A stretch of DNA of 62,330 bases from an uncultured Asticcacaulis sp. Its GTDB lineage: Bacteria > Pseudomonadota > Alphaproteobacteria > Caulobacterales > Caulobacteraceae. Made by a program: the position numbers and the translations under genes. Below the pieces are notes generated by a model. The model saw only the letters and a program-made list of their open reading frames with translations, was not told the DNA's origin and did no database searches. Below, in pieces: positions 1 to 62,330 of this stretch. Position 1 is the first letter of the stretch. The number at the start of each line of letters is the position of its first letter. The stretch spans positions 1 to 62,330 of the forward strand of contig CAMLPZ010000001.1 in the NCBI GenBank assembly GCA_946482045.1, in the 5' to 3' direction.

Positions 1-2153
1 CGCGTGGCGGCGAAACCATCCATGACCGGCATGTTGATGTCCATCAGGATCAGGTCGTAGGGCGCGCGCTGGCAGGCCTGAACCCCGTCATAGCCATTAA
101 TGGCCACGTGGATATCGTGGCCGTAGGGGGTCAGCAGGTTGACGAGCAGGTCCGTCACGGCGTCCTGGTCGTCGACGACCAGGATACGGCCGGGCCGATG
201 CGGAACCGCCACGGGCGCCGCAAACATCTGATGCATGTCTGGCAAGGGAATTTCGAACCAGAATTCGGACCCGTTGCCCGGCGTGCTGTTAACGCCGATC
301 GTTCCGCTCATAAGCTCGACCAGTTGCTTGCAGATCGACAGGCCCAAGCCTGTCCCGCCTGGCATGTCATGGGCGCTGCGATCCACCTGGCTGAAGCGCT
401 CGAACAATCGCGCCTGCCCGGCCTCCGAAATGCCAGGACCGGTATCGCGCACGCTGACATGCAGACGGTCGCCGTCCGGCGAACAGATCTGGGACAGGGT
501 AACGGTGACACCGCCGGTTTCGGTGAACTTTATGGCGTTGCCGACCAGGTTCAGCAACACCTGATGCAGGCGCCCGTCATCGATCAGGACCTGGGGCGCC
601 AGACTGTCAGCACCCTCAACCGTGAGCGTCAGGCCCTTGCCGCTGGCCTGCAACGACAGAAGGTCGACAACTCCCGTAACGACATCAGCGACCGACGCCG
701 GCGCCAGATCAAGCTCCAACTGGCCGGCTTCCAGCTTGGAATGGTCGAGAATATCGTTGATGAGATTTAGCAGCCCCTGCCCGGCGGAATGAATACGCTG
801 ACTGTGGCGGCGCAGATCCTCATTGTCGGCCAGGAGATCGCGCAGAAGAGCGGAAAAACCGATAATGCTGGTCAGCGGTGTGCGCAGTTCGTGGCTCATA
901 TTCGCCAGGAACTGCGCCTTGGCCTCTGCGGCGGCATTAGCCTCGATACTGGCCTGGGCCAGCGCGTCCTCGGTCGCCTTCTGATGCGAAATGTCGCGCA
1001 CGACGTCCTGAAAGGCGACAACTCGCTTGCCCGCCTCGTCGAGAATAGGCGAAGGATGCGCCTCCGCCCAAATAACATGACCATCCTTGTGCATGGCACG
1101 GTACCGGACGCGTAAACCTTCGCCCCAGTTTTTCCCGCGGACATGGGCAGTATAGGCGGCAAAGGTGGCTTCGCAGTCGTCGGGATGGATCACATCCCGG
1201 ACGTTGCGGCCGACCAGGTCCTCCGGCCGGTAACCCAGGATCTTTTCGACCGCCGGGGAGATATATTCAACGCGTCCGGAAAGGTCGAAGATTGTAATGA
1301 TGTCGTTCGATTCGTCCGCCAGCAGCCGATAGCGCGCCTCACTCTGCTCCAGCCGCTCCTGGTTGCGGATAAAGTTGGTCACATCGCGGCAAATACCAAA
1401 CAGGCCGGTAACGCCGCCGCCGGGTGCGCGTTCGCAGATGCCATGCACCTGAACGATGCCGACGTCATCACCGCGCAGGATACGGGCGCGATAGGTAAAA
1501 CTGCCGCCACTGGCCAGGGCGCCATCGATCGCCTGCCGGGCCATGTCGCGGTCGTCCGGATGGTACAGGTCCAGGACATGGTTGAGCGGCGGCGCTTTCA
1601 TCCTGGGGTCCTGCCCATAGATGACATAGACCTCCGGCGACCACTGGACGTCTCCGGTGGCCAGGGCGTAAGACCAGTGACCGACATTGGCGAGTTTTTC
1701 GGCCATCTGCAGGTAATCGCGGTACTGGCGCAGCTCCCGGCGAGCGTTGAGTTGCTCCTGTTCAAATAGCCGGCGTTCGCGCGCGGGAAAGAGCGCAATG
1801 TGGGTCAGGACGGTTGCGCCATGGGCCGTGGCCTGGCGTGCGCTCAAGAGGACGGCGAGGGTCTGGCCGTCGGCAAGCTTCAGGTCCAGCGAAACCTCCT
1901 GGACGCTTCCCGTCAGGGCGAGCTGCGGAGCGACACGCGCCTTGTAGATAAAGAAGGAGGCGCGGGTCAGGAGACTGCCGATATTGGCTTCCTTCAACGC
2001 CTCGGGAGCCAGGCCAACCATTTCATAAAAACTGGAATTGGCACGCACGATACGGCCGGCATCGTCGCAGACGACCAGGCCGCAGGGGCTCAGGTCGAAC
2101 AATTCGGCTGAACTGGCGGCTTCGCCAGCGCGGGCAATGGCGTTCGGGGTCAT
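1..2153 (-). CDS. Hybrid sensor histidine kinase with RsbP-like N-terminal PAS domain (3' end cut by window edge)
   Basis: Translated by eye from the reverse strand; it stays open to base 1, so the C-terminus is missing. Order seen: PAS 1 (about 18-125), PAS 2 (135-245, with YHPDDRD), PAS 3 (260-375, with IHPDD), HisKA with NMSHELRTPL (phospho-His near 420), HATPase with DTGPGIS (near 567) and GGTGLGLS (near 601), then a receiver domain with VVDDQD and LILMDINMP (phospho-Asp near 703). There is no membrane segment, so it is probably cytoplasmic. PAS 1 matches the Bacillus RsbP PAS as I remember it: a PCG start, G-I--AN, then L-DG----VL. The ATG overlaps the stop of the RsbQ-like gene by one base (TGATG), implying translational coupling. 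Inference: the hydrolase and PAS 1 form the input and the kinase is the output. The partner regulator is not visible. Confidence 0.9.
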   Translation of the reverse strand, partial: MTPNAIARAGEAASSAELFDLSPCGLVVCDDAGRIVRANSSFYEMVGLAPEALKEANIGSLLTRASFFIYKARVAPQLALTGSVQEVSLDLKLADGQTLAVLLSARQATAHGATVLTHIALFPARERRLFEQEQLNARRELRQYRDYLQMAEKLANVGHWSYALATGDVQWSPEVYVIYGQDPRMKAPPLNHVLDLYHPDDRDMARQAIDGALASGGSFTYRARILRGDDVGIVQVHGICERAPGGGVTGLFGICRDVTNFIRNQERLEQSEARYRLLADESNDIITIFDLSGRVEYISPAVEKILGYRPEDLVGRNVRDVIHPDDCEATFAAYTAHVRGKNWGEGLRVRYRAMHKDGHVIWAEAHPSPILDEAGKRVVAFQDVVRDISHQKATEDALAQASIEANAAAEAKAQFLANMSHELRTPLTSIIGFSALLRDLLADNEDLRRHSQRIHSAGQGLLNLINDILDHSKLEAGQLELDLAPASVADVVTGVVDLLSLQASGKGLTLTVEGADSLAPQVLIDDGRLHQVLLNLVGNAIKFTETGGVTVTLSQICSPDGDRLHVSVRDTGPGISEAGQARLFERFSQVDRSAHDMPGGTGLGLSICKQLVELMSGTIGVNSTPGNGSEFWFEIPLPDMHQMFAAPVAVPHRPGRILVVDDQDAVTDLLVNLLTPYGHDIHVAINGYDGVQACQRAPYDLILMDINMPVMDGFAAT

Positions 2154-2965
2154 CAGGCGGCCTCTTGTACCCCCTGCCCAAGCCAGGCCAGCATGGCCTG
2201 GCGCACCACCTCAGGATTGCTGAGATGCGGATAGTGGCCGAACGTATCGAGCAGGATACGGTCGCTGCCGCGAATCTGCACCTGCATGAATTCACCAACC
2301 TGCAGTGGCGAAATGATATCGTCACGGCACTGCATGATCAGGGTTGGCGTCGTGACCGCGCTGAGATCGGCGCGATGGTCGGACAGGAAGATGACCTTGG
2401 CGAAGTCGTGCATGATGTCCGGGTCATTGCTGACAAAGTAACTTTCCAGCTCGGCGGTCAGTTCCGGACGATCGGGATTGGCCATGACAAGGGGCGCCAG
2501 ATAGGACGACCAGCCTTGCAGCGACATTTCCAGAAAAGCCAGAAGTTCTTCGATACCCGCGCGATCGAAACCGCCCCGGTAGTCATCGATATTGAGATAG
2601 CAGGGTGATGAGCCCAGCGTCATGATGCGGCGGAACAGGTCGGGCCGCTTGCTGGCGGCCAGAAGCGTGATCATCCCGCCGACGCTGTGGCCGATCGCAT
2701 CGACGCCGGTGAGTTCACAGGTTTCCAAAATCTCGATAAAATCGTCGGCATAGGCGTACAGCGTCGCATACCGGGCGCGGCTGTAGGCGTTGAGGTCCGA
2801 CTTGCCCGAACCGACATGATCGAAAGTCACGACCTTGCGGCTCGCCTCGAAATGCCCGGCAATATGACGCCACATGGTCTGGTCACAACCATAGCCATGG
2901 AGGAATACAAGCGGCCGGTCGCCGGAACCGCTTATATTTACAGCATTTCGTTTGAGGACAGACAT
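2153..2965 (-). CDS. RsbQ-like alpha/beta hydrolase (KAI2/D14 superfamily sensor partner)
   Basis: A 270-residue alpha/beta hydrolase closely resembling Bacillus RsbQ: HGYGCDQTMW, FDHVGSGKSDL, GHSVGG, GSSPCYLN, QCRDDIISP and GHYPHLSNP are all RsbQ-type signatures. In the numbering from the upstream GTG, the predicted triad is Ser106, Asp228 and His256. RsbQ binds a small ligand and activates the PAS domain of RsbP; plant karrikin and strigolactone receptors share the fold. The ATG at 2965 is chosen because RsbQ homology begins there (MSVLKRNAV); a GTG at 3001 would add 12 residues. The gene ends in TGATG, coupling it to the PAS-kinase. It is cytoplasmic, with no signal peptide. The family call is firm; the ligand is unknown. 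Confidence 0.9.
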   Translation of the reverse strand: MSVLKRNAVNISGSGDRPLVFLHGYGCDQTMWRHIAGHFEASRKVVTFDHVGSGKSDLNAYSRARYATLYAYADDFIEILETCELTGVDAIGHSVGGMITLLAASKRPDLFRRIMTLGSSPCYLNIDDYRGGFDRAGIEELLAFLEMSLQGWSSYLAPLVMANPDRPELTAELESYFVSNDPDIMHDFAKVIFLSDHRADLSAVTTPTLIMQCRDDIISPLQVGEFMQVQIRGSDRILLDTFGHYPHLSNPEVVRQAMLAWLGQGVQEAA

Positions 2966-3047
2966 AAGCGATACACCGGGAGGCCAGGCGTATCTTGCCA
3001 CTTCAGGGTTATGATCCTCTTAAAGCCCGCGAATCTTATACCTTAAC

Positions 3048-3059
3048 GCAAACGTTTGC
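3048..3059. promoter_or_regulatory. LacI-type operator palindrome upstream of the RsbQ-kinase pair
   Basis: GCAAACGTTTGC is a perfect 12-bp palindrome with the central CG and GCAAAC arms typical of LacI/GalR-family operators. It lies about 80 bp upstream of the hydrolase start and just past the stop of the GntR gene. Its position fits repression or activation of the hydrolase-kinase operon by a carbohydrate-responsive LacI protein, none of which is encoded in this window. Confidence 0.45.
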
Positions 3060-3061
3060 CA

Positions 3062-3850
3062 TTAATAGCCTGTCCGCCGGGACAAGGCGTTACGCTTGTC
3101 CCGCAGCTTCTGACGCAGGGTTTCCATCTCGGCCGTTTCGGTCGCCACCAGCAGGTATTCGCGCACCTGCTCCAGGTGATGGCGCATGGCGGCGCGCGCG
3201 GCCGACGGGTCACGGCTGGCAAGGGCCTTGACAATCCGGCGGTGTTCTTCGATGCGCGCCTCCCGGCCGCCGCCCTGTGCACGGGTCATGATCTGCGATG
3301 CCAAAGGCGAGCGCGTGCGCAGGTTCCACAGGTGATCGATCGTGTCGATCAGGGCGCCGTTGTCGGTAACGCCTGCCAGATAGTCATGAAATTCGCGGTC
3401 GGCTTGCTCGCATTCAGCTTCATCGCCAGTAACCATGCGCTCTATCAGGGCCTCGAGTGCGGCGATATCCGCGTCCGTCACCGCCGCGGCGGCCACGGCA
3501 GCGGTTTCACCTTCGATAATAATTCGCGCCTCGATCAGTTCGAAGGCACCGACGTCGAGATCGCGCGGGGAGTTTGGCTCGCCGCTATTGCCGTTGACTT
3601 CAGGCTCGATGACATAGATGCCGGAGCCATGGCGGATTTCGACAACGCCATAGATTTCCAGAGCAATCATGGCTTCACGGACGGTTGGGCGGCTGACCTC
3701 GAAGGTTTCGGCCAATTCGCGTTCCGCCGGCAGCTTGTCGCCGACCGCATAGGTTCCGTTGCGGATGGCTTCCACGAGTTCATCGGCGACGCGACGATAG
3801 AGGCGGACAGTCTTGTTGGACGTAAGATGCATGGTATCGCAGCGGGACAT
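3062..3850 (-). CDS. GntR-family (FadR/FCD, UxuR/ExuR-like) transcriptional regulator
   Basis: The N-terminal winged helix-turn-helix carries the GntR pattern: VADELVEAIRNGTYAVGDKL, PAERELAETFEVSRPTVREA, then GVVEIRHGSGIYV. The rest is an all-helical FCD ligand domain, with LIEARIIIEGETAAVAA and the metal-site region EHRRIVKALASRDPSAARAAMRHHL. FCD GntR proteins such as UxuR and ExuR respond to hexuronates or their breakdown products. The gene lies about 100 bp downstream of the alpha-glucuronidase gene on the same strand, which supports control of glucuronate-yielding enzymes. Start taken as ATG 3850 with GGAGAA about 10 nt upstream; a TTG at 3871 and an ATG at 3832 are alternatives. Family is certain, effector is inferred. 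Confidence 0.88.
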   Translation of the reverse strand: MSRCDTMHLTSNKTVRLYRRVADELVEAIRNGTYAVGDKLPAERELAETFEVSRPTVREAMIALEIYGVVEIRHGSGIYVIEPEVNGNSGEPNSPRDLDVGAFELIEARIIIEGETAAVAAAAVTDADIAALEALIERMVTGDEAECEQADREFHDYLAGVTDNGALIDTIDHLWNLRTRSPLASQIMTRAQGGGREARIEEHRRIVKALASRDPSAARAAMRHHLEQVREYLLVATETAEMETLRQKLRDKRNALSRRTGY

Positions 3851-3908
3851 CGACCGAAAGTTCTCCGGCAAGGTCCCGAATCCCGCCAGATGGGAGATAT
3901 CTAATCGA

Positions 3909-3921
3909 TTTGTCGTATCAA
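3909..3921. promoter_or_regulatory. Candidate GntR/UxuR-type operator in front of the gntR gene
   Basis: TTTGTCGTATCAA shares the frame TT-x-GTC-x-x-ATCAA with the site upstream of the alpha-glucuronidase gene (6153-6165). It lies about 60 bp upstream of the regulator start, as expected for autoregulation. As a palindrome it is imperfect (two mismatched pairs). Confidence 0.35.
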
Positions 3922-3951
3922 TAGCAAGTTAGCCAGGCCGGTAGGCCTTTC

Positions 3952-6099
3952 TCAGCCCCGGCCCGGTGCGTATGGAAATTCCAGCGACATATAGTATTCG
4001 AGCGTCTTTTCCGGTTCCGCCTCGCCCGCCGGCAGGGCCCGGCCCGACTTAGACCGGAACCACGCGATCGATGCGTCGCGCCACCACTTGGCTTCCTTTT
4101 CCTGAATCACCAGGTTCGACGACACGGCGCGGAACCGCTCCGGATCGACGTAAGCTTCCAAGCCCGACCATGTCCGCCGCATCCCGCCGACTTCCTTCAC
4201 ACCCTCGCCATAGGTGACGACGAGGGTGTCCCACAGGGTGCGGCCGTCAGGCATTGTCCAGGTCCACGGCACATGGTGAAACCAAAGAAGATCCTTCGAA
4301 GCTGTCTTTTTCGGGTCGAGCCATTGTTTGGCGGCGCCGGGCGCATATTGCGCCAGGGCATTGCTGCCGGTTCTGGTCCGGTCGAAGCCAATCCCCTTGG
4401 CGTCGGCCTTGGCGTAGTAGCACGGGTTCCACTCGGGCCGGCTAAGATCGCAAACCCAGGGTCCCGGCCCATAGTGGTGCCCTGTCGCCATCTGGTGATG
4501 CAGCCCCAAGGGCGTCATGTACTTCACCACCGTTTCGCGTGACGCCATCATCATGTCGACCACCGGCGCGACAAAGTCCGGGTCAGTGTTCCAGGTCATC
4601 CTGGCCCAGTCGGCGGCAATGTCGCGGCTTGAGGCGTCCGGGTTCCACGCCAGCCGGCCGAAACCGTACCAGTCGGCCTGGTTGAAGTCCGATCCCGTCC
4701 AGTCGCGATCGTCGCCAATATTGGACACGCCCGCCATGCCGGTAAGGGGCGTGGCCCGCAGTACATCGGCGACGGTCATGCGCTGACTTTTGCCCCTGCC
4801 CCGATGGGTATCGGCATCCAGCACCTCTTCGTAGAGCGCCGTGGAATAGACCAGGTGCGTCGCCTGGCCCAGGTATTCCTTGGTCAGTTGCACTTCCAGC
4901 ATCTGGTTGGTCTTCGGCATGGCGCCGAACAAGGGATGAAAGGGCTCGCGCGGCTGGAAGTCGATGGCGCCGTTCTTGATCTGCAGCAGGACGTTGGGCG
5001 CGAACGTGCCGTCCAGCGGCTGAAGCTCGGTATAGGCCTGCTTGGCGCGGTCATCGGCGTCATGCTCGGAATAGATGAAGGCGCGCCACATGACGATACC
5101 ACCATGCGGCTTCAACGCTTCGGCCAGCATGTTGGCGCCCTCGGCGTGGCTGCGCTTGTAGTCGCCCGGCCCAGGCTGGCCTTCGGAATTAGCCTTCACG
5201 AGGAAGCCTCCGAAGTCCGGAATGGCGGCGTAGATTTCGTCGGCCTTGGTCTTCCACCACGCCTTGACGCAAGAGTCGAGCGGATCTGCGGTTGGGCAGC
5301 CTTTCAATTCTATTGGCGCTGAAAACCGCGCCGACAGGTAGACTTTCATGCCGTACGGCCTCAACACATCGGCAATGGCCGCAGTCCTGGCAAGATAGGG
5401 CGCAGTAAGGCTGATCGCTTTGGAATTGACGTTGTTGAGTACCGCGCCATTGATGCCGACCGAGGCATTGGCACGGGCATAGTCGGTATAGCGCGGATCG
5501 ACCAGGTCGGGCAGACGCCACCAATCCCAGATCGAGTCCCCAGCGTAGCCGCGCTCGACATGGCCGTCGAGATTGTCCCAGTGGTTGAGCACCCGTACCT
5601 GAAGCTTCGGCGCATCCGTGATGTCGAGCCTGGCCACATCCTGGCGCGTCTGGATCAGGCTCAAATAGCGAAAGGCGCCGTAGAGGACGCCAGCATCGCT
5701 ATTGGCGGCAATGACCGTGACGTTGTGACCGTCGATCGTCGCCGAACGGATCAGGTAGCCTTCCTTGCCCAGTTTCGCCAGCGGCAAATTCAGGTTGCGG
5801 ACAATCGCGGAACCGGCCGGCGTGCCCAGCACGATGGCGCCATCCGTGGCCGCGCCGCCTACAGGTACATCCCCGCCCAGAAGACCTTTCAATCCACGCT
5901 GCAGTTCGACCTCGGCGGCATCGAGCGTCGCCCCGTCCCCGCCGACTATCGCCTTCGCCAGCGGCAGGTAGCGTGCCTGCGCCTCGGCCTCGACCGGCCG
6001 ATACCGCAACCAAAGGTCATAGCCGTCCTCGGCAAGGGCGGGCACTCCAGATACCAGCGACATGACCAGGGATAACCCGGCAAGGGGACCAAACCGCAT
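3952..6099 (-). CDS. aguA: GH67 alpha-glucuronidase
   Basis: About 715 residues from ATG 6099, with a signal peptide (MRFGPLAGLSL to PALAED); an in-frame ATG at 6150 would add 17 residues ahead of it. Family hallmarks seen: GYDLWLRY near the N-terminus, LNHWDNLDGHVERGYAG, and WWRLPDLVDPRY. The predicted general acid is Glu306 in KANSEGQPGPGDY, and the predicted base pair is Asp380 in NGAIDFQP and Glu408 in TKEYLGQ. GH67 enzymes remove 4-O-methyl-glucuronic acid from the non-reducing end of xylo-oligosaccharides; the signal peptide points to the periplasm. The GntR/FCD regulator follows on the same strand, and a UxuR-like operator lies upstream. Length and motifs are typical of the family; confidence is high. 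Confidence 0.95.
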   Translation of the reverse strand: MRFGPLAGLSLVMSLVSGVPALAEDGYDLWLRYRPVEAEAQARYLPLAKAIVGGDGATLDAAEVELQRGLKGLLGGDVPVGGAATDGAIVLGTPAGSAIVRNLNLPLAKLGKEGYLIRSATIDGHNVTVIAANSDAGVLYGAFRYLSLIQTRQDVARLDITDAPKLQVRVLNHWDNLDGHVERGYAGDSIWDWWRLPDLVDPRYTDYARANASVGINGAVLNNVNSKAISLTAPYLARTAAIADVLRPYGMKVYLSARFSAPIELKGCPTADPLDSCVKAWWKTKADEIYAAIPDFGGFLVKANSEGQPGPGDYKRSHAEGANMLAEALKPHGGIVMWRAFIYSEHDADDRAKQAYTELQPLDGTFAPNVLLQIKNGAIDFQPREPFHPLFGAMPKTNQMLEVQLTKEYLGQATHLVYSTALYEEVLDADTHRGRGKSQRMTVADVLRATPLTGMAGVSNIGDDRDWTGSDFNQADWYGFGRLAWNPDASSRDIAADWARMTWNTDPDFVAPVVDMMMASRETVVKYMTPLGLHHQMATGHHYGPGPWVCDLSRPEWNPCYYAKADAKGIGFDRTRTGSNALAQYAPGAAKQWLDPKKTASKDLLWFHHVPWTWTMPDGRTLWDTLVVTYGEGVKEVGGMRRTWSGLEAYVDPERFRAVSSNLVIQEKEAKWWRDASIAWFRSKSGRALPAGEAEPEKTLEYYMSLEFPYAPGRG

Positions 6100-6152
6100 G
6101 AAAAGCCTTCCAGGGTGTTTTGCTTCCGGCGCGTCAGACCATAACGGCAAAA

Positions 6153-6165
6153 TTGGTCAGATCAA
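6153..6165. promoter_or_regulatory. Candidate UxuR/ExuR-type operator upstream of aguA
   Basis: TTGGTCAGATCAA is a 13-bp near-palindrome (one mismatched pair) preceded by AAA, close to the AATTGGT...ACCAATT type of site bound by FCD GntR proteins of hexuronate metabolism. It lies 54 bp upstream of the aguA ATG at 6099. A related site lies in front of the gntR gene. Confidence 0.45.
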
Positions 6166-6224
6166 GCGTCGTGTTAGCGATATCAGATCGTGAATTTCAC
6201 ATGGACTAATCAATAACTTAAGGC

Positions 6225-6241
6225 GGAATCGCATCGATTCC
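6225..6241. promoter_or_regulatory. Perfect 7-3-7 palindrome upstream of the TBDR-YfiR-kinase operon
   Basis: GGAATCG-CAT-CGATTCC is a perfect inverted repeat ending 27 bp before the TBDR start. The position suits an operator over the promoter or leader of the receptor operon. It is too short and has no U-run, so it is not a terminator. The regulator is unknown. Confidence 0.4.
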
Positions 6242-6268
6242 TTATATTCTCACCGCAATATAGACAGA

Positions 6269-8191
6269 ATGGGGCCTAAATCGTCACGCCTGTCGCTTCG
6301 TACACGCCTTCGCTGCGGAGTCTTTGCTGCTATCGGCTGTGCATGGCTGAGCGCCAATACCGCCTGTGCGGCTGACGTGCCTACGTCTATTGAAGACCTG
6401 CGCAATATGTCGATCGAGGATCTCGCCGGCCTCGAAGTCACCTCGGTATCGAAGCGGCCTGAAGCCTTGAGCGCGGCGCCGGCGGCCGTCTATATCATCA
6501 CGGCCGAAGACATCCGTCGTTCGGGCGTGACCAGCCTGCCGGAAATCCTGCGCCTGGCGCCCAATCTCGAAGTCGCGCGCATCAACGCTTATAACTGGAC
6601 CGTCACCGCGCGCGGTTTCAATTCGCCTGAAACCGCCAATAAGCTGCTGGTCCTGATCGACGGCCGCAGCGTTTATGAGCCGATCGGCTCAGGGATTCCG
6701 TGGCCCCAGGTCAATGTCGCGCCAGACAATATTGTCCGCATCGAAGTCATCAGTGGCCCAGGCGGGACGATGTGGGGCGCCAATGCGGTCAATGGCGTCA
6801 TCAATGTCATCACGCGTGATGCCGCCTCGACGCAGGGCTTGGTGGCGCGCGCCACGGCGGGCGTCTACAAACGCAGCCTGACGCTTGGCTATGGCGGGAA
6901 ACTGTCGGAGACAACCAGCTACCGGGTATTCGCCGACGGTTTCCGCGTCGGCGAAACCGAAGCCCTCGCCGCCGGCGCACCCTCCGACGCCGTCCACGGC
7001 GTCCATGGCGGCTTTCGAATCGACAATGAACACGGCACACGCCGCTGGTCGTTCAGAGGTAATGCCTACAGCAACGCGATCCGCAACGACCGTGGCGATT
7101 TCAGCGGCTATGACCTCAACGCGGACTGGTCGCGGCAGCTCGACAGCGGCTCGACCCTCACCATCTCTGGGTATTTTGATCATAACGGAAGCGACAGCCC
7201 CACGGTGCGCGAACGTCGCTACACCCTCAATCTCGACGTCCAGTATGCCATGGCGCAAAAGGGGCGGCACCGTATCGTCTGGGGCGGAGAACTGCGCAAC
7301 TGGTGGGAAAACTTCACATCCTATAACGCCTTTCACTTCGCCGATCCGGAGACGACTATCGCGCTCGGTTCGGTGTTCGTCCAGGACGAGATCGCGCTTA
7401 AATCCAACCTTAACCTGACGCTGGGCATCAAAGCCGAATACAATTCCTATTCCGGCTTCGACTGGCTTCCCAGCGCACGCATCGCCTGGCAGCCCGACGG
7501 CAACAGCCTGGCCTGGGCGGCATTGTCGCGCGCGGTACGCACCCCCAACCGGATCGAACGCGAACTTGAGGCGCCTGGTTTCCTTATACCGTCGCCCGAC
7601 TACAAATCGGAAGTCCTCACGGCGCTCGAGGCCGGCTGGCGCTCCAGTCCCATGGAGCGGATGTCCTACTCGCTGTCGGCATATTACAATGTTTATGACG
7701 ACCTGCGCACCGCCGGCATAACGCCAGTGACCATACTGCCCCTGGTGCTGCAGAATGGGGCCCGCGGCACGACCTACGGCCTGGAAGGCTGGGGCCGGTA
7801 TGAAATGGCGCCGGGATGGCGGATCAGCGCCGGTTTCAACCTGCTGCACAAGGATTTCGAACTCAAGCCCGGATTTGCGTTCGACGCCTATGGCACCTTC
7901 TTCGGCCAGGACCCATCCTACCAGGCTCAGATCCGGTCGGAATGGAACATCACCGACACGGTCGAACTGGATGCCTGGCTACGGTCCGTCGGAGCCATCG
8001 ATACCGCGCCGGTGCCGGGATATACCGAATTGAACCTGCGCGCCGGTTGGCGCCTCCGCGACAATCTCGAACTGTCGCTCAACGGCGTCAACCTGCTCAA
8101 TCCGCGCCATCTGGAAGTCTATGACCCCTCCGCGTACGAACCGCGCTATATCGGCCGATCGGTCTTTCTCTCGCTGCGTTACGGGTTCTGA
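6269..8191 (+). CDS. TonB-dependent receptor heading a YfiR-kinase operon
   Basis: 640 residues with a signal peptide (GVFAAIGCAWLSANTACAA). The N-terminus reads SIEDLRNMSIEDLAGLEVTS, followed by SKRPEALSAAPAAVYIITAEDIRRSG: a TonB-box region and plug start of the CirA/BtuB class. The plug continues with LPEILRLAPNLEVARINAYNWTVTARGFN, LLVLIDGRSVYEP and GGTMWGANAVNGVINVITRD. The barrel ends in FLSLRYGF with a terminal Phe. Its short size (no carbohydrate-type loops) suggests a small ligand such as a metal chelate or cofactor. The stop is 2 bp before the YfiR-like gene, which in turn overlaps the kinase gene. No Shine-Dalgarno is obvious before ATG 6269. The ligand cannot be read from sequence. 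Confidence 0.92.
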   Translation: MGPKSSRLSLRTRLRCGVFAAIGCAWLSANTACAADVPTSIEDLRNMSIEDLAGLEVTSVSKRPEALSAAPAAVYIITAEDIRRSGVTSLPEILRLAPNLEVARINAYNWTVTARGFNSPETANKLLVLIDGRSVYEPIGSGIPWPQVNVAPDNIVRIEVISGPGGTMWGANAVNGVINVITRDAASTQGLVARATAGVYKRSLTLGYGGKLSETTSYRVFADGFRVGETEALAAGAPSDAVHGVHGGFRIDNEHGTRRWSFRGNAYSNAIRNDRGDFSGYDLNADWSRQLDSGSTLTISGYFDHNGSDSPTVRERRYTLNLDVQYAMAQKGRHRIVWGGELRNWWENFTSYNAFHFADPETTIALGSVFVQDEIALKSNLNLTLGIKAEYNSYSGFDWLPSARIAWQPDGNSLAWAALSRAVRTPNRIERELEAPGFLIPSPDYKSEVLTALEAGWRSSPMERMSYSLSAYYNVYDDLRTAGITPVTILPLVLQNGARGTTYGLEGWGRYEMAPGWRISAGFNLLHKDFELKPGFAFDAYGTFFGQDPSYQAQIRSEWNITDTVELDAWLRSVGAIDTAPVPGYTELNLRAGWRLRDNLELSLNGVNLLNPRHLEVYDPSAYEPRYIGRSVFLSLRYGF

Positions 8192-8193
8192 CC

Positions 8194-8721
8194 GTGGCGG
8201 GGCGCCGCATCATCGTGGCCTGCGTGGCCGTCGTAGCCGCGGCGCCGGTACATGCGCAGCCGTCACAACTCGAAACCGCGGTCAAGGCGACCTATCTCTA
8301 CAAGCTTGCGCCTTTCGTCGAGTGGCCCGGGGACGCGTCCTCCAGGCCCTTTACCATCTGCGTCGTCGGGCCGGATCCGTTCGGACCACTGCTCGACAAC
8401 GCCATCGCGGGACAGGCCTATGACGGACGCCCCTTCGCCGTCGCACGCACCCCGACCCTGACGGCACCCGATACCTGCGATATCGCCTATGCCGGCGGTT
8501 CCGAACAGCAGGTAGCCGCCACCTTGCGAGCCGCTGAAGGCCATCCGGTTCTCACCGTGACCGACAGCAGTCAGGCCGCCGGCATGGTCAATTTCACCCT
8601 CCATCAGGGCAAGGTCCGATTTCGCATCGATCAGGCAGCGACCGAGGCCAGCGGCCTCACCGTCAGTTCCAAACTGCTGAGCCTGGCCTTGTCAGTGCGT
8701 CCCGGGAAAGGACGGTCATGA
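8194..8721 (+). CDS. YfiR-like periplasmic signalling protein
   Basis: 175 residues from a GTG start two bases after the receptor stop. An N-terminal signal peptide (IIVACVAVVAAAPVHAQ) is followed by the YfiR/DUF4154 pattern: VKATYLYKLAPFVEWP, FTICVVGPDPFG, PVLTVTDSSQAAG, MVNFTLHQGKVRFRID and a C-terminal SSKLLSLAL. In Pseudomonas, YfiR is a periplasmic inhibitor of the diguanylate cyclase YfiN. Here the next gene, overlapping by ATGA, encodes a histidine kinase whose periplasmic region resembles the YfiN one. Inference: this protein relays receptor or redox status from the outer membrane to that kinase. Confidence 0.88.
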   Translation: MAGRRIIVACVAVVAAAPVHAQPSQLETAVKATYLYKLAPFVEWPGDASSRPFTICVVGPDPFGPLLDNAIAGQAYDGRPFAVARTPTLTAPDTCDIAYAGGSEQQVAATLRAAEGHPVLTVTDSSQAAGMVNFTLHQGKVRFRIDQAATEASGLTVSSKLLSLALSVRPGKGRS

Positions 8722-10445
8722 CCCCCCTCATGTCCTTCCTGTCGCACCGCCGAAGCCTGATCGTCAGCTTAAGCCTTCTGCTGCTCGTCCTGACCAGCAT
8801 CGCCGTCGCCATCTACACCGAAAGCCGCCACCAGACCCAGGTCCGCCAGGCGGCGACCGTCCAGGCACGCGTCCTGGCCGACTCGGTTTCGGCGGCCCTG
8901 GCCTTCGACGAGGTCGATGAGGTCGGACGCTACACGACCGCGCTGCGGGCCAATCCCGATATCGAAGCCGTCGCCGTCTTCGACGAAAACGGCCGGCTGG
9001 TGGCGCATTACGGCGGCGAAAACATACCCAGCCGGCTGGCGCAACTCGATGCGCAGGACACGCGTGGCATTACCGCGGTGCGAGCACCCGTCGTGGAAAA
9101 TGGCGTCAAGTTGGGCACCGTCTATTTCCGCGTCCGGACCGATAGTCTTCTGACCCGCATTGTGCGCTATAGCGGCGCCGGCCTGCTGGTTCTGATGGCT
9201 TCGCTGATGCTGGCAGTCATGGCTTTCGACGCCCGGGCACTGGCGCGCGGCAATGCCCGCCTCAAGGCGGAGATGATCGAGCGCGAACGCGCCGAGGCCG
9301 CATTGCGCCAAAGCCAGAAGATGGAAGCCGTCGGCCGTCTGACAGGCGGAATCGCGCACGACTTCAACAACATGTTGGCGGTGATCATCGGTAATCTCGA
9401 TCTGTTCGTCCGCCGTTACCCCGACGCCGATCCGAAAATGCTGCGCTTTGTTGCGGGCTCCCAAGACGCAGCAAAACGCGCCGCGACCCTTACCCAGAGG
9501 CTGCTGGCCTTCTCCCGCCGCCAGCCGCTCGACCCAAAGGCGACGGATGTCGGCCGATCGGTTGCCGACATGTCCGAACTGCTGAGCCGGACGCTGGGCG
9601 AGACCATTTCGATCGAGACCATACGCGCCGCAGACCTGTGGCAGGCGCATGTCGACGCCGGCCAGTTGGAAACCGCCATCGTCAACCTGGCTGTCAATGC
9701 GCGCGACGCCATGCCGGGTGGCGGCAAGCTGACGATCGAAACCTCAAACGCCTATCTCGACAGCGACTACGCCGGGACCCAGGACGAGGTGGCGCCTGGC
9801 CAGTACGTGCTGATCGCCGTTACCGACACAGGCACCGGCATCGCGCCGGAGATGCAGGAGCGCGTGTTCGAGCCATTCTTCACCACCAAGCCGGCGGGAC
9901 TTGGTACGGGGCTCGGTCTCAGCCAGGTCCACGGCTTCGTCAAACAGTCGGGCGGTCATATCAGCCTGCACAGCGAGGTCGGCCACGGCACGACGATCAA
10001 GCTCTATCTCCCGCGCAGCAAGGAAGCCTACGTCGCATCCTCCCCCTCCGAGCCGACGTTCAAGGCCCCGGACGACCGCCGCAGCCAGACCGTCCTGGTC
10101 GTTGACGACGAAGCGGGCGTACGTGATTTTGCCGCCGCCGCGCTCACCGAGCTAGGTTATGACGTGATGAGCGCTTCCGACGCCGATCAGGCGCTTAAGA
10201 TCGTCGAGGACAATGCCCGCGTCGATATCCTGCTGACCGACGTGGTCATGCCGGGACGCAGCGGCCGCGAACTGGCCGACGCGGTGCAAAAACGCAAACC
10301 ATCGGTACGCGTCCTGTACATGACCGGTTATACCCAGAACGCCATCGTGCATGACGGCGTAGTGGACGCCGGCACAAACCTGATTTCAAAGCCGTTCACC
10401 ATCGCTCAGCTCGAACACGAATTGGACGCATTGGTGGACCGCTAG
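8718..10445 (+). CDS. Membrane hybrid histidine kinase with CHASE8-like periplasmic domain
   Basis: 575 residues: TM1 at about 13-32, a periplasmic domain at about 34-145 (AATVQARVLADSVSAALAF, then ALRANPDIEAVAVFDENGRL, the CHASE8 pattern of YfiN), TM2 at about 152-170, a short linker, then HisKA with GGIAHDFNNML (His214), a HATPase domain with NLAVNARDAMP, DTGTGIAPE and GTGLGLSQVHG, and a C-terminal receiver with VVDDEAG and LLTDVVMPG (phospho-Asp508). The ATGA overlap with the YfiR-like gene indicates coupling. The receiver at the end of a GGIAHDFNN-type kinase is common in this class; the downstream regulator is not here. Its stop shares CTAG with that of the convergent glpD gene. Confidence 0.92.
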   Translation: MTPLMSFLSHRRSLIVSLSLLLLVLTSIAVAIYTESRHQTQVRQAATVQARVLADSVSAALAFDEVDEVGRYTTALRANPDIEAVAVFDENGRLVAHYGGENIPSRLAQLDAQDTRGITAVRAPVVENGVKLGTVYFRVRTDSLLTRIVRYSGAGLLVLMASLMLAVMAFDARALARGNARLKAEMIERERAEAALRQSQKMEAVGRLTGGIAHDFNNMLAVIIGNLDLFVRRYPDADPKMLRFVAGSQDAAKRAATLTQRLLAFSRRQPLDPKATDVGRSVADMSELLSRTLGETISIETIRAADLWQAHVDAGQLETAIVNLAVNARDAMPGGGKLTIETSNAYLDSDYAGTQDEVAPGQYVLIAVTDTGTGIAPEMQERVFEPFFTTKPAGLGTGLGLSQVHGFVKQSGGHISLHSEVGHGTTIKLYLPRSKEAYVASSPSEPTFKAPDDRRSQTVLVVDDEAGVRDFAAAALTELGYDVMSASDADQALKIVEDNARVDILLTDVVMPGRSGRELADAVQKRKPSVRVLYMTGYTQNAIVHDGVVDAGTNLISKPFTIAQLEHELDALVDR

Positions 10446-11986
10446 AGTTTGTAGCCGCGTGCAAGACTGGTGAATGCTGCGATTTGCTGCGCACACCAAG
10501 TGGCGTCACGGTCGAGTTCCTCCGCCATAAGCTCGGCAACGCGCGGCGCAGCATGAATTGCAGCATTCGCGTCGAGGAACAGCATACGCAGACGGCGCGC
10601 CAGCACATCCTCGACGGTCCGCGCCTGTTCGTGACGCACGGCCCAAAGCACCTCTGCCTCGACATAGGGCAGGCCTGTGTGCAGCAGGGCCGCGGCGCCC
10701 GGCAAGGCCCGTATGCGCGAGGCATCGGCCCCGTAGACGCGCCAGTGGTCGTCATCGGCCGTTTCCGTCCAGCCATGCAGGTGCAAACCTTCCGTCCGGC
10801 TCGGCCGGAGTGTCAGGCCCGCCTCGGCCGCAGCGCGATCGACCGCATCCTGACCCATGCGCCGGCACGTCGTCCACTTGCCGCCGGTGAGCGTCACAAG
10901 GCCGCTGTCGGACACCACGATGACGTGGTCGCGCGCCAGCGTCTTGCTGTCCTTTGCGGTCGGATCGCGAACCAGTGGCCGTAGCCCGGCAAAGACACTC
11001 AGAACGTCTTCGCGTTTCGGGGCGGGCGTGAGATATGCACCGGCCGTGCGCAGGATAAAGTCGATCTCCTGCTGCAGCGGCTTCGGTTCCAGCGCGATGT
11101 CCGGCACCACAGTATCGGTCGTGCCGATCAGGGTCCGACCATGCCACGGGACGGCGAAAAGGACGCGGCCATCCTCGGTGCGCGGCACCATCAGCGCCGC
11201 ATCACCCGGTAGAAACTCGCGCCCGACGACGATGTGCACACCCTGGCTGGGCGACAAAAGAGGCGCAGCATTTTCATCATCAAGATGGCGAACCGCATCG
11301 GCGAAGATGCCGGTGGCATTGATGACGACGCGAGCGCGTACCTCATACCCCTGCCCGGTTTCCGCGTCAGAAAAGCGTACGCTTGTGACCCGGCCATCGG
11401 TCTTGATCAGCTGCGTCACGGGTGCAGCATTGAGCGCAACACCGCCGGCATCCTCGAACGAGCGCATGAGCGTAATGGCTAGCCGGCTGTCGTCGAACTG
11501 GGCGTCGAAATAGAGCACGCCACCCAGCAACCCATCAGGCTTCAGCGTCGCCATATGCTTCAGCGCGGCCTTGCGGTCGAGTATCCGGCTCGCGCGCAGG
11601 TTCAGCCCTCCCGCCAGCAGGTCATAGAGCTTCAGGCCCGTCGCGTAAAAGGGTAGCCGCCACGCCTCATAGGCCGCGACCAGGAAGCCGAGATCGCGCA
11701 CCAGATGCGGGGCATTGCGCTTGAGGATGCCGCGTTCGTGCAGCGACTCCATCACCAGCCGAACATTGCCTTGCGCCAGATACCGCACACCGCCGTGGAC
11801 CAGCTTGGTCGAACGGCTGCTGGTGCCCTTGGCATAGTCGTGCGCCTCCAGCAGAAGCGTCGAGGCGCCGCGCGTGGCCGCCTCCAAAGCCGTTGCCAGG
11901 CCGGATGCGCCGCCGCCGATAACGACGACGTCCCAGACGCGGCCGGCGGTCGCTGCGATGAGGATTTCGGCGCGCGGATCGCTCAC
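10442..11986 (-). CDS. glpD: Aerobic glycerol-3-phosphate dehydrogenase (FAD-dependent)
   Basis: 514 residues. The N-terminus has the FAD dinucleotide fold, [21 protein letters not shown], then the GlpD signature [20 protein letters not shown]. Downstream are [37 protein letters not shown] and the C-terminal [16 protein letters not shown]. It oxidises glycerol-3-phosphate to dihydroxyacetone phosphate at the inner membrane and feeds electrons to quinone. It starts inside the end of glpK (ATGA overlap), so the two are coupled. No glpF or glpR is visible nearby. Its stop overlaps the stop of the convergent kinase gene in the palindrome CTAG. Confidence 0.95.
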
Positions 11987-13473
11987 CGGTCCCAGCCCGC
12001 ACTGCGGCGCACGGCCTCACGCCAGCGCGCCATGCGCTCGGTGCGTTCATCACCGCTCATATTGGGTTCGAACCTGCGATCGACCTGCCACTGGCTCGCC
12101 AGGGCATCGGGTGAGTCCCAGTAACCGACCGCCAGCCCGGCAAGATAGGCGGCCCCCAGCGCCGTGGTTTCGATGATCTTCGGCCGCACCACCGGCACGC
12201 CCAGGATATCGGCCTGGAACTGCATGGTCAGGTTGTTGGCGCTGCCGCCGCCGTCGACGCGAAGTTCCTGTAACGCGATGCCGCTATCGGCCTGCATGGC
12301 CTCCAGGACCTCGGCTGACTGAAAGGCGACGGCTTCGAGCGTGGCGCGGGCGATATGCGCCCTGGTCGATCCGCGCGTCAGGCCCAGCAGGGTGCCGCGC
12401 GCGTGCGGGTCCCAATGCGGCGCCCCCAGACCGACAAAGGCCGGTACGAAGTAGACGCCGTCGGAGGTTTCGACCGATCTCGCCAGCCCCTCGATTTCAG
12501 ACGAGGAGCGGATAATCCCCAATCCATCGCGCAGCCACTGTACGGCCGCGCCGGCGATAAACACCGAGCCTTCGAGCGCGTAGGTGCGCTTGTCCGCCAT
12601 CTCCCAGGCCAGCGTGGTAAGAAGCTTATTGTGGCTCGGCACGGCGTCATTCGCCGTGTTCATCAGCATGAAACAGCCGGTGCCGTAGGTGTTCTTGGCC
12701 ATGCCGCGCCGCGTGCAGATCTGGCCGAAGGTCGCCGCCTGCTGGTCACCCGCCATGCCGGCAATCGGGATGCGCGCGCCCAGCAAACCTTCGGCCGTCC
12801 GGCCATAGACCTCGTTATTGCCTCGCACCTCTGGCATCAGGCTTTTCGGCACATTCAGTATACGGAGCAGTTCATCATCCCACTGTCCGGTGTGGATATC
12901 ATACATTAGGGTCCGGCTGGCGTTCGAGGCATCCGTGATGTGCAGTTCGCCGCCGGTCAGGTTCCAGACCAGCCACGAATCTATGGTGCCGAAGGCCAGC
13001 TCGCCGCGCTCGGCCTTTTCACGCGCGCCTTCGACATTGTCGAGCAGCCAGCGCACCTTGGTGCCGCTGAAATAGGCATCGAGCAGCAGGCCAGTCTTCC
13101 TCTGAAAGACCGGTTCATGACCAGCGGCGCGTAAGCGCTCGCAATCGGCCGCGGTGCGCCGGTCCTGCCAGACGATGGCGTTGTGGATGGGACGCCCGGT
13201 CGCGCGGTCCCAGATGACCGTCGTTTCGCGCTGATTGGTGACGCCGATAGCCGCGATATCCGACGCCTTCAGACCGGCCCCAGCCAGGGCCTCGCCGGCG
13301 ACACCGATCTGCGTGCTCCAGATTTCGCGCGCATCATGCTCGACCCAGCCGGGGTGTGGGAAGATCTGCCGGAACTCTTTTTGCGCCACGCGACAGATAT
13401 TGCCGTCGCGGTCGAAGACAATAGCGCGGCTGGAGGTCGTGCCCTGATCGAAGGCAAGGATGTATGCTGACAC
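11983..13473 (-). CDS. glpK: Glycerol kinase
   Basis: FGGY-family kinase with [17 protein letters not shown] at the N-terminus, the signature [32 protein letters not shown]-type [41 protein letters not shown] and the C-terminal [19 protein letters not shown]. It phosphorylates glycerol to glycerol-3-phosphate, the GlpD substrate. The GTG at 13473 is preferred because GGAGG lies 7 nt upstream and homology begins right there; an in-frame start at 13530 would add 19 unrelated residues. The gene follows the rhamnogalacturonan acetylesterase gene after 58 bp, in which a small inverted repeat (AAACTC...GAGTTT, 13488-13506) precedes the ribosome site. It may be co-transcribed with the pectin genes or have its own promoter. 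Confidence 0.95.
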
Positions 13474-13531
13474 GACGGGACCTCCGTAAACTCTCTCGGT
13501 GAGTTTGGAGAGATTGCCCGTCGTAGTCAAA

Positions 13532-14455
13532 TCACTGAGCAGGCCCCTGGGCGATCAGGTCGCGACGCAGATCCGGCACCGCCTTCGCCAGTTCGCGGGT
13601 GACCAATGCCGCAAAGACATCGGCGCCATTACGGCCGACGTGCGTATAGTCGAAGCTCAGCCTGGCCTGCCCCATGGGTTCGGTCGCGTCGCGGATCTGG
13701 GCTTCGGTCAGCGGTACGGTATTGGGCGCCGGTGCCAGCCCCGCCTGCGCTGCGATGGTCGTACCCGTCTTGCCGGCCGCAAGGACCTGCGGCGACGGTG
13801 GCTTCTGTGCATAGGCCATTGATCCGACAGGGCCCGCAGCCTTCACAGCCTCCTGTGAGCGAGCATAGAGATCAACCAGCGGCACATTCATCTCGGCGGC
13901 AACTTTCCGCGTCGCATCGGCCCACGGCGCCAGATCGTCCTGAAGCTTACCGTTTTCGAACCCGCGACGCGTCAAGGGGGTGACCAGGACGGGAACCGCA
14001 CCGGTCGCGCGTGTCTCTTCGACATAACGCTTCAGGTTTTGCGGAAATTCCGTGGCGAGGTCCGTTGAACGGCCAGGCTTGCCCGGCTGGTCGTTATGGC
14101 CGAACTGGATCAGCACGTAGGTCTGGGAAAAGCCTCCGGACTTCATTTCGGCCAAGGCAATGTCCCAGGAGCCTTCAGCGCGGTAGTTGAAGCTGGAGCG
14201 CCCACCTCGCGCCAGGTTCACACATGTGACAAAGGAGCTGAGGTGGTAGCCGCAAAAGCTCGGGCCCCAACCGCCGAGGACAGCCACGGTCGAGTCACCG
14301 ACCAGGATGACCTTCTTGGCCGTAATCCTCTTGACTTGGGCACGCGCCTCAGCATCGGTCAGGGCAGGCTGCGCTGGAGCGGTCTGGGCCAACACCGGGC
14401 CGGCCAAGGTGGCCACCAAGGCGGTCAGCGCCGCGGCTTTCATAAATCGTGTCAT
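13532..14455 (-). CDS. Rhamnogalacturonan acetylesterase-like SGNH hydrolase (CE12)
   Basis: 307 residues with a signal peptide ([20 protein letters not shown]). The SGNH blocks are clear: LVGDSTVAV (Ser55), NLARGGRSS (oxyanion Gly), [14 protein letters not shown] (Asn) and [14 protein letters not shown] (Asp269, His272). The spacing and the GHNDQPG and DYTHVG forms are those of rhamnogalacturonan acetylesterases, which remove acetyl groups from the RG-I backbone. It sits 6 bp after the GH2 gene in the pectin run, which supports a periplasmic pectin-side-group role. Alternative: a general carbohydrate acetylesterase of the same family. Confidence 0.88.
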
Positions 14456-14461
14456 CGGTCT

Positions 14462-17400
14462 CTACCTCGTCAGCCAGTTGAGCGCATTGATCAGGTAACG
14501 CTTTTGCAGCGGCGCCACCATGTCGGGCATGCGGTGGACGATGACACGCATGCCTGCCTTTTCGACGGTAAAAGTCGCTGCGCCATTGTGACGGTCATGG
14601 TCGCGGCTATAGGCGGCGATGACCTCGATGCCGTCGCCTGAGATGAGCAGACCGTTGGATGGCTCGCCCGGAATTTGATGCAGGACGCTGGCCGCCTGAT
14701 CGGCCGGTATGCCGTCAAAGAGGGGGTGGGCTCTGAGATAGTTCCAGTTGCCCATCCACGGCGCGCGCAGGTTTCCGACCTGTCCAGCATAACGGAAAAG
14801 CTGCATGTCTGAAAGTTGCTTCGCGACCCCGTCGGCCAGGCCGTCTTCCGGCACCATGGCCAGGAGCGGCGTGCCCGACTGGATAGCCTTGATCAGATCG
14901 GCCGGCAGTTCACCCGGAATGACGGCCGGCTTTTCGCCCTTCTTAGGCTGGGGTTCGAGACCGGTCTGTTCGGCGATCTGGCGGCGCTCGATCTCTTCTG
15001 CCTTGAGGCCCGAGGCAATGACGGCGTCGTATGTGACGCCCATCCTGAAGTCCTCGAACGCCACGCCGTCGATCCCAGCCAATTGCGCGCGGAAGGATTT
15101 GGCGATGCCCGACACACCTATGCGCAAGCGCTTCCTGAACGCCGCCTTCGTGTCCGTAACCCAGATTTCGCGCGTAAAGGCCACGGTCCAATAGCCCGTC
15201 AGTTCCAGCGTGATCTTGTGCATACCCGATTGCGCCAGGACCGGTGTCACGACCTTTTCGGCCAGCAGGTAGCTGAACTGATCGGGCATGTGCTGCGGCA
15301 CCGGGAAGCTTGCGATTTCGACCGACTTGCCGTCGGGCGCCACCAGGCTCAGCTTCAGCGTGCCGCTAAGCTGGCGGTCGGTATCGTTGAGCAGCCAGAT
15401 ATCAAGCTCGGCCACCTCCCCTGCCGCAAAAGCGAGCTTGCGCGTCTTGGCGACCGGCCGGACCAGGGTCAGGCTCGACTTGATCAGGTCCGGATTGGCC
15501 TTGAAATAGCGGAGATTGTCAACAATGCCGGAATGGTTTTCAATCGCCGTCGTTTCCCAGCCGGAGATGGCCGCGATATCCACGCTATCGCCTATACGGA
15601 TATTTTCACAGTAATGCTGCCAGGCGTCATAGGACTTGCGCCCGATTGACAGGAACAGGCTTTCCGTTGTGGGGAAAGCCTTGCGGAAGTTCCATTTGTC
15701 GAGATAATCGGATGTGTTGGCGACAATGAGCTTATGGTCCTCCAAGTCATAGGACTTGCCGCCGCGGCTAAGGATGTCGGCGACCATCTTGACGTGGTTG
15801 TCGGCGACCGCGCAGCCTTGCATTTCGCCGAACTCGACGATGAATGGCTTGCCCGGCTGATAATGGACATAGCTGTCCTTGCCCTGATAGAACCTGTCGT
15901 ACCACTGGTCGCCGGCGCCCTGGTGGTTCACCCACCAGCCGCCCCATTCTTCGACGTCCGAGCGGTAGTAGTGGTCGTTGTATGGCAGGTACATGGCCTG
16001 GGCCGCGCCACGCGCGACAAAGCCGTCATTGAGGATGACGGTGCGCGACGGATCAGTGTCGTGGATCGCCTTCAGCACCGCCTGCACGTCCGGATTGGCC
16101 AGGTTGGCGCCGATCTCGTTTTGCAGGGTATACTGCACCAGCGACGGGTGCGAACGGAAGGCCTTGGCCATCGCCACACACTTTTCGACCATGAAGGCGC
16201 GGCTGAAAATATCGGCTTCGGAGAGGGTCTCGCCAGGTTTCAGGTCCTTGGCGATGGCGTGGCGGCCGCCGCCCGGTTCCATAACGCGCAAGAGGCCAAG
16301 CTCGTCCTGCGCCGTAAAGACATCGTGCTTGCCAACATTGCGGTGGGCGTGAAGCGTGTTGAGCCCCAAAGCCTTGGCGGCATCGACTTCGCGCCTGGCA
16401 AGCTCAGGCGTCGGCCACATGCCGTTATAGCCCCAGTATCCCCACGAAATCGCCGAATAGAGCTTGATGCGCTTGCCGTTCAGCCGCAGCAGGGCATTGG
16501 CGCCAAGCCCATCCACGGCAAACCAGCGGAAGCCGAAGCGAACTTCCTTTGTATCCTTGCCCCAGCTCAGGCGCAGGCGGTAGAGGTTGCGGTTCTCCAG
16601 GTCCCACAGCTTTGCCACCGGCGCGGAAACCCGGAAACGCACAGTCGCCAGATCATTGGCAATATTCACATTTTCCAGAATAATATCGGCGGCCTGCGGG
16701 CGGCCCTGGTCGTCGAGCAATACGGCCTTGGCCGGGCTCTTTTTGCCGTTGCCGAGCGCGACTTCCATATGGCCGGTGATGACGCGCGCGTCGGGCGTAT
16801 TCAGCACCCAGGCGTCGCGAATGTGGTGATCGAGCGGATGGACGCTCAAAGACATGCCGCGATCGAGCCCGCCGAAGCCATGCGATGCAAAGAGTTTCAG
16901 CTTGCCCCACATCATGGTCGTCGAGTCACGCCAGTCGTAGCGGCCGCCCGGATTGGTGATGCGGACGGCCAGCCGGTTGGCATGACCCGGCTTCATGGCG
17001 TGGGTGAGATCGCAATCGAACGGCAACTCCGACATGATCGAATAGCCGACCAGTTGCTCGTTCAGAAACACTTCGGCGCGCAGGCGGGCACCGCGAATGT
17101 GCAGCAGGAGGCGCTTGCCTTTTGCATTCGCGGGTATGTCGATATTGCGCCACCACCACGACACGCCGCAATAGGCGCCGTTTTGCGGTACGTCGTCGTC
17201 TTCGGCGTAGCGGTATTCATCACCAGTATAGGGCCGCAAGCCGAAACGGCCCCAGAAATGCTGCTCGACTGTCGCCGGCAGGGTGACGGTGACCTCGGGC
17301 CTCAGTGCCCCCCAGCCACCCGTCGGACCGTTGACCGGCAAGGATTTAAGATCGACCTGCGACGGCAGGTGGATGACGTCGTCCCTCCACGGCGCCTGTT

Positions 17401-17530
17401 CGTCGATCCACAGATTCCAGCCGTCATCGGGAACATTCAGAGGAAATTGCTGCGCCTGGACGGGTGCAGCAATTGCTGCTGCACCGATGCCCGCCGCGCC
17501 TAAAAATCCGCGTCTGCTGAAGTCGGTCAT
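14462..17530 (-). CDS. Glycoside hydrolase family 2-type enzyme (Tat-exported)
   Basis: 1022 residues with a twin-arginine signal (SRRGFLGAAGIGAAAIAAPVQAQ). Layout: N-terminal sugar-binding sandwich (WWWRNIDIPANAKGKRLLL, LRAEVFLNEQLVGY), an immunoglobulin-like domain (about 230-335), a TIM barrel with NGKRIKLYSAISWGYWGYNG and NTLHAHRNVG, acid/base Glu472 in QYTLQNEIG, and likely nucleophile Glu566 in PFIVEFGEMQG. About 400 residues follow the barrel: a sandwich and an alpha/beta region (FRMGVTYDAVIASG, LRAHPLFDGIP) that looks like a glutamine-amidotransferase or ThuA-like fold. It overlaps the pectinesterase gene by ATGA. The context suggests removal of galactosyl or glucuronosyl groups from pectin; the sugar cannot be assigned by eye. 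Confidence 0.85.
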   Translation of the reverse strand: MTDFSRRGFLGAAGIGAAAIAAPVQAQQFPLNVPDDGWNLWIDEQAPWRDDVIHLPSQVDLKSLPVNGPTGGWGALRPEVTVTLPATVEQHFWGRFGLRPYTGDEYRYAEDDDVPQNGAYCGVSWWWRNIDIPANAKGKRLLLHIRGARLRAEVFLNEQLVGYSIMSELPFDCDLTHAMKPGHANRLAVRITNPGGRYDWRDSTTMMWGKLKLFASHGFGGLDRGMSLSVHPLDHHIRDAWVLNTPDARVITGHMEVALGNGKKSPAKAVLLDDQGRPQAADIILENVNIANDLATVRFRVSAPVAKLWDLENRNLYRLRLSWGKDTKEVRFGFRWFAVDGLGANALLRLNGKRIKLYSAISWGYWGYNGMWPTPELARREVDAAKALGLNTLHAHRNVGKHDVFTAQDELGLLRVMEPGGGRHAIAKDLKPGETLSEADIFSRAFMVEKCVAMAKAFRSHPSLVQYTLQNEIGANLANPDVQAVLKAIHDTDPSRTVILNDGFVARGAAQAMYLPYNDHYYRSDVEEWGGWWVNHQGAGDQWYDRFYQGKDSYVHYQPGKPFIVEFGEMQGCAVADNHVKMVADILSRGGKSYDLEDHKLIVANTSDYLDKWNFRKAFPTTESLFLSIGRKSYDAWQHYCENIRIGDSVDIAAISGWETTAIENHSGIVDNLRYFKANPDLIKSSLTLVRPVAKTRKLAFAAGEVAELDIWLLNDTDRQLSGTLKLSLVAPDGKSVEIASFPVPQHMPDQFSYLLAEKVVTPVLAQSGMHKITLELTGYWTVAFTREIWVTDTKAAFRKRLRIGVSGIAKSFRAQLAGIDGVAFEDFRMGVTYDAVIASGLKAEEIERRQIAEQTGLEPQPKKGEKPAVIPGELPADLIKAIQSGTPLLAMVPEDGLADGVAKQLSDMQLFRYAGQVGNLRAPWMGNWNYLRAHPLFDGIPADQAASVLHQIPGEPSNGLLISGDGIEVIAAYSRDHDRHNGAATFTVEKAGMRVIVHRMPDMVAPLQKRYLINALNWLTR

Positions 17531-18501
17531 GTCACGTCTCCGATCCAGCTACGGTCGGGAAAGACGGATTCCAGCTGCCATTTCGCCGCCGCTTCGGGCG
17601 TCAACATATCGGCCCAGAAGACGCGTACCTTGTCATTGGCGCCAGGCCCAGTCGATCCGAACTCCGCGAAGTGCGCCGTCGCGTAGGTCTCGGTCTTGCC
17701 CGGCGTCCATTCACGCCAGCCTTCAGGATGAATACGCCCCTCGATCTTGGTATGGAGGAAGATAACCTGGGCATAGGGGCGCCAGGCGCGGCCAAAATAG
17801 TAGGTACCATCACCCGCTGTCGTTACCGTGCAATGGTCGAAGATATAGGCCGTGGTTTCGCTAGCTGCCGCGCGGCTATGGGCGGTGATAAAGGCGCCTT
17901 CGCGGGCGATGATGTGGAGGACGCAACGGTCGAAAAAGGCCAGCGCATTACCGAAGATGAAGTCGACATGGCCTTCGATGTAGCAGTCGTGATAATACTG
18001 GCGGCTGGGCTGGGTCGGCTTCTTGCTGGCTGCATAAAGCGTATCTTGCGCACCCAGCAGACGGACCTTGGTCAGCACGGCGCGGTCGGCCGTCAGATAC
18101 AGCGCCACCGCCTGCGAAGGTTCCGGACTATTAAGATGATAGTCATTCTGCATCGTCAGGTTATCGGCGCGGAAACCGTCGCCCGTAATGGTGAAGGACG
18201 ACGACTTGCCGGTGCCGCCGGCCATCTTGGCGCTGTCGCCCCAGACGAGTACGACGTCTTCAGGCTTTTTGCCGGTACCGATAAGATGGACGCCGGGTTT
18301 CGACAGCGACCATTTCTCGCGATAGGTGCCGGGCGCAATTTTGACTGTCCCGCCGGTGTCCGGCAGAGCGGCCAGGGCTTCGGTTACGGTCTTGTACTGC
18401 GACGGCACGCGTAAGGTAGGCCGTGTTTGCGCAGGCGACGGCATAGGGACGACAGCGGCCATTGCGGCCGCTGCCCCCACGAACAGGCGTCGGGTAATCA
18501 T
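17527..18501 (-). CDS. Pectin methylesterase (CE8)
   Basis: 324 residues from ATG 18501, one base after the GH43 stop, with a signal peptide (RRLFVGAAAAMAAVVPMPSPAQ). An upstream in-frame start at 18558 would sit inside the GH43 gene. The right-handed beta-helix shows the pectinesterase signatures: QAVALYLTADRAV, LLGAQDTLY (acid/base Asp), YIEGHVDFIFGNALAFF (nucleophile Asp) and YYFGRAWRPYAQVIFL (conserved Arg and Trp). It removes methyl esters from homogalacturonan, making it accessible to the pectate lyase two genes upstream. The tail overlaps the GH2 start (ATGA). Confidence 0.94.
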   Translation of the reverse strand: MITRRLFVGAAAAMAAVVPMPSPAQTRPTLRVPSQYKTVTEALAALPDTGGTVKIAPGTYREKWSLSKPGVHLIGTGKKPEDVVLVWGDSAKMAGGTGKSSSFTITGDGFRADNLTMQNDYHLNSPEPSQAVALYLTADRAVLTKVRLLGAQDTLYAASKKPTQPSRQYYHDCYIEGHVDFIFGNALAFFDRCVLHIIAREGAFITAHSRAAASETTAYIFDHCTVTTAGDGTYYFGRAWRPYAQVIFLHTKIEGRIHPEGWREWTPGKTETYATAHFAEFGSTGPGANDKVRVFWADMLTPEAAAKWQLESVFPDRSWIGDVT

Positions 18502-18502
18502 C

Positions 18503-20128
18503 TTAGAGCGCCTTGTACCTGAAATTCCTGAACCGGGCTTCGCCCGTGCCTGCGGCATAGAAGCCAGGTTTGAGCATCAGGAAGCCGCCACGGACATTGT
18601 GGTGGTAACCCGAGACCTCCATGCCGCGGTCGAAACGCTTCCACGTCTGGCCATCCGACGACGTATGGAAGCTGACGATATGGCGGCTATTGCGCAACCG
18701 CATGAACATGCGCGTGCCGTGCGGATTGGCCGGCCGGCCGCGCTCGATGCCATACTGATGAGTGATGAAGCGATCCTTGTCGAAGCCGAGGCCGCAGTAG
18801 AGCTTCTGATCGTAGAACAGCAGCAGGCCAGCGCGCGCGCCTTCGTCGATCTCGATTTCCATCTCGATCTCGTAGGCCTGGTCGCCGACAACGGTCGTCA
18901 GCGGCGAGGACGTCGATGGCGCTTCACCCGTGGCCTTTAGGTGCAGGACGCCATTCTCACGCCGGATACGGCTGGCCTCGTCGGCGGCCGGATTGAAGAA
19001 GTTCCACTGGATGCCGTACTTGTCGGCGGAGAAATCGTCCGACAAGGCCATGCCGTGTGCCAACGCGCCACCGTGCGGCTTGCCGCCCTTGGGCTTACTT
19101 ATCGGCCTGGACAGGTCACCGCCACCGAAGTCGAACCAGCCGTCCTTGGTCCAAGTGACCGGCGCCAGCAGGGTCTGACGGCCCAGGGTCCAGAAGCCAT
19201 TTTCATAGCCATGATAGACACCCCACCAATTGCCGGCGGGCCCTTCGACCAGGGTCGCGTGGCCGCGCGACCACCATTTTTCATCAAGCGATGTGGTGCG
19301 AACGAGCGGGTTGCGCGGATGCTGCTCCCACGGGCCATTGATCGACTTGGAACGCGCAGCGATGACCATGTGGCCGGTCGGCGGACCCGCCGTGCCGCCC
19401 ACGGCCAGGATCAGGTAATAATAGCCACCGTGACGGGTGACCTTGGGACCTTCGGGAGCAAAGCCCTCGACGTCCCAATCATCTGGGTAGCGCCACGGAT
19501 CATAGATGTGTTCGGGCTCGCCGATGCGAGCCAGGCCGTCGTCTGACAGGCGCACGCGATCGCCGCCCGACAGGAACAGCCAACGCGATCCGTCTTCGCC
19601 GACAGCATGTCCCGGGTCGATATGGGCCGGCAGGTCGAGATCGACCGGATCGGACCAAGGACCCTTGATAGTGTCGGCCCAGATCACCCACGACGTTGTT
19701 TTCGACCCTGGCGCCGAAGTCTTCTTGGTCGGAATATAGAGGAAATAACGGCCCTTGTGCTTGCACAGTTCCGGCGCCCAGACCGAGCCGATATTGCGCG
19801 TCAGGGCCGGCCCGATCGGTTGCCAGTTCACCAGGTCCTTCGAGTGCCAGATGATCAGGCCCGGATAGGCATCGAAGGTCGAGAACGTCATGTAATAGTC
19901 GTCACCATCCTTCAGGATCGACGGATCAGGATGGTCACCGGCCATGACGGGGTTGAGATAGGTGCCGTTGCCGAGGTCGGCCTTGCGCTGGCCTTCAATA
20001 CCCCTGGCCCAGCTTGCCGGTGGCTTCGCCACTGCAGGCTTGATTGCTGCTTCGGCGGCCGCGGGCGCGCCGAGCGACAGAACTCCTAGACTAAAGGTCT
20101 TCAATGCGTCGCGGCGGTTTGCTGACAT
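18503..20128 (-). CDS. GH43-family glycosidase with C-terminal beta-sandwich
   Basis: 541 residues with a Tat-like signal (NRRDALKTFSLGVLSLGAPAAAEA). The five-bladed propeller carries the GH43 triad: Asp68 in GDHPDPSIL (base), Asp171 in AHIDPGH (pKa modulator) and Glu226 in FAPEGPKV (acid). After about residue 350 a laminin-G-like sandwich follows (YEIEMEIEIDEGARAGLLLFYD, MFMRLRNSRHIVSFHTSSDG), typical of GH43 beta-xylosidase or arabinofuranosidase proteins. It sits 14 bp after the pectate lyase gene and 1 bp before the pectinesterase gene. Likely substrate: arabinan, galactan or xylose side chains of pectin. Confidence 0.9.
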   Translation of the reverse strand: MSANRRDALKTFSLGVLSLGAPAAAEAAIKPAVAKPPASWARGIEGQRKADLGNGTYLNPVMAGDHPDPSILKDGDDYYMTFSTFDAYPGLIIWHSKDLVNWQPIGPALTRNIGSVWAPELCKHKGRYFLYIPTKKTSAPGSKTTSWVIWADTIKGPWSDPVDLDLPAHIDPGHAVGEDGSRWLFLSGGDRVRLSDDGLARIGEPEHIYDPWRYPDDWDVEGFAPEGPKVTRHGGYYYLILAVGGTAGPPTGHMVIAARSKSINGPWEQHPRNPLVRTTSLDEKWWSRGHATLVEGPAGNWWGVYHGYENGFWTLGRQTLLAPVTWTKDGWFDFGGGDLSRPISKPKGGKPHGGALAHGMALSDDFSADKYGIQWNFFNPAADEASRIRRENGVLHLKATGEAPSTSSPLTTVVGDQAYEIEMEIEIDEGARAGLLLFYDQKLYCGLGFDKDRFITHQYGIERGRPANPHGTRMFMRLRNSRHIVSFHTSSDGQTWKRFDRGMEVSGYHHNVRGGFLMLKPGFYAAGTGEARFRNFRYKAL

Positions 20129-20142
20129 CCGGCATTCCTCTT

Positions 20143-21432
20143 CTACAGAAGTGTTTTCGGGTTATAGGTCCGGCGCACGGTGGGGCGTTCGGGGTAGCCG
20201 CCGGCGTCGGTTTCGGAATCGATCAGCCGTCCAGCGCCCGATCGGGCATCGGCGATGATACGGGTATCGATGGGGTCGCGCGCCCAGGGACGGGCGCCAC
20301 AATTTCTGTAGACCTCTGCTTCGGTCGAAGCGGCAGGCAGGACTTTCAAGCCTTGCGGGCACAGGGTCTCGCCCGGCACGGCGCGGATAAAAGCTTGCGG
20401 CCTATACGAGCTGCATTCGTCATAGCCGTCGGCACGCGCCTGATAATAGCCGATGACCTCACCCGCCGAGCCGCCGGCATGGGTGACGATGTTATCGGCG
20501 GCGTGCAGGTCTAGATCACCCGCCCCGCCGAAGGTCAGCATGGCCAGACCTTTGCGCGTATCGCGTCCACCGCGCATGACATTGCTGCGCAACATCATGC
20601 GGCCGACGACCGGTGTGCGACCGGCCCATTGATCGGCTACCAGCGTATACTGAGAGCAGGTGTGGCCGGGATTGACGAAGACGTTGTTGATGACGGCCGC
20701 CTCACCGCCGCCCTTGACCAGCGGATGTCGCTCATTGTTATGCGCATAAAGATTGCCGCGGATCAGCACGCCCGTGACATTGTCATGGACGAGTGATCCC
20801 ATTGAATGCGGTCCTTTGGCGTGGCTGGCGTCACGCAAGGACTGGGCAATCAGGTTGTTGGAAAAGGTAATGCGATGCGACGTATTGCGCCGCCATTGCG
20901 CCAGATCCGAACCTTCGAAGCGCGGGCCGGAAGCCGACAGGGCCTCATCCACCGCCCAGGTCAGGCTGCAATGGTCGATGATGACGTCGTGCGCCTTGAC
21001 GGTCGTCAGGCCATCGGGCTCGAAGCCGCTTTTCTTTGCCGTGCCGGCTGTGCCGGGGCGAATGGCGATATGGCGAACGATCACGTCATGCGTCGCGACC
21101 TGGACACCACCGCGAACAAGCGTGATGCCCGGACCGGGCGCGGTCTCTCCGGCAATGGTAACAAAGGGCTCGGTGATTTTCAGCATGGTTTTGGCCAGAT
21201 CGACGATCCCGCCAATTTCGAAGACGATAATACGCGGACCGGTCTGATCCAGCGCGGCCTTCAGCGAGCCGTCGCCATCGGCTGCCAGGCTCGTGACACG
21301 CACGATGCGGCCTCCGGCGCCCCCGCCGGTGCGTGTATAGGTGCCGGCGAATGCTGAAGACGGCAAAGCTGCGGCCGCGCCAACCGCGGCGGCACTGAAC
21401 ACTACGGTACGGCGGCGAAGGAGGCGGGTCAT
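20143..21432 (-). CDS. Pectate lyase (parallel beta-helix, PL1-like)
   Basis: About 429 residues from ATG 21432, with AGG 9 nt upstream; TTG and GTG codons just before are less likely. A Tat-like signal (RLLRRRTVVFSAAAVGAAAALPSSAFAG) leads into a beta-helix. It begins with GGRIVRVTSLAADGDGSLKAALDQ and IIVFEIGGIVDLAKTMLKI, then VTIAGETAPGPGITLVRGG, HDVIIDHCSLTWAVDEALS and a late RNCGARPWARDPID. The GDGSL, DHCSLTW-DE and ARPWARDP forms belong to the pectate-lyase/PL1 group. It cleaves de-esterified polygalacturonate by beta-elimination. A terminator-like hairpin separates it from the TBDR gene upstream. Confidence 0.88.
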   Translation of the reverse strand: MTRLLRRRTVVFSAAAVGAAAALPSSAFAGTYTRTGGGAGGRIVRVTSLAADGDGSLKAALDQTGPRIIVFEIGGIVDLAKTMLKITEPFVTIAGETAPGPGITLVRGGVQVATHDVIVRHIAIRPGTAGTAKKSGFEPDGLTTVKAHDVIIDHCSLTWAVDEALSASGPRFEGSDLAQWRRNTSHRITFSNNLIAQSLRDASHAKGPHSMGSLVHDNVTGVLIRGNLYAHNNERHPLVKGGGEAAVINNVFVNPGHTCSQYTLVADQWAGRTPVVGRMMLRSNVMRGGRDTRKGLAMLTFGGAGDLDLHAADNIVTHAGGSAGEVIGYYQARADGYDECSSYRPQAFIRAVPGETLCPQGLKVLPAASTEAEVYRNCGARPWARDPIDTRIIADARSGAGRLIDSETDAGGYPERPTVRRTYNPKTLL

Positions 21433-21467
21433 CACCAACCTATACTAGGAAATTCACATAAAAAGGA

Positions 21468-21493
21468 CGAGTCAGGAGGAATCCCCTGACTCG
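21468..21493 (-). terminator. Terminator-like hairpin between TBDR and pectate lyase genes
   Basis: A perfect 9-bp stem CGAGTCAGG/CCTGACTCG with an 8-nt loop is followed on the minus strand by TCCTTTTTATG. It lies about 95 bp after the TBDR stop and 36 bp before the pectate lyase start, so it probably limits read-through from the receptor gene into the enzyme genes. Confidence 0.6.
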
Positions 21494-21544
21494 CCAGACA
21501 GGCACCTGAAACGGGGAGTCGAAGGTACCGTAACGGGAAAGAAC

Positions 21545-21577
21545 AACCGGAGCCGAGGGAGACGGTCGGTTCCGGTT
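21545..21577 (-). repeat. 12-bp inverted repeat after the TBDR stop
   Basis: Arms 21545-21556 and 21566-21577 pair over 12 bp with one G-T wobble around a 9-nt loop, 11 bp after the receptor stop. There is no U-run. It may stabilise the 3' end of the receptor mRNA against exonucleases, upstream of the true terminator hairpin. Confidence 0.4.
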
Positions 21578-21587
21578 GCGGGTACGC

Positions 21588-24500
21588 TTAGTACTTGTAG
21601 CGAACACCCAAGGTGATGACGCGGCCGGTCGAGCCGTACTGTGTCACGACCGGCACGTTGTAGGCGTAGCGGTTCGAAGTCTGATTGGTCAGATTCAGAC
21701 CTTCCAGCGAGAAGGACAGTCGCTTGGTCGGCGAGTAGGTCATCGAGAAGTCGACATTCAGCGTTTCTTCCGAACCGCCGAATTCGTTCATCAATGGACC
21801 GTCGCAAGGCGTGCCGTTGGCTTGCAGCCCCGGATCACATGCGCCCGATGCAACCGGGTAGGTCGTGTAGTAACCGGCGCGCTGGGCAGCCGAAACACGA
21901 GCGCTGAACTTCTCGGTCTCGTAATAGACGGTCAGGTTGATCGAGTCCGGCGATGCGTTCAGCCATGGACCGGTGCCATAGACCGGTGCCTTAGTGACAA
22001 CACCCGTCGTCGGGTTCACGACGCCTGGATCAAGGATGTAGGTCAGTTCCGAGTCGATGTGCGTCATATTGAACTGGATGCCGGTATTCTTGAAATACCA
22101 GGGCAGGAAGTTGAAGTCCTGCTGATAGCTGAATTCCCAGCCTTCGAGCTTGCCGCCAGGCGCGTCGCGATACTGACGAGCCAATACCTCGTAGTCACCG
22201 GCGATGTAGGCCAGACGGGCGTTATCCGCCGCCGAACCGGTCGAGTACTGAGTCTTGAACGCTTCGATGGCGTTGGGATCCAGGAACTCGGAAAGCGGCG
22301 CCGAGTACAGGACCGTCTGCGGATAGGACTCGATGTCCTTCTTGAATACGGCGAATGACAGGAGGCCGTTCTTGGCGAAATACCATTCGGCACTGAAGTC
22401 ATAGGCGGTCGCGCGGAACGGAGCAAGCTTCGGATTGCCGAGCGTCAAGGTCGCGCCCGACGTATCGCCCGGGTTGGTCGGGATGCTGATGGCCGACACG
22501 GCTGGCGACAGATTGACCAGTTGCGGGCGCGCCATGACCTTCGACGCGCCGAAGCGCAGGTAAAGGTCATCGACCACTTCCCAGGCCAGGTTGAACGACG
22601 GCAAGGTGTCATCATACTCGTTGGTGCCGTAGATCGGAGCACCGATCGTGGTTTCACCTTGCGACTCGACCGTAGTCGTCACCTGACGGACGCCGATATT
22701 GCCGAACATGTTGCGGCCGAAGACGTCATAGTTGAAGTTCAGTTGGCCGTAGAAGCCCTCGGTCTTTTCCGCAACCGTAAAGGAGGCAGTACGGTTGCGT
22801 TTACGAGTGATGGTGAAGTCACCGTATTTGTTCACGCAATTGCAATCGAAACTGAATGTATCGGAGAACGCTTCGATCGATGGCGCGAAGAAGCTGGTCA
22901 GGGTGCCTGACGGTGTTTCCAGACCTTGACCGAATTCGAATACCTTGCCCAGCGAAGCCACAGTGACTCCGGCTTCCTTTTCCGTTGGGTTCAGAAGATC
23001 GTTATTGCGTTCGTACTGGTTGGTGGAGAAACCGAACTCACGCGACACGGCGCCGAACTTGAACGTCAGGTGCTCATTCCAGTCCCAAGTGAAGTCGGCC
23101 TTCACGCCGTTATAGGTGTTCTCAGTATCGCGGACATAGTTCCGCATACCCGAAAAGCCCTTGACGATGCCCCAACGCGTTGGATCAGCTAAGTTCCATC
23201 CGGGGTCGAAAACGGGCATATCGCCGCCGCCGCGCTCATCGTAAGTGAAGGTTTCGGGCGCGTCCATAGAGTTGAACTCGACCAGCAGACCTTGATAGTG
23301 GTTGAACGACTTGGACGAACCGACGGTGAAATCACCACGGAAGCCGTCGGTGAAGCTGTGCGTCAGGTTGATCGACGCCTGGTTAAACTCAGTCGTGTAC
23401 TGACCCCGGTCAGCAGCCGAACGCCAGTCGACATTACGCAGCTGCACATAGTCGGCATTGCCATCCGTGACGTGCGCAGCCAGAATGTCGGTCGCTGGCC
23501 GGCCTATCAGTTTGTCGCGGAAGCCTATGCCGTCAGGGCTGGCGACGTAGCCTACCGATTTCGGGTTGTTGTAATAGTCGTAGGTATCCAGATTGAACGG
23601 GTTTCGCGAGAAGATGTTGGTGCCGAGTACGGCAGCGGCACCGTTGGAGCCTGTGGTAAAGGCGGGCGTATTGCCGTACAGTTGAGCCCCGCAGTCTACG
23701 GCCGGGTTGAAATTGGTCTCGGCCTGCGCCGTACATAGACCCGGGTAAAGGTTGCGCTTGTTGGTAACCGAAGTTGACGCCGTGGCCGTGTTATAGGTGG
23801 CGTTAGTATTGTTACGGTTCAGGCCAACCGACGACACCTGATAGATAGTCGATTTGTTCTCGAACTTCGAATAGAGACCGTCGATCGTCAGACGTGTCCG
23901 CGGCGCCAACTGAACCTGGAAAGAGGTCGTGATGCCAAGGCGCTTCTGTTCGAGATCCTGCTGCTCCACCGAGCCAAGCGCCGGGAACTTGACCAGCGAA
24001 TTATTGCAGCCTCCTGTTGTTGCCGTGGGAGCCGGTGTAGTGGGCGGCGGACAGTTGGGGTTCATTAAAGCGTAGGCGGCAGGGTCCGAACCGGTCTGAG
24101 CCGCGACGACCGCCGGGTTGGTAATCACGCTGCCAAATGTCGTACCGGCAGGCGCCGAGAAGCCGGCACGGCCGGGAATTTCATTGCCCGCCCAAGTCGT
24201 GCCGCGATAGGTATAGTCGAACGACGCCGCGCCACGGCGATACTGGTCGTTCTCTGAGGTCTTTTCCGAATAGGCGACAGAGCCCAGGAAACCGAGCTTG
24301 CCGTCAGCCCAGCGGCGCGAGAACAGTCCGGTGATGCGCGGGCTGATAGTACCGCCATTGCTATTGTGGGCCGCCTGGACGGAGAAGGCGCTGGCGCCGT
24401 TCTTATAGTCAAACGGACGGCCAGTCTGAAGATCGACCGTCGCACCCAACGAGCCTTCATCCGTTTCAGCCGATGCGGTCTTGCGGACCTTCAGCGAATT

Positions 24501-24956
24501 GAACAGTTCCGACGCGAAGGTGTTGAAGTCGAAGGCGCGAGAACGGTTCGGCGTCGAGCCGGCGTCGTTGGCGCCGCCCGTGGACAGGGCTTCGAGATTG
24601 TTGATGCGGACGCGGGTAAAATCACCGCCCAGGCCGCGCACCGAAATGGTACGGCCTTCGCCGTTGTCACGATCGATGGAGATGCCAGGGATACGCTGCA
24701 GCGATTCCGCCAAGTTGGCGTCCGGAAAATCGGCAATATCCTCGGCCGTGATGGCATCCATCATGACGTCGGCTTTGCGCTTGGTATTCAATGAGGTTTG
24801 CAGCGATGCACGGTAGCCAGTGACGACGACCACTTCATCCTTTGCCGCCTCGCCGGCTGCGTCTTGCGCCTGAGCTCCGTGCACCATGGCAGCCAACGAG
24901 ATACCCGCCAGAAGCATTCCCCGCATGGTCACGCCATAACTCTTATTCGTCTTCAT
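21588..24956 (-). CDS. TonB-dependent receptor, Xanthomonas/Caulobacter family, pectin locus
   Basis: 1122 residues from ATG 24956; the open frame runs on to 25202, but that part is AT-rich leader and the signal peptide starts here (MRGMLLAGISLAAMVHGAQAQ). The TonB box region reads DEVVVVTGYRASLQTSLNTK. The plug has ITAEDIADFPDANLAESLQR, GISIDRDNGEGRTISVRGLG and FNTFASELFNSLKVRKTASA. The barrel ends RVITLGVRYKY. This is the large receptor class that imports oligosaccharides in Caulobacterales. It is the gene just upstream of the pectin-degrading enzymes and downstream of the STN receptor, so import of pectin or arabinan/galactan oligomers is likely. Confidence 0.93.
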   Translation of the reverse strand: MKTNKSYGVTMRGMLLAGISLAAMVHGAQAQDAAGEAAKDEVVVVTGYRASLQTSLNTKRKADVMMDAITAEDIADFPDANLAESLQRIPGISIDRDNGEGRTISVRGLGGDFTRVRINNLEALSTGGANDAGSTPNRSRAFDFNTFASELFNSLKVRKTASAETDEGSLGATVDLQTGRPFDYKNGASAFSVQAAHNSNGGTISPRITGLFSRRWADGKLGFLGSVAYSEKTSENDQYRRGAASFDYTYRGTTWAGNEIPGRAGFSAPAGTTFGSVITNPAVVAAQTGSDPAAYALMNPNCPPPTTPAPTATTGGCNNSLVKFPALGSVEQQDLEQKRLGITTSFQVQLAPRTRLTIDGLYSKFENKSTIYQVSSVGLNRNNTNATYNTATASTSVTNKRNLYPGLCTAQAETNFNPAVDCGAQLYGNTPAFTTGSNGAAAVLGTNIFSRNPFNLDTYDYYNNPKSVGYVASPDGIGFRDKLIGRPATDILAAHVTDGNADYVQLRNVDWRSAADRGQYTTEFNQASINLTHSFTDGFRGDFTVGSSKSFNHYQGLLVEFNSMDAPETFTYDERGGGDMPVFDPGWNLADPTRWGIVKGFSGMRNYVRDTENTYNGVKADFTWDWNEHLTFKFGAVSREFGFSTNQYERNNDLLNPTEKEAGVTVASLGKVFEFGQGLETPSGTLTSFFAPSIEAFSDTFSFDCNCVNKYGDFTITRKRNRTASFTVAEKTEGFYGQLNFNYDVFGRNMFGNIGVRQVTTTVESQGETTIGAPIYGTNEYDDTLPSFNLAWEVVDDLYLRFGASKVMARPQLVNLSPAVSAISIPTNPGDTSGATLTLGNPKLAPFRATAYDFSAEWYFAKNGLLSFAVFKKDIESYPQTVLYSAPLSEFLDPNAIEAFKTQYSTGSAADNARLAYIAGDYEVLARQYRDAPGGKLEGWEFSYQQDFNFLPWYFKNTGIQFNMTHIDSELTYILDPGVVNPTTGVVTKAPVYGTGPWLNASPDSINLTVYYETEKFSARVSAAQRAGYYTTYPVASGACDPGLQANGTPCDGPLMNEFGGSEETLNVDFSMTYSPTKRLSFSLEGLNLTNQTSNRYAYNVPVVTQYGSTGRVITLGVRYKY

Positions 24957-25451
24957 CCCTTTATACTTCCCTGTTGCCTCTGAAGCTTGTGCCGCCTCAA
25001 ACCTGTTGCCGGGCATGGCCCGATTTTTAGACACCGGTGTCACAAAGCAAACCACAACTGCAACACACCAATGATCTTTCATGTTATCGACAACCATTCG
25101 CGATGCGCAATAAAAAATGCAATAGATTAATTTGAGAAACTCCCAAATAAACAAAATGTTGTTCATTTGCAACATTAAGCATAATTTACTGCAAACAAGC
25201 AAAATTGCACCATATTTAATTCAACATGGAGTTTGTTATACTTTATAACGTTAAAAATCCGGCTGAGTTACAGCCTCTGTCCTGGCATTCCCATTGGCAA
25301 ATCCTGCTTCATTTTTTGCACCGTTCCGGGTGTCTCGTTGCTTGCGGAACGCATTCGTACGCGAGGCGCGAAGTGGCTCCGTCAATGAAGACGAACAACC
25401 AAGGTGCTGCGGACAGGATTTTTTGAGATTTTTTTGAACGCTCAGGCGCAA
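24957..25451. other. 495-bp gene-free, partly AT-rich leader between two receptor genes
   Basis: No gene is seen. The stretch from about 25030 to 25255 is markedly AT-rich against the GC-rich surroundings and probably carries the promoter of the downstream receptor gene. It contains a 6-3-6 palindrome GTTATA-CTT-TATAAC at 25235-25249. No intrinsic terminator is visible after the STN receptor stop at 25452, so some read-through is possible. Confidence 0.5.
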
Positions 25452-28400
25452 TCAATAGGTGTAGCGCACACCAAGATAAAATTTCCGGCCACTCAGTCGG
25501 TAGTCACCCACCAGATGCCGGTCGGTATGGTCCCAGGTTGCATTCGCCTGGTTGGTAAGGTTCAGGCCTTCGAACGTCAGAGTCAGGCCTGGCTTAAGCC
25601 GGTAGCTGAATGCACAATCCCAGTAGGTGGCGGCATCTATGCCGCTGGCGTCGGCGCTATAAAGTCCCGGAACCGCCGTCAGGTAGCCGTCACGATAATT
25701 GGTCGACAGCCGCGCCTGAACGGGTCCCTTGTCATAATAAACGGAGGCATTGTACGAGTTACGCGACAGATGGATGAGATCCGCTTCGACCACTGCTGCG
25801 CCCGCCGCTGTCGTCGTCTGATATTTCACACGGCTGGCCACATAGTTATAGTTGAACAGAATGCCCAGCCCCGACCATTTGCCGGGCAAGAAGCGCAGTG
25901 GCTTCTGATAATTGAGCTCAACGCCGGCGAGCGGACCGCCGGGCGTATTGACGACGTTTGAAATCGAGAATTCATCAGCGGGAGTCGTATCCGTGCCGTT
26001 GAGCAGATCGGCCGGCAGACCTGTTGTGGCGTAAGGTGCGATCCGTGTCACGTTCTGGATATAGGTCGATATGTCCTTATAAAAGAAGCCGAGGGCAAAG
26101 AACTCGCCCGGCGCCGGGTACCATTCGTAGGACAGATCATAGCTGGTGCCGCGAAACGGCTCGAGGTTTGAGTTGCCGGTGGTGACGAAACGTCCCGCGC
26201 CCCTCACAGCCACATTGGTCGCTTCGGCTAGGCTGGACAGCGGCGGGCGCGCCATGACCTTTGCCGCGCTAAAGCGCACCACGGCCTGAGGATTTGGCTC
26301 AAGCGCCACATTCAGAGACGGCAGAATGTCGTCATAGTGCCGGCTCGCTGTCGTCAGGACGTAGTCGCTCTGCGCCGAGGGCGTGGTCAGGTTGGTATAG
26401 AATACCGAGTTCTGGCGCGTACGTACCGCGCGCACGCCGACATTGCCGTGTAATGGCTTGCCGAACCACTGCCGGCGGAAATTCAACTGGGCAAACAGCG
26501 AGAGGTCGTTTTCCGTTACCGCCATATTGGAGCCACGCGCCGTTACATTGGTGGTCGACAGGGCTGTGCGGCCGGTGTTGGCGAACAGATCATACTCCGC
26601 CACGAAGGCATCGATATTTGGCTCCAGCCAACAGCGTGCCGTGCCGGATGGCGGCGCGATGGTATCGAGGCCGCAAAAGATACCCGTCAACTCCGACATG
26701 CTGCGCGACGGTGCTGGAAAATTCGCCTGTCCCTGGTCGAAAAGATAGACGATGCTTTCGAAGCTGTAGCGTTTGGTCTCAAGCCCGCCTGTCACATTGG
26801 TCCGGTCTGAGAAGGCGTAAACCGCCTTGATGCGCGCCGTGTCATAGCCGTAACGTGTATAGTTGGGACGAAGGCGGATTTCGGGGCTGGTGCTTCCTGT
26901 TCCGCCGGGCACGGCAACACGCGGCCCAAAATACCAGCTGTCAGGATCCGTGGGATCGAAATTGTAGTTCAGGGCGGGCCGGTCCTGACCCGTCGCGCGA
27001 ATATCATATTCATAACCGTCGACATTGTAGCGATCGATCTGGGTAAAGATTTCCGTGTCATTATCAAACCGCGATCGTGATCCCGCCACCAAGCCTTCGA
27101 CGGTCAGGCGTGGCGTAACCTGATGACGGACTGAGACCGAGGCCTGGTGAAACGTCGTGGCGAAGTCGTCAAGGACCCTCTCCGACCGGACATCGACGTT
27201 GTCGAACAGACCGTAGGTAATTGTATTGTTGCCGTCGATCTCAATACGGCGGGGTACTATTTCCGGTTTGCCGCCCTGGGAAGCCGCGCGACTGAATCCA
27301 ATCGCTTCGAAGAAGTGATCGTGGCGCAGGGTACGGAAACGTGAATAGAGCCAGTCGGCGGTTACCAGCGTCTTGTCTGACACCTGCCATTGAGCGCTGC
27401 CGGTCAGGCTAAGGCGGGTCTGGTCGCCAATCAGATGTGTGTAACGATAGAATTGCGGATGAAAGACCCGCGACTGATTGGCCAGGTCATAGGCTGCCGT
27501 TGATGCCGCGAGGTCATCGGCCGGCACGTCGCATATGCCGCCCGTACTGGCCGTCGGCTTGCAGAATCCTCCATTGGCCGTGCCCTGGTTCCAGTAGCCG
27601 CTGTTGACCCCTTGAATCTCCAGGGGGGTGGCGGCGTAGGACACCGCCATGTGAACACCGAAACGGTCTTCCGCGAAGGTCCTGCTGAACATGGCCGTGG
27701 CGCGTGTGCCCGACCGACCGCTCATGTCGTTATAGCTGCCCTGGACGGCCATGGCGACCTTCGGTCCCTTGCGGTCGAACGGGCGCGGCGTCGCCAGGCT
27801 AACCGTCGCACCCAAAGAGCCTTCGGGCAGGTCGGCGCGCGACGTCTTCTGAACATCGATACGATTGAAAATCTCCGACGGGAAGACGTTGAAGTCAAAG
27901 CCGCGCCCTCGGTTGCCCCCCTGGCTAAGACCGTCGGTTGCCGCCTGTGCCTCAACGCCGTTGATCTCGACCCGGGTGAAATCAGCGCCAAGTCCGCGCA
28001 CGGTGACCGAGCGTCCCTCTCCTTGATCGCGGCTGATGGCAACGCCGGAGACACGCTGAATGGCCTCGGCGACATTATTGTCCGGGAACTTGGCCATATC
28101 CTCGGCGACGATACTGTCGGTAATGCCGCCGGAGGCGCGCTTCAGCTGGATAGCCGCCTCCAGGCTGCTGCGGTAACCGGTAACGATCACGACAGGCGGA
28201 GACACGTCCGGGGCATCCAGTCTGTCCGGCAAAGACGGGATGACGACGGGTGCCACGATCCGGTCCGGCTTACGCGAGGCAGCCTTGATGACGTAGGTAC
28301 CGCCGGCCTGGGTATGGCTGAGATCCGTGCCTGCCAGTAGCCGATCCAACGCCTCACCCACCGACAACGCGCCCCGAATGGCGGGCGCCTGCCGGTTGGA

Positions 28401-28583
28401 TACGGCGCTGGGCGAAAACACGATATTGGTCTGTCCGGCCCGGGCGACTTTCAGAAGGGAGTCCGACAAAGGGCCGGACGGCACGTCAAAGATAGTGCGC
28501 GTTTCCGCATGCGCGCCGCCCGCAGCCATAATGACCGACACCACGGCGACGCCTCCGCCAAATAGCTGCCCACGAAACCTCAT
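25452..28583 (-). CDS. TonB-dependent transducer with N-terminal STN domain (FecA-like surface signalling)
   Basis: 1043 residues. After a signal peptide (VSVIMAAGGAHAE) comes an STN domain at about 28-100: TIFDVPSGPLSDSLLKVARA, GQTNIVFSPSAV, ALSVGEALDRLLAGTDL, GGTYVIK. A linker of about 35 residues leads to the TonB box PVVIVTGYRSSLEAAIQLK, the plug (VAEDMAKFPDNNVAEAIQRV, GRSVTVRGLGADF) and the barrel ending KFYLGVRYTY. STN domains contact a FecR anti-sigma factor in the periplasm. The fecR- and fecI-like genes lie directly upstream on the same strand, completing a cell-surface signalling set. Given the downstream pectin enzymes, the inducer is likely a pectic oligosaccharide rather than a siderophore. 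Confidence 0.95.
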   Translation of the reverse strand: MRFRGQLFGGGVAVVSVIMAAGGAHAETRTIFDVPSGPLSDSLLKVARAGQTNIVFSPSAVSNRQAPAIRGALSVGEALDRLLAGTDLSHTQAGGTYVIKAASRKPDRIVAPVVIPSLPDRLDAPDVSPPVVIVTGYRSSLEAAIQLKRASGGITDSIVAEDMAKFPDNNVAEAIQRVSGVAISRDQGEGRSVTVRGLGADFTRVEINGVEAQAATDGLSQGGNRGRGFDFNVFPSEIFNRIDVQKTSRADLPEGSLGATVSLATPRPFDRKGPKVAMAVQGSYNDMSGRSGTRATAMFSRTFAEDRFGVHMAVSYAATPLEIQGVNSGYWNQGTANGGFCKPTASTGGICDVPADDLAASTAAYDLANQSRVFHPQFYRYTHLIGDQTRLSLTGSAQWQVSDKTLVTADWLYSRFRTLRHDHFFEAIGFSRAASQGGKPEIVPRRIEIDGNNTITYGLFDNVDVRSERVLDDFATTFHQASVSVRHQVTPRLTVEGLVAGSRSRFDNDTEIFTQIDRYNVDGYEYDIRATGQDRPALNYNFDPTDPDSWYFGPRVAVPGGTGSTSPEIRLRPNYTRYGYDTARIKAVYAFSDRTNVTGGLETKRYSFESIVYLFDQGQANFPAPSRSMSELTGIFCGLDTIAPPSGTARCWLEPNIDAFVAEYDLFANTGRTALSTTNVTARGSNMAVTENDLSLFAQLNFRRQWFGKPLHGNVGVRAVRTRQNSVFYTNLTTPSAQSDYVLTTASRHYDDILPSLNVALEPNPQAVVRFSAAKVMARPPLSSLAEATNVAVRGAGRFVTTGNSNLEPFRGTSYDLSYEWYPAPGEFFALGFFYKDISTYIQNVTRIAPYATTGLPADLLNGTDTTPADEFSISNVVNTPGGPLAGVELNYQKPLRFLPGKWSGLGILFNYNYVASRVKYQTTTAAGAAVVEADLIHLSRNSYNASVYYDKGPVQARLSTNYRDGYLTAVPGLYSADASGIDAATYWDCAFSYRLKPGLTLTFEGLNLTNQANATWDHTDRHLVGDYRLSGRKFYLGVRYTY

Positions 28584-28709
28584 ATCCCTGCCCGTTATGA
28601 CGGGCGCTGTTCTTTTTATGAGGCCCGCCGCAATGAGACGGCGCCGACACGACCGAAACCGTCGTAACAGCTATGACACAGGCGTATCCAGACCGAAAGC
28701 GATTAGAAC

Positions 28710-29750
28710 CTACCGCGTCAATTCGATCCCCGACGCGGTCCTGCGGACACGGACGCCGTTCAGCTCGGCCACGGCGGTGGCGAAATCCGCCGGGCGGTTG
28801 ACCTTGAACAGGCCCGACACGCGCGTGCGGGCGACTGCCGCATCGGTGACGACAATCTTGGTGGTGCCATAGCGGTTCAACTCATTAGCGGCATCAAGGA
28901 TAGTCGTGTCCTTGAAAACCACCTCGCCCTGCCGCCATGCGACCATGGCCGAAACCGACGGCCGGTCGACCAGCAGGTTGCCGGCGCTGTCGACCGTGGC
29001 GCGTTCACCAGGCGCCAGTATGACCTGCGGCCGGAAGTCCGTCCCACCATTGGCCAACAGCACCTTGTTGCTCAGTTCGACCTTGCCCTTGACCAGGGTG
29101 ACCCACAGGTGGCTGGGCTCGCGGCGGACCACAAAGGACGTCCCCAGCGCTTTCACCTGCTCCTGCCCGATTAGAACGGTGAAAGGGCGCTTAATGTTGT
29201 GAGCGACGTCGAACATGGCTTCGCCGCGCACCAGCTCCAAGCGTCGCTGGTCGACACGATAGCTGACCCGTACCCTGCTGTCGGTATTCAGCGCCAGCTG
29301 CGAGCCGTCCTTAAGCGTTACGACCTGCTGCTGGCCTATACCGGTCTCATAGGTTTCCGTCCGGACTGACCACAGATAGCTGCCGCTGACCACAACGGCT
29401 GCGACCGCTATGGCTGCCGCCATGCCGGCAAGGAAAATGCGCCGCGACGGCTGCGCTTTACGGGCGACGCGGTCATTGGCCGGACGGCGCTGGAAGGCGG
29501 TCGCGCCCGGCAGGATTTCCCACACCTCGGTGATCTGTTGGAACGCCGTCTCGTGCGCGGCGTCGGCCTTCAACCAACTCTGGAACGCCGCCTCGGTATA
29601 CGCCGTGCGGCCTTCGTCCTGAAGCCGGAAAAGCCAGACCGCCGCTTCGGCATCGATCTGACCACACCGAATCTTTTCCAGGGTCTTTTCTTGGCACGTT
29701 TCAGGGGGTGTTTCTTGGGGTGCTTCTTGGGGTGTTTCTGGGCTCACCAT
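28710..29750 (-). CDS. FecR-family anti-sigma factor
   Basis: 346 residues from ATG 29750, overlapping the sigma-factor gene by 7 bp; a GTG at 29762 is also in frame. Cytoplasmic N-terminal DUF4880-like region (AAVWLFRLQDEGRTAYTEAAFQSW), one TM at about 110-130 (IFLAGMAAAIAVAAVVVSGS), and a periplasmic FecR domain: GQQQVVTLKDGSQLALNTDS, RVDQRRLELVRGEAMFDV, RPFTVLIGQEQVKALGTSF, and DAANELNRYGTTKIVV near the C-terminus. It relays the STN receptor signal to the ECF sigma factor. The first 20 residues are a 4-residue repeat of the type P/Q-E-T/A-P, coded by five 12-bp units (about 29681-29741). Confidence 0.93.
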   Translation of the reverse strand: MVSPETPQEAPQETPPETCQEKTLEKIRCGQIDAEAAVWLFRLQDEGRTAYTEAAFQSWLKADAAHETAFQQITEVWEILPGATAFQRRPANDRVARKAQPSRRIFLAGMAAAIAVAAVVVSGSYLWSVRTETYETGIGQQQVVTLKDGSQLALNTDSRVRVSYRVDQRRLELVRGEAMFDVAHNIKRPFTVLIGQEQVKALGTSFVVRREPSHLWVTLVKGKVELSNKVLLANGGTDFRPQVILAPGERATVDSAGNLLVDRPSVSAMVAWRQGEVVFKDTTILDAANELNRYGTTKIVVTDAAVARTRVSGLFKVNRPADFATAVAELNGVRVRRTASGIELTR

Positions 29751-30223
29751 CCGTCCATCCACTTCTTTAACTCCAAGGTCGCCCGGACAATCTGCTTTTG
29801 CACGGCGGCAGGCGTCATGCCCTCACTGCGCGCGATCTCTTCAAAACCTGTTCCGTCCAGCCTGCGGCTCAGCAGTATACGCCGCGTGCGTTCCGGCAAC
29901 CTATCCAGCCCTACCGCCATCCTGCGCAGTTTCGCCTGGGCTTGCATGGCCTCTTCGGCGGATGGCGCATCGTCCGGCACGGGCATGAAGTCGGATGCTA
30001 TGTCGACAAAGGGCGAAGCTTTGCGCCGCCGCGCCTTGTCGCGCGAGAGATTTACGGCCGTTGTCACCAGCATGGCTTCGCGCGACTTGACGACTTCTGT
30101 TTGCTCGTAGGCCTGCACGCGCAAAAACGCTTCCTGTATGAGGTCGTCAGCGTCCTGGGTCAGGACGCCTTTCCTCAGGACAGCGCGCCTGGCCTTTTCA
30201 AGCATCTCTGTCAAACTACGCAT
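29744..30223 (-). CDS. ECF sigma factor, FecI-like
   Basis: 159 residues. Region 2 reads DDLIQEAFLRVQAYEQ, then TTAVNLSRDKARRRKA; region 4 reads DRLPERTRRILLSRRLDGTGFEEIARSEGMTPAAVQKQIVRA. Length and motifs fit FecI-type extracytoplasmic-function sigma factors. It is coupled to fecR by a 7-bp overlap and followed by the STN receptor gene, so it probably directs transcription of that receptor and of the pectin enzymes. A perfect palindrome lies 57 bp upstream. The Shine-Dalgarno is weak. Confidence 0.92.
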   Translation of the reverse strand: MRSLTEMLEKARRAVLRKGVLTQDADDLIQEAFLRVQAYEQTEVVKSREAMLVTTAVNLSRDKARRRKASPFVDIASDFMPVPDDAPSAEEAMQAQAKLRRMAVGLDRLPERTRRILLSRRLDGTGFEEIARSEGMTPAAVQKQIVRATLELKKWMDGW

Positions 30224-30279
30224 GTGGTCCGTCGACTGTCCCTAAGATCAAGACGAATTTCAAAGCTGCAGCGGACATG

Positions 30280-30300
30280 TTCAGAAATTTTATTTCTGAA
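30280..30300. promoter_or_regulatory. Perfect 9-3-9 palindrome between divergent fecI and PHP genes
   Basis: TTCAGAAAT-TTT-ATTTCTGAA lies 57 bp before the sigma-factor start and 81 bp before the phosphoesterase start. It is AT-rich, symmetric and central in a divergent promoter region, so it is better read as an operator than as a terminator. The regulator is unknown. Confidence 0.45.
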
Positions 30301-30380
30301 ATTATTCCGTTAAGTACGCTGTAATATCCCTGTCACCACCCCACAGTATCGGACCCCGGTAAACGAATGAAGGTTTCCGG

Positions 30381-31763
30381 ATGCGTTCCTGTCTTTTCCT
30401 GTCGCCGGCCATCGCCGCTGCACTCCTGCTTGCAACAGCCGCCGGGAGCGCAGACCGCCGGTGGCTGGCGGGCGATCACCACGTCCACAGCCATTATTCC
30501 GGCCGCTATGTCGACGGCGTCTACAGGCTGGGCGCCGACGGTATCTATCCACTGGCGAAGAACGCAGAAATGGCGCGGAGCTTTGGCCTCAGCTGGCTGG
30601 TCGCCATCGACCACGGCGGGTTCGGCCTGTCGCGCCAGCGCTTTGAGCAACAGTATCCGGAACTCCTGGCGTCGCGCGCAGCGGTGCCCGAGGTCATCCA
30701 GTTCCACGGCATGGAGCTTGACACACCGGGCGGCGACCACTCCAGCCTGATCATGCCCATGACGCCTGCCGAGGGCGAGACCCTGCGGTCGCTGGAAAGC
30801 CGGTATGCCGCCGACGAAGTCGAAGACCCGGCGCGCGACGACACGGCAAAGATGCTGCTGGCCCTGGTCGAGATGCGCGGGCTCTCGCCCCGGCCGCTGG
30901 TCTTCGCCAATCATCCGTCGCGTTCGGCAAAGGGCGTCACCGACTATCACGGCCATACGCCGCGCGAACTGCGCGCCTGGAATGACGCGGCGCCCGAAGT
31001 CGCGATCGGCATGGAAGGCGCGCCCGGCCACCAGGGGACATCGCTTAAACCGAACGTCACGCCGGAAACCCTGCGCAAGCGCGGCTACTACGTTCATTCA
31101 CCCACCTTCGGCGGCTTCGACGCCATGACGGCCACGGTTGGCGGCGTGTGGGACTCGTTTCTCGGCGAAGGCCGACGCTTCTGGATCACGGCGACGTCGG
31201 ATTCGCACCGCAATGTGGCGGATGGCGGCGAAGACTTCTGGCCCGGCCAGTACGCCAAGACTTATGTTCTGGCCCGTCCCGAGGCTGACGACATCATGGA
31301 CAGTTTGCGCCACGGCCGCATCTTCGTCGCCACAGGTGATTTGATCAGCGCACTGAATATCGACGTGGCCGGGGCGGGAATCGGCGGAACGGCAACCGTC
31401 AAGGCCGGCCGGACTGTGAGGGTGTCTATCACCATCCGCGATCCTGAAGGCGCCAATGCGCATGGCGATCATCCGCAGGTCAGGCGCGTCGACCTGATCA
31501 TGGGCGACCTTACAGGCAAGACCACCACAAATGCCGACCGCAATCCGACCACCCGAGTCATCAAACGTTTCTCCGCCGACGACTGGAGGCGCAATGGCGA
31601 AACCCTTACCTTGTCCTACAGCTTCAAGGCCACCCATGACGGCTATCTGCGTCTGCGCGGCACGTCCACGAATGAGCTTGAGCCACAGCCTGATCCGATC
31701 GGTGAAAACCCGTGGCCGGACCTGTGGTTCTATTCCAATCCGGTGTTCATATGTGTGAAATAA
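30381..31763 (+). CDS. Secreted PHP-domain phosphoesterase-like metalloenzyme
   Basis: 460 residues with a signal peptide (LFLSPAIAAALLLATAAGSA). PHP-type metal motifs in order: GDHHVHSHYSGR, AIDHGGFG, FHGMELDTPGGDHSS, FANHPSR and TATSDSHRN. A C-terminal beta domain (about 320-455) follows. PHP enzymes are metal-dependent phosphoesterases; the exported form is unusual and the substrate unknown. AAGG precedes ATG 30381 by 7 nt. The stop is 3 bp from a bidirectional terminator shared with the convergent TBDR. The nearby phospholipase-like gene suggests phosphorus-containing substrates, but this is inference. Confidence 0.8.
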   Translation: MRSCLFLSPAIAAALLLATAAGSADRRWLAGDHHVHSHYSGRYVDGVYRLGADGIYPLAKNAEMARSFGLSWLVAIDHGGFGLSRQRFEQQYPELLASRAAVPEVIQFHGMELDTPGGDHSSLIMPMTPAEGETLRSLESRYAADEVEDPARDDTAKMLLALVEMRGLSPRPLVFANHPSRSAKGVTDYHGHTPRELRAWNDAAPEVAIGMEGAPGHQGTSLKPNVTPETLRKRGYYVHSPTFGGFDAMTATVGGVWDSFLGEGRRFWITATSDSHRNVADGGEDFWPGQYAKTYVLARPEADDIMDSLRHGRIFVATGDLISALNIDVAGAGIGGTATVKAGRTVRVSITIRDPEGANAHGDHPQVRRVDLIMGDLTGKTTTNADRNPTTRVIKRFSADDWRRNGETLTLSYSFKATHDGYLRLRGTSTNELEPQPDPIGENPWPDLWFYSNPVFICVK

Positions 31764-31766
31764 AAA

Positions 31767-31797
31767 GAAACCCCCGAAGCCAGGCTTCGGGGGTTTC
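31767..31797 (-). terminator. Bidirectional intrinsic terminator between convergent genes
   Basis: A perfect 14-bp stem with a 3-nt loop (arms 31767-31780 and 31784-31797, core CCCCCGAAGC). On the minus strand it is followed by TTTTTATTT, a clear U-run for the TBDR transcript. On the plus strand the stem itself ends in GGGGGTTTC, so it can also end the phosphoesterase transcript. Confidence 0.9.
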
Positions 31798-31836
31798 GAG
31801 TTTACGGAAGGCGGTTCTTGCAAACCGCCCCCTCGC

Positions 31837-34593
31837 TTAAAACTGCATATTCACGCCGAAGAAGTAGGTTGAGCCGCTGGTCGTCGTGTTCCAAAGGCGG
31901 CGCGCGCCCTTGGAGCCGCTGTTCGGCCAGAAGCTGTTATACTGGACTTCGCGCTCGTCGGTCAGGTTGATGGCATCAAACGTTAGGCGGATCTTCGGCG
32001 TCAGCTGATAGAAGGCCGCCGCGTCGACATAGGTGGTGTCTTCGAAGCCACCGCCATCGATCGTATAGTCCGAACGGTAGTTCGACGAAACGCGCGCGCC
32101 CCACTTCGAGGTTTCGTAATAGAGTGTCATGTTGGCGTTGACGTCCGACATACCCCACAAGGCGCCCTCTTCCTCGACACCCTGAACCGTATTGGTCGTC
32201 TGGGAGTCGACCAGGGTCAGGTTGGTGACCACGCCCAGATTGTTGAACGGCGACGGCAGGAAGAAGAAGTCCGTCTGGCCGCTCAGCTCGATGCCGCTCA
32301 GTTCGGCTTCGCGCAGATTGACCGGGCGGGTGTACTCGTTGACATTGCTGCTGGCGGTCACTCCGGCGGCCAGACCGTCCGGCAGTCCGGTCGACTCGTA
32401 AGAGACGTTGGTCACCTTCTTGCTGACGATAAAGCCGTCGATCTTCTTGCTGAAGACGCCGGCCGTGATCATGCCGACGCTGCCGAAGTACCATTCGCCC
32501 GACAGGTCGAACTCATCCGACGTATAAGGCTTCAGGTTCGGGTTGCCGGCATTGACGGTGATCGTGTTGGTCGTGGTGTCATTGCTGACCGTACCGTTCA
32601 GAGCGTAGGCTGTGAGCGTCGGGCGGTTCAGGTTCTGGGCGGCGGCGACACGGATCTGGAAGCTGTCCGAGATTTCCAGAACGGCGTTGAAGGCCGGCAG
32701 GGTGCCCGAATAGGACTTCTGGACCGTCACCGGCGTGGTCACGCCCTTGACGTTCATGAAGCCGGTCGAGGTCAGTTCGGTCTCATAGCCGCGCAGGCCG
32801 GCATTGCCGCGCACCGGCTTGCCGAACAAGGTGCCCTTGAAATCGAGCTGGAGGTAGCCGGCATTGGTGTCTTCTTCGACGCTGTAGTCGTTGGCGACGA
32901 CCTTGTTCACCGTGCGGGTGACACCGTAGTGTTGCAGGGCGCGGTCGAAGTCGGCGATGATCCAGTCCTGGTCGTCGTGGTCGGTGAACAGGACGGCATA
33001 GGCGTTGACCTTGTCGTCCGGACGGCTGCCCCAGGTGCCATTTTCCCACTCCGCCTTCAGCACGTCATCATTAGTGTACGAGCTGCCCGAGTTCTTAAAG
33101 CCGCGGTTCGACAGGCCGCCCTTCAGCGTGAAATTGTCACTGAAGGCATAGGCGACATTGATCTCGGCATTGTCGAGTTCCGTCGTCTGGAAGGTCGACG
33201 AGAAGTCGATTTCGTGGGCGCGGTAGTTGTTCGCGTCCGTCGTGTTCCACTTATAGGTATTGTAGGCGTAGTACGGGTCCTGGGTGTAGTCGGTGACCAG
33301 GCCGCCGAAGGCTTCCATGTAGAACTTGTCGGAATAGGGCAGGTTATATTCCGACTTCTCGCGGCCGATGTGGCCGTTGACGTTCAGCCTGTCCGTCACC
33401 TGCCAGTCGCCGGTCAGGACCAACTGGTTGAAGATATTCTCGGCGCGCTGACGGCGGGTTTCAGTGGCGAAGACCGTATTGTCGACGTCGGCATAGACGA
33501 TGGAATTGTACTGGTCGTACTTGATGCTGTTGAGCGACGGCGGCTGCTGGGCGCTGGCCGGGATGCCGGAATGCTTCATGGCGGTGCCGAGGACGGTCGA
33601 ACCTACCGAAGCGCGCGTCGCCAGGTGCAGTTCGTCGCGGTCATTGGTGAATTCGCCGTGCAGGTGGTCGAGCGTGAAGGTCATGTTTTCGGCCGGACGC
33701 CACTGGATGGCGGCGGTGACACCCAGGCGCTCCTGCTCCGAACCCCAGACCGACAGGCGGTTGCCACGCTGGAAGACCAGCTCGCCGTTCATGGCCTTGG
33801 CCTGGTCAGCGGCGCTCAGCTTGGTGACGTTGGCCGCCAGCGCCTTCTGGATGCCGGCGCCGTAGGTGTTGTAGCCCTGCTCTTCGGTCTGGCGCTTGCC
33901 GTATGCGACCGAGATCAATGCGCCAAACTTGTCGTCCCAGTTGTAGGACAGCATCAGGGCGCCGCGCGGCTGGAAGTCTTCCGTGGCGGAATTGGTGCCA
34001 GCCTGGAGCGAGGCCGCGCCCTTGAAGCCGTGGCGGTAGTCGAGGGGCTTAGCGGTATAAAGGCCGACCGTGCCGGCCATGCCGCCTTCGTCCTGTTCGG
34101 CCGAGAACGACTTTCTGACGTCGACCTTCCTGAACAGGTCCGAGGCGAACAGGTTGAAGTCGAACGCACGGTCACGCGAGGTCTGGCCGCGGCTGTCCAT
34201 TGGCGAGTCGACATTGCCGAGGACTTCCATGCCGTTCAGCTGGACGCGGGTGAAGTCGGGGCCGAGACCGCGCAAAGATACACGGCGGCCTTCGCCGCCT
34301 TCGCGGTTGATGGCGACGCCCGGCAGACGCTGCAGCGACTCCGCCAGGTTCAGGTCGGGGAACTTGGCCATGTCCTCGGCCACGATGGTGTCCGAGGTGA
34401 TGTCGGCGGTCTTCTTGGCCAGGCGGGCGGCGCCCAGCGAGCGGCGGAAGCCGCGCACGACGACTTCAGAGGCATCGCCGTCAGACGCCTTGGCGGCGGT
34501 ATCGGCGTCTTGAGCAAGGGCGGCGGGCGCCAGGAGCGACAGGGTCACACCGAGCGCGGTACCTGCCAGCAGAAGGTTGGTGGATTTGGACAT
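31837..34593 (-). CDS. TonB-dependent receptor, Xanthomonas/Caulobacter family
   Basis: 918 residues from ATG 34593, with GGGGAA 8 nt upstream; the frame continues to 34656 without a better start. Signal peptide STNLLLAGTALGVTLSLLAPAALAQ. TonB-box region SEVVVRGFRRSLGAARLAKK. The plug has IVAEDMAKFPDLNLAESLQR, GEGRRVSLRGLGPDF and FNLFASDLFRKVDVRKSFSA. The barrel ends GSTYFFGVNMQF. It is divergent from a phosphoinositide-phospholipase-like gene (200 bp apart) and convergent with the PHP gene. The substrate is unknown; large size and family suggest an organic oligomer. Confidence 0.93.
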   Translation of the reverse strand: MSKSTNLLLAGTALGVTLSLLAPAALAQDADTAAKASDGDASEVVVRGFRRSLGAARLAKKTADITSDTIVAEDMAKFPDLNLAESLQRLPGVAINREGGEGRRVSLRGLGPDFTRVQLNGMEVLGNVDSPMDSRGQTSRDRAFDFNLFASDLFRKVDVRKSFSAEQDEGGMAGTVGLYTAKPLDYRHGFKGAASLQAGTNSATEDFQPRGALMLSYNWDDKFGALISVAYGKRQTEEQGYNTYGAGIQKALAANVTKLSAADQAKAMNGELVFQRGNRLSVWGSEQERLGVTAAIQWRPAENMTFTLDHLHGEFTNDRDELHLATRASVGSTVLGTAMKHSGIPASAQQPPSLNSIKYDQYNSIVYADVDNTVFATETRRQRAENIFNQLVLTGDWQVTDRLNVNGHIGREKSEYNLPYSDKFYMEAFGGLVTDYTQDPYYAYNTYKWNTTDANNYRAHEIDFSSTFQTTELDNAEINVAYAFSDNFTLKGGLSNRGFKNSGSSYTNDDVLKAEWENGTWGSRPDDKVNAYAVLFTDHDDQDWIIADFDRALQHYGVTRTVNKVVANDYSVEEDTNAGYLQLDFKGTLFGKPVRGNAGLRGYETELTSTGFMNVKGVTTPVTVQKSYSGTLPAFNAVLEISDSFQIRVAAAQNLNRPTLTAYALNGTVSNDTTTNTITVNAGNPNLKPYTSDEFDLSGEWYFGSVGMITAGVFSKKIDGFIVSKKVTNVSYESTGLPDGLAAGVTASSNVNEYTRPVNLREAELSGIELSGQTDFFFLPSPFNNLGVVTNLTLVDSQTTNTVQGVEEEGALWGMSDVNANMTLYYETSKWGARVSSNYRSDYTIDGGGFEDTTYVDAAAFYQLTPKIRLTFDAINLTDEREVQYNSFWPNSGSKGARRLWNTTTSGSTYFFGVNMQF

Positions 34594-34792
34594 GTGTGGT
34601 TCCCCATGGCCGCCGTGACGGGAGGTGGGCGGCATCGGGTGGCCGGTAGGTGTCAATTGTGAAGCCGGCGTTGCAATCGTGTTAAGGATTTTTGAATCGT
34701 GGCCTTAAGTCGCTCACGGCTGTCGATCGATGTCATTTTGTCATCTTGGGGTGGTATCGGCGCTACACCATATTACCTCAGGGAAGCTCTCC

Positions 34793-35854
34793 ATGAAGCG
34801 CGCCTGCCCGCTTTTCCTCACGCTCCTGGCCGGGCCTGCCGCCGCCCAGTCGCTGGAGCCCGACGCGCCGGCCGGCCTGAAGATGACCGACGTCCAGGCC
34901 GTCGGGACGCACAATAGCTACAAGCGCGCCATTCCGCCTCAGGAACTGGCCATGATCCACGCACGTTCCGAAGACAGCGCGCGATCGCTTGACTACAGCC
35001 ACCTGCCGCTGGCGCAACAGCTCGATCTCGGCATGCGCCAGCTCGAGATCGACGTCCTCTACGACCCCGAAGGCGACCGCTATGCCACGCCTCTGCTGCC
35101 GAAGGTGAGCGGCCAGCCCTATGATACCGCCGGCATGGACGCGCCGGGTTATAAGGTGCTGCATATTCCCGACGTCGATGTCCGCAGCCATTGCGCGACC
35201 CTGATCCAGTGCCTGAAGACGATCCGCGCCTGGTCGGATGCGCATCCGCGCCACGTGCCGATCCTGATCATGATGAACGCCAAGGACGGCGGACCGAATG
35301 TGCCGGGCGGCGTCAAGGCGCTCGACTACGACGCCACGGCATTCGACGCGCTTGATGCCGAGATTCGCTCGGTCTTTGGTGAGGACCGGCTGATCACGCC
35401 GGACGATGTGCGCGGCGGCCACAAGACCTTGCGCGAAGGCGCGCTGGCCGGTGGCTGGCCAGCGCTGGAAGCGGCGCGCGGCAAGGCCTTCTTCGCGCTG
35501 GATGAAAGCCCGAAGAAGGTGGACATCTATATGCGCGGCCATGCGTCGCTGGAAGGCCTGCCGGTCTTCGTCAATTCGGTCGGCGAGGATGCAGCCCATG
35601 CCGCCTATTTCACGATAAACGACCCGGTCAAACAGTTCGACCGCATTCGGGCAGCCGTGAAGGCCGGTTTTATTGTCCGCACCCGCGCCGATGATTCCAC
35701 CACCGAAGCCCGCACGAACGACCTTAGCCGGTTTAAAAAGGCCTTGGCATCGGGCGCGCACTATATCTCGACCGATTACCCGACGCCGCGCGGCGAGTGG
35801 AGCCCTTATTGCGTCCGTCTGCCCGACGGTCAGGCCGCGCGCAAACGGCCGTGA
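34793..35854 (+). CDS. Secreted Ca2+-dependent phosphoinositide phospholipase C-like protein
   Basis: 353 residues from ATG 34793, with AGGGAAG 6 nt upstream. Signal peptide MKRACPLFLTLLAGPAAAQ. The TIM-barrel PI-PLC pattern starts with VQAVGTHNSYK (catalytic His), LAQQLDLGMRQLEIDV (metal-binding Glu and Asp), VLHIPDVDVRSHC (second His), VPILIMMNAKD, GKAFFALDE, GFIVRTRADDST and ISTDYPTPRG at the C-terminus. This is the Ca2+-dependent phosphoinositide phospholipase family known from Streptomyces. It probably cleaves phosphatidylinositol-type lipids or glycerophospho-compounds outside the inner membrane. It is divergent from the TBDR, sharing a 200-bp promoter region. Confidence 0.85.
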   Translation: MKRACPLFLTLLAGPAAAQSLEPDAPAGLKMTDVQAVGTHNSYKRAIPPQELAMIHARSEDSARSLDYSHLPLAQQLDLGMRQLEIDVLYDPEGDRYATPLLPKVSGQPYDTAGMDAPGYKVLHIPDVDVRSHCATLIQCLKTIRAWSDAHPRHVPILIMMNAKDGGPNVPGGVKALDYDATAFDALDAEIRSVFGEDRLITPDDVRGGHKTLREGALAGGWPALEAARGKAFFALDESPKKVDIYMRGHASLEGLPVFVNSVGEDAAHAAYFTINDPVKQFDRIRAAVKAGFIVRTRADDSTTEARTNDLSRFKKALASGAHYISTDYPTPRGEWSPYCVRLPDGQAARKRP

Positions 35855-35914
35855 AGCAGGCAGTGGCAATTCGCCCACGCCGTATCGCCGCCACCGGTGT
35901 CGTTCAGCGCTGAT

Positions 35915-35940
35915 CATGGATTAAATATGTTTAATCCATG
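35915..35940. promoter_or_regulatory. Perfect 11-4-11 AT-rich palindrome after the phospholipase gene
   Basis: Arms CATGGATTAAA and TTTAATCCATG around TATG, 60 bp after the phospholipase stop. No U-run follows on either strand (the next bases are CGGCGG), so an operator is more likely than a terminator. It lies at the 5' edge of the gene-free stretch that holds the hairpin cluster. Confidence 0.4.
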
Positions 35941-36099
35941 CGGCGGATAAGACGCGCTTTTCGTGTTTACATCCCAAGCAGGATAAGGCGTTTCAGACCG
36001 CATACTCCGATGCCGGCCCAAACCGCCATCACGTTTCCATCACGAAAAAATCCTGTGGTCCGACACGTGCCCGCCCAGCTTTGTCTGTATCAAACCCTT

Positions 36100-36249
36100 G
36101 CGGCGTATCCGGATGCGCCGCGTCTCAAACGGTCCTGGGTGCAGACCGTCTCCCGTGCACCCGCTTCGCAATTCCCGCGTTTGCGGTGGCTTGCGATCTG
36201 TCTCAACTGATGGCCCCCTGCCTCCACAGACCGGCAGGGGGTCCTTTTT
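36100..36249 (+). ncRNA. Candidate structured non-coding RNA with intrinsic terminator
   Basis: In the 469-bp gap 35855-36323 three hairpins stand in line on the plus strand: an 11-bp hairpin at 36100-36121 (one G-T wobble, almost no loop), a 7-bp hairpin GGGTGCA/TGCACCC at 36137-36162, and a GC-rich terminator hairpin at 36212-36243 followed by TTTTTG. The gap has no convincing protein gene: a 90-codon frame ending at 36210 is arginine- and proline-rich and lacks a ribosome site. This could be a small RNA or an attenuated leader of the regulator gene starting at 36324. The 5' end and promoter were not found. Confidence 0.4.
36212..36249 (+). terminator. Intrinsic terminator 75 bp before the CadC-like regulator gene
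   Basis: Stem CCCCCTGCC/GGCAGGGGG, extended by two pairs (one wobble), loop of 10 nt, then CTTTTTG. It reads on the plus strand, 358 bp after the phospholipase stop, too far to be its simple 3' end unless there is a long untranslated tail. Confidence 0.65.
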
Positions 36250-36323
36250 GCCGCCTGCCAGACCTTGGGGGACCCGATATTGCGTGGCTTGGCACCTTGC
36301 CGAATATCCCATAGATTGTTGCC

Positions 36324-38444
36324 ATGAACGTCCTGTCTCGCCTCCAAATGGAAACGGGCATCCGCCTCGCCGACCTGCCGGCGATGCGGTTGGGCAAGCT
36401 GACGATCACCCCCAGCACGCTTGAGGTCAGCGGCCCCGATGGCGCCACCGCGCTCGAACCGCGCTGCATGAAGGTGCTGGTCGTTTTTCACGAGTATATT
36501 GGGCGTACGGTCAGCCGCGATATGCTCATCGATCGCTGCTGGGACGGGCGGATCGTCACGGACGGCGCGCTCAATCGCTGCGTCGCGCAGATCCGCCGGG
36601 CGCTGGCCGCCGACCCCGAACTGAGCATCGATACCATTCCGCGCGTCGGCTACTGCCTGAAGGCGCCAGCCGAACCCGCCCGGGAGGTCGCGGCGCCCGC
36701 CGCAAAGCCCGAAGCGATTCCGATGGCACCACCGCCTGGCAACAATCTTCCCGCAAAACGCAATCTTCTGATCGCCGCTGCGGTCGCAGCGCTGGCGGTG
36801 GTCATCGCCGCCGGCGTCTATGTGTCTCTGCGCCCATCGAACTGGCAAGGCGAAGAGGTTCGTCCACTGACGTCCGAACCCGGCGTGGAAAGCTTCCCGG
36901 CCATGGCGCCGGATGGCCGCCGGCTGGCTTACGCCAAGGCTGGCCGCGATGGCTCATGGGATATCTATATTAAGTCGGTGGATGGCACGGGTTTACGCGC
37001 CGTGGCCAATGCTCCTGCGCATGAGTGGTGGCCGGGGTGGCGCGACGACGGAGAGGCTCTGGCTTTCGTCAGGGTCGACGACGCGCGCTGCGATATCGTC
37101 ACGCTGGACCTGATCACCATGACCGAAACCCTTGTGACGTCGTGCGACCCAAACCGTGTCGGCAGGGTCTCCTGGGCCGGCCGCTCGAACCTCGTCTATT
37201 CGGATGCCGCCCCGAACGCCGACCAGCGGCTGGTCTACCAGTTCAATCTCGAAACGCGTCGGAAGACGGCGATGACAGCGCCTCCACCAACCTCGCACGG
37301 CGACATGGACCCGATCCTGTCGCCAGATGGCAAACGCATCCTGTTCCGCCGCACCGTTTCGTGGGGCGTCGACGACCTTATGGTGGGTGACCTGCGCGCG
37401 CAGGGCGGTGAACTAGAGCCAGATCGTTTGGCCAATGTCCGTGCCCTGACGAATGACGGCTGGAAGGCGCACGGCGTCGCCTGGTCGTCCGATGGTCGCG
37501 ATATCTTCTTCACGTCGAACCGCGGCGGCGACTGGGGCCTTTGGTCGGTTGCGGTCAACGGTGGACAACCCCGCCGCGTCAGCCTTGGGACTGCGGCCAT
37601 CACCAAGATCGGCAGTGCCGGCATGAACCAGCTCGCCGTTGAAATCTATCATCCGCGCAGCGACCTCACCTGGCTTGGCGGCGAGTTGCCCACGACCTCG
37701 ATGACCGCCGACAGCTGGTCGCCTGCAATAGGCCCACAGGGCCAGGTGGCCTTCGTATCCAACCAGTCAGGCGGCGTCGAACTGTGGCTGCTCGAAAACG
37801 GCCGCACGCGCCAACTGACCCACATGGCGTCAAGCTATCTGCACGAGCCGAACTGGGCGCGCGTGGGCGATACCATAACCTTCGTAGCCATTGTCGAACG
37901 CACGCCGCAAATCTTCACGATCGGGACAGACGGGCGGCCACCGGTCCAACTGACACACGACGCTGGCGATAAGGCCGATCCTGTCTACCTGACAGGGACC
38001 GAGCGCCTGCTCTATCTCGGCCGCTCGGCCACGGGCTGGCAGGTGATGGAAGTCTCTGCCAGCGGACCGGCGCGCCGTCACGCGCAACTGGGTGACCGGT
38101 GGGAGGCCTTGTCCACCGGTCAGAGCCAGGCAGTTGGCTTGAAAAGCGACGATCCGTATTTCTACCGGCTTGCCCTGAGCGACAACGCGGTGACAGCCAT
38201 AAGAACCGCCGTTCGGCGCCCTTCGGGTGCCTATGCGGTGACCAGCGCGGGAATCGTCCAAGTGTCGGGCGCCCGCGTCGTCAACGTCAATTGGGATGGC
38301 AGCGTGCGCGAAATCGCGCGATTGCCCGCCGGCAAGCCTGCCCCCGCTGAAATCGAAGTGGACGAACGCACAGGCCACATCGTTATGATTGACCGGTCGG
38401 GCAATGAGGCGAACATCGCCCTGATGACCCTGCGCCGACAGTAG
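36324..38444 (+). CDS. CadC/ToxR-like membrane regulator with C-terminal beta-propeller
   Basis: 706 residues. The N-terminal winged helix (about 20-115) is of the OmpR/CadC type: LEPRCMKVLVVFHEYIGRTVSR, DMLIDRCWDGRIVTDGALNR, CVAQIRRALAADPELSIDTI and PRVGYCL. A proline-rich linker, one TM at about 150-168 (LIAAAVAALAVVIAAGVYV), and a periplasmic TolB/PD40-like propeller follow, with repeats such as FPAMAPDGRRLAYAK, DPILSPDGKRILFRR and GVAWSSDGRDIFFTS. It should bind DNA at the inner membrane face and sense a periplasmic cue. The target is unknown; the convergent TBDR-like gene and the leader upstream are candidates. Confidence 0.9.
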   Translation: MNVLSRLQMETGIRLADLPAMRLGKLTITPSTLEVSGPDGATALEPRCMKVLVVFHEYIGRTVSRDMLIDRCWDGRIVTDGALNRCVAQIRRALAADPELSIDTIPRVGYCLKAPAEPAREVAAPAAKPEAIPMAPPPGNNLPAKRNLLIAAAVAALAVVIAAGVYVSLRPSNWQGEEVRPLTSEPGVESFPAMAPDGRRLAYAKAGRDGSWDIYIKSVDGTGLRAVANAPAHEWWPGWRDDGEALAFVRVDDARCDIVTLDLITMTETLVTSCDPNRVGRVSWAGRSNLVYSDAAPNADQRLVYQFNLETRRKTAMTAPPPTSHGDMDPILSPDGKRILFRRTVSWGVDDLMVGDLRAQGGELEPDRLANVRALTNDGWKAHGVAWSSDGRDIFFTSNRGGDWGLWSVAVNGGQPRRVSLGTAAITKIGSAGMNQLAVEIYHPRSDLTWLGGELPTTSMTADSWSPAIGPQGQVAFVSNQSGGVELWLLENGRTRQLTHMASSYLHEPNWARVGDTITFVAIVERTPQIFTIGTDGRPPVQLTHDAGDKADPVYLTGTERLLYLGRSATGWQVMEVSASGPARRHAQLGDRWEALSTGQSQAVGLKSDDPYFYRLALSDNAVTAIRTAVRRPSGAYAVTSAGIVQVSGARVVNVNWDGSVREIARLPAGKPAPAEIEVDERTGHIVMIDRSGNEANIALMTLRRQ

Positions 38445-38460
38445 CACTTCAGCGCACCGG

Positions 38461-40383
38461 CTAAAACGCCGTGTTGAACGCCAGCCGCCAAGTCCGCGAC
38501 CAGATGGGAGCAAGCGCCGACGACGGCGTAGCGTAATAGCCTTTCTGGTCAAGGGCATTGACAACCTGGAAGCGGCCCGTGACCGGGCGGTCGGCGATCC
38601 GGAAATCATAGCGCGCCCCGAGCGTCAGGAAGGTCACGCCCGGCACTTCGGTGCGGCTGACAGGCGTCATCCGCCGCCGGCCTTCGAACAAGAGCTGGCC
38701 GTCAACGCTCCAGCCATTGCTGAACTGGTGCTCTACGTTGACCGTGGTGTTCGTGTAGGACACGCCCGGCGGTATATCCAGCGACTGGCCGCTGTCGACC
38801 GGTTGGCCCGACAGGCGCGGCCGCAGCAGCACTGCCCCCACGACGACATTGGTGGCCGGAGTCACGCGTCCCGACAGCGACACTTCGTAACCGGAGTGGC
38901 GGACATCGCCAACCAGATCGTAGCGGCCATCACTTCTCAGACCCGCGACCGGCTTGGTAATATCAAAATAGGCGGCGATCAGGGTCAAGCCAGGGCGCAA
39001 ATCGTAGGAAGCTCCGGCCTCCCATTGCTTCGCCTCGACCGGTGGCAGCACCTCGCCGCGATTGACTGCCGAGGCCGGAGCCACGCCGCTTTCCTCCAGG
39101 CCGGTGACATAGCTGGTGAACAAGCGCAAGCGCTGGCTCGCCCGCACCAGGGCCGAGGCGTTATAAAGCCAGTTATCCTGTGACCGTTGCTGTGCTGAAA
39201 CAGCGCCCGGTTGTTGCGTTGTTTTGTCATAGCGCGACTGGTGTGCCCCGAGGCGCAGATCGAGCCTGTCAGCCCAGGCCAGGTTATAGGTCAGGCTCAC
39301 CATGGTCTGTTCGACGGAGTCGTCCCCCGTAGGCCCCGTGTCCGGCAGGACTGGCGTGGGGCCGTCGGCCGGCCGCTCGCGGATATTGAATGACCCGCCA
39401 TCTATGCCTAGCGGCTGCACCAGGTCTGTGCCGGAGGACCGCGCCCGCAGGGCTATACCGACATCGTGACGGAAGGCCCCGGTGACGATGCGCCGCGTCA
39501 GCTTGACCTCAGCGGCAGTGGCGTAAGAGTCCTGGGGCGGGCAATAATAGATCGTGCGCACGGTGTTGCCTTCGCCGTCTGTCACCAACACAGCGACGTC
39601 CGTTCGTTCTCCACCGAAACCAGAATATGTCAGGGAGGCGCCGACCAGCCAGTTTCCGAAGTCACCGTCGTAGAGAACGCCCGCATTGGTGTCGCGATAG
39701 GTGGCCTTTGACCAGTCAGGCGCGAAATTCGTCGTACGCGGCAAGGGTGGCGGCTCCAGGTCGCTGGACGGGATGACGATGAAATTGCCATCGAAATCGC
39801 GTTTTTGATAGGCGCCAAACAGGCGGATGTGCGAGCGGCTGTCCGGCCGCCAGGCAATGACGGCGCCAGCATCGTAGACCGCGCCACCCTGGCCGGCGGA
39901 TGAGTTGTTGAAAGGTTCCGCGATCACGGTGCCGACCATGGCCAGCTTGCCGTCTCCGCTGACCAGCGTCGTCTCGGCTTCGGTGTGCACGGTCGCGAAA
40001 TCGCGGAAGCCCGCATTGACCTTCACCCCGTTTTTGCTGTCCGGCTCTCGCAGGCGGTAAACCACCACGCCCGATGGCGAAGGCAGGGACAGGCCCGCGG
40101 CCGAGGCCCCGACCTTGACGCTCAAGCCCCCCATGATCGATTCGGACAATCCGGTGGCGCGGACAAAGTAATGGTCGTCGATGCGATAGGCCGCGCTTTG
40201 CTGCAGGTCGAAGCCCCTGACCTGCGCTTCGTTATAGAGGCCGACCCTATCGACCCCCATCTGCTCCCCGAAGGCATCGGCCGCCTGGCGTGTAATGGTC
40301 TCGTCCTGGGCGAGTGCCGGTGAGGACATCAGGGCCAAGGTACTTGTGGTCATATATAGACCAAACGACAGGGTACGGAACAT
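38461..40383 (-). CDS. TonB-dependent receptor-like barrel with shortened plug
   Basis: 640 residues, AGGAG 7 nt before ATG 40383, signal peptide ending LMSSPALAQ. The mature protein starts DETITRQAADAFGEQMGVDR and enters directly at a mid-plug element, VGLYNEAQVRGFDLQQSAAYRIDD, which matches the RGF-to-DG part of siderophore-receptor plugs. The usual TonB box and first plug strands seem absent. The rest is an outer-membrane barrel ending in TWRLAFNTAF with a terminal Phe and typical loops (YDKTTQQPGAVSAQQRSQDNW). It resembles siderophore receptors with an atypical plug that occur in proteobacteria. Convergent with the CadC-like gene, 16 bp apart. Confidence 0.85.
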   Translation of the reverse strand: MFRTLSFGLYMTTSTLALMSSPALAQDETITRQAADAFGEQMGVDRVGLYNEAQVRGFDLQQSAAYRIDDHYFVRATGLSESIMGGLSVKVGASAAGLSLPSPSGVVVYRLREPDSKNGVKVNAGFRDFATVHTEAETTLVSGDGKLAMVGTVIAEPFNNSSAGQGGAVYDAGAVIAWRPDSRSHIRLFGAYQKRDFDGNFIVIPSSDLEPPPLPRTTNFAPDWSKATYRDTNAGVLYDGDFGNWLVGASLTYSGFGGERTDVAVLVTDGEGNTVRTIYYCPPQDSYATAAEVKLTRRIVTGAFRHDVGIALRARSSGTDLVQPLGIDGGSFNIRERPADGPTPVLPDTGPTGDDSVEQTMVSLTYNLAWADRLDLRLGAHQSRYDKTTQQPGAVSAQQRSQDNWLYNASALVRASQRLRLFTSYVTGLEESGVAPASAVNRGEVLPPVEAKQWEAGASYDLRPGLTLIAAYFDITKPVAGLRSDGRYDLVGDVRHSGYEVSLSGRVTPATNVVVGAVLLRPRLSGQPVDSGQSLDIPPGVSYTNTTVNVEHQFSNGWSVDGQLLFEGRRRMTPVSRTEVPGVTFLTLGARYDFRIADRPVTGRFQVVNALDQKGYYATPSSALAPIWSRTWRLAFNTAF

Positions 40384-40567
40384 CGGCTATCTCCTGCAAT
40401 AGCGATGTGCGGAAAACGTGTATGCGGCTTTCCGCTTAAACATCGCGACAAACAAAGCGTTCGCAGCGAGATGTGCTCTGATACCGGCGCGGCGACGCGC
40501 CTGTTTCCGTCAGGTTTCCGTGATGATTTGGCGATGATGCCGCGCTTTTTCGGCGATGGCTCGCCCG

Positions 40568-41881
40568 CTACTTCCGCGTCGTGACGAGGCCCGAGGATTT
40601 TACGCTGGCGTGGGTCACGCCGGCCAGCCGCGCCGTCGCCATCTGGCGCAAGGTATCGAAGCCATGGATCATGCAGGCGCCGGTGGTGGATTTCGCCGTA
40701 TTGCTGATGCTGGACAGATAGACTTCAAGCGCGCTGTCGTCGCGCCGGTGGCCGTCGTAGTCGACGGCAGCCCCAGCCAAGCCGCAGCCTTTCAGGGCAG
40801 CAATGGCCTTGATATCGGCGCCGGCGTGTCCAACAACGGTCATGCAGAAGGGCTTCAGCATGCCTGTGATTTCCGAGACGCGGCCGGGCGGCACGCCATT
40901 GAGCTGACGGACCTCATACAGTACCTTCAGCCCCATTTCCTGCGCGGCCTGGGACACGGCCGAGGTGATGCGCCCGCGCGCCCGCGCGCTTGAAAACGTC
41001 GAAAAGGCAGCCGGCACGATCATGATGAGCTTGCGCTGCTCGGGCGACCGCATCTGTAGGACCTTCAGCCCCTGTTCGATACTGGCGATGTCGACCTGTT
41101 CGCGATCCCCCCAATCGAGTGCGGCGACGGCGCGGGCATCGAGCGACACATTGCCGATGGCATCGGTCACGACCGGTTCCAGCCGGTGGCCGATCATGGT
41201 CAGCTTCTTCATTTCGAAGACCGGCTCAGCGGAACTGGCGACGCGCAGGCTGCGTCCGGCCACCGTCATCAGCGTGCCGCCAGTCGCGCCCGGGCGCCTT
41301 ATCGCCGTGGCCGTACCGACGGCGACGGAACCGCGCGCCGAGACCTCCTCGGTCGCGGATGGCAGGGGGCGACCGGCATCCCGGAAAGGGCGGGCTTCGG
41401 CTCGGTCGAAATAGTTGGTCAGGTCGATGGGAATGATGCGCATCCGGTCGACGTCATCGGCGATGGCTTCGAACAGAGCCGGACGCACCTTGGAAACATC
41501 TCCGATGAAAAACTGGCCGGCCGTGTACCATAACTCAGCCGCACTCAGCGCTCCCTTGTGCTCGCCAAGCGTCAGGATGACCGCAAGAAAGGACTCGTCA
41601 TTGATCCGAATGCACCAATCCGGCTCCGGGAACCGGCGCTCGAAAGCCGTTTTCAGATGATCGAAAATAAGGTCGCGTTTGCTGTCCCACTTATTGCCCA
41701 GGCGTTCGGCAAAAAGGTCGAGACGCAACAGGTAGGCGCGCCCCATCGCGTCCGCGTGGGTTTCCCGCAGTCTCTCAATGATGTCGGCGGCGTCGTCCTG
41801 TAACAGAGTCAGGAAAAGCCGTCCATTCTGATCCGCCGCAATCCCTGGAAGGGCGGTTTCGCTAGGCATTTCAACAGACAT
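40568..41881 (-). CDS. Uncharacterised protein, possible degenerate GGDEF-EAL
   Basis: 437 residues from ATG 41881, with GGAG 7 nt upstream; no signal peptide or TM. I do not recognise the family firmly. Residues about 20-150 have the look of a worn GGDEF-like domain (AYLLRLDLFAERLGNKWDSK, DWCIRINDESFLAVI). The last 220 residues resemble an EAL barrel in outline (FEMKKLTMIGHRLEPVV, GCGLAGAAVDYDG, ARLAGVTHASVKSSG) but lack both EAL and the metal ligands that I can see. It could be a c-di-GMP-related scaffold. It is monocistronic and divergent from the glucokinase gene. Confidence 0.75.
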   Translation of the reverse strand: MSVEMPSETALPGIAADQNGRLFLTLLQDDAADIIERLRETHADAMGRAYLLRLDLFAERLGNKWDSKRDLIFDHLKTAFERRFPEPDWCIRINDESFLAVILTLGEHKGALSAAELWYTAGQFFIGDVSKVRPALFEAIADDVDRMRIIPIDLTNYFDRAEARPFRDAGRPLPSATEEVSARGSVAVGTATAIRRPGATGGTLMTVAGRSLRVASSAEPVFEMKKLTMIGHRLEPVVTDAIGNVSLDARAVAALDWGDREQVDIASIEQGLKVLQMRSPEQRKLIMIVPAAFSTFSSARARGRITSAVSQAAQEMGLKVLYEVRQLNGVPPGRVSEITGMLKPFCMTVVGHAGADIKAIAALKGCGLAGAAVDYDGHRRDDSALEVYLSSISNTAKSTTGACMIHGFDTLRQMATARLAGVTHASVKSSGLVTTRK

Positions 41882-42048
41882 TGCTGCACTCCACCGTGCA
41901 AGCATGACGGCTTATAGTTGAGTGATCATTAATTTTAGCGGAGGCATTACAATCTGAACGAAAATCGAAGTGCGTGCGGCAATGAAACGCCCTCTTAACC
42001 CGAATACGGCCATACTGAGATCCGTTAACTATGACAAGGACTGGCACG

Positions 42049-42993
42049 ATGACCAAGGTGTTGCTGGGCGACCTGAGCAATGGCTCCTACCTGAAGCTGG
42101 CTTTGGCCGACGCAGGACAGCGCCCGGTGGCAACCGGCATCTACGCCTGCGCCAGTGTCGAGGACTTCGAGGATGCGGTCTGCGGCTTTCTGGCCGACAA
42201 CGGCGACCCTCAGATTTCCGGTGCTGCCTTTTCCACTTCGGGCTGGGAAGTCGATGGCAAGCTCGATCTCGTCCACTACGGCTTTTCCCTGCATCGCCGC
42301 CAGATCGCTGACCTGCTGGGTGTCCAGCGCCTGAGCGTGGTCAACGATTTCGTCGCCAAGGCGCTGGCGGTGCCGGTGCTGGAACACGATGAGCGCGTCA
42401 AGGTCTGCGGCAAGGACCAGCATCCGGAGCACGTCATCGCCGTCGTCGGTCCGACATCCGGCCTCGGCGGCGCCTTTCTGTCGCCGGACGGACGTGGCGG
42501 CTGGAATGTGACGCACGGTGAAGGGGGGCATTCGGATTTCGCCCCGCGCACGGAACAGGAAATTGAGATCCTGAAACTGCTCATGAAGAAGTACGACCAC
42601 GTGTCGTGCGAACGCGGGGTGTCGTCGGCGGGCCTGGTCGAGCTGTGGGACTGCCTGTGTCTCATGGCCGGTGATGAGGCCAATACCCCCCTGCCTGAAG
42701 AAATCCTGGCCCTTGCCTACAGTCATGATGCCCGCGCGCTGGAAGCCATCCGCATCCAGACCGAACTCTATGCCGGCGTGGCGTCGGACTTCGCCCTGAC
42801 CGTGGGGGCGCGCGGCGGGGTTTACCTGACGGGTAGCTACCTGACCCTCCTCGACACCCTGTTCGACCACGATGTCTTCGCGCGCCGCTTCTATGACAAG
42901 GGCCGCGTCTCCAGCTATGTGAAGGACATTCCGGTCTATCGCATCACCGCCACGGATCCCGAAATCCTCGGCCTGAGTACTGTGTTCGGCTAG
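42049..42993 (+). CDS. glk: Glucokinase (Glk family) with atypical N-terminal phosphate loop
   Basis: 314 residues from ATG 42049, with AAGGA 8 nt upstream (an ATG at 42031 lacks one). Glk hallmarks: VVNDFVAKALAVPVL (catalytic Asp), VGPTSGLGGAFL, THGEGGHSDFAPRTEQE (sugar-binding Glu-His), CERGVSSAGLVELW, and GARGGVYLTGSY. The first phosphate-binding loop, normally GDIGGTN-x-R, reads GDLSNGSYLKLAL, so the GGT core is missing. Substrate is likely glucose, with ATP donor. The altered loop may change the nucleotide affinity or mark a regulatory paralogue. Confidence 0.85.
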   Translation: MTKVLLGDLSNGSYLKLALADAGQRPVATGIYACASVEDFEDAVCGFLADNGDPQISGAAFSTSGWEVDGKLDLVHYGFSLHRRQIADLLGVQRLSVVNDFVAKALAVPVLEHDERVKVCGKDQHPEHVIAVVGPTSGLGGAFLSPDGRGGWNVTHGEGGHSDFAPRTEQEIEILKLLMKKYDHVSCERGVSSAGLVELWDCLCLMAGDEANTPLPEEILALAYSHDARALEAIRIQTELYAGVASDFALTVGARGGVYLTGSYLTLLDTLFDHDVFARRFYDKGRVSSYVKDIPVYRITATDPEILGLSTVFG

Positions 42994-43008
42994 CGATATA
43001 CAAAAGGA

Positions 43009-43779
43009 TCAGGCCGCGTTCCCCAGCACCAGTTCCGCGACATCCAGCAGGTCGTGCGCTGCGAAAGGCTTCTTGATCTGAGCATCAACCCCGAACTTAC
43101 GCGTTGCGTTGAGTGCATCCTGGTCCGTGACCTTGTCCTCAAGACCACCCGACATCGAAATCAGACGAACCCGGGGCCAGGTCGCCTTGATCATCCGCAT
43201 ACCCTTGAGCCCGCCCATGCCAGGCATGAAGACGTCGCACAATACCAGGTCGACGTGCGCGATATCGACGTCGGCAAAGGCCTCCTCCATCGATCCAGCC
43301 TGCGACACGCGGTATCCTCCGCTTTCCAGCGCCTTGGCGGCAATCATGCGCACCGTCCGGCTGTCATCTATGACCAAGACGTGTTTACGCACGCTGCCCG
43401 CCGCGGCATCCTGAGAAAGGGCATCGAGTACATTGGCCAGCAAGGCGTCGGTAAAGGGCTTACGCAGCACGTGTTCAGCACCCGTCTTGCGGGCATTACG
43501 CAGGGTATCGTCAATGGCTTCGTGGCGACTGCCCGCCGTCATCAGCACGATGGGCGCATTGGGCGCCAGCTTGCGGAAACGGTCGATGTGCAGAAGGGTA
43601 TTGTGCTGGTTGACGAAGACGTCGAGAAAAAGCGCGTGGACCTGCATCTGCGTCAGCGCCTCGGACGCTTCGCGAACTTCCGAGAAGTGCTGCGTTGTCC
43701 AGCCACGGGCTTCGATCATTCGCGAGATAATCAAGGCCTGGGTCGTACTGTCTTCCAGAATGAGAGCTGTCTTTTCCAT
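43009..43779 (-). CDS. Dual receiver-domain response regulator without output domain
   Basis: 256 residues made of two receiver domains. The first (5-120) has LILEDS, FLDVFVN (Asp53), MTAG and the KPF lysine; the second (133-250) has VIDDSRTV, LCDVFMPG (Asp182), MSGG and KKPF. No DNA-binding or enzyme domain is present. Such tandem receivers act as phosphate sinks or scaffolds in phosphorelays. The two hybrid kinases in this window are candidate partners, though neither is adjacent. A LacI-like palindrome lies 56 bp upstream. Confidence 0.88.
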   Translation of the reverse strand: MEKTALILEDSTTQALIISRMIEARGWTTQHFSEVREASEALTQMQVHALFLDVFVNQHNTLLHIDRFRKLAPNAPIVLMTAGSRHEAIDDTLRNARKTGAEHVLRKPFTDALLANVLDALSQDAAAGSVRKHVLVIDDSRTVRMIAAKALESGGYRVSQAGSMEEAFADVDIAHVDLVLCDVFMPGMGGLKGMRMIKATWPRVRLISMSGGLEDKVTDQDALNATRKFGVDAQIKKPFAAHDLLDVAELVLGNAA

Positions 43780-43834
43780 GGGTGTTTCCGGCTACGGCGC
43801 AATGTTGTCGTCCAGCCATGAAAAGGTCGTTAAT

Positions 43835-43846
43835 GCAAACGCTTGC
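43835..43846. promoter_or_regulatory. LacI-like near-palindrome upstream of the dual receiver gene
   Basis: GCAAACGCTTGC differs by one arm position from the perfect site at 3048-3059 (GCAAACGTTTGC). It lies 56 bp before the dual receiver start at 43779. The match may be chance; its value is the resemblance to the other site. Confidence 0.28.
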
Positions 43847-43973
43847 GCAAACTTATCAACACCATCCAAACGTCGCCAGTTGGTTCCTGACATATTGTTG
43901 AATCCCACCAGGTCACTGTAACCTCATATTAACCCCCGAGGACAACTGTTGTCCCAATTCTGGGAGTGGACAT

Positions 43974-44714
43974 ATGGGAAGTTTCGCCAGGATCAGTGCC
44001 GGCCAACCCGCTCAAGCGACACTGGAGGCGCTTGACGCGATTCACCTGACACCGGCACATGAAGGTTTCAAGCTTATTGAGGCCATAAAGCGCATTGTTC
44101 CCTTTCGCAATATCCTGATTTCCGGCGTCAACCTGCGGGACTACGGCCCTGGCTCCGGGACGCTTTTGCTGAGCGACTTTCCACCCGATTATATGGCCGA
44201 ATATTTTGCCTGCAGGCTTAGCGACATTGACCCCCTGTTCGAGATGCTCCGGCAAGGCCGCCCGGTCAGCCGCGACAGTGAAGCCTTTGCCACCCATCAG
44301 GCACGGCGTAATGGTCACGCCGTACTCGACCTGCTGCGCCGGTATGGCATTTCCGAACGCACAATCATCCTTTTAGCGCATTCGGGGAAGATATTGGGAT
44401 CCGTTGCGGTCATCAGCGACACGCCCCTTTCGGATGACCACTGCGCTCTTTTGAAGGCCTTCGCCCTCTACCTCCACGCTGAAGTCTCGGCCCCTGCCCT
44501 CGATACGCTGAACACTGCCCTGCGCCTGACGCGCGGAGAACTGCGCTGCCTTGAACGCGCCGCCGGCGGACTGACCAGCGAGAAGATCGGCCGGATGGAA
44601 GACTATTCCGTTGAAACCGTTAACACTTACCTGAAGTCCGCCACACGCAAGCTTGGCGCCAATAACCGCACCCAGGCCGTCGCCGAAGCCCTGCGCCGGC
44701 AGCTGATTACATAG
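43974..44714 (+). CDS. LuxR-family regulator with autoinducer-binding-like domain (solo)
   Basis: 246 residues. The N-terminal 165 form an autoinducer-binding-like domain (FKLIEAIKRIVPFRNILISG, PDYMAEYFACRLSDIDPLF); the C-terminal GerE helix-turn-helix reads LTRGELRCLERAAGGLTSEK then VETVNTYLKSATRKLGANNR. Against the TraR/LuxR pocket, the Asp-Pro pair is kept (Asp86-Pro87) and the Tyr (Tyr77), but the first Trp is Tyr73 and the second Trp is lost (Ser99/Arg100). No luxI-type synthase is in the window, so it is a solo that may bind a non-standard ligand. Start uncertain but plausible. Confidence 0.88.
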   Translation: MGSFARISAGQPAQATLEALDAIHLTPAHEGFKLIEAIKRIVPFRNILISGVNLRDYGPGSGTLLLSDFPPDYMAEYFACRLSDIDPLFEMLRQGRPVSRDSEAFATHQARRNGHAVLDLLRRYGISERTIILLAHSGKILGSVAVISDTPLSDDHCALLKAFALYLHAEVSAPALDTLNTALRLTRGELRCLERAAGGLTSEKIGRMEDYSVETVNTYLKSATRKLGANNRTQAVAEALRRQLIT

Positions 44715-44755
44715 AGCGCTAACATAGCGACAAGACATCCAGAGTACCCGAGACC

Positions 44756-45079
44756 ATGCCTAACCGAGTGATCGACAGTTCGCAGCCGTCACCTTCCAAA
44801 ACGCCATTCCCAGACGCAGCCGAGGAAAGCCCCCTTGCGGCGCTGGAGGCCGACGCCCGGGATTCCATCGCCAAGGCGCTGCAACTGTTCGAAAACGGGG
44901 AAAGGGAGGTCGCGGAACACATGTTCGAACGGCTGCGGCAAAGGGTCCGCGAGGCCGGCCCAGTGGCCATGCTGGTCAGCGGCGATGAAGGTACTGAAGA
45001 GCGCGCGGATCTGCAGTCCGTAGTCAACGCCATCGCGGACGTCGCCCGGCCGAAAGGCGAACAGGATGTGCAGCGATAG
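44756..45079 (+). CDS. Hypothetical small acidic protein
   Basis: 107 residues, 41 bp after the LuxR gene on the same strand. Not recognised. A polar, proline-rich N-terminus is followed by a likely helical stretch, LEADARDSIAKALQLFENGE and REVAEHMFERLRQRVREA. There is no signal peptide, TM or cysteine. The ribosome site is poor, and a 161-codon frame overlaps on the other strand, so reality as a gene is moderate. Confidence 0.42.
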   Translation: MPNRVIDSSQPSPSKTPFPDAAEESPLAALEADARDSIAKALQLFENGEREVAEHMFERLRQRVREAGPVAMLVSGDEGTEERADLQSVVNAIADVARPKGEQDVQR

Positions 45080-45149
45080 GACCCGGTTGCTGTCGAACCC
45101 CGGCACCGGTAGGGCCGCCCCGCATTCAGTTCCATAAGCGCGATGCAAA

Positions 45150-45175
45150 AACGGCGGCCCTTGGGGACCGCCGTT
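45150..45175 (-). terminator. Intrinsic terminator of the TBDR gene at 45201-48167
   Basis: Stem AACGGCGG/CCGCCGTT with an inner CCC-TTG-GGG pairing. On the minus strand it is followed by a U-run (GTTTTTGC). It lies 25 bp after the receptor stop. Confidence 0.85.
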
Positions 45176-45200
45176 CTGACGCGTTAATTGTAAAAAGCTA

Positions 45201-48167
45201 TTAGAAGCTCTTCGAAACGCGGAAGTAGGCCTGACGGCCGAGGTAGCCCGACTGATACTGGCTCGAGAAGGCATAGTTGCCCAGACGCGCCGGCGAGCCG
45301 GTGTTGTCGCCGTAGCTGAGGATCGGCGGCTCTTCGTCGGTCAGGTTGACGACGCCAACGGTGATCGTCCAGTCCTTGGCGTTGTACTTGACGGTCAGGT
45401 CATGCGTGACCCAGGCGTCGGTCGAGTTGATGTTAATCTTGTTCGCGACATAGGTGGTCGTCACGACACCATCTTCTTCGCGGTAGCCCATGTTCGACGA
45501 CTCGCCGACATAGTTGAGGGTGTAGGAGAACTGCCAGTCCTTGTGCTTGAACTGAGTCTGCAGGTTGCTGACCCATTTCGGATCCGCGATCGTGCCATTG
45601 TAGTCGATGACGGTGTCACCGGGGAACAGCTGGGTCTTGGACTCTTTGGTGTAGGTCGACTGCAAGTCGAGCGTCAGCGTGCCGAGGTTGAATTCACGGG
45701 TATAGGAGGCCGTGATGTCGAAACCACTGGTCAGCTCGCTCGGGATGTTGCGATAGCTGGCGTCGATGAGCGTGATGTTGAAGTGCTCATCACGCTCGAA
45801 CAGGTCGCAGAAACCGTTGTTCGGATAGGTTTCCTGACCATAGCAGGCGCCAACCACGCCGGGGCCGGTGCTGAGGATCTGGTTTTCGACATTGATGCGG
45901 AACCAGTCGACGGCGATCTTGAAGCCCGTGTTGGGCGGCGTCAGGATAAAGCCGAGCGTCGAGGCCTGCGACTCTTCCGGGTTCAGGTCCTTGCTGCCCG
46001 AATAGAAGATCATGGCCGACGCGCCCTGGCCGGTGCCGATGCCATCATAGTCGTCTGGGATGCCTTCCGCCGCGCAGTTGTCGCGTACGGTCTGGCTCTT
46101 GTTCGGCGTTCCGTTCTCGCTGGTGCCACCCCAGTTAATGCACGGGTCGACGGCGCGCTGGCTGTAGAAGCCGGTCTGTTCGTTGAGGTACATTTCGTAC
46201 AGGGCTGGCGCGCGGAACGAGGTGCCGTGTGTACCACGCAGGCGCAGAGTGTTGTTCAGCGCCCAGTTGAAACCGACCTTGTAAGTCGTGGCGCTGCCGA
46301 CGCTGTCATAGTTCGAGAAGCGGCCCGATAGGTTGATCTTAAGGTCTTCGAAGAAGGGTTTGCCGGCAAGGATCGGCGCTTCCAGTTCGAAGAAGGCTTC
46401 GGCTACGCTGTCGGAACCTTCGGTGATGCCGGCACTCGACGAACCCCAGGAATTGCTGGTGCGCGAGAATTCGCCCGGCGTGTCCTTGATCTCGTCGCGG
46501 CGGACGCTGACGCCGAAGGCGGCGCCCAGCGGACCGGCCGGCAGTTGCCACAGGTCGCCCGTCATGGTCGCTTCGGCGATGGTCTGGGTGTAGGTCGTCT
46601 TGCCCTCTTCCTGGACGAAGAAGTAGTTGCGTTCGGCGTCCGTCAGCGTGCCGTTAAACAGAGCGTCCTGGGTGAACAGGTTCAGCGGCACGCACCCTGC
46701 CGGCACGCCCTGACAGACCGGAACGTGCTCAAACGTGTTCTCGTTAAAGCCGATACCAGCGAACAGTCGGTCCTGCGGCACCACGTCATTCAGATACTTG
46801 CCGTCACTGAGCGAGTGCGAGATGTACGCGTCCCACGACCAGTTGTGGAAATCGCCCTTGGCCCCGAACACGCCGCGGTAAACGTTGATTTCCTGCGACT
46901 CGTTGGACGGCGTCAGGAAGTAGGGATAGACGTAGGCGCCGCCTTGGGGACCGTTAAAGTCATTGTTCTGATCATACTGCGAACCGGTACCGAACGGATT
47001 GTTCGGCGAATCCGGACCATAGTACGGGAAGACATAGCGTACCCCGCGCTGTTCCGACTCGCGGCGGTTGATCAGCAGTTCGCTGTAGAGTTCCGCGCCG
47101 TTGGCCCAGTCCGGGCGGTATTCGCCCTGGGCGAAGAGGGTGAAGCGCTTGACCGGCGAGATGATGGTGACGTCATCATCCGACGTCGGGTCCATTTCAC
47201 GCGCCTGGAAAGGAACCGGGCCAAACCAGCCGTTGACCAGCGCGCCGCCGACCGAAGCCGTCGCGCCCGGGCGGATTTCGCGGAAATAGGTGTTGTTGAT
47301 GACCACGCCACCGACCGTATTGCCCCAGCACTTGTAGCCGGTCTCACCCGCACGGGTCGTCACCAGGTCGGCGCGCGTGCCGTCTTCATTATAGATGTAG
47401 TCCTGCGGGCAGTCGAAGTTGTCGCGCTGGCCTTGCGTCAGCGCCTCCATCTCGTAGGCGCTGGCCGAGACCATCAGGTGGCCCTTGTCGAACGACTTGC
47501 CCCAGATTGCGGCCAGGTTATAGGTGTCGCCGCCGCCGTGCTGCGAGATGCGGGTCGTGGCATCGAGCTCCAGGCCTTCGAAGTTCTTGCGCGTGATGAC
47601 GTTGACAACGCCGGCGACGGCGTCCGAACCGTAGATCGACGACGCGCCGTCCTTCAGAATTTCATAACGGTTGACCGCCGAGTCGGGGATGGTGTTCAGG
47701 TCGACGGCGCCGACCGTGCCGCTGACGCCAGCCGGCGGCATGCGGCGGCCGTTGAGCAAGACCAGTGACCGCTGGGCGCCGAGGCCGCGCAGCGAGATCG
47801 AGTTAATGCCGCCGCCGCCGTCCATGACGTAGCCGGTAAAGGTCGAGTTGACCTGGCCCGAGCCGTTGGCGACCGACGAGTTCTGCAGGATTTCGGTGGC
47901 GCTGACCAAGCCTGCGGCGCTCGAGCGCTCGGCGGTGATGACGGTCACGGGTGCGGCCGACGTGTATTCCTTACCTTTGATACGCGAACCGGTAATGACG
48001 AATTCGCCCGAGTCGGCCGGTTCGGCAGACGCCGTATCGGCGGCTTCGGCGGGAGCCGTTTCGGCCGGCGGTGCGTCCTGGGCCATGGCGGGCGCGAAGC
48101 CCACGAGCGAAGTCAGAATGGTGCCGGCCAGCAGCCACTGGCGCGAAAGTCCGATCGGTTGGGACAT
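45201..48167 (-). CDS. TonB-dependent receptor next to an S9 peptidase
   Basis: 988 residues from ATG 48167, with GGAG 6 nt upstream; a start at 48188 has none. Signal peptide LSRQWLLAGTILTSLVGFAPAMAQ, then an alanine/proline-rich low-complexity linker (PPAETAPAEAADTASAEPAD). TonB-box region SGEFVITGSRIKGKEYTSAA. The plug has ISLRGLGAQRSLVLLNGRRM, NTIPDSAVNRYEILKDGASS and IYGSDAVAGVVNVITRKNF. The barrel ends LGRQAYFRVSKSF. This R-I-x-G-type receptor class is widely found with peptidases. The upstream neighbour on the same strand is an S9 prolyl-oligopeptidase-like gene, so uptake of peptides is plausible. Confidence 0.93.
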   Translation of the reverse strand: MSQPIGLSRQWLLAGTILTSLVGFAPAMAQDAPPAETAPAEAADTASAEPADSGEFVITGSRIKGKEYTSAAPVTVITAERSSAAGLVSATEILQNSSVANGSGQVNSTFTGYVMDGGGGINSISLRGLGAQRSLVLLNGRRMPPAGVSGTVGAVDLNTIPDSAVNRYEILKDGASSIYGSDAVAGVVNVITRKNFEGLELDATTRISQHGGGDTYNLAAIWGKSFDKGHLMVSASAYEMEALTQGQRDNFDCPQDYIYNEDGTRADLVTTRAGETGYKCWGNTVGGVVINNTYFREIRPGATASVGGALVNGWFGPVPFQAREMDPTSDDDVTIISPVKRFTLFAQGEYRPDWANGAELYSELLINRRESEQRGVRYVFPYYGPDSPNNPFGTGSQYDQNNDFNGPQGGAYVYPYFLTPSNESQEINVYRGVFGAKGDFHNWSWDAYISHSLSDGKYLNDVVPQDRLFAGIGFNENTFEHVPVCQGVPAGCVPLNLFTQDALFNGTLTDAERNYFFVQEEGKTTYTQTIAEATMTGDLWQLPAGPLGAAFGVSVRRDEIKDTPGEFSRTSNSWGSSSAGITEGSDSVAEAFFELEAPILAGKPFFEDLKINLSGRFSNYDSVGSATTYKVGFNWALNNTLRLRGTHGTSFRAPALYEMYLNEQTGFYSQRAVDPCINWGGTSENGTPNKSQTVRDNCAAEGIPDDYDGIGTGQGASAMIFYSGSKDLNPEESQASTLGFILTPPNTGFKIAVDWFRINVENQILSTGPGVVGACYGQETYPNNGFCDLFERDEHFNITLIDASYRNIPSELTSGFDITASYTREFNLGTLTLDLQSTYTKESKTQLFPGDTVIDYNGTIADPKWVSNLQTQFKHKDWQFSYTLNYVGESSNMGYREEDGVVTTTYVANKININSTDAWVTHDLTVKYNAKDWTITVGVVNLTDEEPPILSYGDNTGSPARLGNYAFSSQYQSGYLGRQAYFRVSKSF

Positions 48168-48320
48168 GATGTACTCCGGGTGTCTCAAAAATTACCTGAT
48201 AACGACACTAAATCGTCACAGTTGAGACCGAAACCCTTTATTTCGCCATTAAAATAATATCAATAATTGTGTGGCGATTTTGCCGCAATCAACAGGTATT
48301 GTACTACAAAAGCACAACAA

Positions 48321-48347
48321 CCCTGCGCGCAAAATTTGCACGCAGGG
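48321..48347 (-). terminator. Hairpin after the S9 peptidase gene
   Basis: CCCTGCG/CGCAGGG closes a 13-nt inner part that pairs further (one mismatch). On the minus strand a T-rich stretch follows (TTGTTGTGCTTTTG). It starts 41 bp after the peptidase stop and precedes the promoter region of the receptor gene. Confidence 0.6.
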
Positions 48348-48387
48348 CATTTGTACTTCAATATCCCCCTGAATATTTACAGCAATC

Positions 48388-50412
48388 TTATTTGATAAGT
48401 CCACACTTCGGGCTTTTGAGATAATTCTCCATCAACCCCAGTGTTTCCGTATGCCACTCCGTCCGCCACGGCAGAGTGTGCCACATGCCTTTGATTTCGC
48501 GGTACTCGACGTCCTTCCCGGCGGCCTTCATGGCATTGAAGAACATGCGCGAATGCTCGGTGTCGGCCTGACGGTCGTGATCACCGTGATAGAGCATGAT
48601 CGGAATGTTCGCCTTGTCGACATTGCGGATCGGATCCATGCCGGCCACTGTGACGCCCTGAATGTCGCGCTGGAGATGGCTGTCGCCCCACAGGTTGCCG
48701 ATGCGCTGCAGGCTCGACACACCCGCGCCCGCAATGGCGCACTTGTACGGGCTGTTCGGCCGCACCGACGCGGCGATGGCTGCGAACCCTCCATAGGAAT
48801 AACCCATGATCGCCAGTCGCTTCGGATCGGCGACGCCCTGCGACACCATGTATGCGGCCGCGTCGTCATTGTCGTCCGACATTTTCTGGCCCCACTCCTT
48901 GTCGCCGGCCAGCCAAAGCTTCGAACCCCACCCATCCGATCCGCGGTACTGCGGCTGGATGACAGCGATGCCGCGCGTCGCGAAAAATTGCGGCCAGCCC
49001 GACCCATCCCAGGTCGCGTAGTCGCGCGCCCAGGGACCACCATGCGGCAGCACGATTAGCGGAACCGGCCCCTGTGCCTTGGTCCAGCCCGGCGGGTATG
49101 TGATGAAGGCGGGAATTTCCAGACCGTCACGCGCCGTGAAGGTCACGAACTCAGGCTTGCCTAGGGTCTTCGGGTCGATCCACGGCCGTTCGCCGCCCAA
49201 CGATTGAAGCTTCCCATCCTTGAAGAGGTAATATTGCGGCGGCGCATCGGGCGCTTCAACCGTCACCACGGCGACATCATAGGTGTCGCCGTTTACGGAG
49301 AAATTGACCTGTTTGCCAGGGAAGGCGGCCTTGACCGACTTCTGGATCTCGGACCATTTTTCGTCGGTATAGATGGTCGTCAACGCCGGACCACCCAGTT
49401 CCACGCCGCCGATGATCGTCTTCTTTGCCGGCCGATCGTAACGATAGACGACATCGGTGACGTCGTACCTGTCGTTGGCGAACAGGGGCTCATTAGAGAA
49501 TGTCTTGCCGGCGATATCGTAGCTGTAGACCGCGGCCTTGTCCGAATTGACGTTGGACGAAACGATCAGTTTGGACGGATCGGCATCGTAACCCAGGATG
49601 TTCAAGGTCTTGCGCGCTTTCAGCATATAGCTCAACGGCTCATGGTAGACCCACTGCCCGGCGGCATCCTTGATATAAACCATATACCAGAATTCATTGT
49701 TGACGGTGTCGACCTTGGCCTTGATCATCGGCTCGCCGGTCGCCAGATCGACGCCTGCCGACAGGTATTCAAACTCGTCGCTGCCCAATGCCACCGTGCG
49801 CGTCTTGCCGGTCGCAAGGTCCAGCTCGAAGATCTTCTGGACGAAGGATACCGGATCGACCGTCACCATCAGCTTCTTGGTGGCATCGTAGAGATCGTCG
49901 TTGAAAACGCTGACCGATGAGCCGCGCTCGAACGCGTCACGGACATCCTTGTTCATGGTGCCGGTAATGCGGAACGGCTCCTCGATCTTGCGGCCTTCGA
50001 GGTCCGAATAATAGATCTTGCGCGTGAAGGTCGGCTTGCTGTCCGCGCCAGTTATGGGCTGCTCCATCACGAAGATAATCTTGTCGGAGCTGAAAAAGCC
50101 AACTTGAGTGATGCGGTTCGTCTTGGACGGTATCCAGACCGGCCGTTTGCTGAGATCGGTCGCATCCCAGATAGAGATGACCGGCCATTTTTCGCCCTCG
50201 ACCGAAATCAGGCCAGCAATATGTTTGCCATCCGGGGAAATCGAGACGCTGGTGAGTTGCTCGTATTTCGCGATGGCGTCAATCGCCAGCGGTGCGGCCG
50301 GAGGTGTGTAGGTCTGCGCATACGCGCCGGCGCCCATCGCCAGCATCAGAACGCCGCCGCAAACTGCCGGCAGATGCCGCCACCGTGTCCCCGCCCCTAC
50401 CACTCGCACCAT
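48388..50412 (-). CDS. S9-family (prolyl oligopeptidase-like) secreted peptidase
   Basis: 674 residues from ATG 50412, with GGTGGAG 8 nt upstream; the open frame runs to 50607 but the extra part is not protein-like. Signal peptide RHLPAVCGGVLMLAMGAGAYAQ. N-terminal propeller (TSVSISPDGKHIAGLISVEG, YDADPSKLIVSSNV); C-terminal alpha/beta hydrolase with LIVLPHGGPWARD, IMGYSYGGFAAIAA (nucleophile Ser), LYHGDHDRQ (Asp) and IKGMWHT (His). The triad is complete. It probably cleaves short peptides in the periplasm for the neighbouring receptor system or for general turnover. Confidence 0.93.
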   Translation of the reverse strand: MVRVVGAGTRWRHLPAVCGGVLMLAMGAGAYAQTYTPPAAPLAIDAIAKYEQLTSVSISPDGKHIAGLISVEGEKWPVISIWDATDLSKRPVWIPSKTNRITQVGFFSSDKIIFVMEQPITGADSKPTFTRKIYYSDLEGRKIEEPFRITGTMNKDVRDAFERGSSVSVFNDDLYDATKKLMVTVDPVSFVQKIFELDLATGKTRTVALGSDEFEYLSAGVDLATGEPMIKAKVDTVNNEFWYMVYIKDAAGQWVYHEPLSYMLKARKTLNILGYDADPSKLIVSSNVNSDKAAVYSYDIAGKTFSNEPLFANDRYDVTDVVYRYDRPAKKTIIGGVELGGPALTTIYTDEKWSEIQKSVKAAFPGKQVNFSVNGDTYDVAVVTVEAPDAPPQYYLFKDGKLQSLGGERPWIDPKTLGKPEFVTFTARDGLEIPAFITYPPGWTKAQGPVPLIVLPHGGPWARDYATWDGSGWPQFFATRGIAVIQPQYRGSDGWGSKLWLAGDKEWGQKMSDDNDDAAAYMVSQGVADPKRLAIMGYSYGGFAAIAASVRPNSPYKCAIAGAGVSSLQRIGNLWGDSHLQRDIQGVTVAGMDPIRNVDKANIPIMLYHGDHDRQADTEHSRMFFNAMKAAGKDVEYREIKGMWHTLPWRTEWHTETLGLMENYLKSPKCGLIK

Positions 50413-50863
50413 CGCTTTTACTCCACCCAGAGTCATCGAAAGAACACTCAAAGAAAAAGAAACTATTTCTTCTGAAACTGTTGTCGAGCCGGAATCAGCC
50501 CCATTACGAAAAATTAATGTGATCACACTTTGTGCATAAGTACACGGATAGGATCCAACATACCAGCTAAAGTACATTGCGGGCGCGTTTAGAAGCGGGA
50601 TGCGCATATGCTGCTAGGCTTCGATCCGTCGTGAACCTGAACCCCTGGCTAAACTGCACGCGTTAATAAGCCAAGCCAGGGGCGGCAAGCCCCATGTAGC
50701 GGTCGTCCGGGTAAGGCACGGTAAAATATAACTTCTTTCCGGCCCATGTGCCCCCGTATGGTAAATATGACGGTCCCGTTTATTAACAAGGTCCTTTCAC
50801 GATTAGGAAATTCCAGGCGCCTATTAATGAATCACATAAGGAAACCTCGGGCTGGGGGTTGTC
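50413..50863. other. 451-bp gene-free region between the divergent S9 and tad genes
   Basis: No convincing gene. It should contain the promoters of both flanking genes. The part near 50430-50530 is AT-rich. The hairpin pair at 50642-50693 is described separately. Confidence 0.5.
50642..50693 (+). promoter_or_regulatory. Competing hairpins in the leader of the tad-like genes
   Basis: Hairpin A pairs CCCCTGGCT (50642-50650) with AGCCAGGGG (50674-50682) over a 23-nt loop. Hairpin B pairs GGGGC (50679-50683) with GCCCC (50689-50693). Both use the same GGGG, so they are mutually exclusive on the RNA. The element sits 170 bp before the TadG-like start. It could be a regulatory leader or a DNA-level palindrome. 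I could not match it to a riboswitch class. Confidence 0.38.
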
Positions 50864-52093
50864 ATGTTTCGTTCCGGGTACGGAGTTTTGAGTTCATATA
50901 GGTCCAATGCGTCGGGCAGCGTATCGACCCTGTTTGCGTTCAGTATGCCGCTGGTAATAGCGGGTGCTGCCTTCGGCGTCGAAATCGGCGTGTGGTACTA
51001 TGACGATATGCGGCTTCAGCAGATCGCCGACACCGCCGCCTTTGCCGCGGGGATCGAGCAGCGCGCCGGCAAGGACGGTACTGTCATGCTGGCCGCTGCC
51101 CGGACCGTGGCCAATGACAATGGCTTTGAAAGCGGCCGGGACACCCTGGTCCTCAACAGCCCGCCAACCTCGGGCACGCACCAGAACGACCATTCCGTCG
51201 AAGTCCTGCTGACGCGAACAGAAACAAGGTATTTTACCCAGCTGTTCGACAGCACGCCCGTCACCGTCAAAGCGCGGGCGGTGGCGACCTATACGACGGC
51301 GGCCAATGCCTGCATCATCGCGCTCGACCCCAGCGCCGCGCAAGCCGCCTATTTCTCGGGCAGTTCGACCATCACCCTCGTCGGCTGCAATGTCATGTCG
51401 AATTCCATCTCCGGCCAGTCGATCTATACACAGGGCGCGACGACACTGACTGTCCCCTGCCTGATGGCTTCGGGCGACGCCGCCCTTAACGCGCCGGTCA
51501 ACCTAACCGGATGCGAGTCGGCCATGACGCAACTGCCGCCGGTCGCCGATCCGTTTCGCAACGTCCCGGAGCCCGTTTCCTCCGGCAACTGCAACAATTC
51601 CAACGGCAACACGCTACAGCCTGGCCGCTACTGCAACGGATTGAGCATCAATGGCTCCGTTACATTCAAGCCCGGCACCTATATCATCGAAGGCGGAACC
51701 TTCAAGGCCAACGGCAACGCCGTGCTGGCGGGATCGGGCGTTACCTTCGTCCTCAAGAACAATGCGCAAATCGCTTTCAACGGCAACGCTACGCTGAACC
51801 TGTCCGCCCCCACCAGCGGCACCTATTCCGGGATGCTTTTCTTCGGCAGCCGTTCCAATGCCGCCAACACAGCGATCACCCTCAACGGCAGTGCGGCTTC
51901 GGTCATGACCGGCGCCATCTATTTCCCTAATCAGGTCGTGTCCTACATCGGCAACTTCCAGGGCGCTAACGGCTGCACGCAACTAGTCGCGCGCATCGTC
52001 CAATGGAGCGGCAATTCAAACCTGGCTGCCGATTGCAGCGCACACGGCATGAGCGCTCTCCCCGTCGGCGGGGTGGTTAAACTCGCGGAGTAA
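50864..52093 (+). CDS. TadG-like protein with N-terminal Flp-pilus assembly domain and beta-helix-like tail
   Basis: 409 residues. The N-terminus has the TadG-like segment: NASGSVSTLFAFSMPLVIAG (TM at about 22-42), then FGVEIGVWYYDDMRLQQIAD and TAAFAAG. From residue about 140 the protein is rich in Asn, Gly, Ser and Thr in repeating short strands (SINGSVTFKPGTYIIEGGTF, KANGNAVLAGSGVTFVLKNN, AQIAFNGNATLNLSAP), suggesting a right-handed beta-helix rather than a von Willebrand domain. It is first in a trio with two TadE-like genes, 5 bp apart. Role: minor pilin or envelope-associated adhesin assembly; function of the tail is unknown. Confidence 0.85.
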   Translation: MFRSGYGVLSSYRSNASGSVSTLFAFSMPLVIAGAAFGVEIGVWYYDDMRLQQIADTAAFAAGIEQRAGKDGTVMLAAARTVANDNGFESGRDTLVLNSPPTSGTHQNDHSVEVLLTRTETRYFTQLFDSTPVTVKARAVATYTTAANACIIALDPSAAQAAYFSGSSTITLVGCNVMSNSISGQSIYTQGATTLTVPCLMASGDAALNAPVNLTGCESAMTQLPPVADPFRNVPEPVSSGNCNNSNGNTLQPGRYCNGLSINGSVTFKPGTYIIEGGTFKANGNAVLAGSGVTFVLKNNAQIAFNGNATLNLSAPTSGTYSGMLFFGSRSNAANTAITLNGSAASVMTGAIYFPNQVVSYIGNFQGANGCTQLVARIVQWSGNSNLAADCSAHGMSALPVGGVVKLAE

Positions 52094-52098
52094 AAAAG

Positions 52099-52554
52099 AT
52101 GAAAACATCACGGACACAAGCACCGGCCCCTTTCCGTCGTTCGATCGCCGCCTTCCGACGAAACCGCGACGGCGCCGCCCTGGTGGAATTCGCGATCATC
52201 GCGCCCCTGCTCTTGGTCGTCCTGGCCGGCATCAGCGATGGCGCGAGCTTTCTACTGCGCAACAACGCCATGCATTCGGGCCTGAGCAGCAGTGCCCAAT
52301 ACATTATGAGCGGCGGCTCCGACCTGTCGACGGCACGCCAGATCGGCCTGTCGTCCTGGGCGGGGCGGTCAGAGCAAAGCGACGTCACGGCGAGCAAGGA
52401 TTGTTTCTGCGCGACAACGCCCGCAACCTGCTCGACGCTTTGCAGCGACCAGAGCGTGCCGCTCGCCTATGTCAAGATCGCCGCCACTGACACCTATGAT
52501 GGCTGGTTCGGCGACACCACGCTACGTGCCGAACAGGATGTCCGTGTCAGATGA
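52099..52554 (+). CDS. TadE-family pilus assembly protein
   Basis: 151 residues. The class signature NRDGAALVEFAIIAPLLLVVLA marks the N-terminal TM and prepilin-like G-x-x-x-VEF site; the body is a small periplasmic domain with four closely spaced cysteines (KDCFCATTPATCSTLCSDQ) that may pair. The ATGA overlap with the next TadE-like gene indicates coupling. TadE/TadF minor pilins need a prepilin peptidase and TadBC machinery, none of which is in this window. Confidence 0.88.
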   Translation: MKTSRTQAPAPFRRSIAAFRRNRDGAALVEFAIIAPLLLVVLAGISDGASFLLRNNAMHSGLSSSAQYIMSGGSDLSTARQIGLSSWAGRSEQSDVTASKDCFCATTPATCSTLCSDQSVPLAYVKIAATDTYDGWFGDTTLRAEQDVRVR

Positions 52555-52958
52555 CGGGTGTATTGCGGCGATTGACGCGGGACGGACGCGGGGCGACGGC
52601 GCTGGAATTCGCGATTGTCGCGCCCGTCTTCATTGCCATGGTCTTCGGCGTGTTCAATATGGGCTACGCCCTTTATTGCGGCGCGGCCGTCCGCCACGCT
52701 GTCCAGGAATCGTCGCGCCTGTTGATGTTCGATCCCAACACCAGCGCCGATACGTTCAAAACCGCGGTCGTGTCGAAGCTGGTCAATGTACCGATTACGA
52801 ACCTTCGCATTGCCATTACCGATGAAACGGTGACGCAGACGGAACATCTCAAGCGCGTCACCTGGAACTACAGCTATATGGTCTATGCGCCCTTCATAAC
52901 ATCCAAGGCGTTCGAGATGGGTTCGAGCGTTACCGTGCCGATGCTCGTCACGCCTTAG
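52551..52958 (+). CDS. TadE-family pilus assembly protein (second copy)
   Basis: 135 residues with the signature RDGRGATALEFAIVAPVFIAM at the N-terminus and a TM to about residue 40, then a short periplasmic domain (YALYCGAAVRHAVQESSRLL). It is coupled to the preceding gene by ATGA. Its stop overlaps that of the convergent TetR gene (TTAG shared). It is probably a pseudopilin partner of the other two proteins. Confidence 0.88.
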   Translation: MTGVLRRLTRDGRGATALEFAIVAPVFIAMVFGVFNMGYALYCGAAVRHAVQESSRLLMFDPNTSADTFKTAVVSKLVNVPITNLRIAITDETVTQTEHLKRVTWNYSYMVYAPFITSKAFEMGSSVTVPMLVTP

Positions 52959-53641
52959 CCAAACAGAAAGGCCGTCGTGCCGTAGGCAATCTTGCGCAAT
53001 TCGTCGCGGCCGGCGCCGGCGCGGGCCCGCACCAGCAGGTTCGAGGTCAGGCCGCTGATCATCTGGGTCAGAACCATGGGATCGGCGTCGGTGCGCAAAA
53101 AGCCCTTATCTCGCGCCTTGGTGAAGAAGGCTTCGAACCGGCGATCGAAGCTTTCGATCGTGCCTTTCAGCATTTCCAGGATCGATTCGTGCTGGGGCGC
53201 CTCGTTCAGCGCCGTGCACATGAAGGCGCAGCCGAGCGGGTGTTCCTGCTCGCCGGTATAGGCGCCAATCACCACGTCGAAATAGCGGTTGATGATGTCG
53301 CGCAGGCAGGTGCAGGTGCCGTCGCAGGTCAGGACATTGTCCAATTGCGCCTGAATGCCGTCCTGATACCGCTCCATGGCCTTGATATAGAGGGCCTGCT
53401 TGTCACCGAAGGCAGCGGCCAGACTGGGGCGGCTGACGCCGGTGGCCAGGGCGATATCGTCGAGCGAGGTGGCGGCAAAACCGCGCTCCCAGAACATCTT
53501 CAGCACTTTTTCGAGCACGGCGTCCGGATCGAAGGCGCGCGGCCGGCCACGGCGTTTGGCGGAACAGGCAGCAGCATCCATGGCATGGCCGGGACAGATT
53601 TCTTCGCTGTCGAACTTCAGATCGGCCTTGGCGTGATACAT
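52955..53641 (-). CDS. TetR-family repressor of the RND efflux operon
   Basis: 228 residues from ATG 53641, with AGGAA 5 nt upstream (53668 lacks one). Helix-turn-helix at about 20-75: RRGRPRAFDPDAVLEKVLKM, FAATSLDDIALATGVSRPSL and AAAFGDKQALYIKAMERY. The C-terminal ligand domain has cysteines in TCDGTCTCL. The N-terminus also has cysteines and a histidine cluster. It is divergent from the RND genes, and two matched palindromes occupy the space between. Cysteine or ligand sensing of an efflux substrate is inferred. Confidence 0.9.
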   Translation of the reverse strand: MYHAKADLKFDSEEICPGHAMDAAACSAKRRGRPRAFDPDAVLEKVLKMFWERGFAATSLDDIALATGVSRPSLAAAFGDKQALYIKAMERYQDGIQAQLDNVLTCDGTCTCLRDIINRYFDVVIGAYTGEQEHPLGCAFMCTALNEAPQHESILEMLKGTIESFDRRFEAFFTKARDKGFLRTDADPMVLTQMISGLTSNLLVRARAGAGRDELRKIAYGTTAFLFG

Positions 53642-53820
53642 GGCATTTCCTACGCGCCTGCTACGCACCGCAGGCTGGTGACACTTTCTGGCAGGAGGTC
53701 AACTACCCTGCCCTTGTTATCATCAAAGTAGCGCCGTTCCTGGCGCATGAAAAGTCTGCATTTTGCGGACTGTCGAAGCTTGTCTCAAATTTGGGCTTCG
53801 ACACACTCTAACATATTTAT

Positions 53821-53834
53821 TTGCGATGTCGCAT
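53821..53834. promoter_or_regulatory. TetR operator candidate 1, TTGCGA-TG-TCGCAT
   Basis: Inverted repeat with 6-bp arms (one mismatched outer pair) in the 319-bp space between the tetR and RND adaptor genes. Same arms as the second site; centres are 53 bp apart, about five helical turns, so bound proteins would lie on one face of the DNA. Confidence 0.5.
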
Positions 53835-53843
53835 AAAAATGTG

Positions 53844-53872
53844 TTTACAAAACGTCAGGCGAGGATTATTTG
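53844..53872 (+). promoter_or_regulatory. Putative promoter of the RND operon
   Basis: TTTACA, a 17-bp spacer, then TATTTG, lying between the two operator candidates and about 90 bp before the adaptor start. The -10 match is weak; its position between the palindromes is the main support. Confidence 0.3.
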
Positions 53873-53873
53873 T

Positions 53874-53887
53874 TTGCGAGTTCGCAA
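53874..53887. promoter_or_regulatory. TetR operator candidate 2, TTGCGA-GT-TCGCAA
   Basis: Perfect 6-2-6 palindrome, 73 bp before the RND adaptor start and overlapping the space just after the putative -10 element. Binding there would block the start of transcription. Confidence 0.55.
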
Positions 53888-53960
53888 TAAATAGGGCCTC
53901 GCGGCAGAACCGCAAGACCCGCCAGTTCCGCGTACCCTTTCTCCCCGAAGGAATGCTGTC

Positions 53961-55160
53961 ATGCTGCCCACCGAAATCCTCGCGTCCGTCCATCGGGCGC
54001 GCCGTCAAACCCTGCTCGCCTTCGCCGCCGTCTCCGTTCTCGGCGCCGGCGCGATCGCGACCATTGCCTTTGCCCCCAAGGCCGAAAGCCAGGCCACAAC
54101 CCAGGCCGTGCCGGTATCGGTCGCCACCGTCACCGAACAGAACGTCGAAAGCTGGACAGACTTTTCCGGCCACCTGGAAGCCGTCGAGCGCGTCGAAATC
54201 CGCCCACGCGTCGCCGGCGCCGTCAAGGCCATCCATTTCCGCGAAGGCGCCCTGGTCCACACCGGCGACCTCCTCGTCACCATCGATCCCGCGCCGTATC
54301 TGGCCGAGGTCAACCGCGCCAAGGCCAGTGTCGCTTCCGCCGAGGCCCGCCTGACGCTCGCCCGCAGCAACCAGGAGCGTGCCCAAAGGCTTTGGGACGA
54401 CCAGGCGATCTCCCGCGCTGACGTCGAGGCCCGCGACAATGAGCTGAAGGCCGCACAAGCCCAGCTGGAAGCCGCCCGCGCCGAGCTTCAGATCAGCAAC
54501 CTCAATCTCAGCTACACCCAGGTGCGCGCCCCTGTGTCCGGCAGGGTCGGCCGCATCGAAGTCACTGTCGGCAACCTGGTTGCCGCGGGCCCCCAGGCCC
54601 AGACCCTGACCACGCTTGTCTCGGTCAGCCCGATCTATGCCAGCTTCGACGCCGATGAGGCCATCGTCAACCAGACGCTGGAAGACCTGCGCGCTGACGG
54701 CCGCAGCCAGATTGACCAGATCCCGGTCAAGCTGGAGACCGGCACGCCCGGTGACGCGCCGATCGAAGGCAAGCTTCAGCTCATCGACAACCAGTTCGAC
54801 AATGGCTCGGGTACGCTCAAGGCCCGCGCGGTGTTTTCGAACGCCGATGGCAAGCTGATCCCCGGCCAGTTCGTCCGCGTCCATATGGGCGCGGCCGTGA
54901 CTAAGCCGGCCTTGCTGGTCTCGGAACTGGCCATCGGCACCGACCAGGACAAGCGCTTCGTCTATGTGGTCGGCGCCGACAAGAAGGTCGCCTATCGTGA
55001 AGTCACGCTGGGCGCCCCCGTCGGAAATCTCCGCGTCGTCAAGTCTGGCCTGAAAGCCGGTGAACACGTGGTCGTCGATGGCGTCCAGAAAGTTGGTCCT
55101 GGCACGGTCGTCACCGCCCAAGCCGTGCCGATGGACAAGATCGCCGCACCGAACGCTTAA
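53961..55160 (+). CDS. RND efflux periplasmic adaptor (membrane fusion protein)
   Basis: 399 residues, AAGGA 7-8 nt before ATG 53961. One N-terminal anchor (LLAFAAVSVLGAGAIATIAF), no lipobox. The lipoyl half-motifs read VEIRPRVAGAVKAIHFREGA and TQVRAPVSGRVGRIEVTVGN; between them is a helical hairpin (AKASVASAEARLTLARSNQE, RDNELKAAQAQLEAARAELQ). The MexE/AcrA type C-terminal part has YASFDADEAIVNQTL and LIPGQFVRV. It links the inner-membrane pump with the outer-membrane channel encoded after it. Confidence 0.94.
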   Translation: MLPTEILASVHRARRQTLLAFAAVSVLGAGAIATIAFAPKAESQATTQAVPVSVATVTEQNVESWTDFSGHLEAVERVEIRPRVAGAVKAIHFREGALVHTGDLLVTIDPAPYLAEVNRAKASVASAEARLTLARSNQERAQRLWDDQAISRADVEARDNELKAAQAQLEAARAELQISNLNLSYTQVRAPVSGRVGRIEVTVGNLVAAGPQAQTLTTLVSVSPIYASFDADEAIVNQTLEDLRADGRSQIDQIPVKLETGTPGDAPIEGKLQLIDNQFDNGSGTLKARAVFSNADGKLIPGQFVRVHMGAAVTKPALLVSELAIGTDQDKRFVYVVGADKKVAYREVTLGAPVGNLRVVKSGLKAGEHVVVDGVQKVGPGTVVTAQAVPMDKIAAPNA

Positions 55161-55185
55161 GCGTTAAGCCCCAAACTTCCTTATA

Positions 55186-55231
55186 CCTCCCCAGCTTGCT
55201 GGGGAGGGGGACCATCTGCGGAGCAGATGGT
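55186..55231. repeat. Double-hairpin REP-like intergenic element
   Basis: Two perfect hairpins in tandem: CCTCCCCAGC/GCTGGGGAGG (55186-55207, TT loop) and ACCATCTGC/GCAGATGGT (55211-55231, GGA loop), followed by GGTGGGGCCC. This is the look of the short palindromic interspersed elements common in Caulobacterales and other Alphaproteobacteria. It lies in the 123-bp gap between adaptor and pump genes and may tune pump mRNA level. Confidence 0.6.
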
Positions 55232-55283
55232 GGTGGGGCCCTTTTGCCTCAAACACACTCACGCCCAACCACCGAGGGCTATC

Positions 55284-58200
55284 ATGAATCTCTCCAAATT
55301 CTTCATCGACCGGCCGATCTTCGCAGGCGTCCTGTCGCTCCTCATCCTGATTGCGGGCCTGCTGTCGATGCGTGCCCTGCCCTTGTCGGAATATCCGGAA
55401 GTCGTGCCGCCGCAAGTCGTCGTGCGCGCCACCTATCCCGGCGCCAACCCGGCCGTCATTGCCGAGACCGTAGCCGCGCCTATCGAGGAGGCGGTTAACG
55501 GCGTCGAGAACATGCTCTACATGTCGTCTCAAACGACGACCGACGGCGTCATGACGCTGACCGTCACCTTCAAGCTGGGCACCAATCCGGACCTGGCCCA
55601 GCAGATGGTCCAGAACCGCGTCAGCCAAGCCGAAGCCCGCCTGCCCGCCGACGTCCGCGCGCTTGGCATCGTCACGCAAAAGAACCAGACCTCGCTGCCG
55701 CTTGTCATCCACCTGATCTCGCCCAATGGCCGCTATGACGCGACCTATTTGCGCAACTACGCCATGCTGCACGTCAAGGACCGCCTCCAGTCCGTCAAGG
55801 GTGTGGCGCCGATCCAGATGTTCGGCGGCGGCGACTACGCCATGCGCGTCTGGCTCGATCCGCAGAAGGTCGCCGCACGCGGCCTGTCGGCCGGCGACGT
55901 CACCGAAGCCATTCGTTCTGAAAACGTCCAGGCTGCCGCCGGCATCATCGGCGGTTCGCCCGCCTTGCCCGGCCAGGCCTTGCAGCTTTCGGTCAATGCC
56001 CAGGGCCGACTGAAGTCTGAAGAGGATTTCCGCAACATCATCGTCAAGACCGGCGCTGACGGCTCGGTGACCCGCCTCGGCGACATCTCGCGCGTCGAGT
56101 TGGGCGCTTCGGACTATTCGCTGCGCTCGCTCCTCGACAACAAGCAGGCGGTCGCTATTCCGATCTTCGAGAACCCCGGCGCCAATTCGCTGCAGATGTC
56201 CAAGGACCTCAAGGCGGTCATGGCCGACCTGAAGAAGACGATGCCCGAAGACGTCGATTACCGCATCGTCTACGACACCACCGAATACGTCCAGGAATCG
56301 ATCGACTCGGTCATCCACACCCTGCTCGAGGCCATCCTGCTGGTCGTTCTGGTCGTCATCCTGTTCCTACAAACGTGGCGGGCATCGATTATTCCGCTTC
56401 TGGCCGTGCCCGTCTCGGTTATCGGCACCTTCGCCGTCATGCATCTTTTCGGCTTCACCATCAACGCGCTGACCCTGTTCGGCCTTGTGCTAGCCATCGG
56501 CATTGTCGTCGATGACGCCATCGTCGTCGTCGAAAATGTCGAGCGCAATATCGAAGCCGGCAAGACGCCGCGGGAGGCCACCTACCAGGCCATGCGCGAA
56601 GTTTCCGGCCCGATCATCGCCATCGCGCTCGTTCTGGTCGCCGTCTTCGTGCCGCTGGCCTTCATCACCGGCCTGTCGGGCCAGTTCTACCGTCAGTTCT
56701 CACTGACCATCGCCATCTCGACGGTGATTTCGGCGGTCAATTCGCTGACCCTGTCGCCGGCCCTGGCCGCCCTGCTCCTCAAGGATCACCGCACGCCCAA
56801 GGACGGCCTGACCCGCTTCATGGACAAGTGGTTGGGCGGCTTCTTCGGCTGGTTCAACAAGCTGTTCCGCAGCGGATCGGACCGCTACGCCAACTCGCTG
56901 GGCGGCGTCGTCCGTCGCAAAGGCCTGATGCTGGGCCTCTACGCCGGCCTGGCCGTCCTGGCCTTCGTCATGTTCAAGGTCGTGCCCGGCGGCTTCATCC
57001 CACAGCAGGACAAGGCCTACCTCGTCGGCATGGTCCAGTTGCCCGAAGGCGCCACGCTCGACCGCGCCGAAGCCGTAACGCGCAAGGTCGGTGAAATCGC
57101 CATGAAGCAGCCGGGTGTGGCGCACGCCATCCAGTTCCCCGGCTTGTCGATCAACGGCTTCACCATTTCGTCGTCCAGCGCCGTCGTCTTCCTGTCACTG
57201 AAGTCCTTCCACGACCGTCATGGGGAAGCGGAGAGCGCCGGCGCCATTGCCGGCGCCCTGAACCAGCAGTTCGCCGGCATCAAGGGGGCCAATGTCATCG
57301 TTTTTCCCCCGCCGCCCCTGATGGGGCTGGGCCAGACAGGTGGCTTCAAGCTTCAGCTCGAAGACCGCGCCGGCCTCGGTTACGCCGAGCTCGACAAGGC
57401 CACTAAGGCCCTCGTCGCCAAGGCTTATCAGACCAAAGAACTGGCCGGTGTGTTCAGCGGCTTCCAGATCAATACGCCGCAGATCTATGCCGACATCGAC
57501 CGCACCCGCGCACGTCAGTTGGGGGTCAGCGTCAATGACATCTTCACCACCATGCAGGTCTATCTCGGCTCGCAATATGTCAATGACTTCAATCGATTCG
57601 GCCGCACCTACAGCGTGCGTGTCCAGGCGGACGCCGCCTTCCGCGCCCAGCCGGAAGACATCGGCAACCTCAAGGTCCGCTCAAACACCGGCGAGATGAT
57701 TCCGCTGTCGGCCGTGCTCAAGGTCGAGCCAAGCTTCGGGCCGGTCATCGCCAGCCGGTATAACTCCTATCTATCGGCCGATATCTCGGGCGGTCCCGCC
57801 CCCGGCTTCTCTTCCGGCCAGGCCGAAGCCGCGATGACCCGCATCGCCGCCGAAACCCTGCCGCCCGGCATCGAGCTGGAATGGACCGACCTGACCTATC
57901 AGCAGATCCTTGCCGGTGACACCTCGACGCTGATCTTCGTCCTGGTCATCCTGCTGGTTTTCCTGGTCCTGGCTGCCCAGTACGAAAGCGTCGTCCTGCC
58001 GGCCGCCATCATCCTGATCGTGCCCATGGGTCTCCTGTCGGCCATGGTCGGGGTCTTCCTCAGCCAGGGCGACAACAACATCTTCACCCAGATCGGCCTG
58101 TTCGTCCTGGTGGGTTTGTCGGCCAAGAACGCCATCCTGATCGTGGAATTCGCCCGCGAACTGGAGCTGGCCGGACTGCCGCCGGTCAAGGCCGCCATCG

Positions 58201-58502
58201 AGGCCTCGCGTCTTCGTCTGCGCCCGATTCTGATGACGTCGATCGCCTTTATCATGGGCGTGCTGCCGCTGGTCACCAGCCAGGGCGCGGGCGCCGAAAT
58301 GCGCCGGGCCATGGGCGTAGCGGTCTTTGCCGGCATGATTGGCGCGACCCTGCTGGGCCTGTTCCTGACGCCCTTCTTCTACGTCCTGTTGCGCGCCATC
58401 AGCGGCAACCGGCCACTGAAAGCACACACCTCGACGCTTGGCTTCGACGACGCGCATCCTGCGCCCGCCCCGGCTGCCCAACGTCACAGTGAGGAGGTAT
58501 AA
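55284..58502 (+). CDS. RND multidrug efflux transporter (HAE1-type)
   Basis: 1072 residues from ATG 55284, with GAGGG 5 nt upstream; the frame starts at 55227 inside the repeat. Pattern of the AcrB/MexF class: FFIDRPIFAGVLSLLILIAG, YPEVVPPQVVVRATYPGANP, LTLFGLVLAIGIVVDDAIVV and VENVER (proton-relay Asp pair in GIVVDDAIV), PLAFITGLSGQFYRQFSLTI, GFIPQQDKAYLVG and the second-half LFVLVGLSAKNAILIVEFA. Twelve TM and two large periplasmic loops fit the length. It exports hydrophobic or solvent-like compounds. The stop is immediately followed by the channel gene. Confidence 0.96.
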   Translation: MNLSKFFIDRPIFAGVLSLLILIAGLLSMRALPLSEYPEVVPPQVVVRATYPGANPAVIAETVAAPIEEAVNGVENMLYMSSQTTTDGVMTLTVTFKLGTNPDLAQQMVQNRVSQAEARLPADVRALGIVTQKNQTSLPLVIHLISPNGRYDATYLRNYAMLHVKDRLQSVKGVAPIQMFGGGDYAMRVWLDPQKVAARGLSAGDVTEAIRSENVQAAAGIIGGSPALPGQALQLSVNAQGRLKSEEDFRNIIVKTGADGSVTRLGDISRVELGASDYSLRSLLDNKQAVAIPIFENPGANSLQMSKDLKAVMADLKKTMPEDVDYRIVYDTTEYVQESIDSVIHTLLEAILLVVLVVILFLQTWRASIIPLLAVPVSVIGTFAVMHLFGFTINALTLFGLVLAIGIVVDDAIVVVENVERNIEAGKTPREATYQAMREVSGPIIAIALVLVAVFVPLAFITGLSGQFYRQFSLTIAISTVISAVNSLTLSPALAALLLKDHRTPKDGLTRFMDKWLGGFFGWFNKLFRSGSDRYANSLGGVVRRKGLMLGLYAGLAVLAFVMFKVVPGGFIPQQDKAYLVGMVQLPEGATLDRAEAVTRKVGEIAMKQPGVAHAIQFPGLSINGFTISSSSAVVFLSLKSFHDRHGEAESAGAIAGALNQQFAGIKGANVIVFPPPPLMGLGQTGGFKLQLEDRAGLGYAELDKATKALVAKAYQTKELAGVFSGFQINTPQIYADIDRTRARQLGVSVNDIFTTMQVYLGSQYVNDFNRFGRTYSVRVQADAAFRAQPEDIGNLKVRSNTGEMIPLSAVLKVEPSFGPVIASRYNSYLSADISGGPAPGFSSGQAEAAMTRIAAETLPPGIELEWTDLTYQQILAGDTSTLIFVLVILLVFLVLAAQYESVVLPAAIILIVPMGLLSAMVGVFLSQGDNNIFTQIGLFVLVGLSAKNAILIVEFARELELAGLPPVKAAIEASRLRLRPILMTSIAFIMGVLPLVTSQGAGAEMRRAMGVAVFAGMIGATLLGLFLTPFFYVLLRAISGNRPLKAHTSTLGFDDAHPAPAPAAQRHSEEV

Positions 58503-59891
58503 ATGTCCCGCTTAATCGTCTCTCTTTCTCTCGCAGCCGCATTATTAGGCGGCTGCGCCTCGGCCCCTCTGGAAACGGCTTCTGTCCGTACGCCTGCCGC
58601 CTTCAAGGGCCAGGCGTCGGCGGGTCCAGCCGCACCTGTCCAGCAAGCCGGCGCCTGGTGGCTGGTCTTTTCCGACCCGACCTTAACCGAGTTGGAAGCC
58701 AAGGCCGCCAGCAACAATGGCGACATCCGCATCGCGGCCGCCAGGCTGACCCAGGCGCGCGCGCTTTTGAAATCGGCGCGGGCCGACCTATGGCCGCAGG
58801 CGGGCGCGGGCTTCACCGCCGCGCGCTCGACGGCGCAGCAAACCTATCCCAAGGCGGCCAATGCCTATGATCTCGGCCTCGATCTCAGCTATGAGATCGA
58901 TGTCTTCGGGCGGCTCTCGAAAGCGTCACAAGCGGCGAAACTCGATGCAGATGCCGCTGCTGCGTTGCGCAACGACACGCAACTGCTCATCCAGTCCCGC
59001 GTGGCCCAGACCTACTTCGCCCTGCGCACGCTGGACGAAGACCGCGCCATCGTCGCCGACACGCTGGACGCCTATCGCGCCAGTCTTAAGGTGACGCAGC
59101 GCCGCTACGAAGAAGGCGACGTGGCGCAGCTCGACGTCGCGCGCCTTGAAACCGAAGTGGCGCGCACGCAGTCGGAAGCCTATGCCCTCGACCAGCAACG
59201 CGCCAATCTGGTCAATGCGCTGGCGGTGCTGGTTGGTGAGCCGGCCACGTCCTTCGAACTGGCCGCTTCGTCATGGAGCACACAGCCCTGGGCAGGTGCC
59301 GTCCCCACCATTCCGGCCGGCGTGCCGTCCGATGTGCTGCAACGCCGGCCGGACGTCATTGCAGCCGAGGCTTCGCTTTATGCCGCGCAAAAGCGCGTTG
59401 GCGTGGCGCGCGCCGCCTGGTTCCCGACGCTGACCTTGACGGCCTCCGGCGGCTATGCCTCGGGCGATCTCGGCACCCTGTTCGACAAGGGCATGGAAGG
59501 ATGGTCGCTGGCGGCAATCCTGTCGCAGGCGGTGTTTGACGGCGGCCGGCGCAATGCCGGCATCGACTATGCCAAGGGCGGACTGGACGCGGCCTTCGCC
59601 GGCTATCAGCAGCAGGTTCTGGTCGCATTCCAGGACGTCGAGAACCAGCTATCTGACTTAAGCTACCTGCAGCAACAGCAAGGCGCCGAAGCGCAAGCGG
59701 TCGATGCCGCGACACGGGCTCTGGCCCAATCGCAGTCGCGCTACAAGAACGGCCAGTCGTCTCAGCTGGAGGTGCTGGATGCCCAGCGCCAGCAACTGGC
59801 GATCCGTCGGCAGGCCTTAAGGGTCCGCGCGGCGCAGTATCAGTCCACGGTGGGCCTGATCCGCGCCCTGGGCGGAGGATGGCAGGGCTAA
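58503..59891 (+). CDS. NodT-family outer-membrane efflux lipoprotein
   Basis: 462 residues, starting directly after the pump stop. The lipobox is LLGGC (Cys18), so it is a lipoprotein of the OprM/NodT class. Two OEP repeats are visible: FSDPTLTELEAKAASNNGDI, AKLDADAAAALRNDTQLLIQ and AEASLYAAQKRVGVARAAWF, FQDVENQLSDLSYLQQQQGA. It forms the trimeric outer-membrane tunnel for the pump. The gene ends the operon, followed by a strong terminator. Confidence 0.95.
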   Translation: MSRLIVSLSLAAALLGGCASAPLETASVRTPAAFKGQASAGPAAPVQQAGAWWLVFSDPTLTELEAKAASNNGDIRIAAARLTQARALLKSARADLWPQAGAGFTAARSTAQQTYPKAANAYDLGLDLSYEIDVFGRLSKASQAAKLDADAAAALRNDTQLLIQSRVAQTYFALRTLDEDRAIVADTLDAYRASLKVTQRRYEEGDVAQLDVARLETEVARTQSEAYALDQQRANLVNALAVLVGEPATSFELAASSWSTQPWAGAVPTIPAGVPSDVLQRRPDVIAAEASLYAAQKRVGVARAAWFPTLTLTASGGYASGDLGTLFDKGMEGWSLAAILSQAVFDGGRRNAGIDYAKGGLDAAFAGYQQQVLVAFQDVENQLSDLSYLQQQQGAEAQAVDAATRALAQSQSRYKNGQSSQLEVLDAQRQQLAIRRQALRVRAAQYQSTVGLIRALGGGWQG

Positions 59892-59925
59892 TCGCGCTCC
59901 TCGAAAAAGCACGACCCCGTCATCG

Positions 59926-59964
59926 CGGGCTGGAGGCCTCCCGGCAACTCCAGCCCGTTTTTTT
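59926..59964 (+). terminator. Intrinsic terminator of the RND operon
   Basis: A 10-bp perfect stem CGGGCTGGAG/CTCCAGCCCG with a 12-nt loop, then seven T residues, 34 bp after the channel stop. This is a textbook strong terminator on the plus strand. Confidence 0.92.
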
Positions 59965-60009
59965 GATGCCCGATTTACAATCCAGCGCCGGCGGGGCAAG
60001 TATCTGGCG

Positions 60010-61635
60010 ATGTCCAAATTGTCCCCGCATTCGCTCGATGCCCGATCAGCCCGCGCCGTTGCCGCCGGTGTACGCAATCTGCGGCTGATGACCGCCGCTC
60101 TGGCGCTTCAGGAAAACCGCATCAATGACGCCGAGCCGCTGTTACGGGCGCATCTGAAGGACGACCCTTTTGACGTCGCCGCCATCCGTATGCTGGCCGA
60201 GGTCGCCGCCCGCATCGGCCGCTGGCGCGACTCCGAAAACCTGCTGCGGCGGGCGCTTGAGCTGTCCCCCGGTTTCGGGGCGGCGCGCGCCAATCTGGCA
60301 ACCGTCCTTTACCGCCAAGGCCGCCCGGCCGACGCCATCTCCGAACTGGACCGGCTGATCGGCGAGGCAATCGACGTCGAGACCTTCGGCGCCGCCAATC
60401 TCAAGGCTGCCGCCCTTGGCCGTATCGGCGAGTTCGAGGAAGGCATCGCCATCTACGAAGCGCTTCTGAATGAACAACCCAACCAACCTAAGGTGTGGAT
60501 GAGCTACGCCCACGCGCTCAAGACGGTCGGACGGACGGAGGACGGCGTCAAGGCCTATCGCCGCGCGCTCGACATCGCGCCGCACCTCGGCGAGGTGTGG
60601 TGGAGCCTGGCCAATCTGAAGGTCGTGCGTTTTAGCGATGATGATATCGCTGCCATGGAAAAGGCCCTGGCGGATCCCGGTTTGAGCGACACCGACCGGC
60701 TGCATCTCGACTTCGCGCTCGGCAAGGCGTTGGAGGACCGGAAGGATTATGCGGCGTCCTTCGCCCGCTATGACAGCGGCAATGCCATCCGCCGCAAGTC
60801 GAACAGCTATAGGGCGGACGACACGACAAGCTTTGTCGATGACTGCATCGCCCTGTTCACCCCTGAGTTTTTCGCCGAACGTCATGGCTGGGGCTGCCAG
60901 GCCAACGACCCGGTGTTTGTTGTCGGCATGCCACGTTCAGGCTCGACCCTGATCGAGCAGATCCTGGCGAGCCACAGCCAGATCGAGGGCACCCAGGAAC
61001 TGCCGGACATTCCTGCGCTCGCCCGGCGCGGCGGCAATTATCCGCAGCGCCTGAAAGACCTCCCGCCCGAAAAGTACCGCGAACTGGGTGAGGAGTACCT
61101 GGCCCGTACCCGCATCCACCGCAAAACCGCCCGACCGCACTTTGTCGACAAGCTGCCCAACAACTGGGCCCATGTCGGTTTTATCCGCCTGATCCTGCCC
61201 AATGCCACGGTTATCGATGCGCGCCGCCACCCCCTCGCCTGCGGCTTTTCCAACTTCAAGCAGCATTTCGCGCGCGGCCAGGACTTCAGCTATGCGCTCG
61301 ACGACATGGGGCGCTACTACGCCGACTATGTCCGCCTGATGGCTCACTTCGACACTATCCTGCCCGGCTTTGTGCATCGCACAATACATGAGCAGCTTAT
61401 CGACGATACCGAGGCGGAAATTCGCGCGCTGATTTCAGCCTGCGGCCTGGAGTTCGAAGAGGGCACCCTACGCTTTTTCGAGACCGACCGCGCCGTTCGC
61501 ACGCCGTCGTCCGAGCAGGTCCGCCGTCCGATCAACCGCGACGGAACCGATGCCTGGCAAGGCTTTGAGCCATGGCTTGAGCCTTTGAAGTCCGCGCTTG
61601 GGCCTGTCCTTACCGCCTATCCCGGCACGCCGTGA
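60010..61635 (+). CDS. TPR-repeat protein with C-terminal sulfotransferase domain
   Basis: 541 residues. TPR repeats span about 30-260 (AEPLLRAHLKDDPFDVAAIR, LLRRALELSPGFGAARANLA, VLYRQGRPADAISELDRLI, GVKAYRRALDIAPHLGEVWW). From about 300 a sulfotransferase starts with the PAPS 5'-phosphosulfate loop VVGMPRSGSTLIEQILASHS, followed by the 3'-phosphate region VIDARRHPLACGFSNFKQHF. The fused TPR-sulfotransferase form is known in Alphaproteobacteria. It would transfer sulfate to a carbohydrate or peptide acceptor; substrate unknown. Cytoplasmic, no signal. Confidence 0.9.
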   Translation: MSKLSPHSLDARSARAVAAGVRNLRLMTAALALQENRINDAEPLLRAHLKDDPFDVAAIRMLAEVAARIGRWRDSENLLRRALELSPGFGAARANLATVLYRQGRPADAISELDRLIGEAIDVETFGAANLKAAALGRIGEFEEGIAIYEALLNEQPNQPKVWMSYAHALKTVGRTEDGVKAYRRALDIAPHLGEVWWSLANLKVVRFSDDDIAAMEKALADPGLSDTDRLHLDFALGKALEDRKDYAASFARYDSGNAIRRKSNSYRADDTTSFVDDCIALFTPEFFAERHGWGCQANDPVFVVGMPRSGSTLIEQILASHSQIEGTQELPDIPALARRGGNYPQRLKDLPPEKYRELGEEYLARTRIHRKTARPHFVDKLPNNWAHVGFIRLILPNATVIDARRHPLACGFSNFKQHFARGQDFSYALDDMGRYYADYVRLMAHFDTILPGFVHRTIHEQLIDDTEAEIRALISACGLEFEEGTLRFFETDRAVRTPSSEQVRRPINRDGTDAWQGFEPWLEPLKSALGPVLTAYPGTP

Positions 61636-61818
61636 TCTCTTGCCGTAGGGTCAACACGCGTTACGCTAACCGGTTATCCAGCGCGTTTGTGTGCACCTGC
61701 AAGATCGTGACAAAAGTGACACGGTAATTGCCGTAACGCAGCAGGTACTCCGCATAGCAATTGACGCGTGATCACATTGCCCCTCTATCCTCGCATTAAG
61801 CAACAATGCGGGGTTATC

Positions 61819-62330
61819 ATGCGGTCACGCACACTTACGGCAGCACTTCTGTCCTCCACCATGCTCAGCGCGCTTCCGGTCATGGCAATGGCCCAGGCGG
61901 CGCCCGCCGGCGAAGACCAGGGCGAGGTCATCGTCACGGCCCAGAAGCGCTCCGAAAAGCTGCAAACCGTGCCGATCAGCATCCAGGTGCTGGGCACCAA
62001 GAAGCTGGACCAGCTGAATGTCGCCGACGTCAATGATTACGTCGCGCTGCTGCCGTCGGTATCGTTCCAGAACAACCCTTACCAAGGCTCCAGCCTCTAT
62101 TTCCGCGGCGTGGCCTCCGGCGGCGATGGCAACCACTCGGGCTCGCAGCCCTCGACCGGCGTCTATCTGGACGAACAGCCGGTGACGACGATCGGCGGCG
62201 CGCTGGACGTCCACATCTATGACGTCGAACGCATCGAGTCGCTCGCCGGCCCGCAGGGCACGCTCTACGGCGCCTCGTCCGAAGCCGGCACCATCCGTAT
62301 CATCACCAACAAGCCGACGCGGTCGGGCAC
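61819..62330 (+). CDS. TonB-dependent receptor (3' end cut by window edge)
   Basis: The first 170 residues: signal peptide TLTAALLSSTMLSALPVMAMAQ, TonB-box region GEVIVTAQKRSEKLQTVPIS, and plug elements QLNVADVNDYVALLPSVSFQ, SLYFRGVASGGDG, TGVYLDEQPVTTIGGALDV, IYDVERIESLAGPQGTLYG and ASSEAGTIRIITNKP. The form EVIVTAQKR...VPISI is that of the sphingomonad-rich receptor group. Open to the right end of the window; its barrel and ligand are out of view. Confidence 0.92.
   Translation, partial: MRSRTLTAALLSSTMLSALPVMAMAQAAPAGEDQGEVIVTAQKRSEKLQTVPISIQVLGTKKLDQLNVADVNDYVALLPSVSFQNNPYQGSSLYFRGVASGGDGNHSGSQPSTGVYLDEQPVTTIGGALDVHIYDVERIESLAGPQGTLYGASSEAGTIRIITNKPTRSG

Follow-up and report, generated by a model that had tools for sequence, protein, structure and literature searches.

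The window, a stretch of 62,330 nucleotides from an Asticcacaulis-like alphaproteobacterium, begins with a gene for a histidine kinase carrying three PAS domains that is joined to a gene for an RsbQ-type hydrolase, and the question is whether the hydrolase serves as the sensory input of the kinase. Pairs of this kind have precedent. Nadezhdin, Brody and Price (2011; PMC3183031) list 45 pairs of RsbQ with an RsbP-type PAS domain (RsbP-PAS), the outputs of which are PPM phosphatases, histidine kinases (three of them hybrid) or diguanylate cyclases; the RsbP-PAS is always the most N-terminal domain and five of the proteins have extra PAS domains. The same paper reported outputs through histidine kinases, hybrid ones included, from Gram-negative bacteria as early as 2011; it contains two-hybrid and pull-down results on the B. 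subtilis RsbQ-RsbP pair and describes the RsbQ-PAS ligand and signalling cue as unknown at that date. A 2025 paper restates that the module is also joined to kinase and cyclase outputs and presents a predicted model of RsbP with RsbQ (PMC12143880). We found no experimental study of a kinase-type RsbQ-PAS pair in the open-access literature. The reading that we put forward, and consider likely, is that the locus encodes an RsbQ-PAS sensing module having a hybrid-kinase output.

Table 1. Features at the start of the window. Residue numbers are those of the encoded proteins; the hydrolase alignment of 29 sequences includes the hydrolase of the window itself.
Feature	Position	Strand	Basis or remark
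Hybrid histidine kinase	3..2153	-	717 aa visible; 3' end beyond window start
Receiver domain, partial, residues 657-716, probable phosphoacceptor Asp705	3..185	-	Pfam
HATPase, residues 525-638	240..581	-	Pfam
HisKA (dimerisation and phosphoacceptor), residues 411-477, His421 in HELRTP	723..923	-	Pfam
PAS3, residues 267-392	978..1355	-	
PAS2, residues 146-262	1368..1718	-	
PAS1, RsbP-PAS type, residues 15-138	1740..2111	-	Profile E 4.3e-40 (window among the profile's own rows); tree; model pLDDT 85
F-alpha helix of PAS1, residues 64-81	1911..1964	-	RsbQ-contact helix in Bacillus RsbP
RsbQ-type alpha/beta hydrolase	2153..2965	-	270 aa from ATG
Catalytic His244 codon	2234..2236	-	Invariant in 29/29 aligned sequences
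Catalytic Asp216 codon	2318..2320	-	Invariant in 29/29 aligned sequences
Catalytic Ser94 codon (GHSVGG)	2684..2686	-	Sequence; invariant in 29/29 aligned sequences
Alternative hydrolase start, in-frame GTG	3001	-	Would add 12 aa
Palindrome-containing site ACGCAAACGTTTGC, possible operator	3046..3059	.	Upstream of hydrolase gene
GntR/FCD regulator	3062..3832	-	Upstream of hydrolase, same strand; context only
GH67 alpha-glucuronidase	3952..6150	-	Upstream, same strand; context only

The top PDB sequence match of the hydrolase was B. subtilis RsbQ (1wom, E 1.1e-73). Pfam assigned the alpha/beta hydrolase fold, and the predicted model (pLDDT 95.5) gave a TM of 0.95 and 44% identity to 1wom, which fold comparison ranked ahead of plant KAI2 and D14. 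Compared with their A. solisilvae counterparts both the hydrolase and kinase genes are under purifying selection, with a dN/dS of 0.11 for the hydrolase. A chance origin of the hydrolase identity is excluded because of the 1wom match, the TM score, the invariant Ser94-Asp216-His244 triad and this dN/dS value, and the initial annotation of a complete RsbQ-type hydrolase with an intact triad was thereby confirmed. The annotation also drew a link to the plant karrikin and strigolactone receptors. The kinship is there but distant, as in the PDB search RsbQ scored 251 bits versus 183 for the best plant protein, and the closest relatives are not the KAI2/D14 receptors.

The stop codon of the hydrolase gene and the ATG of the kinase gene share one base (TGATG), and open reading frames and Pfam bore out both this overlap and the three-PAS architecture of the kinase that had been described at the outset. 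No kinase stop occurs before the window edge and the gene is therefore cut off. The designation hybrid, also made at the outset, fits the receiver domain, which is only partly visible in the window and is complete in the related proteins P0001 and P0005 (798 aa each) and in the homologous A. solisilvae kinase of locus L001 (798 residues). PAS1 had no sequence match in the PDB, and fold comparison of its predicted model recovered the PAS fold. When the P0001 PAS1 was searched against a protein database (a word search with a length window) at least four proteins were found, the query included.

In a PAS1 tree the window domain and 48 other rows fell on one side of a branch having support of 98/91. 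These rows were 40 RsbQ-linked PAS1 domains, five PAS domains of PPM phosphatases the gene context of which was not seen and three PAS1 domains from kinases lacking an adjacent RsbQ. Hence, PAS1 did not cluster away from the RsbP-type PAS domains, a result that holds within limits because the outgroup on the other side of the branch was small (seven PAS2-PAS4 domains from three PAS1-bearing kinases), bootstrap values were still unsettled and the rows lacked B. subtilis RsbP. The latter protein was not recognised among the matches listed (120 of 371). Four loci were omitted from both the tree and the residue table described below: L082, which lacks a PAS partner, L029, which diverges too far, L070, whose partner is the same in sequence as that of L069, and L031, for which the ORF call gave a wrong start. 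Assignment of PAS1 to the RsbQ-linked PAS family is supported by this sequence comparison.

The pairing of hydrolase and PAS1 was then followed across 54 other RsbQ loci, collected in two batches of 32 and 22 and containing the near-copies L069/L070, L004/L010 and L011/L028. In 42 of the 54 a profile search placed a strong PAS1-type domain immediately after RsbQ on the same strand, a count that retains L010, L015 and L031, which have a stop in the hydrolase frame. The profile is not independent of these loci because its 39 pairs include most of the partners. A single P0001 PAS1 query, run against 45 candidate downstream ORFs with those of the window and L001 among them, matched 43, all but L029 and L082. 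Among the remaining loci L029 has a weak PAS1, L075 is at a contig end and ten have none, no PAS1-type domain being found in the fetched flanks of L007, L013, L017, L020, L023, L024, L027, L030, L032 and L082. Within these limits the linkage of hydrolase and kinase genes is conserved. The 42 partners were 16 hybrid kinases, 15 other HisKA/HATPase-type kinases, five HWE kinases, two PPM phosphatases, two diguanylate cyclases and two proteins without a class, L008 being cut by its contig and L018 having no Pfam match at 1e-6. Classes were assigned by Pfam for L001, L009, L012, L015, L016, L018, L021, L022, L026, L063, L068, L071 and L079 and by single-sequence phmmer plus motifs for all others.

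Several of these loci deserve mention in their own right. RsbQ is followed by an HWE PAS kinase in L077 (2764-4208), L079 (3531-4999), L080 (2689-3777), L081 (3740-5214) and L026 (6798-8144), the HWE type being assigned by Pfam for L079 and L026 and by the H-box motif for L077, L080 and L081; a receiver gene comes next in L077 (Pfam) and, judged by the visible start, in L079 and L081. In the Pontibacter/Rufibacter loci L007 (6840-7304) and L013 (6828-7277) RsbQ is followed by a small protein, alike at the visible starts in the two loci and having no Pfam match at 1e-5. Five Duganella RsbQ homologues (L020, L023, L024, L027 and L032) are among those lacking a PAS1-type domain in the fetched flanks. 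Another RsbQ gene of A. solisilvae, in L072 (3959-5883), adjoins a PAS1 kinase of 376 aa.

A census of 249 genomes of the host's family, drawn from a larger group and scored for only the best candidates in each genome (RsbQ at E 1e-50; PAS1 profile at E 1e-12, with 10 of the 30 profile rows coming from these genomes), gave the same association. RsbQ was present in 20 genomes (23 genes) and the PAS1 type in 24 (28 domains); all 20 RsbQ genomes had the PAS1 type versus 4 of the 229 others (Fisher p 7e-26, kinship ignored). Twenty-one RsbQ genes adjoin 21 PAS1 domains. The other two RsbQ genes have no PAS1 neighbour, namely G086:C4 and that of G060, where the pair is split by a contig end and PAS1 stops 48 bases short of the end of C47. 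Besides G060, PAS1 lacks an adjacent RsbQ in G086:C3, G130, G053:C51, G047 (in a GGDEF protein), G120 and G146.

Hydrolase and PAS1 also diverge together. Their distances were correlated over 39 pairs (r 0.68), a value reached in none of 2000 permutations, in a set that contains near-copies and with kinship ignored; L010 and L015 (stop in the hydrolase frame), L082, L029, L070 and L031 were left out. When only the 22 HisKA pairs were taken, hydrolase and PAS1 had a partial correlation of 0.56 given the kinase core, and hydrolase and kinase core one of -0.03 given PAS1, a contrast that may be inflated by the noisier kinase-core alignment. As hydrolase divergence tracks PAS1 and not the kinase core, the two sequences behave as a unit.

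The contact helix of the window PAS1 departs from the published signature, and the initial statement that PAS1 matches the RsbP PAS domain held for the family grouping but not for the whole signature. With RsbP numbering set by motif spacing from PMC3183031 rather than by RsbP alignment, and the published consensus being a 75% one, three of the nine class residues (C10, L48 and E72) remain. Val stands at position 13 and Tyr at position 56, and in place of Q53, F55, Y59 and P86 the window has Phe, Ile, Arg and Ala. The window residues corresponding to F55 and Y59 are I69 and R73; according to the same paper changes at F55 and Y59 disturbed RsbQ binding (PMC3183031). The DIT motif is absent from the end of the window PAS1, and its pattern was seen in only L006 and L008 among the 47 rows of the residue table. 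An aromatic residue at 55 plus His or Tyr at 59 was present in 24 of these rows and neither in ten, the window included.

Replacement of F55 and Y59 could mean that the module has become decoupled, such that PAS1 has become independent of RsbQ, while the hydrolase is kept for another role or is being lost. Related kinases without an adjacent hydrolase gene lend this some weight. G130, G086 and G053 encode three-PAS hybrid kinases of the family, 53% identical to the A. solisilvae kinase, that lack an adjacent RsbQ and have Ile and Lys or Arg at positions 55 and 59. RsbQ is found elsewhere in G086 and G053; no RsbQ was found in a genome search of G130 at E 1e-15, and the hydrolase profile gave only weak partial matches in G130, G120, G146 and G047. 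However, we judge decoupling in the window unlikely. The low dN/dS of its hydrolase argues against it, as does the altered helix (residues 64-81), which is the same in A. solisilvae (dN 0, dS 1.02). P0005 also has this helix unchanged; P0004 differs at one residue and P0006 at three. Moreover, the nine further rows having neither signature residue retain an adjacent hydrolase gene, and in the more distant hydrolase-free kinases of L099 and L100 E72 is gone as well, a residue still present in the window.

The kinases without an adjacent RsbQ nevertheless indicate that PAS1 can persist without it. In L099 (G120) and L100 (G146) an OmpR-type regulator gene is followed by a three-PAS kinase gene lacking both a receiver domain and a neighbouring hydrolase, whereas in L064 the orthologous regulator (65% identical) is followed by RsbQ and then a hybrid kinase. 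It seems from such comparisons that three-PAS kinases gain and lose the hydrolase gene upstream of them. We tentatively raise the idea, which we think rather doubtful, that RsbQ in Asticcacaulis is a detachable input and that the changed helix (Ile 55, Arg 59), maintained by strong selection, marks a second docking mode; the similar residues in kinases without adjacent RsbQ argue against the docking part. The occurrence within one genus of the same kinase type with and without the hydrolase, together with the changed helix, provides a natural comparison for the contribution of the hydrolase.

The genes upstream could point to another role for the hydrolase. In A. solisilvae (L001) the gene order is GH67, GntR, hydrolase, kinase and a stand-alone receiver protein, the same as in the window through the kinase, with identities of 91% (GH67), 95% (GntR) and 87% (hydrolase), and in both these four genes are co-directional. 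The hydrolase might thus be a metabolic esterase of a plant-polysaccharide locus (GH67, GntR, pectinesterase, GH43), the overlap with the kinase gene reflecting only a shared transcript; GDSL, pectinesterase, GH43 and TonB-receptor genes do occur further along the window. We consider this very improbable, as the other 53 loci (many with short flanks) have no GH67 and one weak GntR, a PAS partner adjoins RsbQ in most loci and hydrolase divergence tracks PAS1. Over the 55 RsbQ loci and their fetched flanks, many of them short, GH67 was adjacent in only the window and L001, and GntR was present in these two and weakly in L026 (33% identity, other strand); both were rejected as parts of the module. 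As GH67 adjacency is confined to two loci, a plant-wall ligand for the module is only a guess. The region 3952-34656 of the window is a large plant-polysaccharide locus encoding GH67, TonB receptors, an FGGY kinase, a GDSL esterase, a pectinesterase and GH43.

In L001, L062, L095 and L096, but not in L097, the gene after that of the three-PAS kinase encodes a stand-alone receiver, and the stand-alone receiver protein of A. solisilvae is the probable output of its kinase. A receiver protein encoded at 43009-43779 of the window was considered as the kinase output on account of a palindrome-like site beside it, described below, and dropped, having 24-30% identity to kinase-adjacent receivers. The 12-base palindrome core within ACGCAAACGTTTGC is found at the same place in A. 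solisilvae with one mismatch. Similar palindrome-like sites, GCAAACGTTTGC and GCAAACGCTTGC, are at 3046-3059 and 43833-43846 of the window, a search having given four matches (two sites, both strands) versus 0.5 expected; the second site is situated between two divergent regulator genes and beside the 43009-43779 receiver gene. A connection to the general stress response of alphaproteobacteria was not supported. NepR was present in six of ten genomes searched, where it sat either on a different contig from RsbQ or megabases away, and was not found in the other four, the three-PAS-kinase genomes G001, G150, G053 and G086.

The sensing-module reading can be stated as a sequence of steps. The hydrolase would bind, and probably slowly hydrolyse, a small molecule and, by analogy with RsbQ-RsbP, would dock on PAS1 of the kinase dimer. 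Ligand occupancy or hydrolysis would alter PAS1, a change that helical linkers could relay via PAS2 and PAS3 to HisKA to set autophosphorylation of His421. Phosphate would be taken up by Asp705 in the kinase's own receiver domain and would reach, directly or via an HPt protein encoded elsewhere, a stand-alone receiver such as that encoded next in A. solisilvae. The scheme builds on what was observed: the domains, the catalytic residues, the conserved gene pairing, the joint divergence of the hydrolase and PAS1 sequences and, in relatives, a receiver gene after the kinase. That a hydrolase-PAS module serves as input to the kinase, as the initial annotation proposed, is still the best reading of the locus, although its placement in two-component signalling is not new given PMC3183031.

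The locus shares with B. subtilis RsbQ-RsbP the hydrolase fold, the triad, the gene order and the PAS1 family, but the output there is a PPM phosphatase whereas here it is a kinase plus receiver domain, and no SigB link is shown here. The plant KAI2 and D14 proteins are of the same hydrolase kin and fold, with identities of 36% or less among the best 50 matches listed versus 44% for RsbQ. The plant partners of KAI2 and D14 differ from the PAS partners of RsbQ. LuxP, a binding protein that acts on periplasmic PAS domains, is neither a hydrolase nor a homologue. LuxPQ, where a separate ligand-binding protein acts on the PAS of a hybrid kinase, is compared with the module in PMC3183031. The closest parallel is the module of that paper: an RsbQ homologue encoded directly upstream, an RsbP-type PAS in the most N-terminal position, a hybrid kinase and extra PAS domains are common to both, and the output here (HisKA, HATPase and part of a receiver domain) falls within the PPM, histidine kinase or GGDEF classes that define it. 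The differences from that account are that F55, Y59 and P86 are replaced and that the genus has family kinases without an adjacent hydrolase. Hence, the locus is a new example of the RsbQ-PAS sensor module, a kind in print since 2011, and what is worth keeping from it is the existence of such kinases without the hydrolase and a contact helix that is altered yet conserved.
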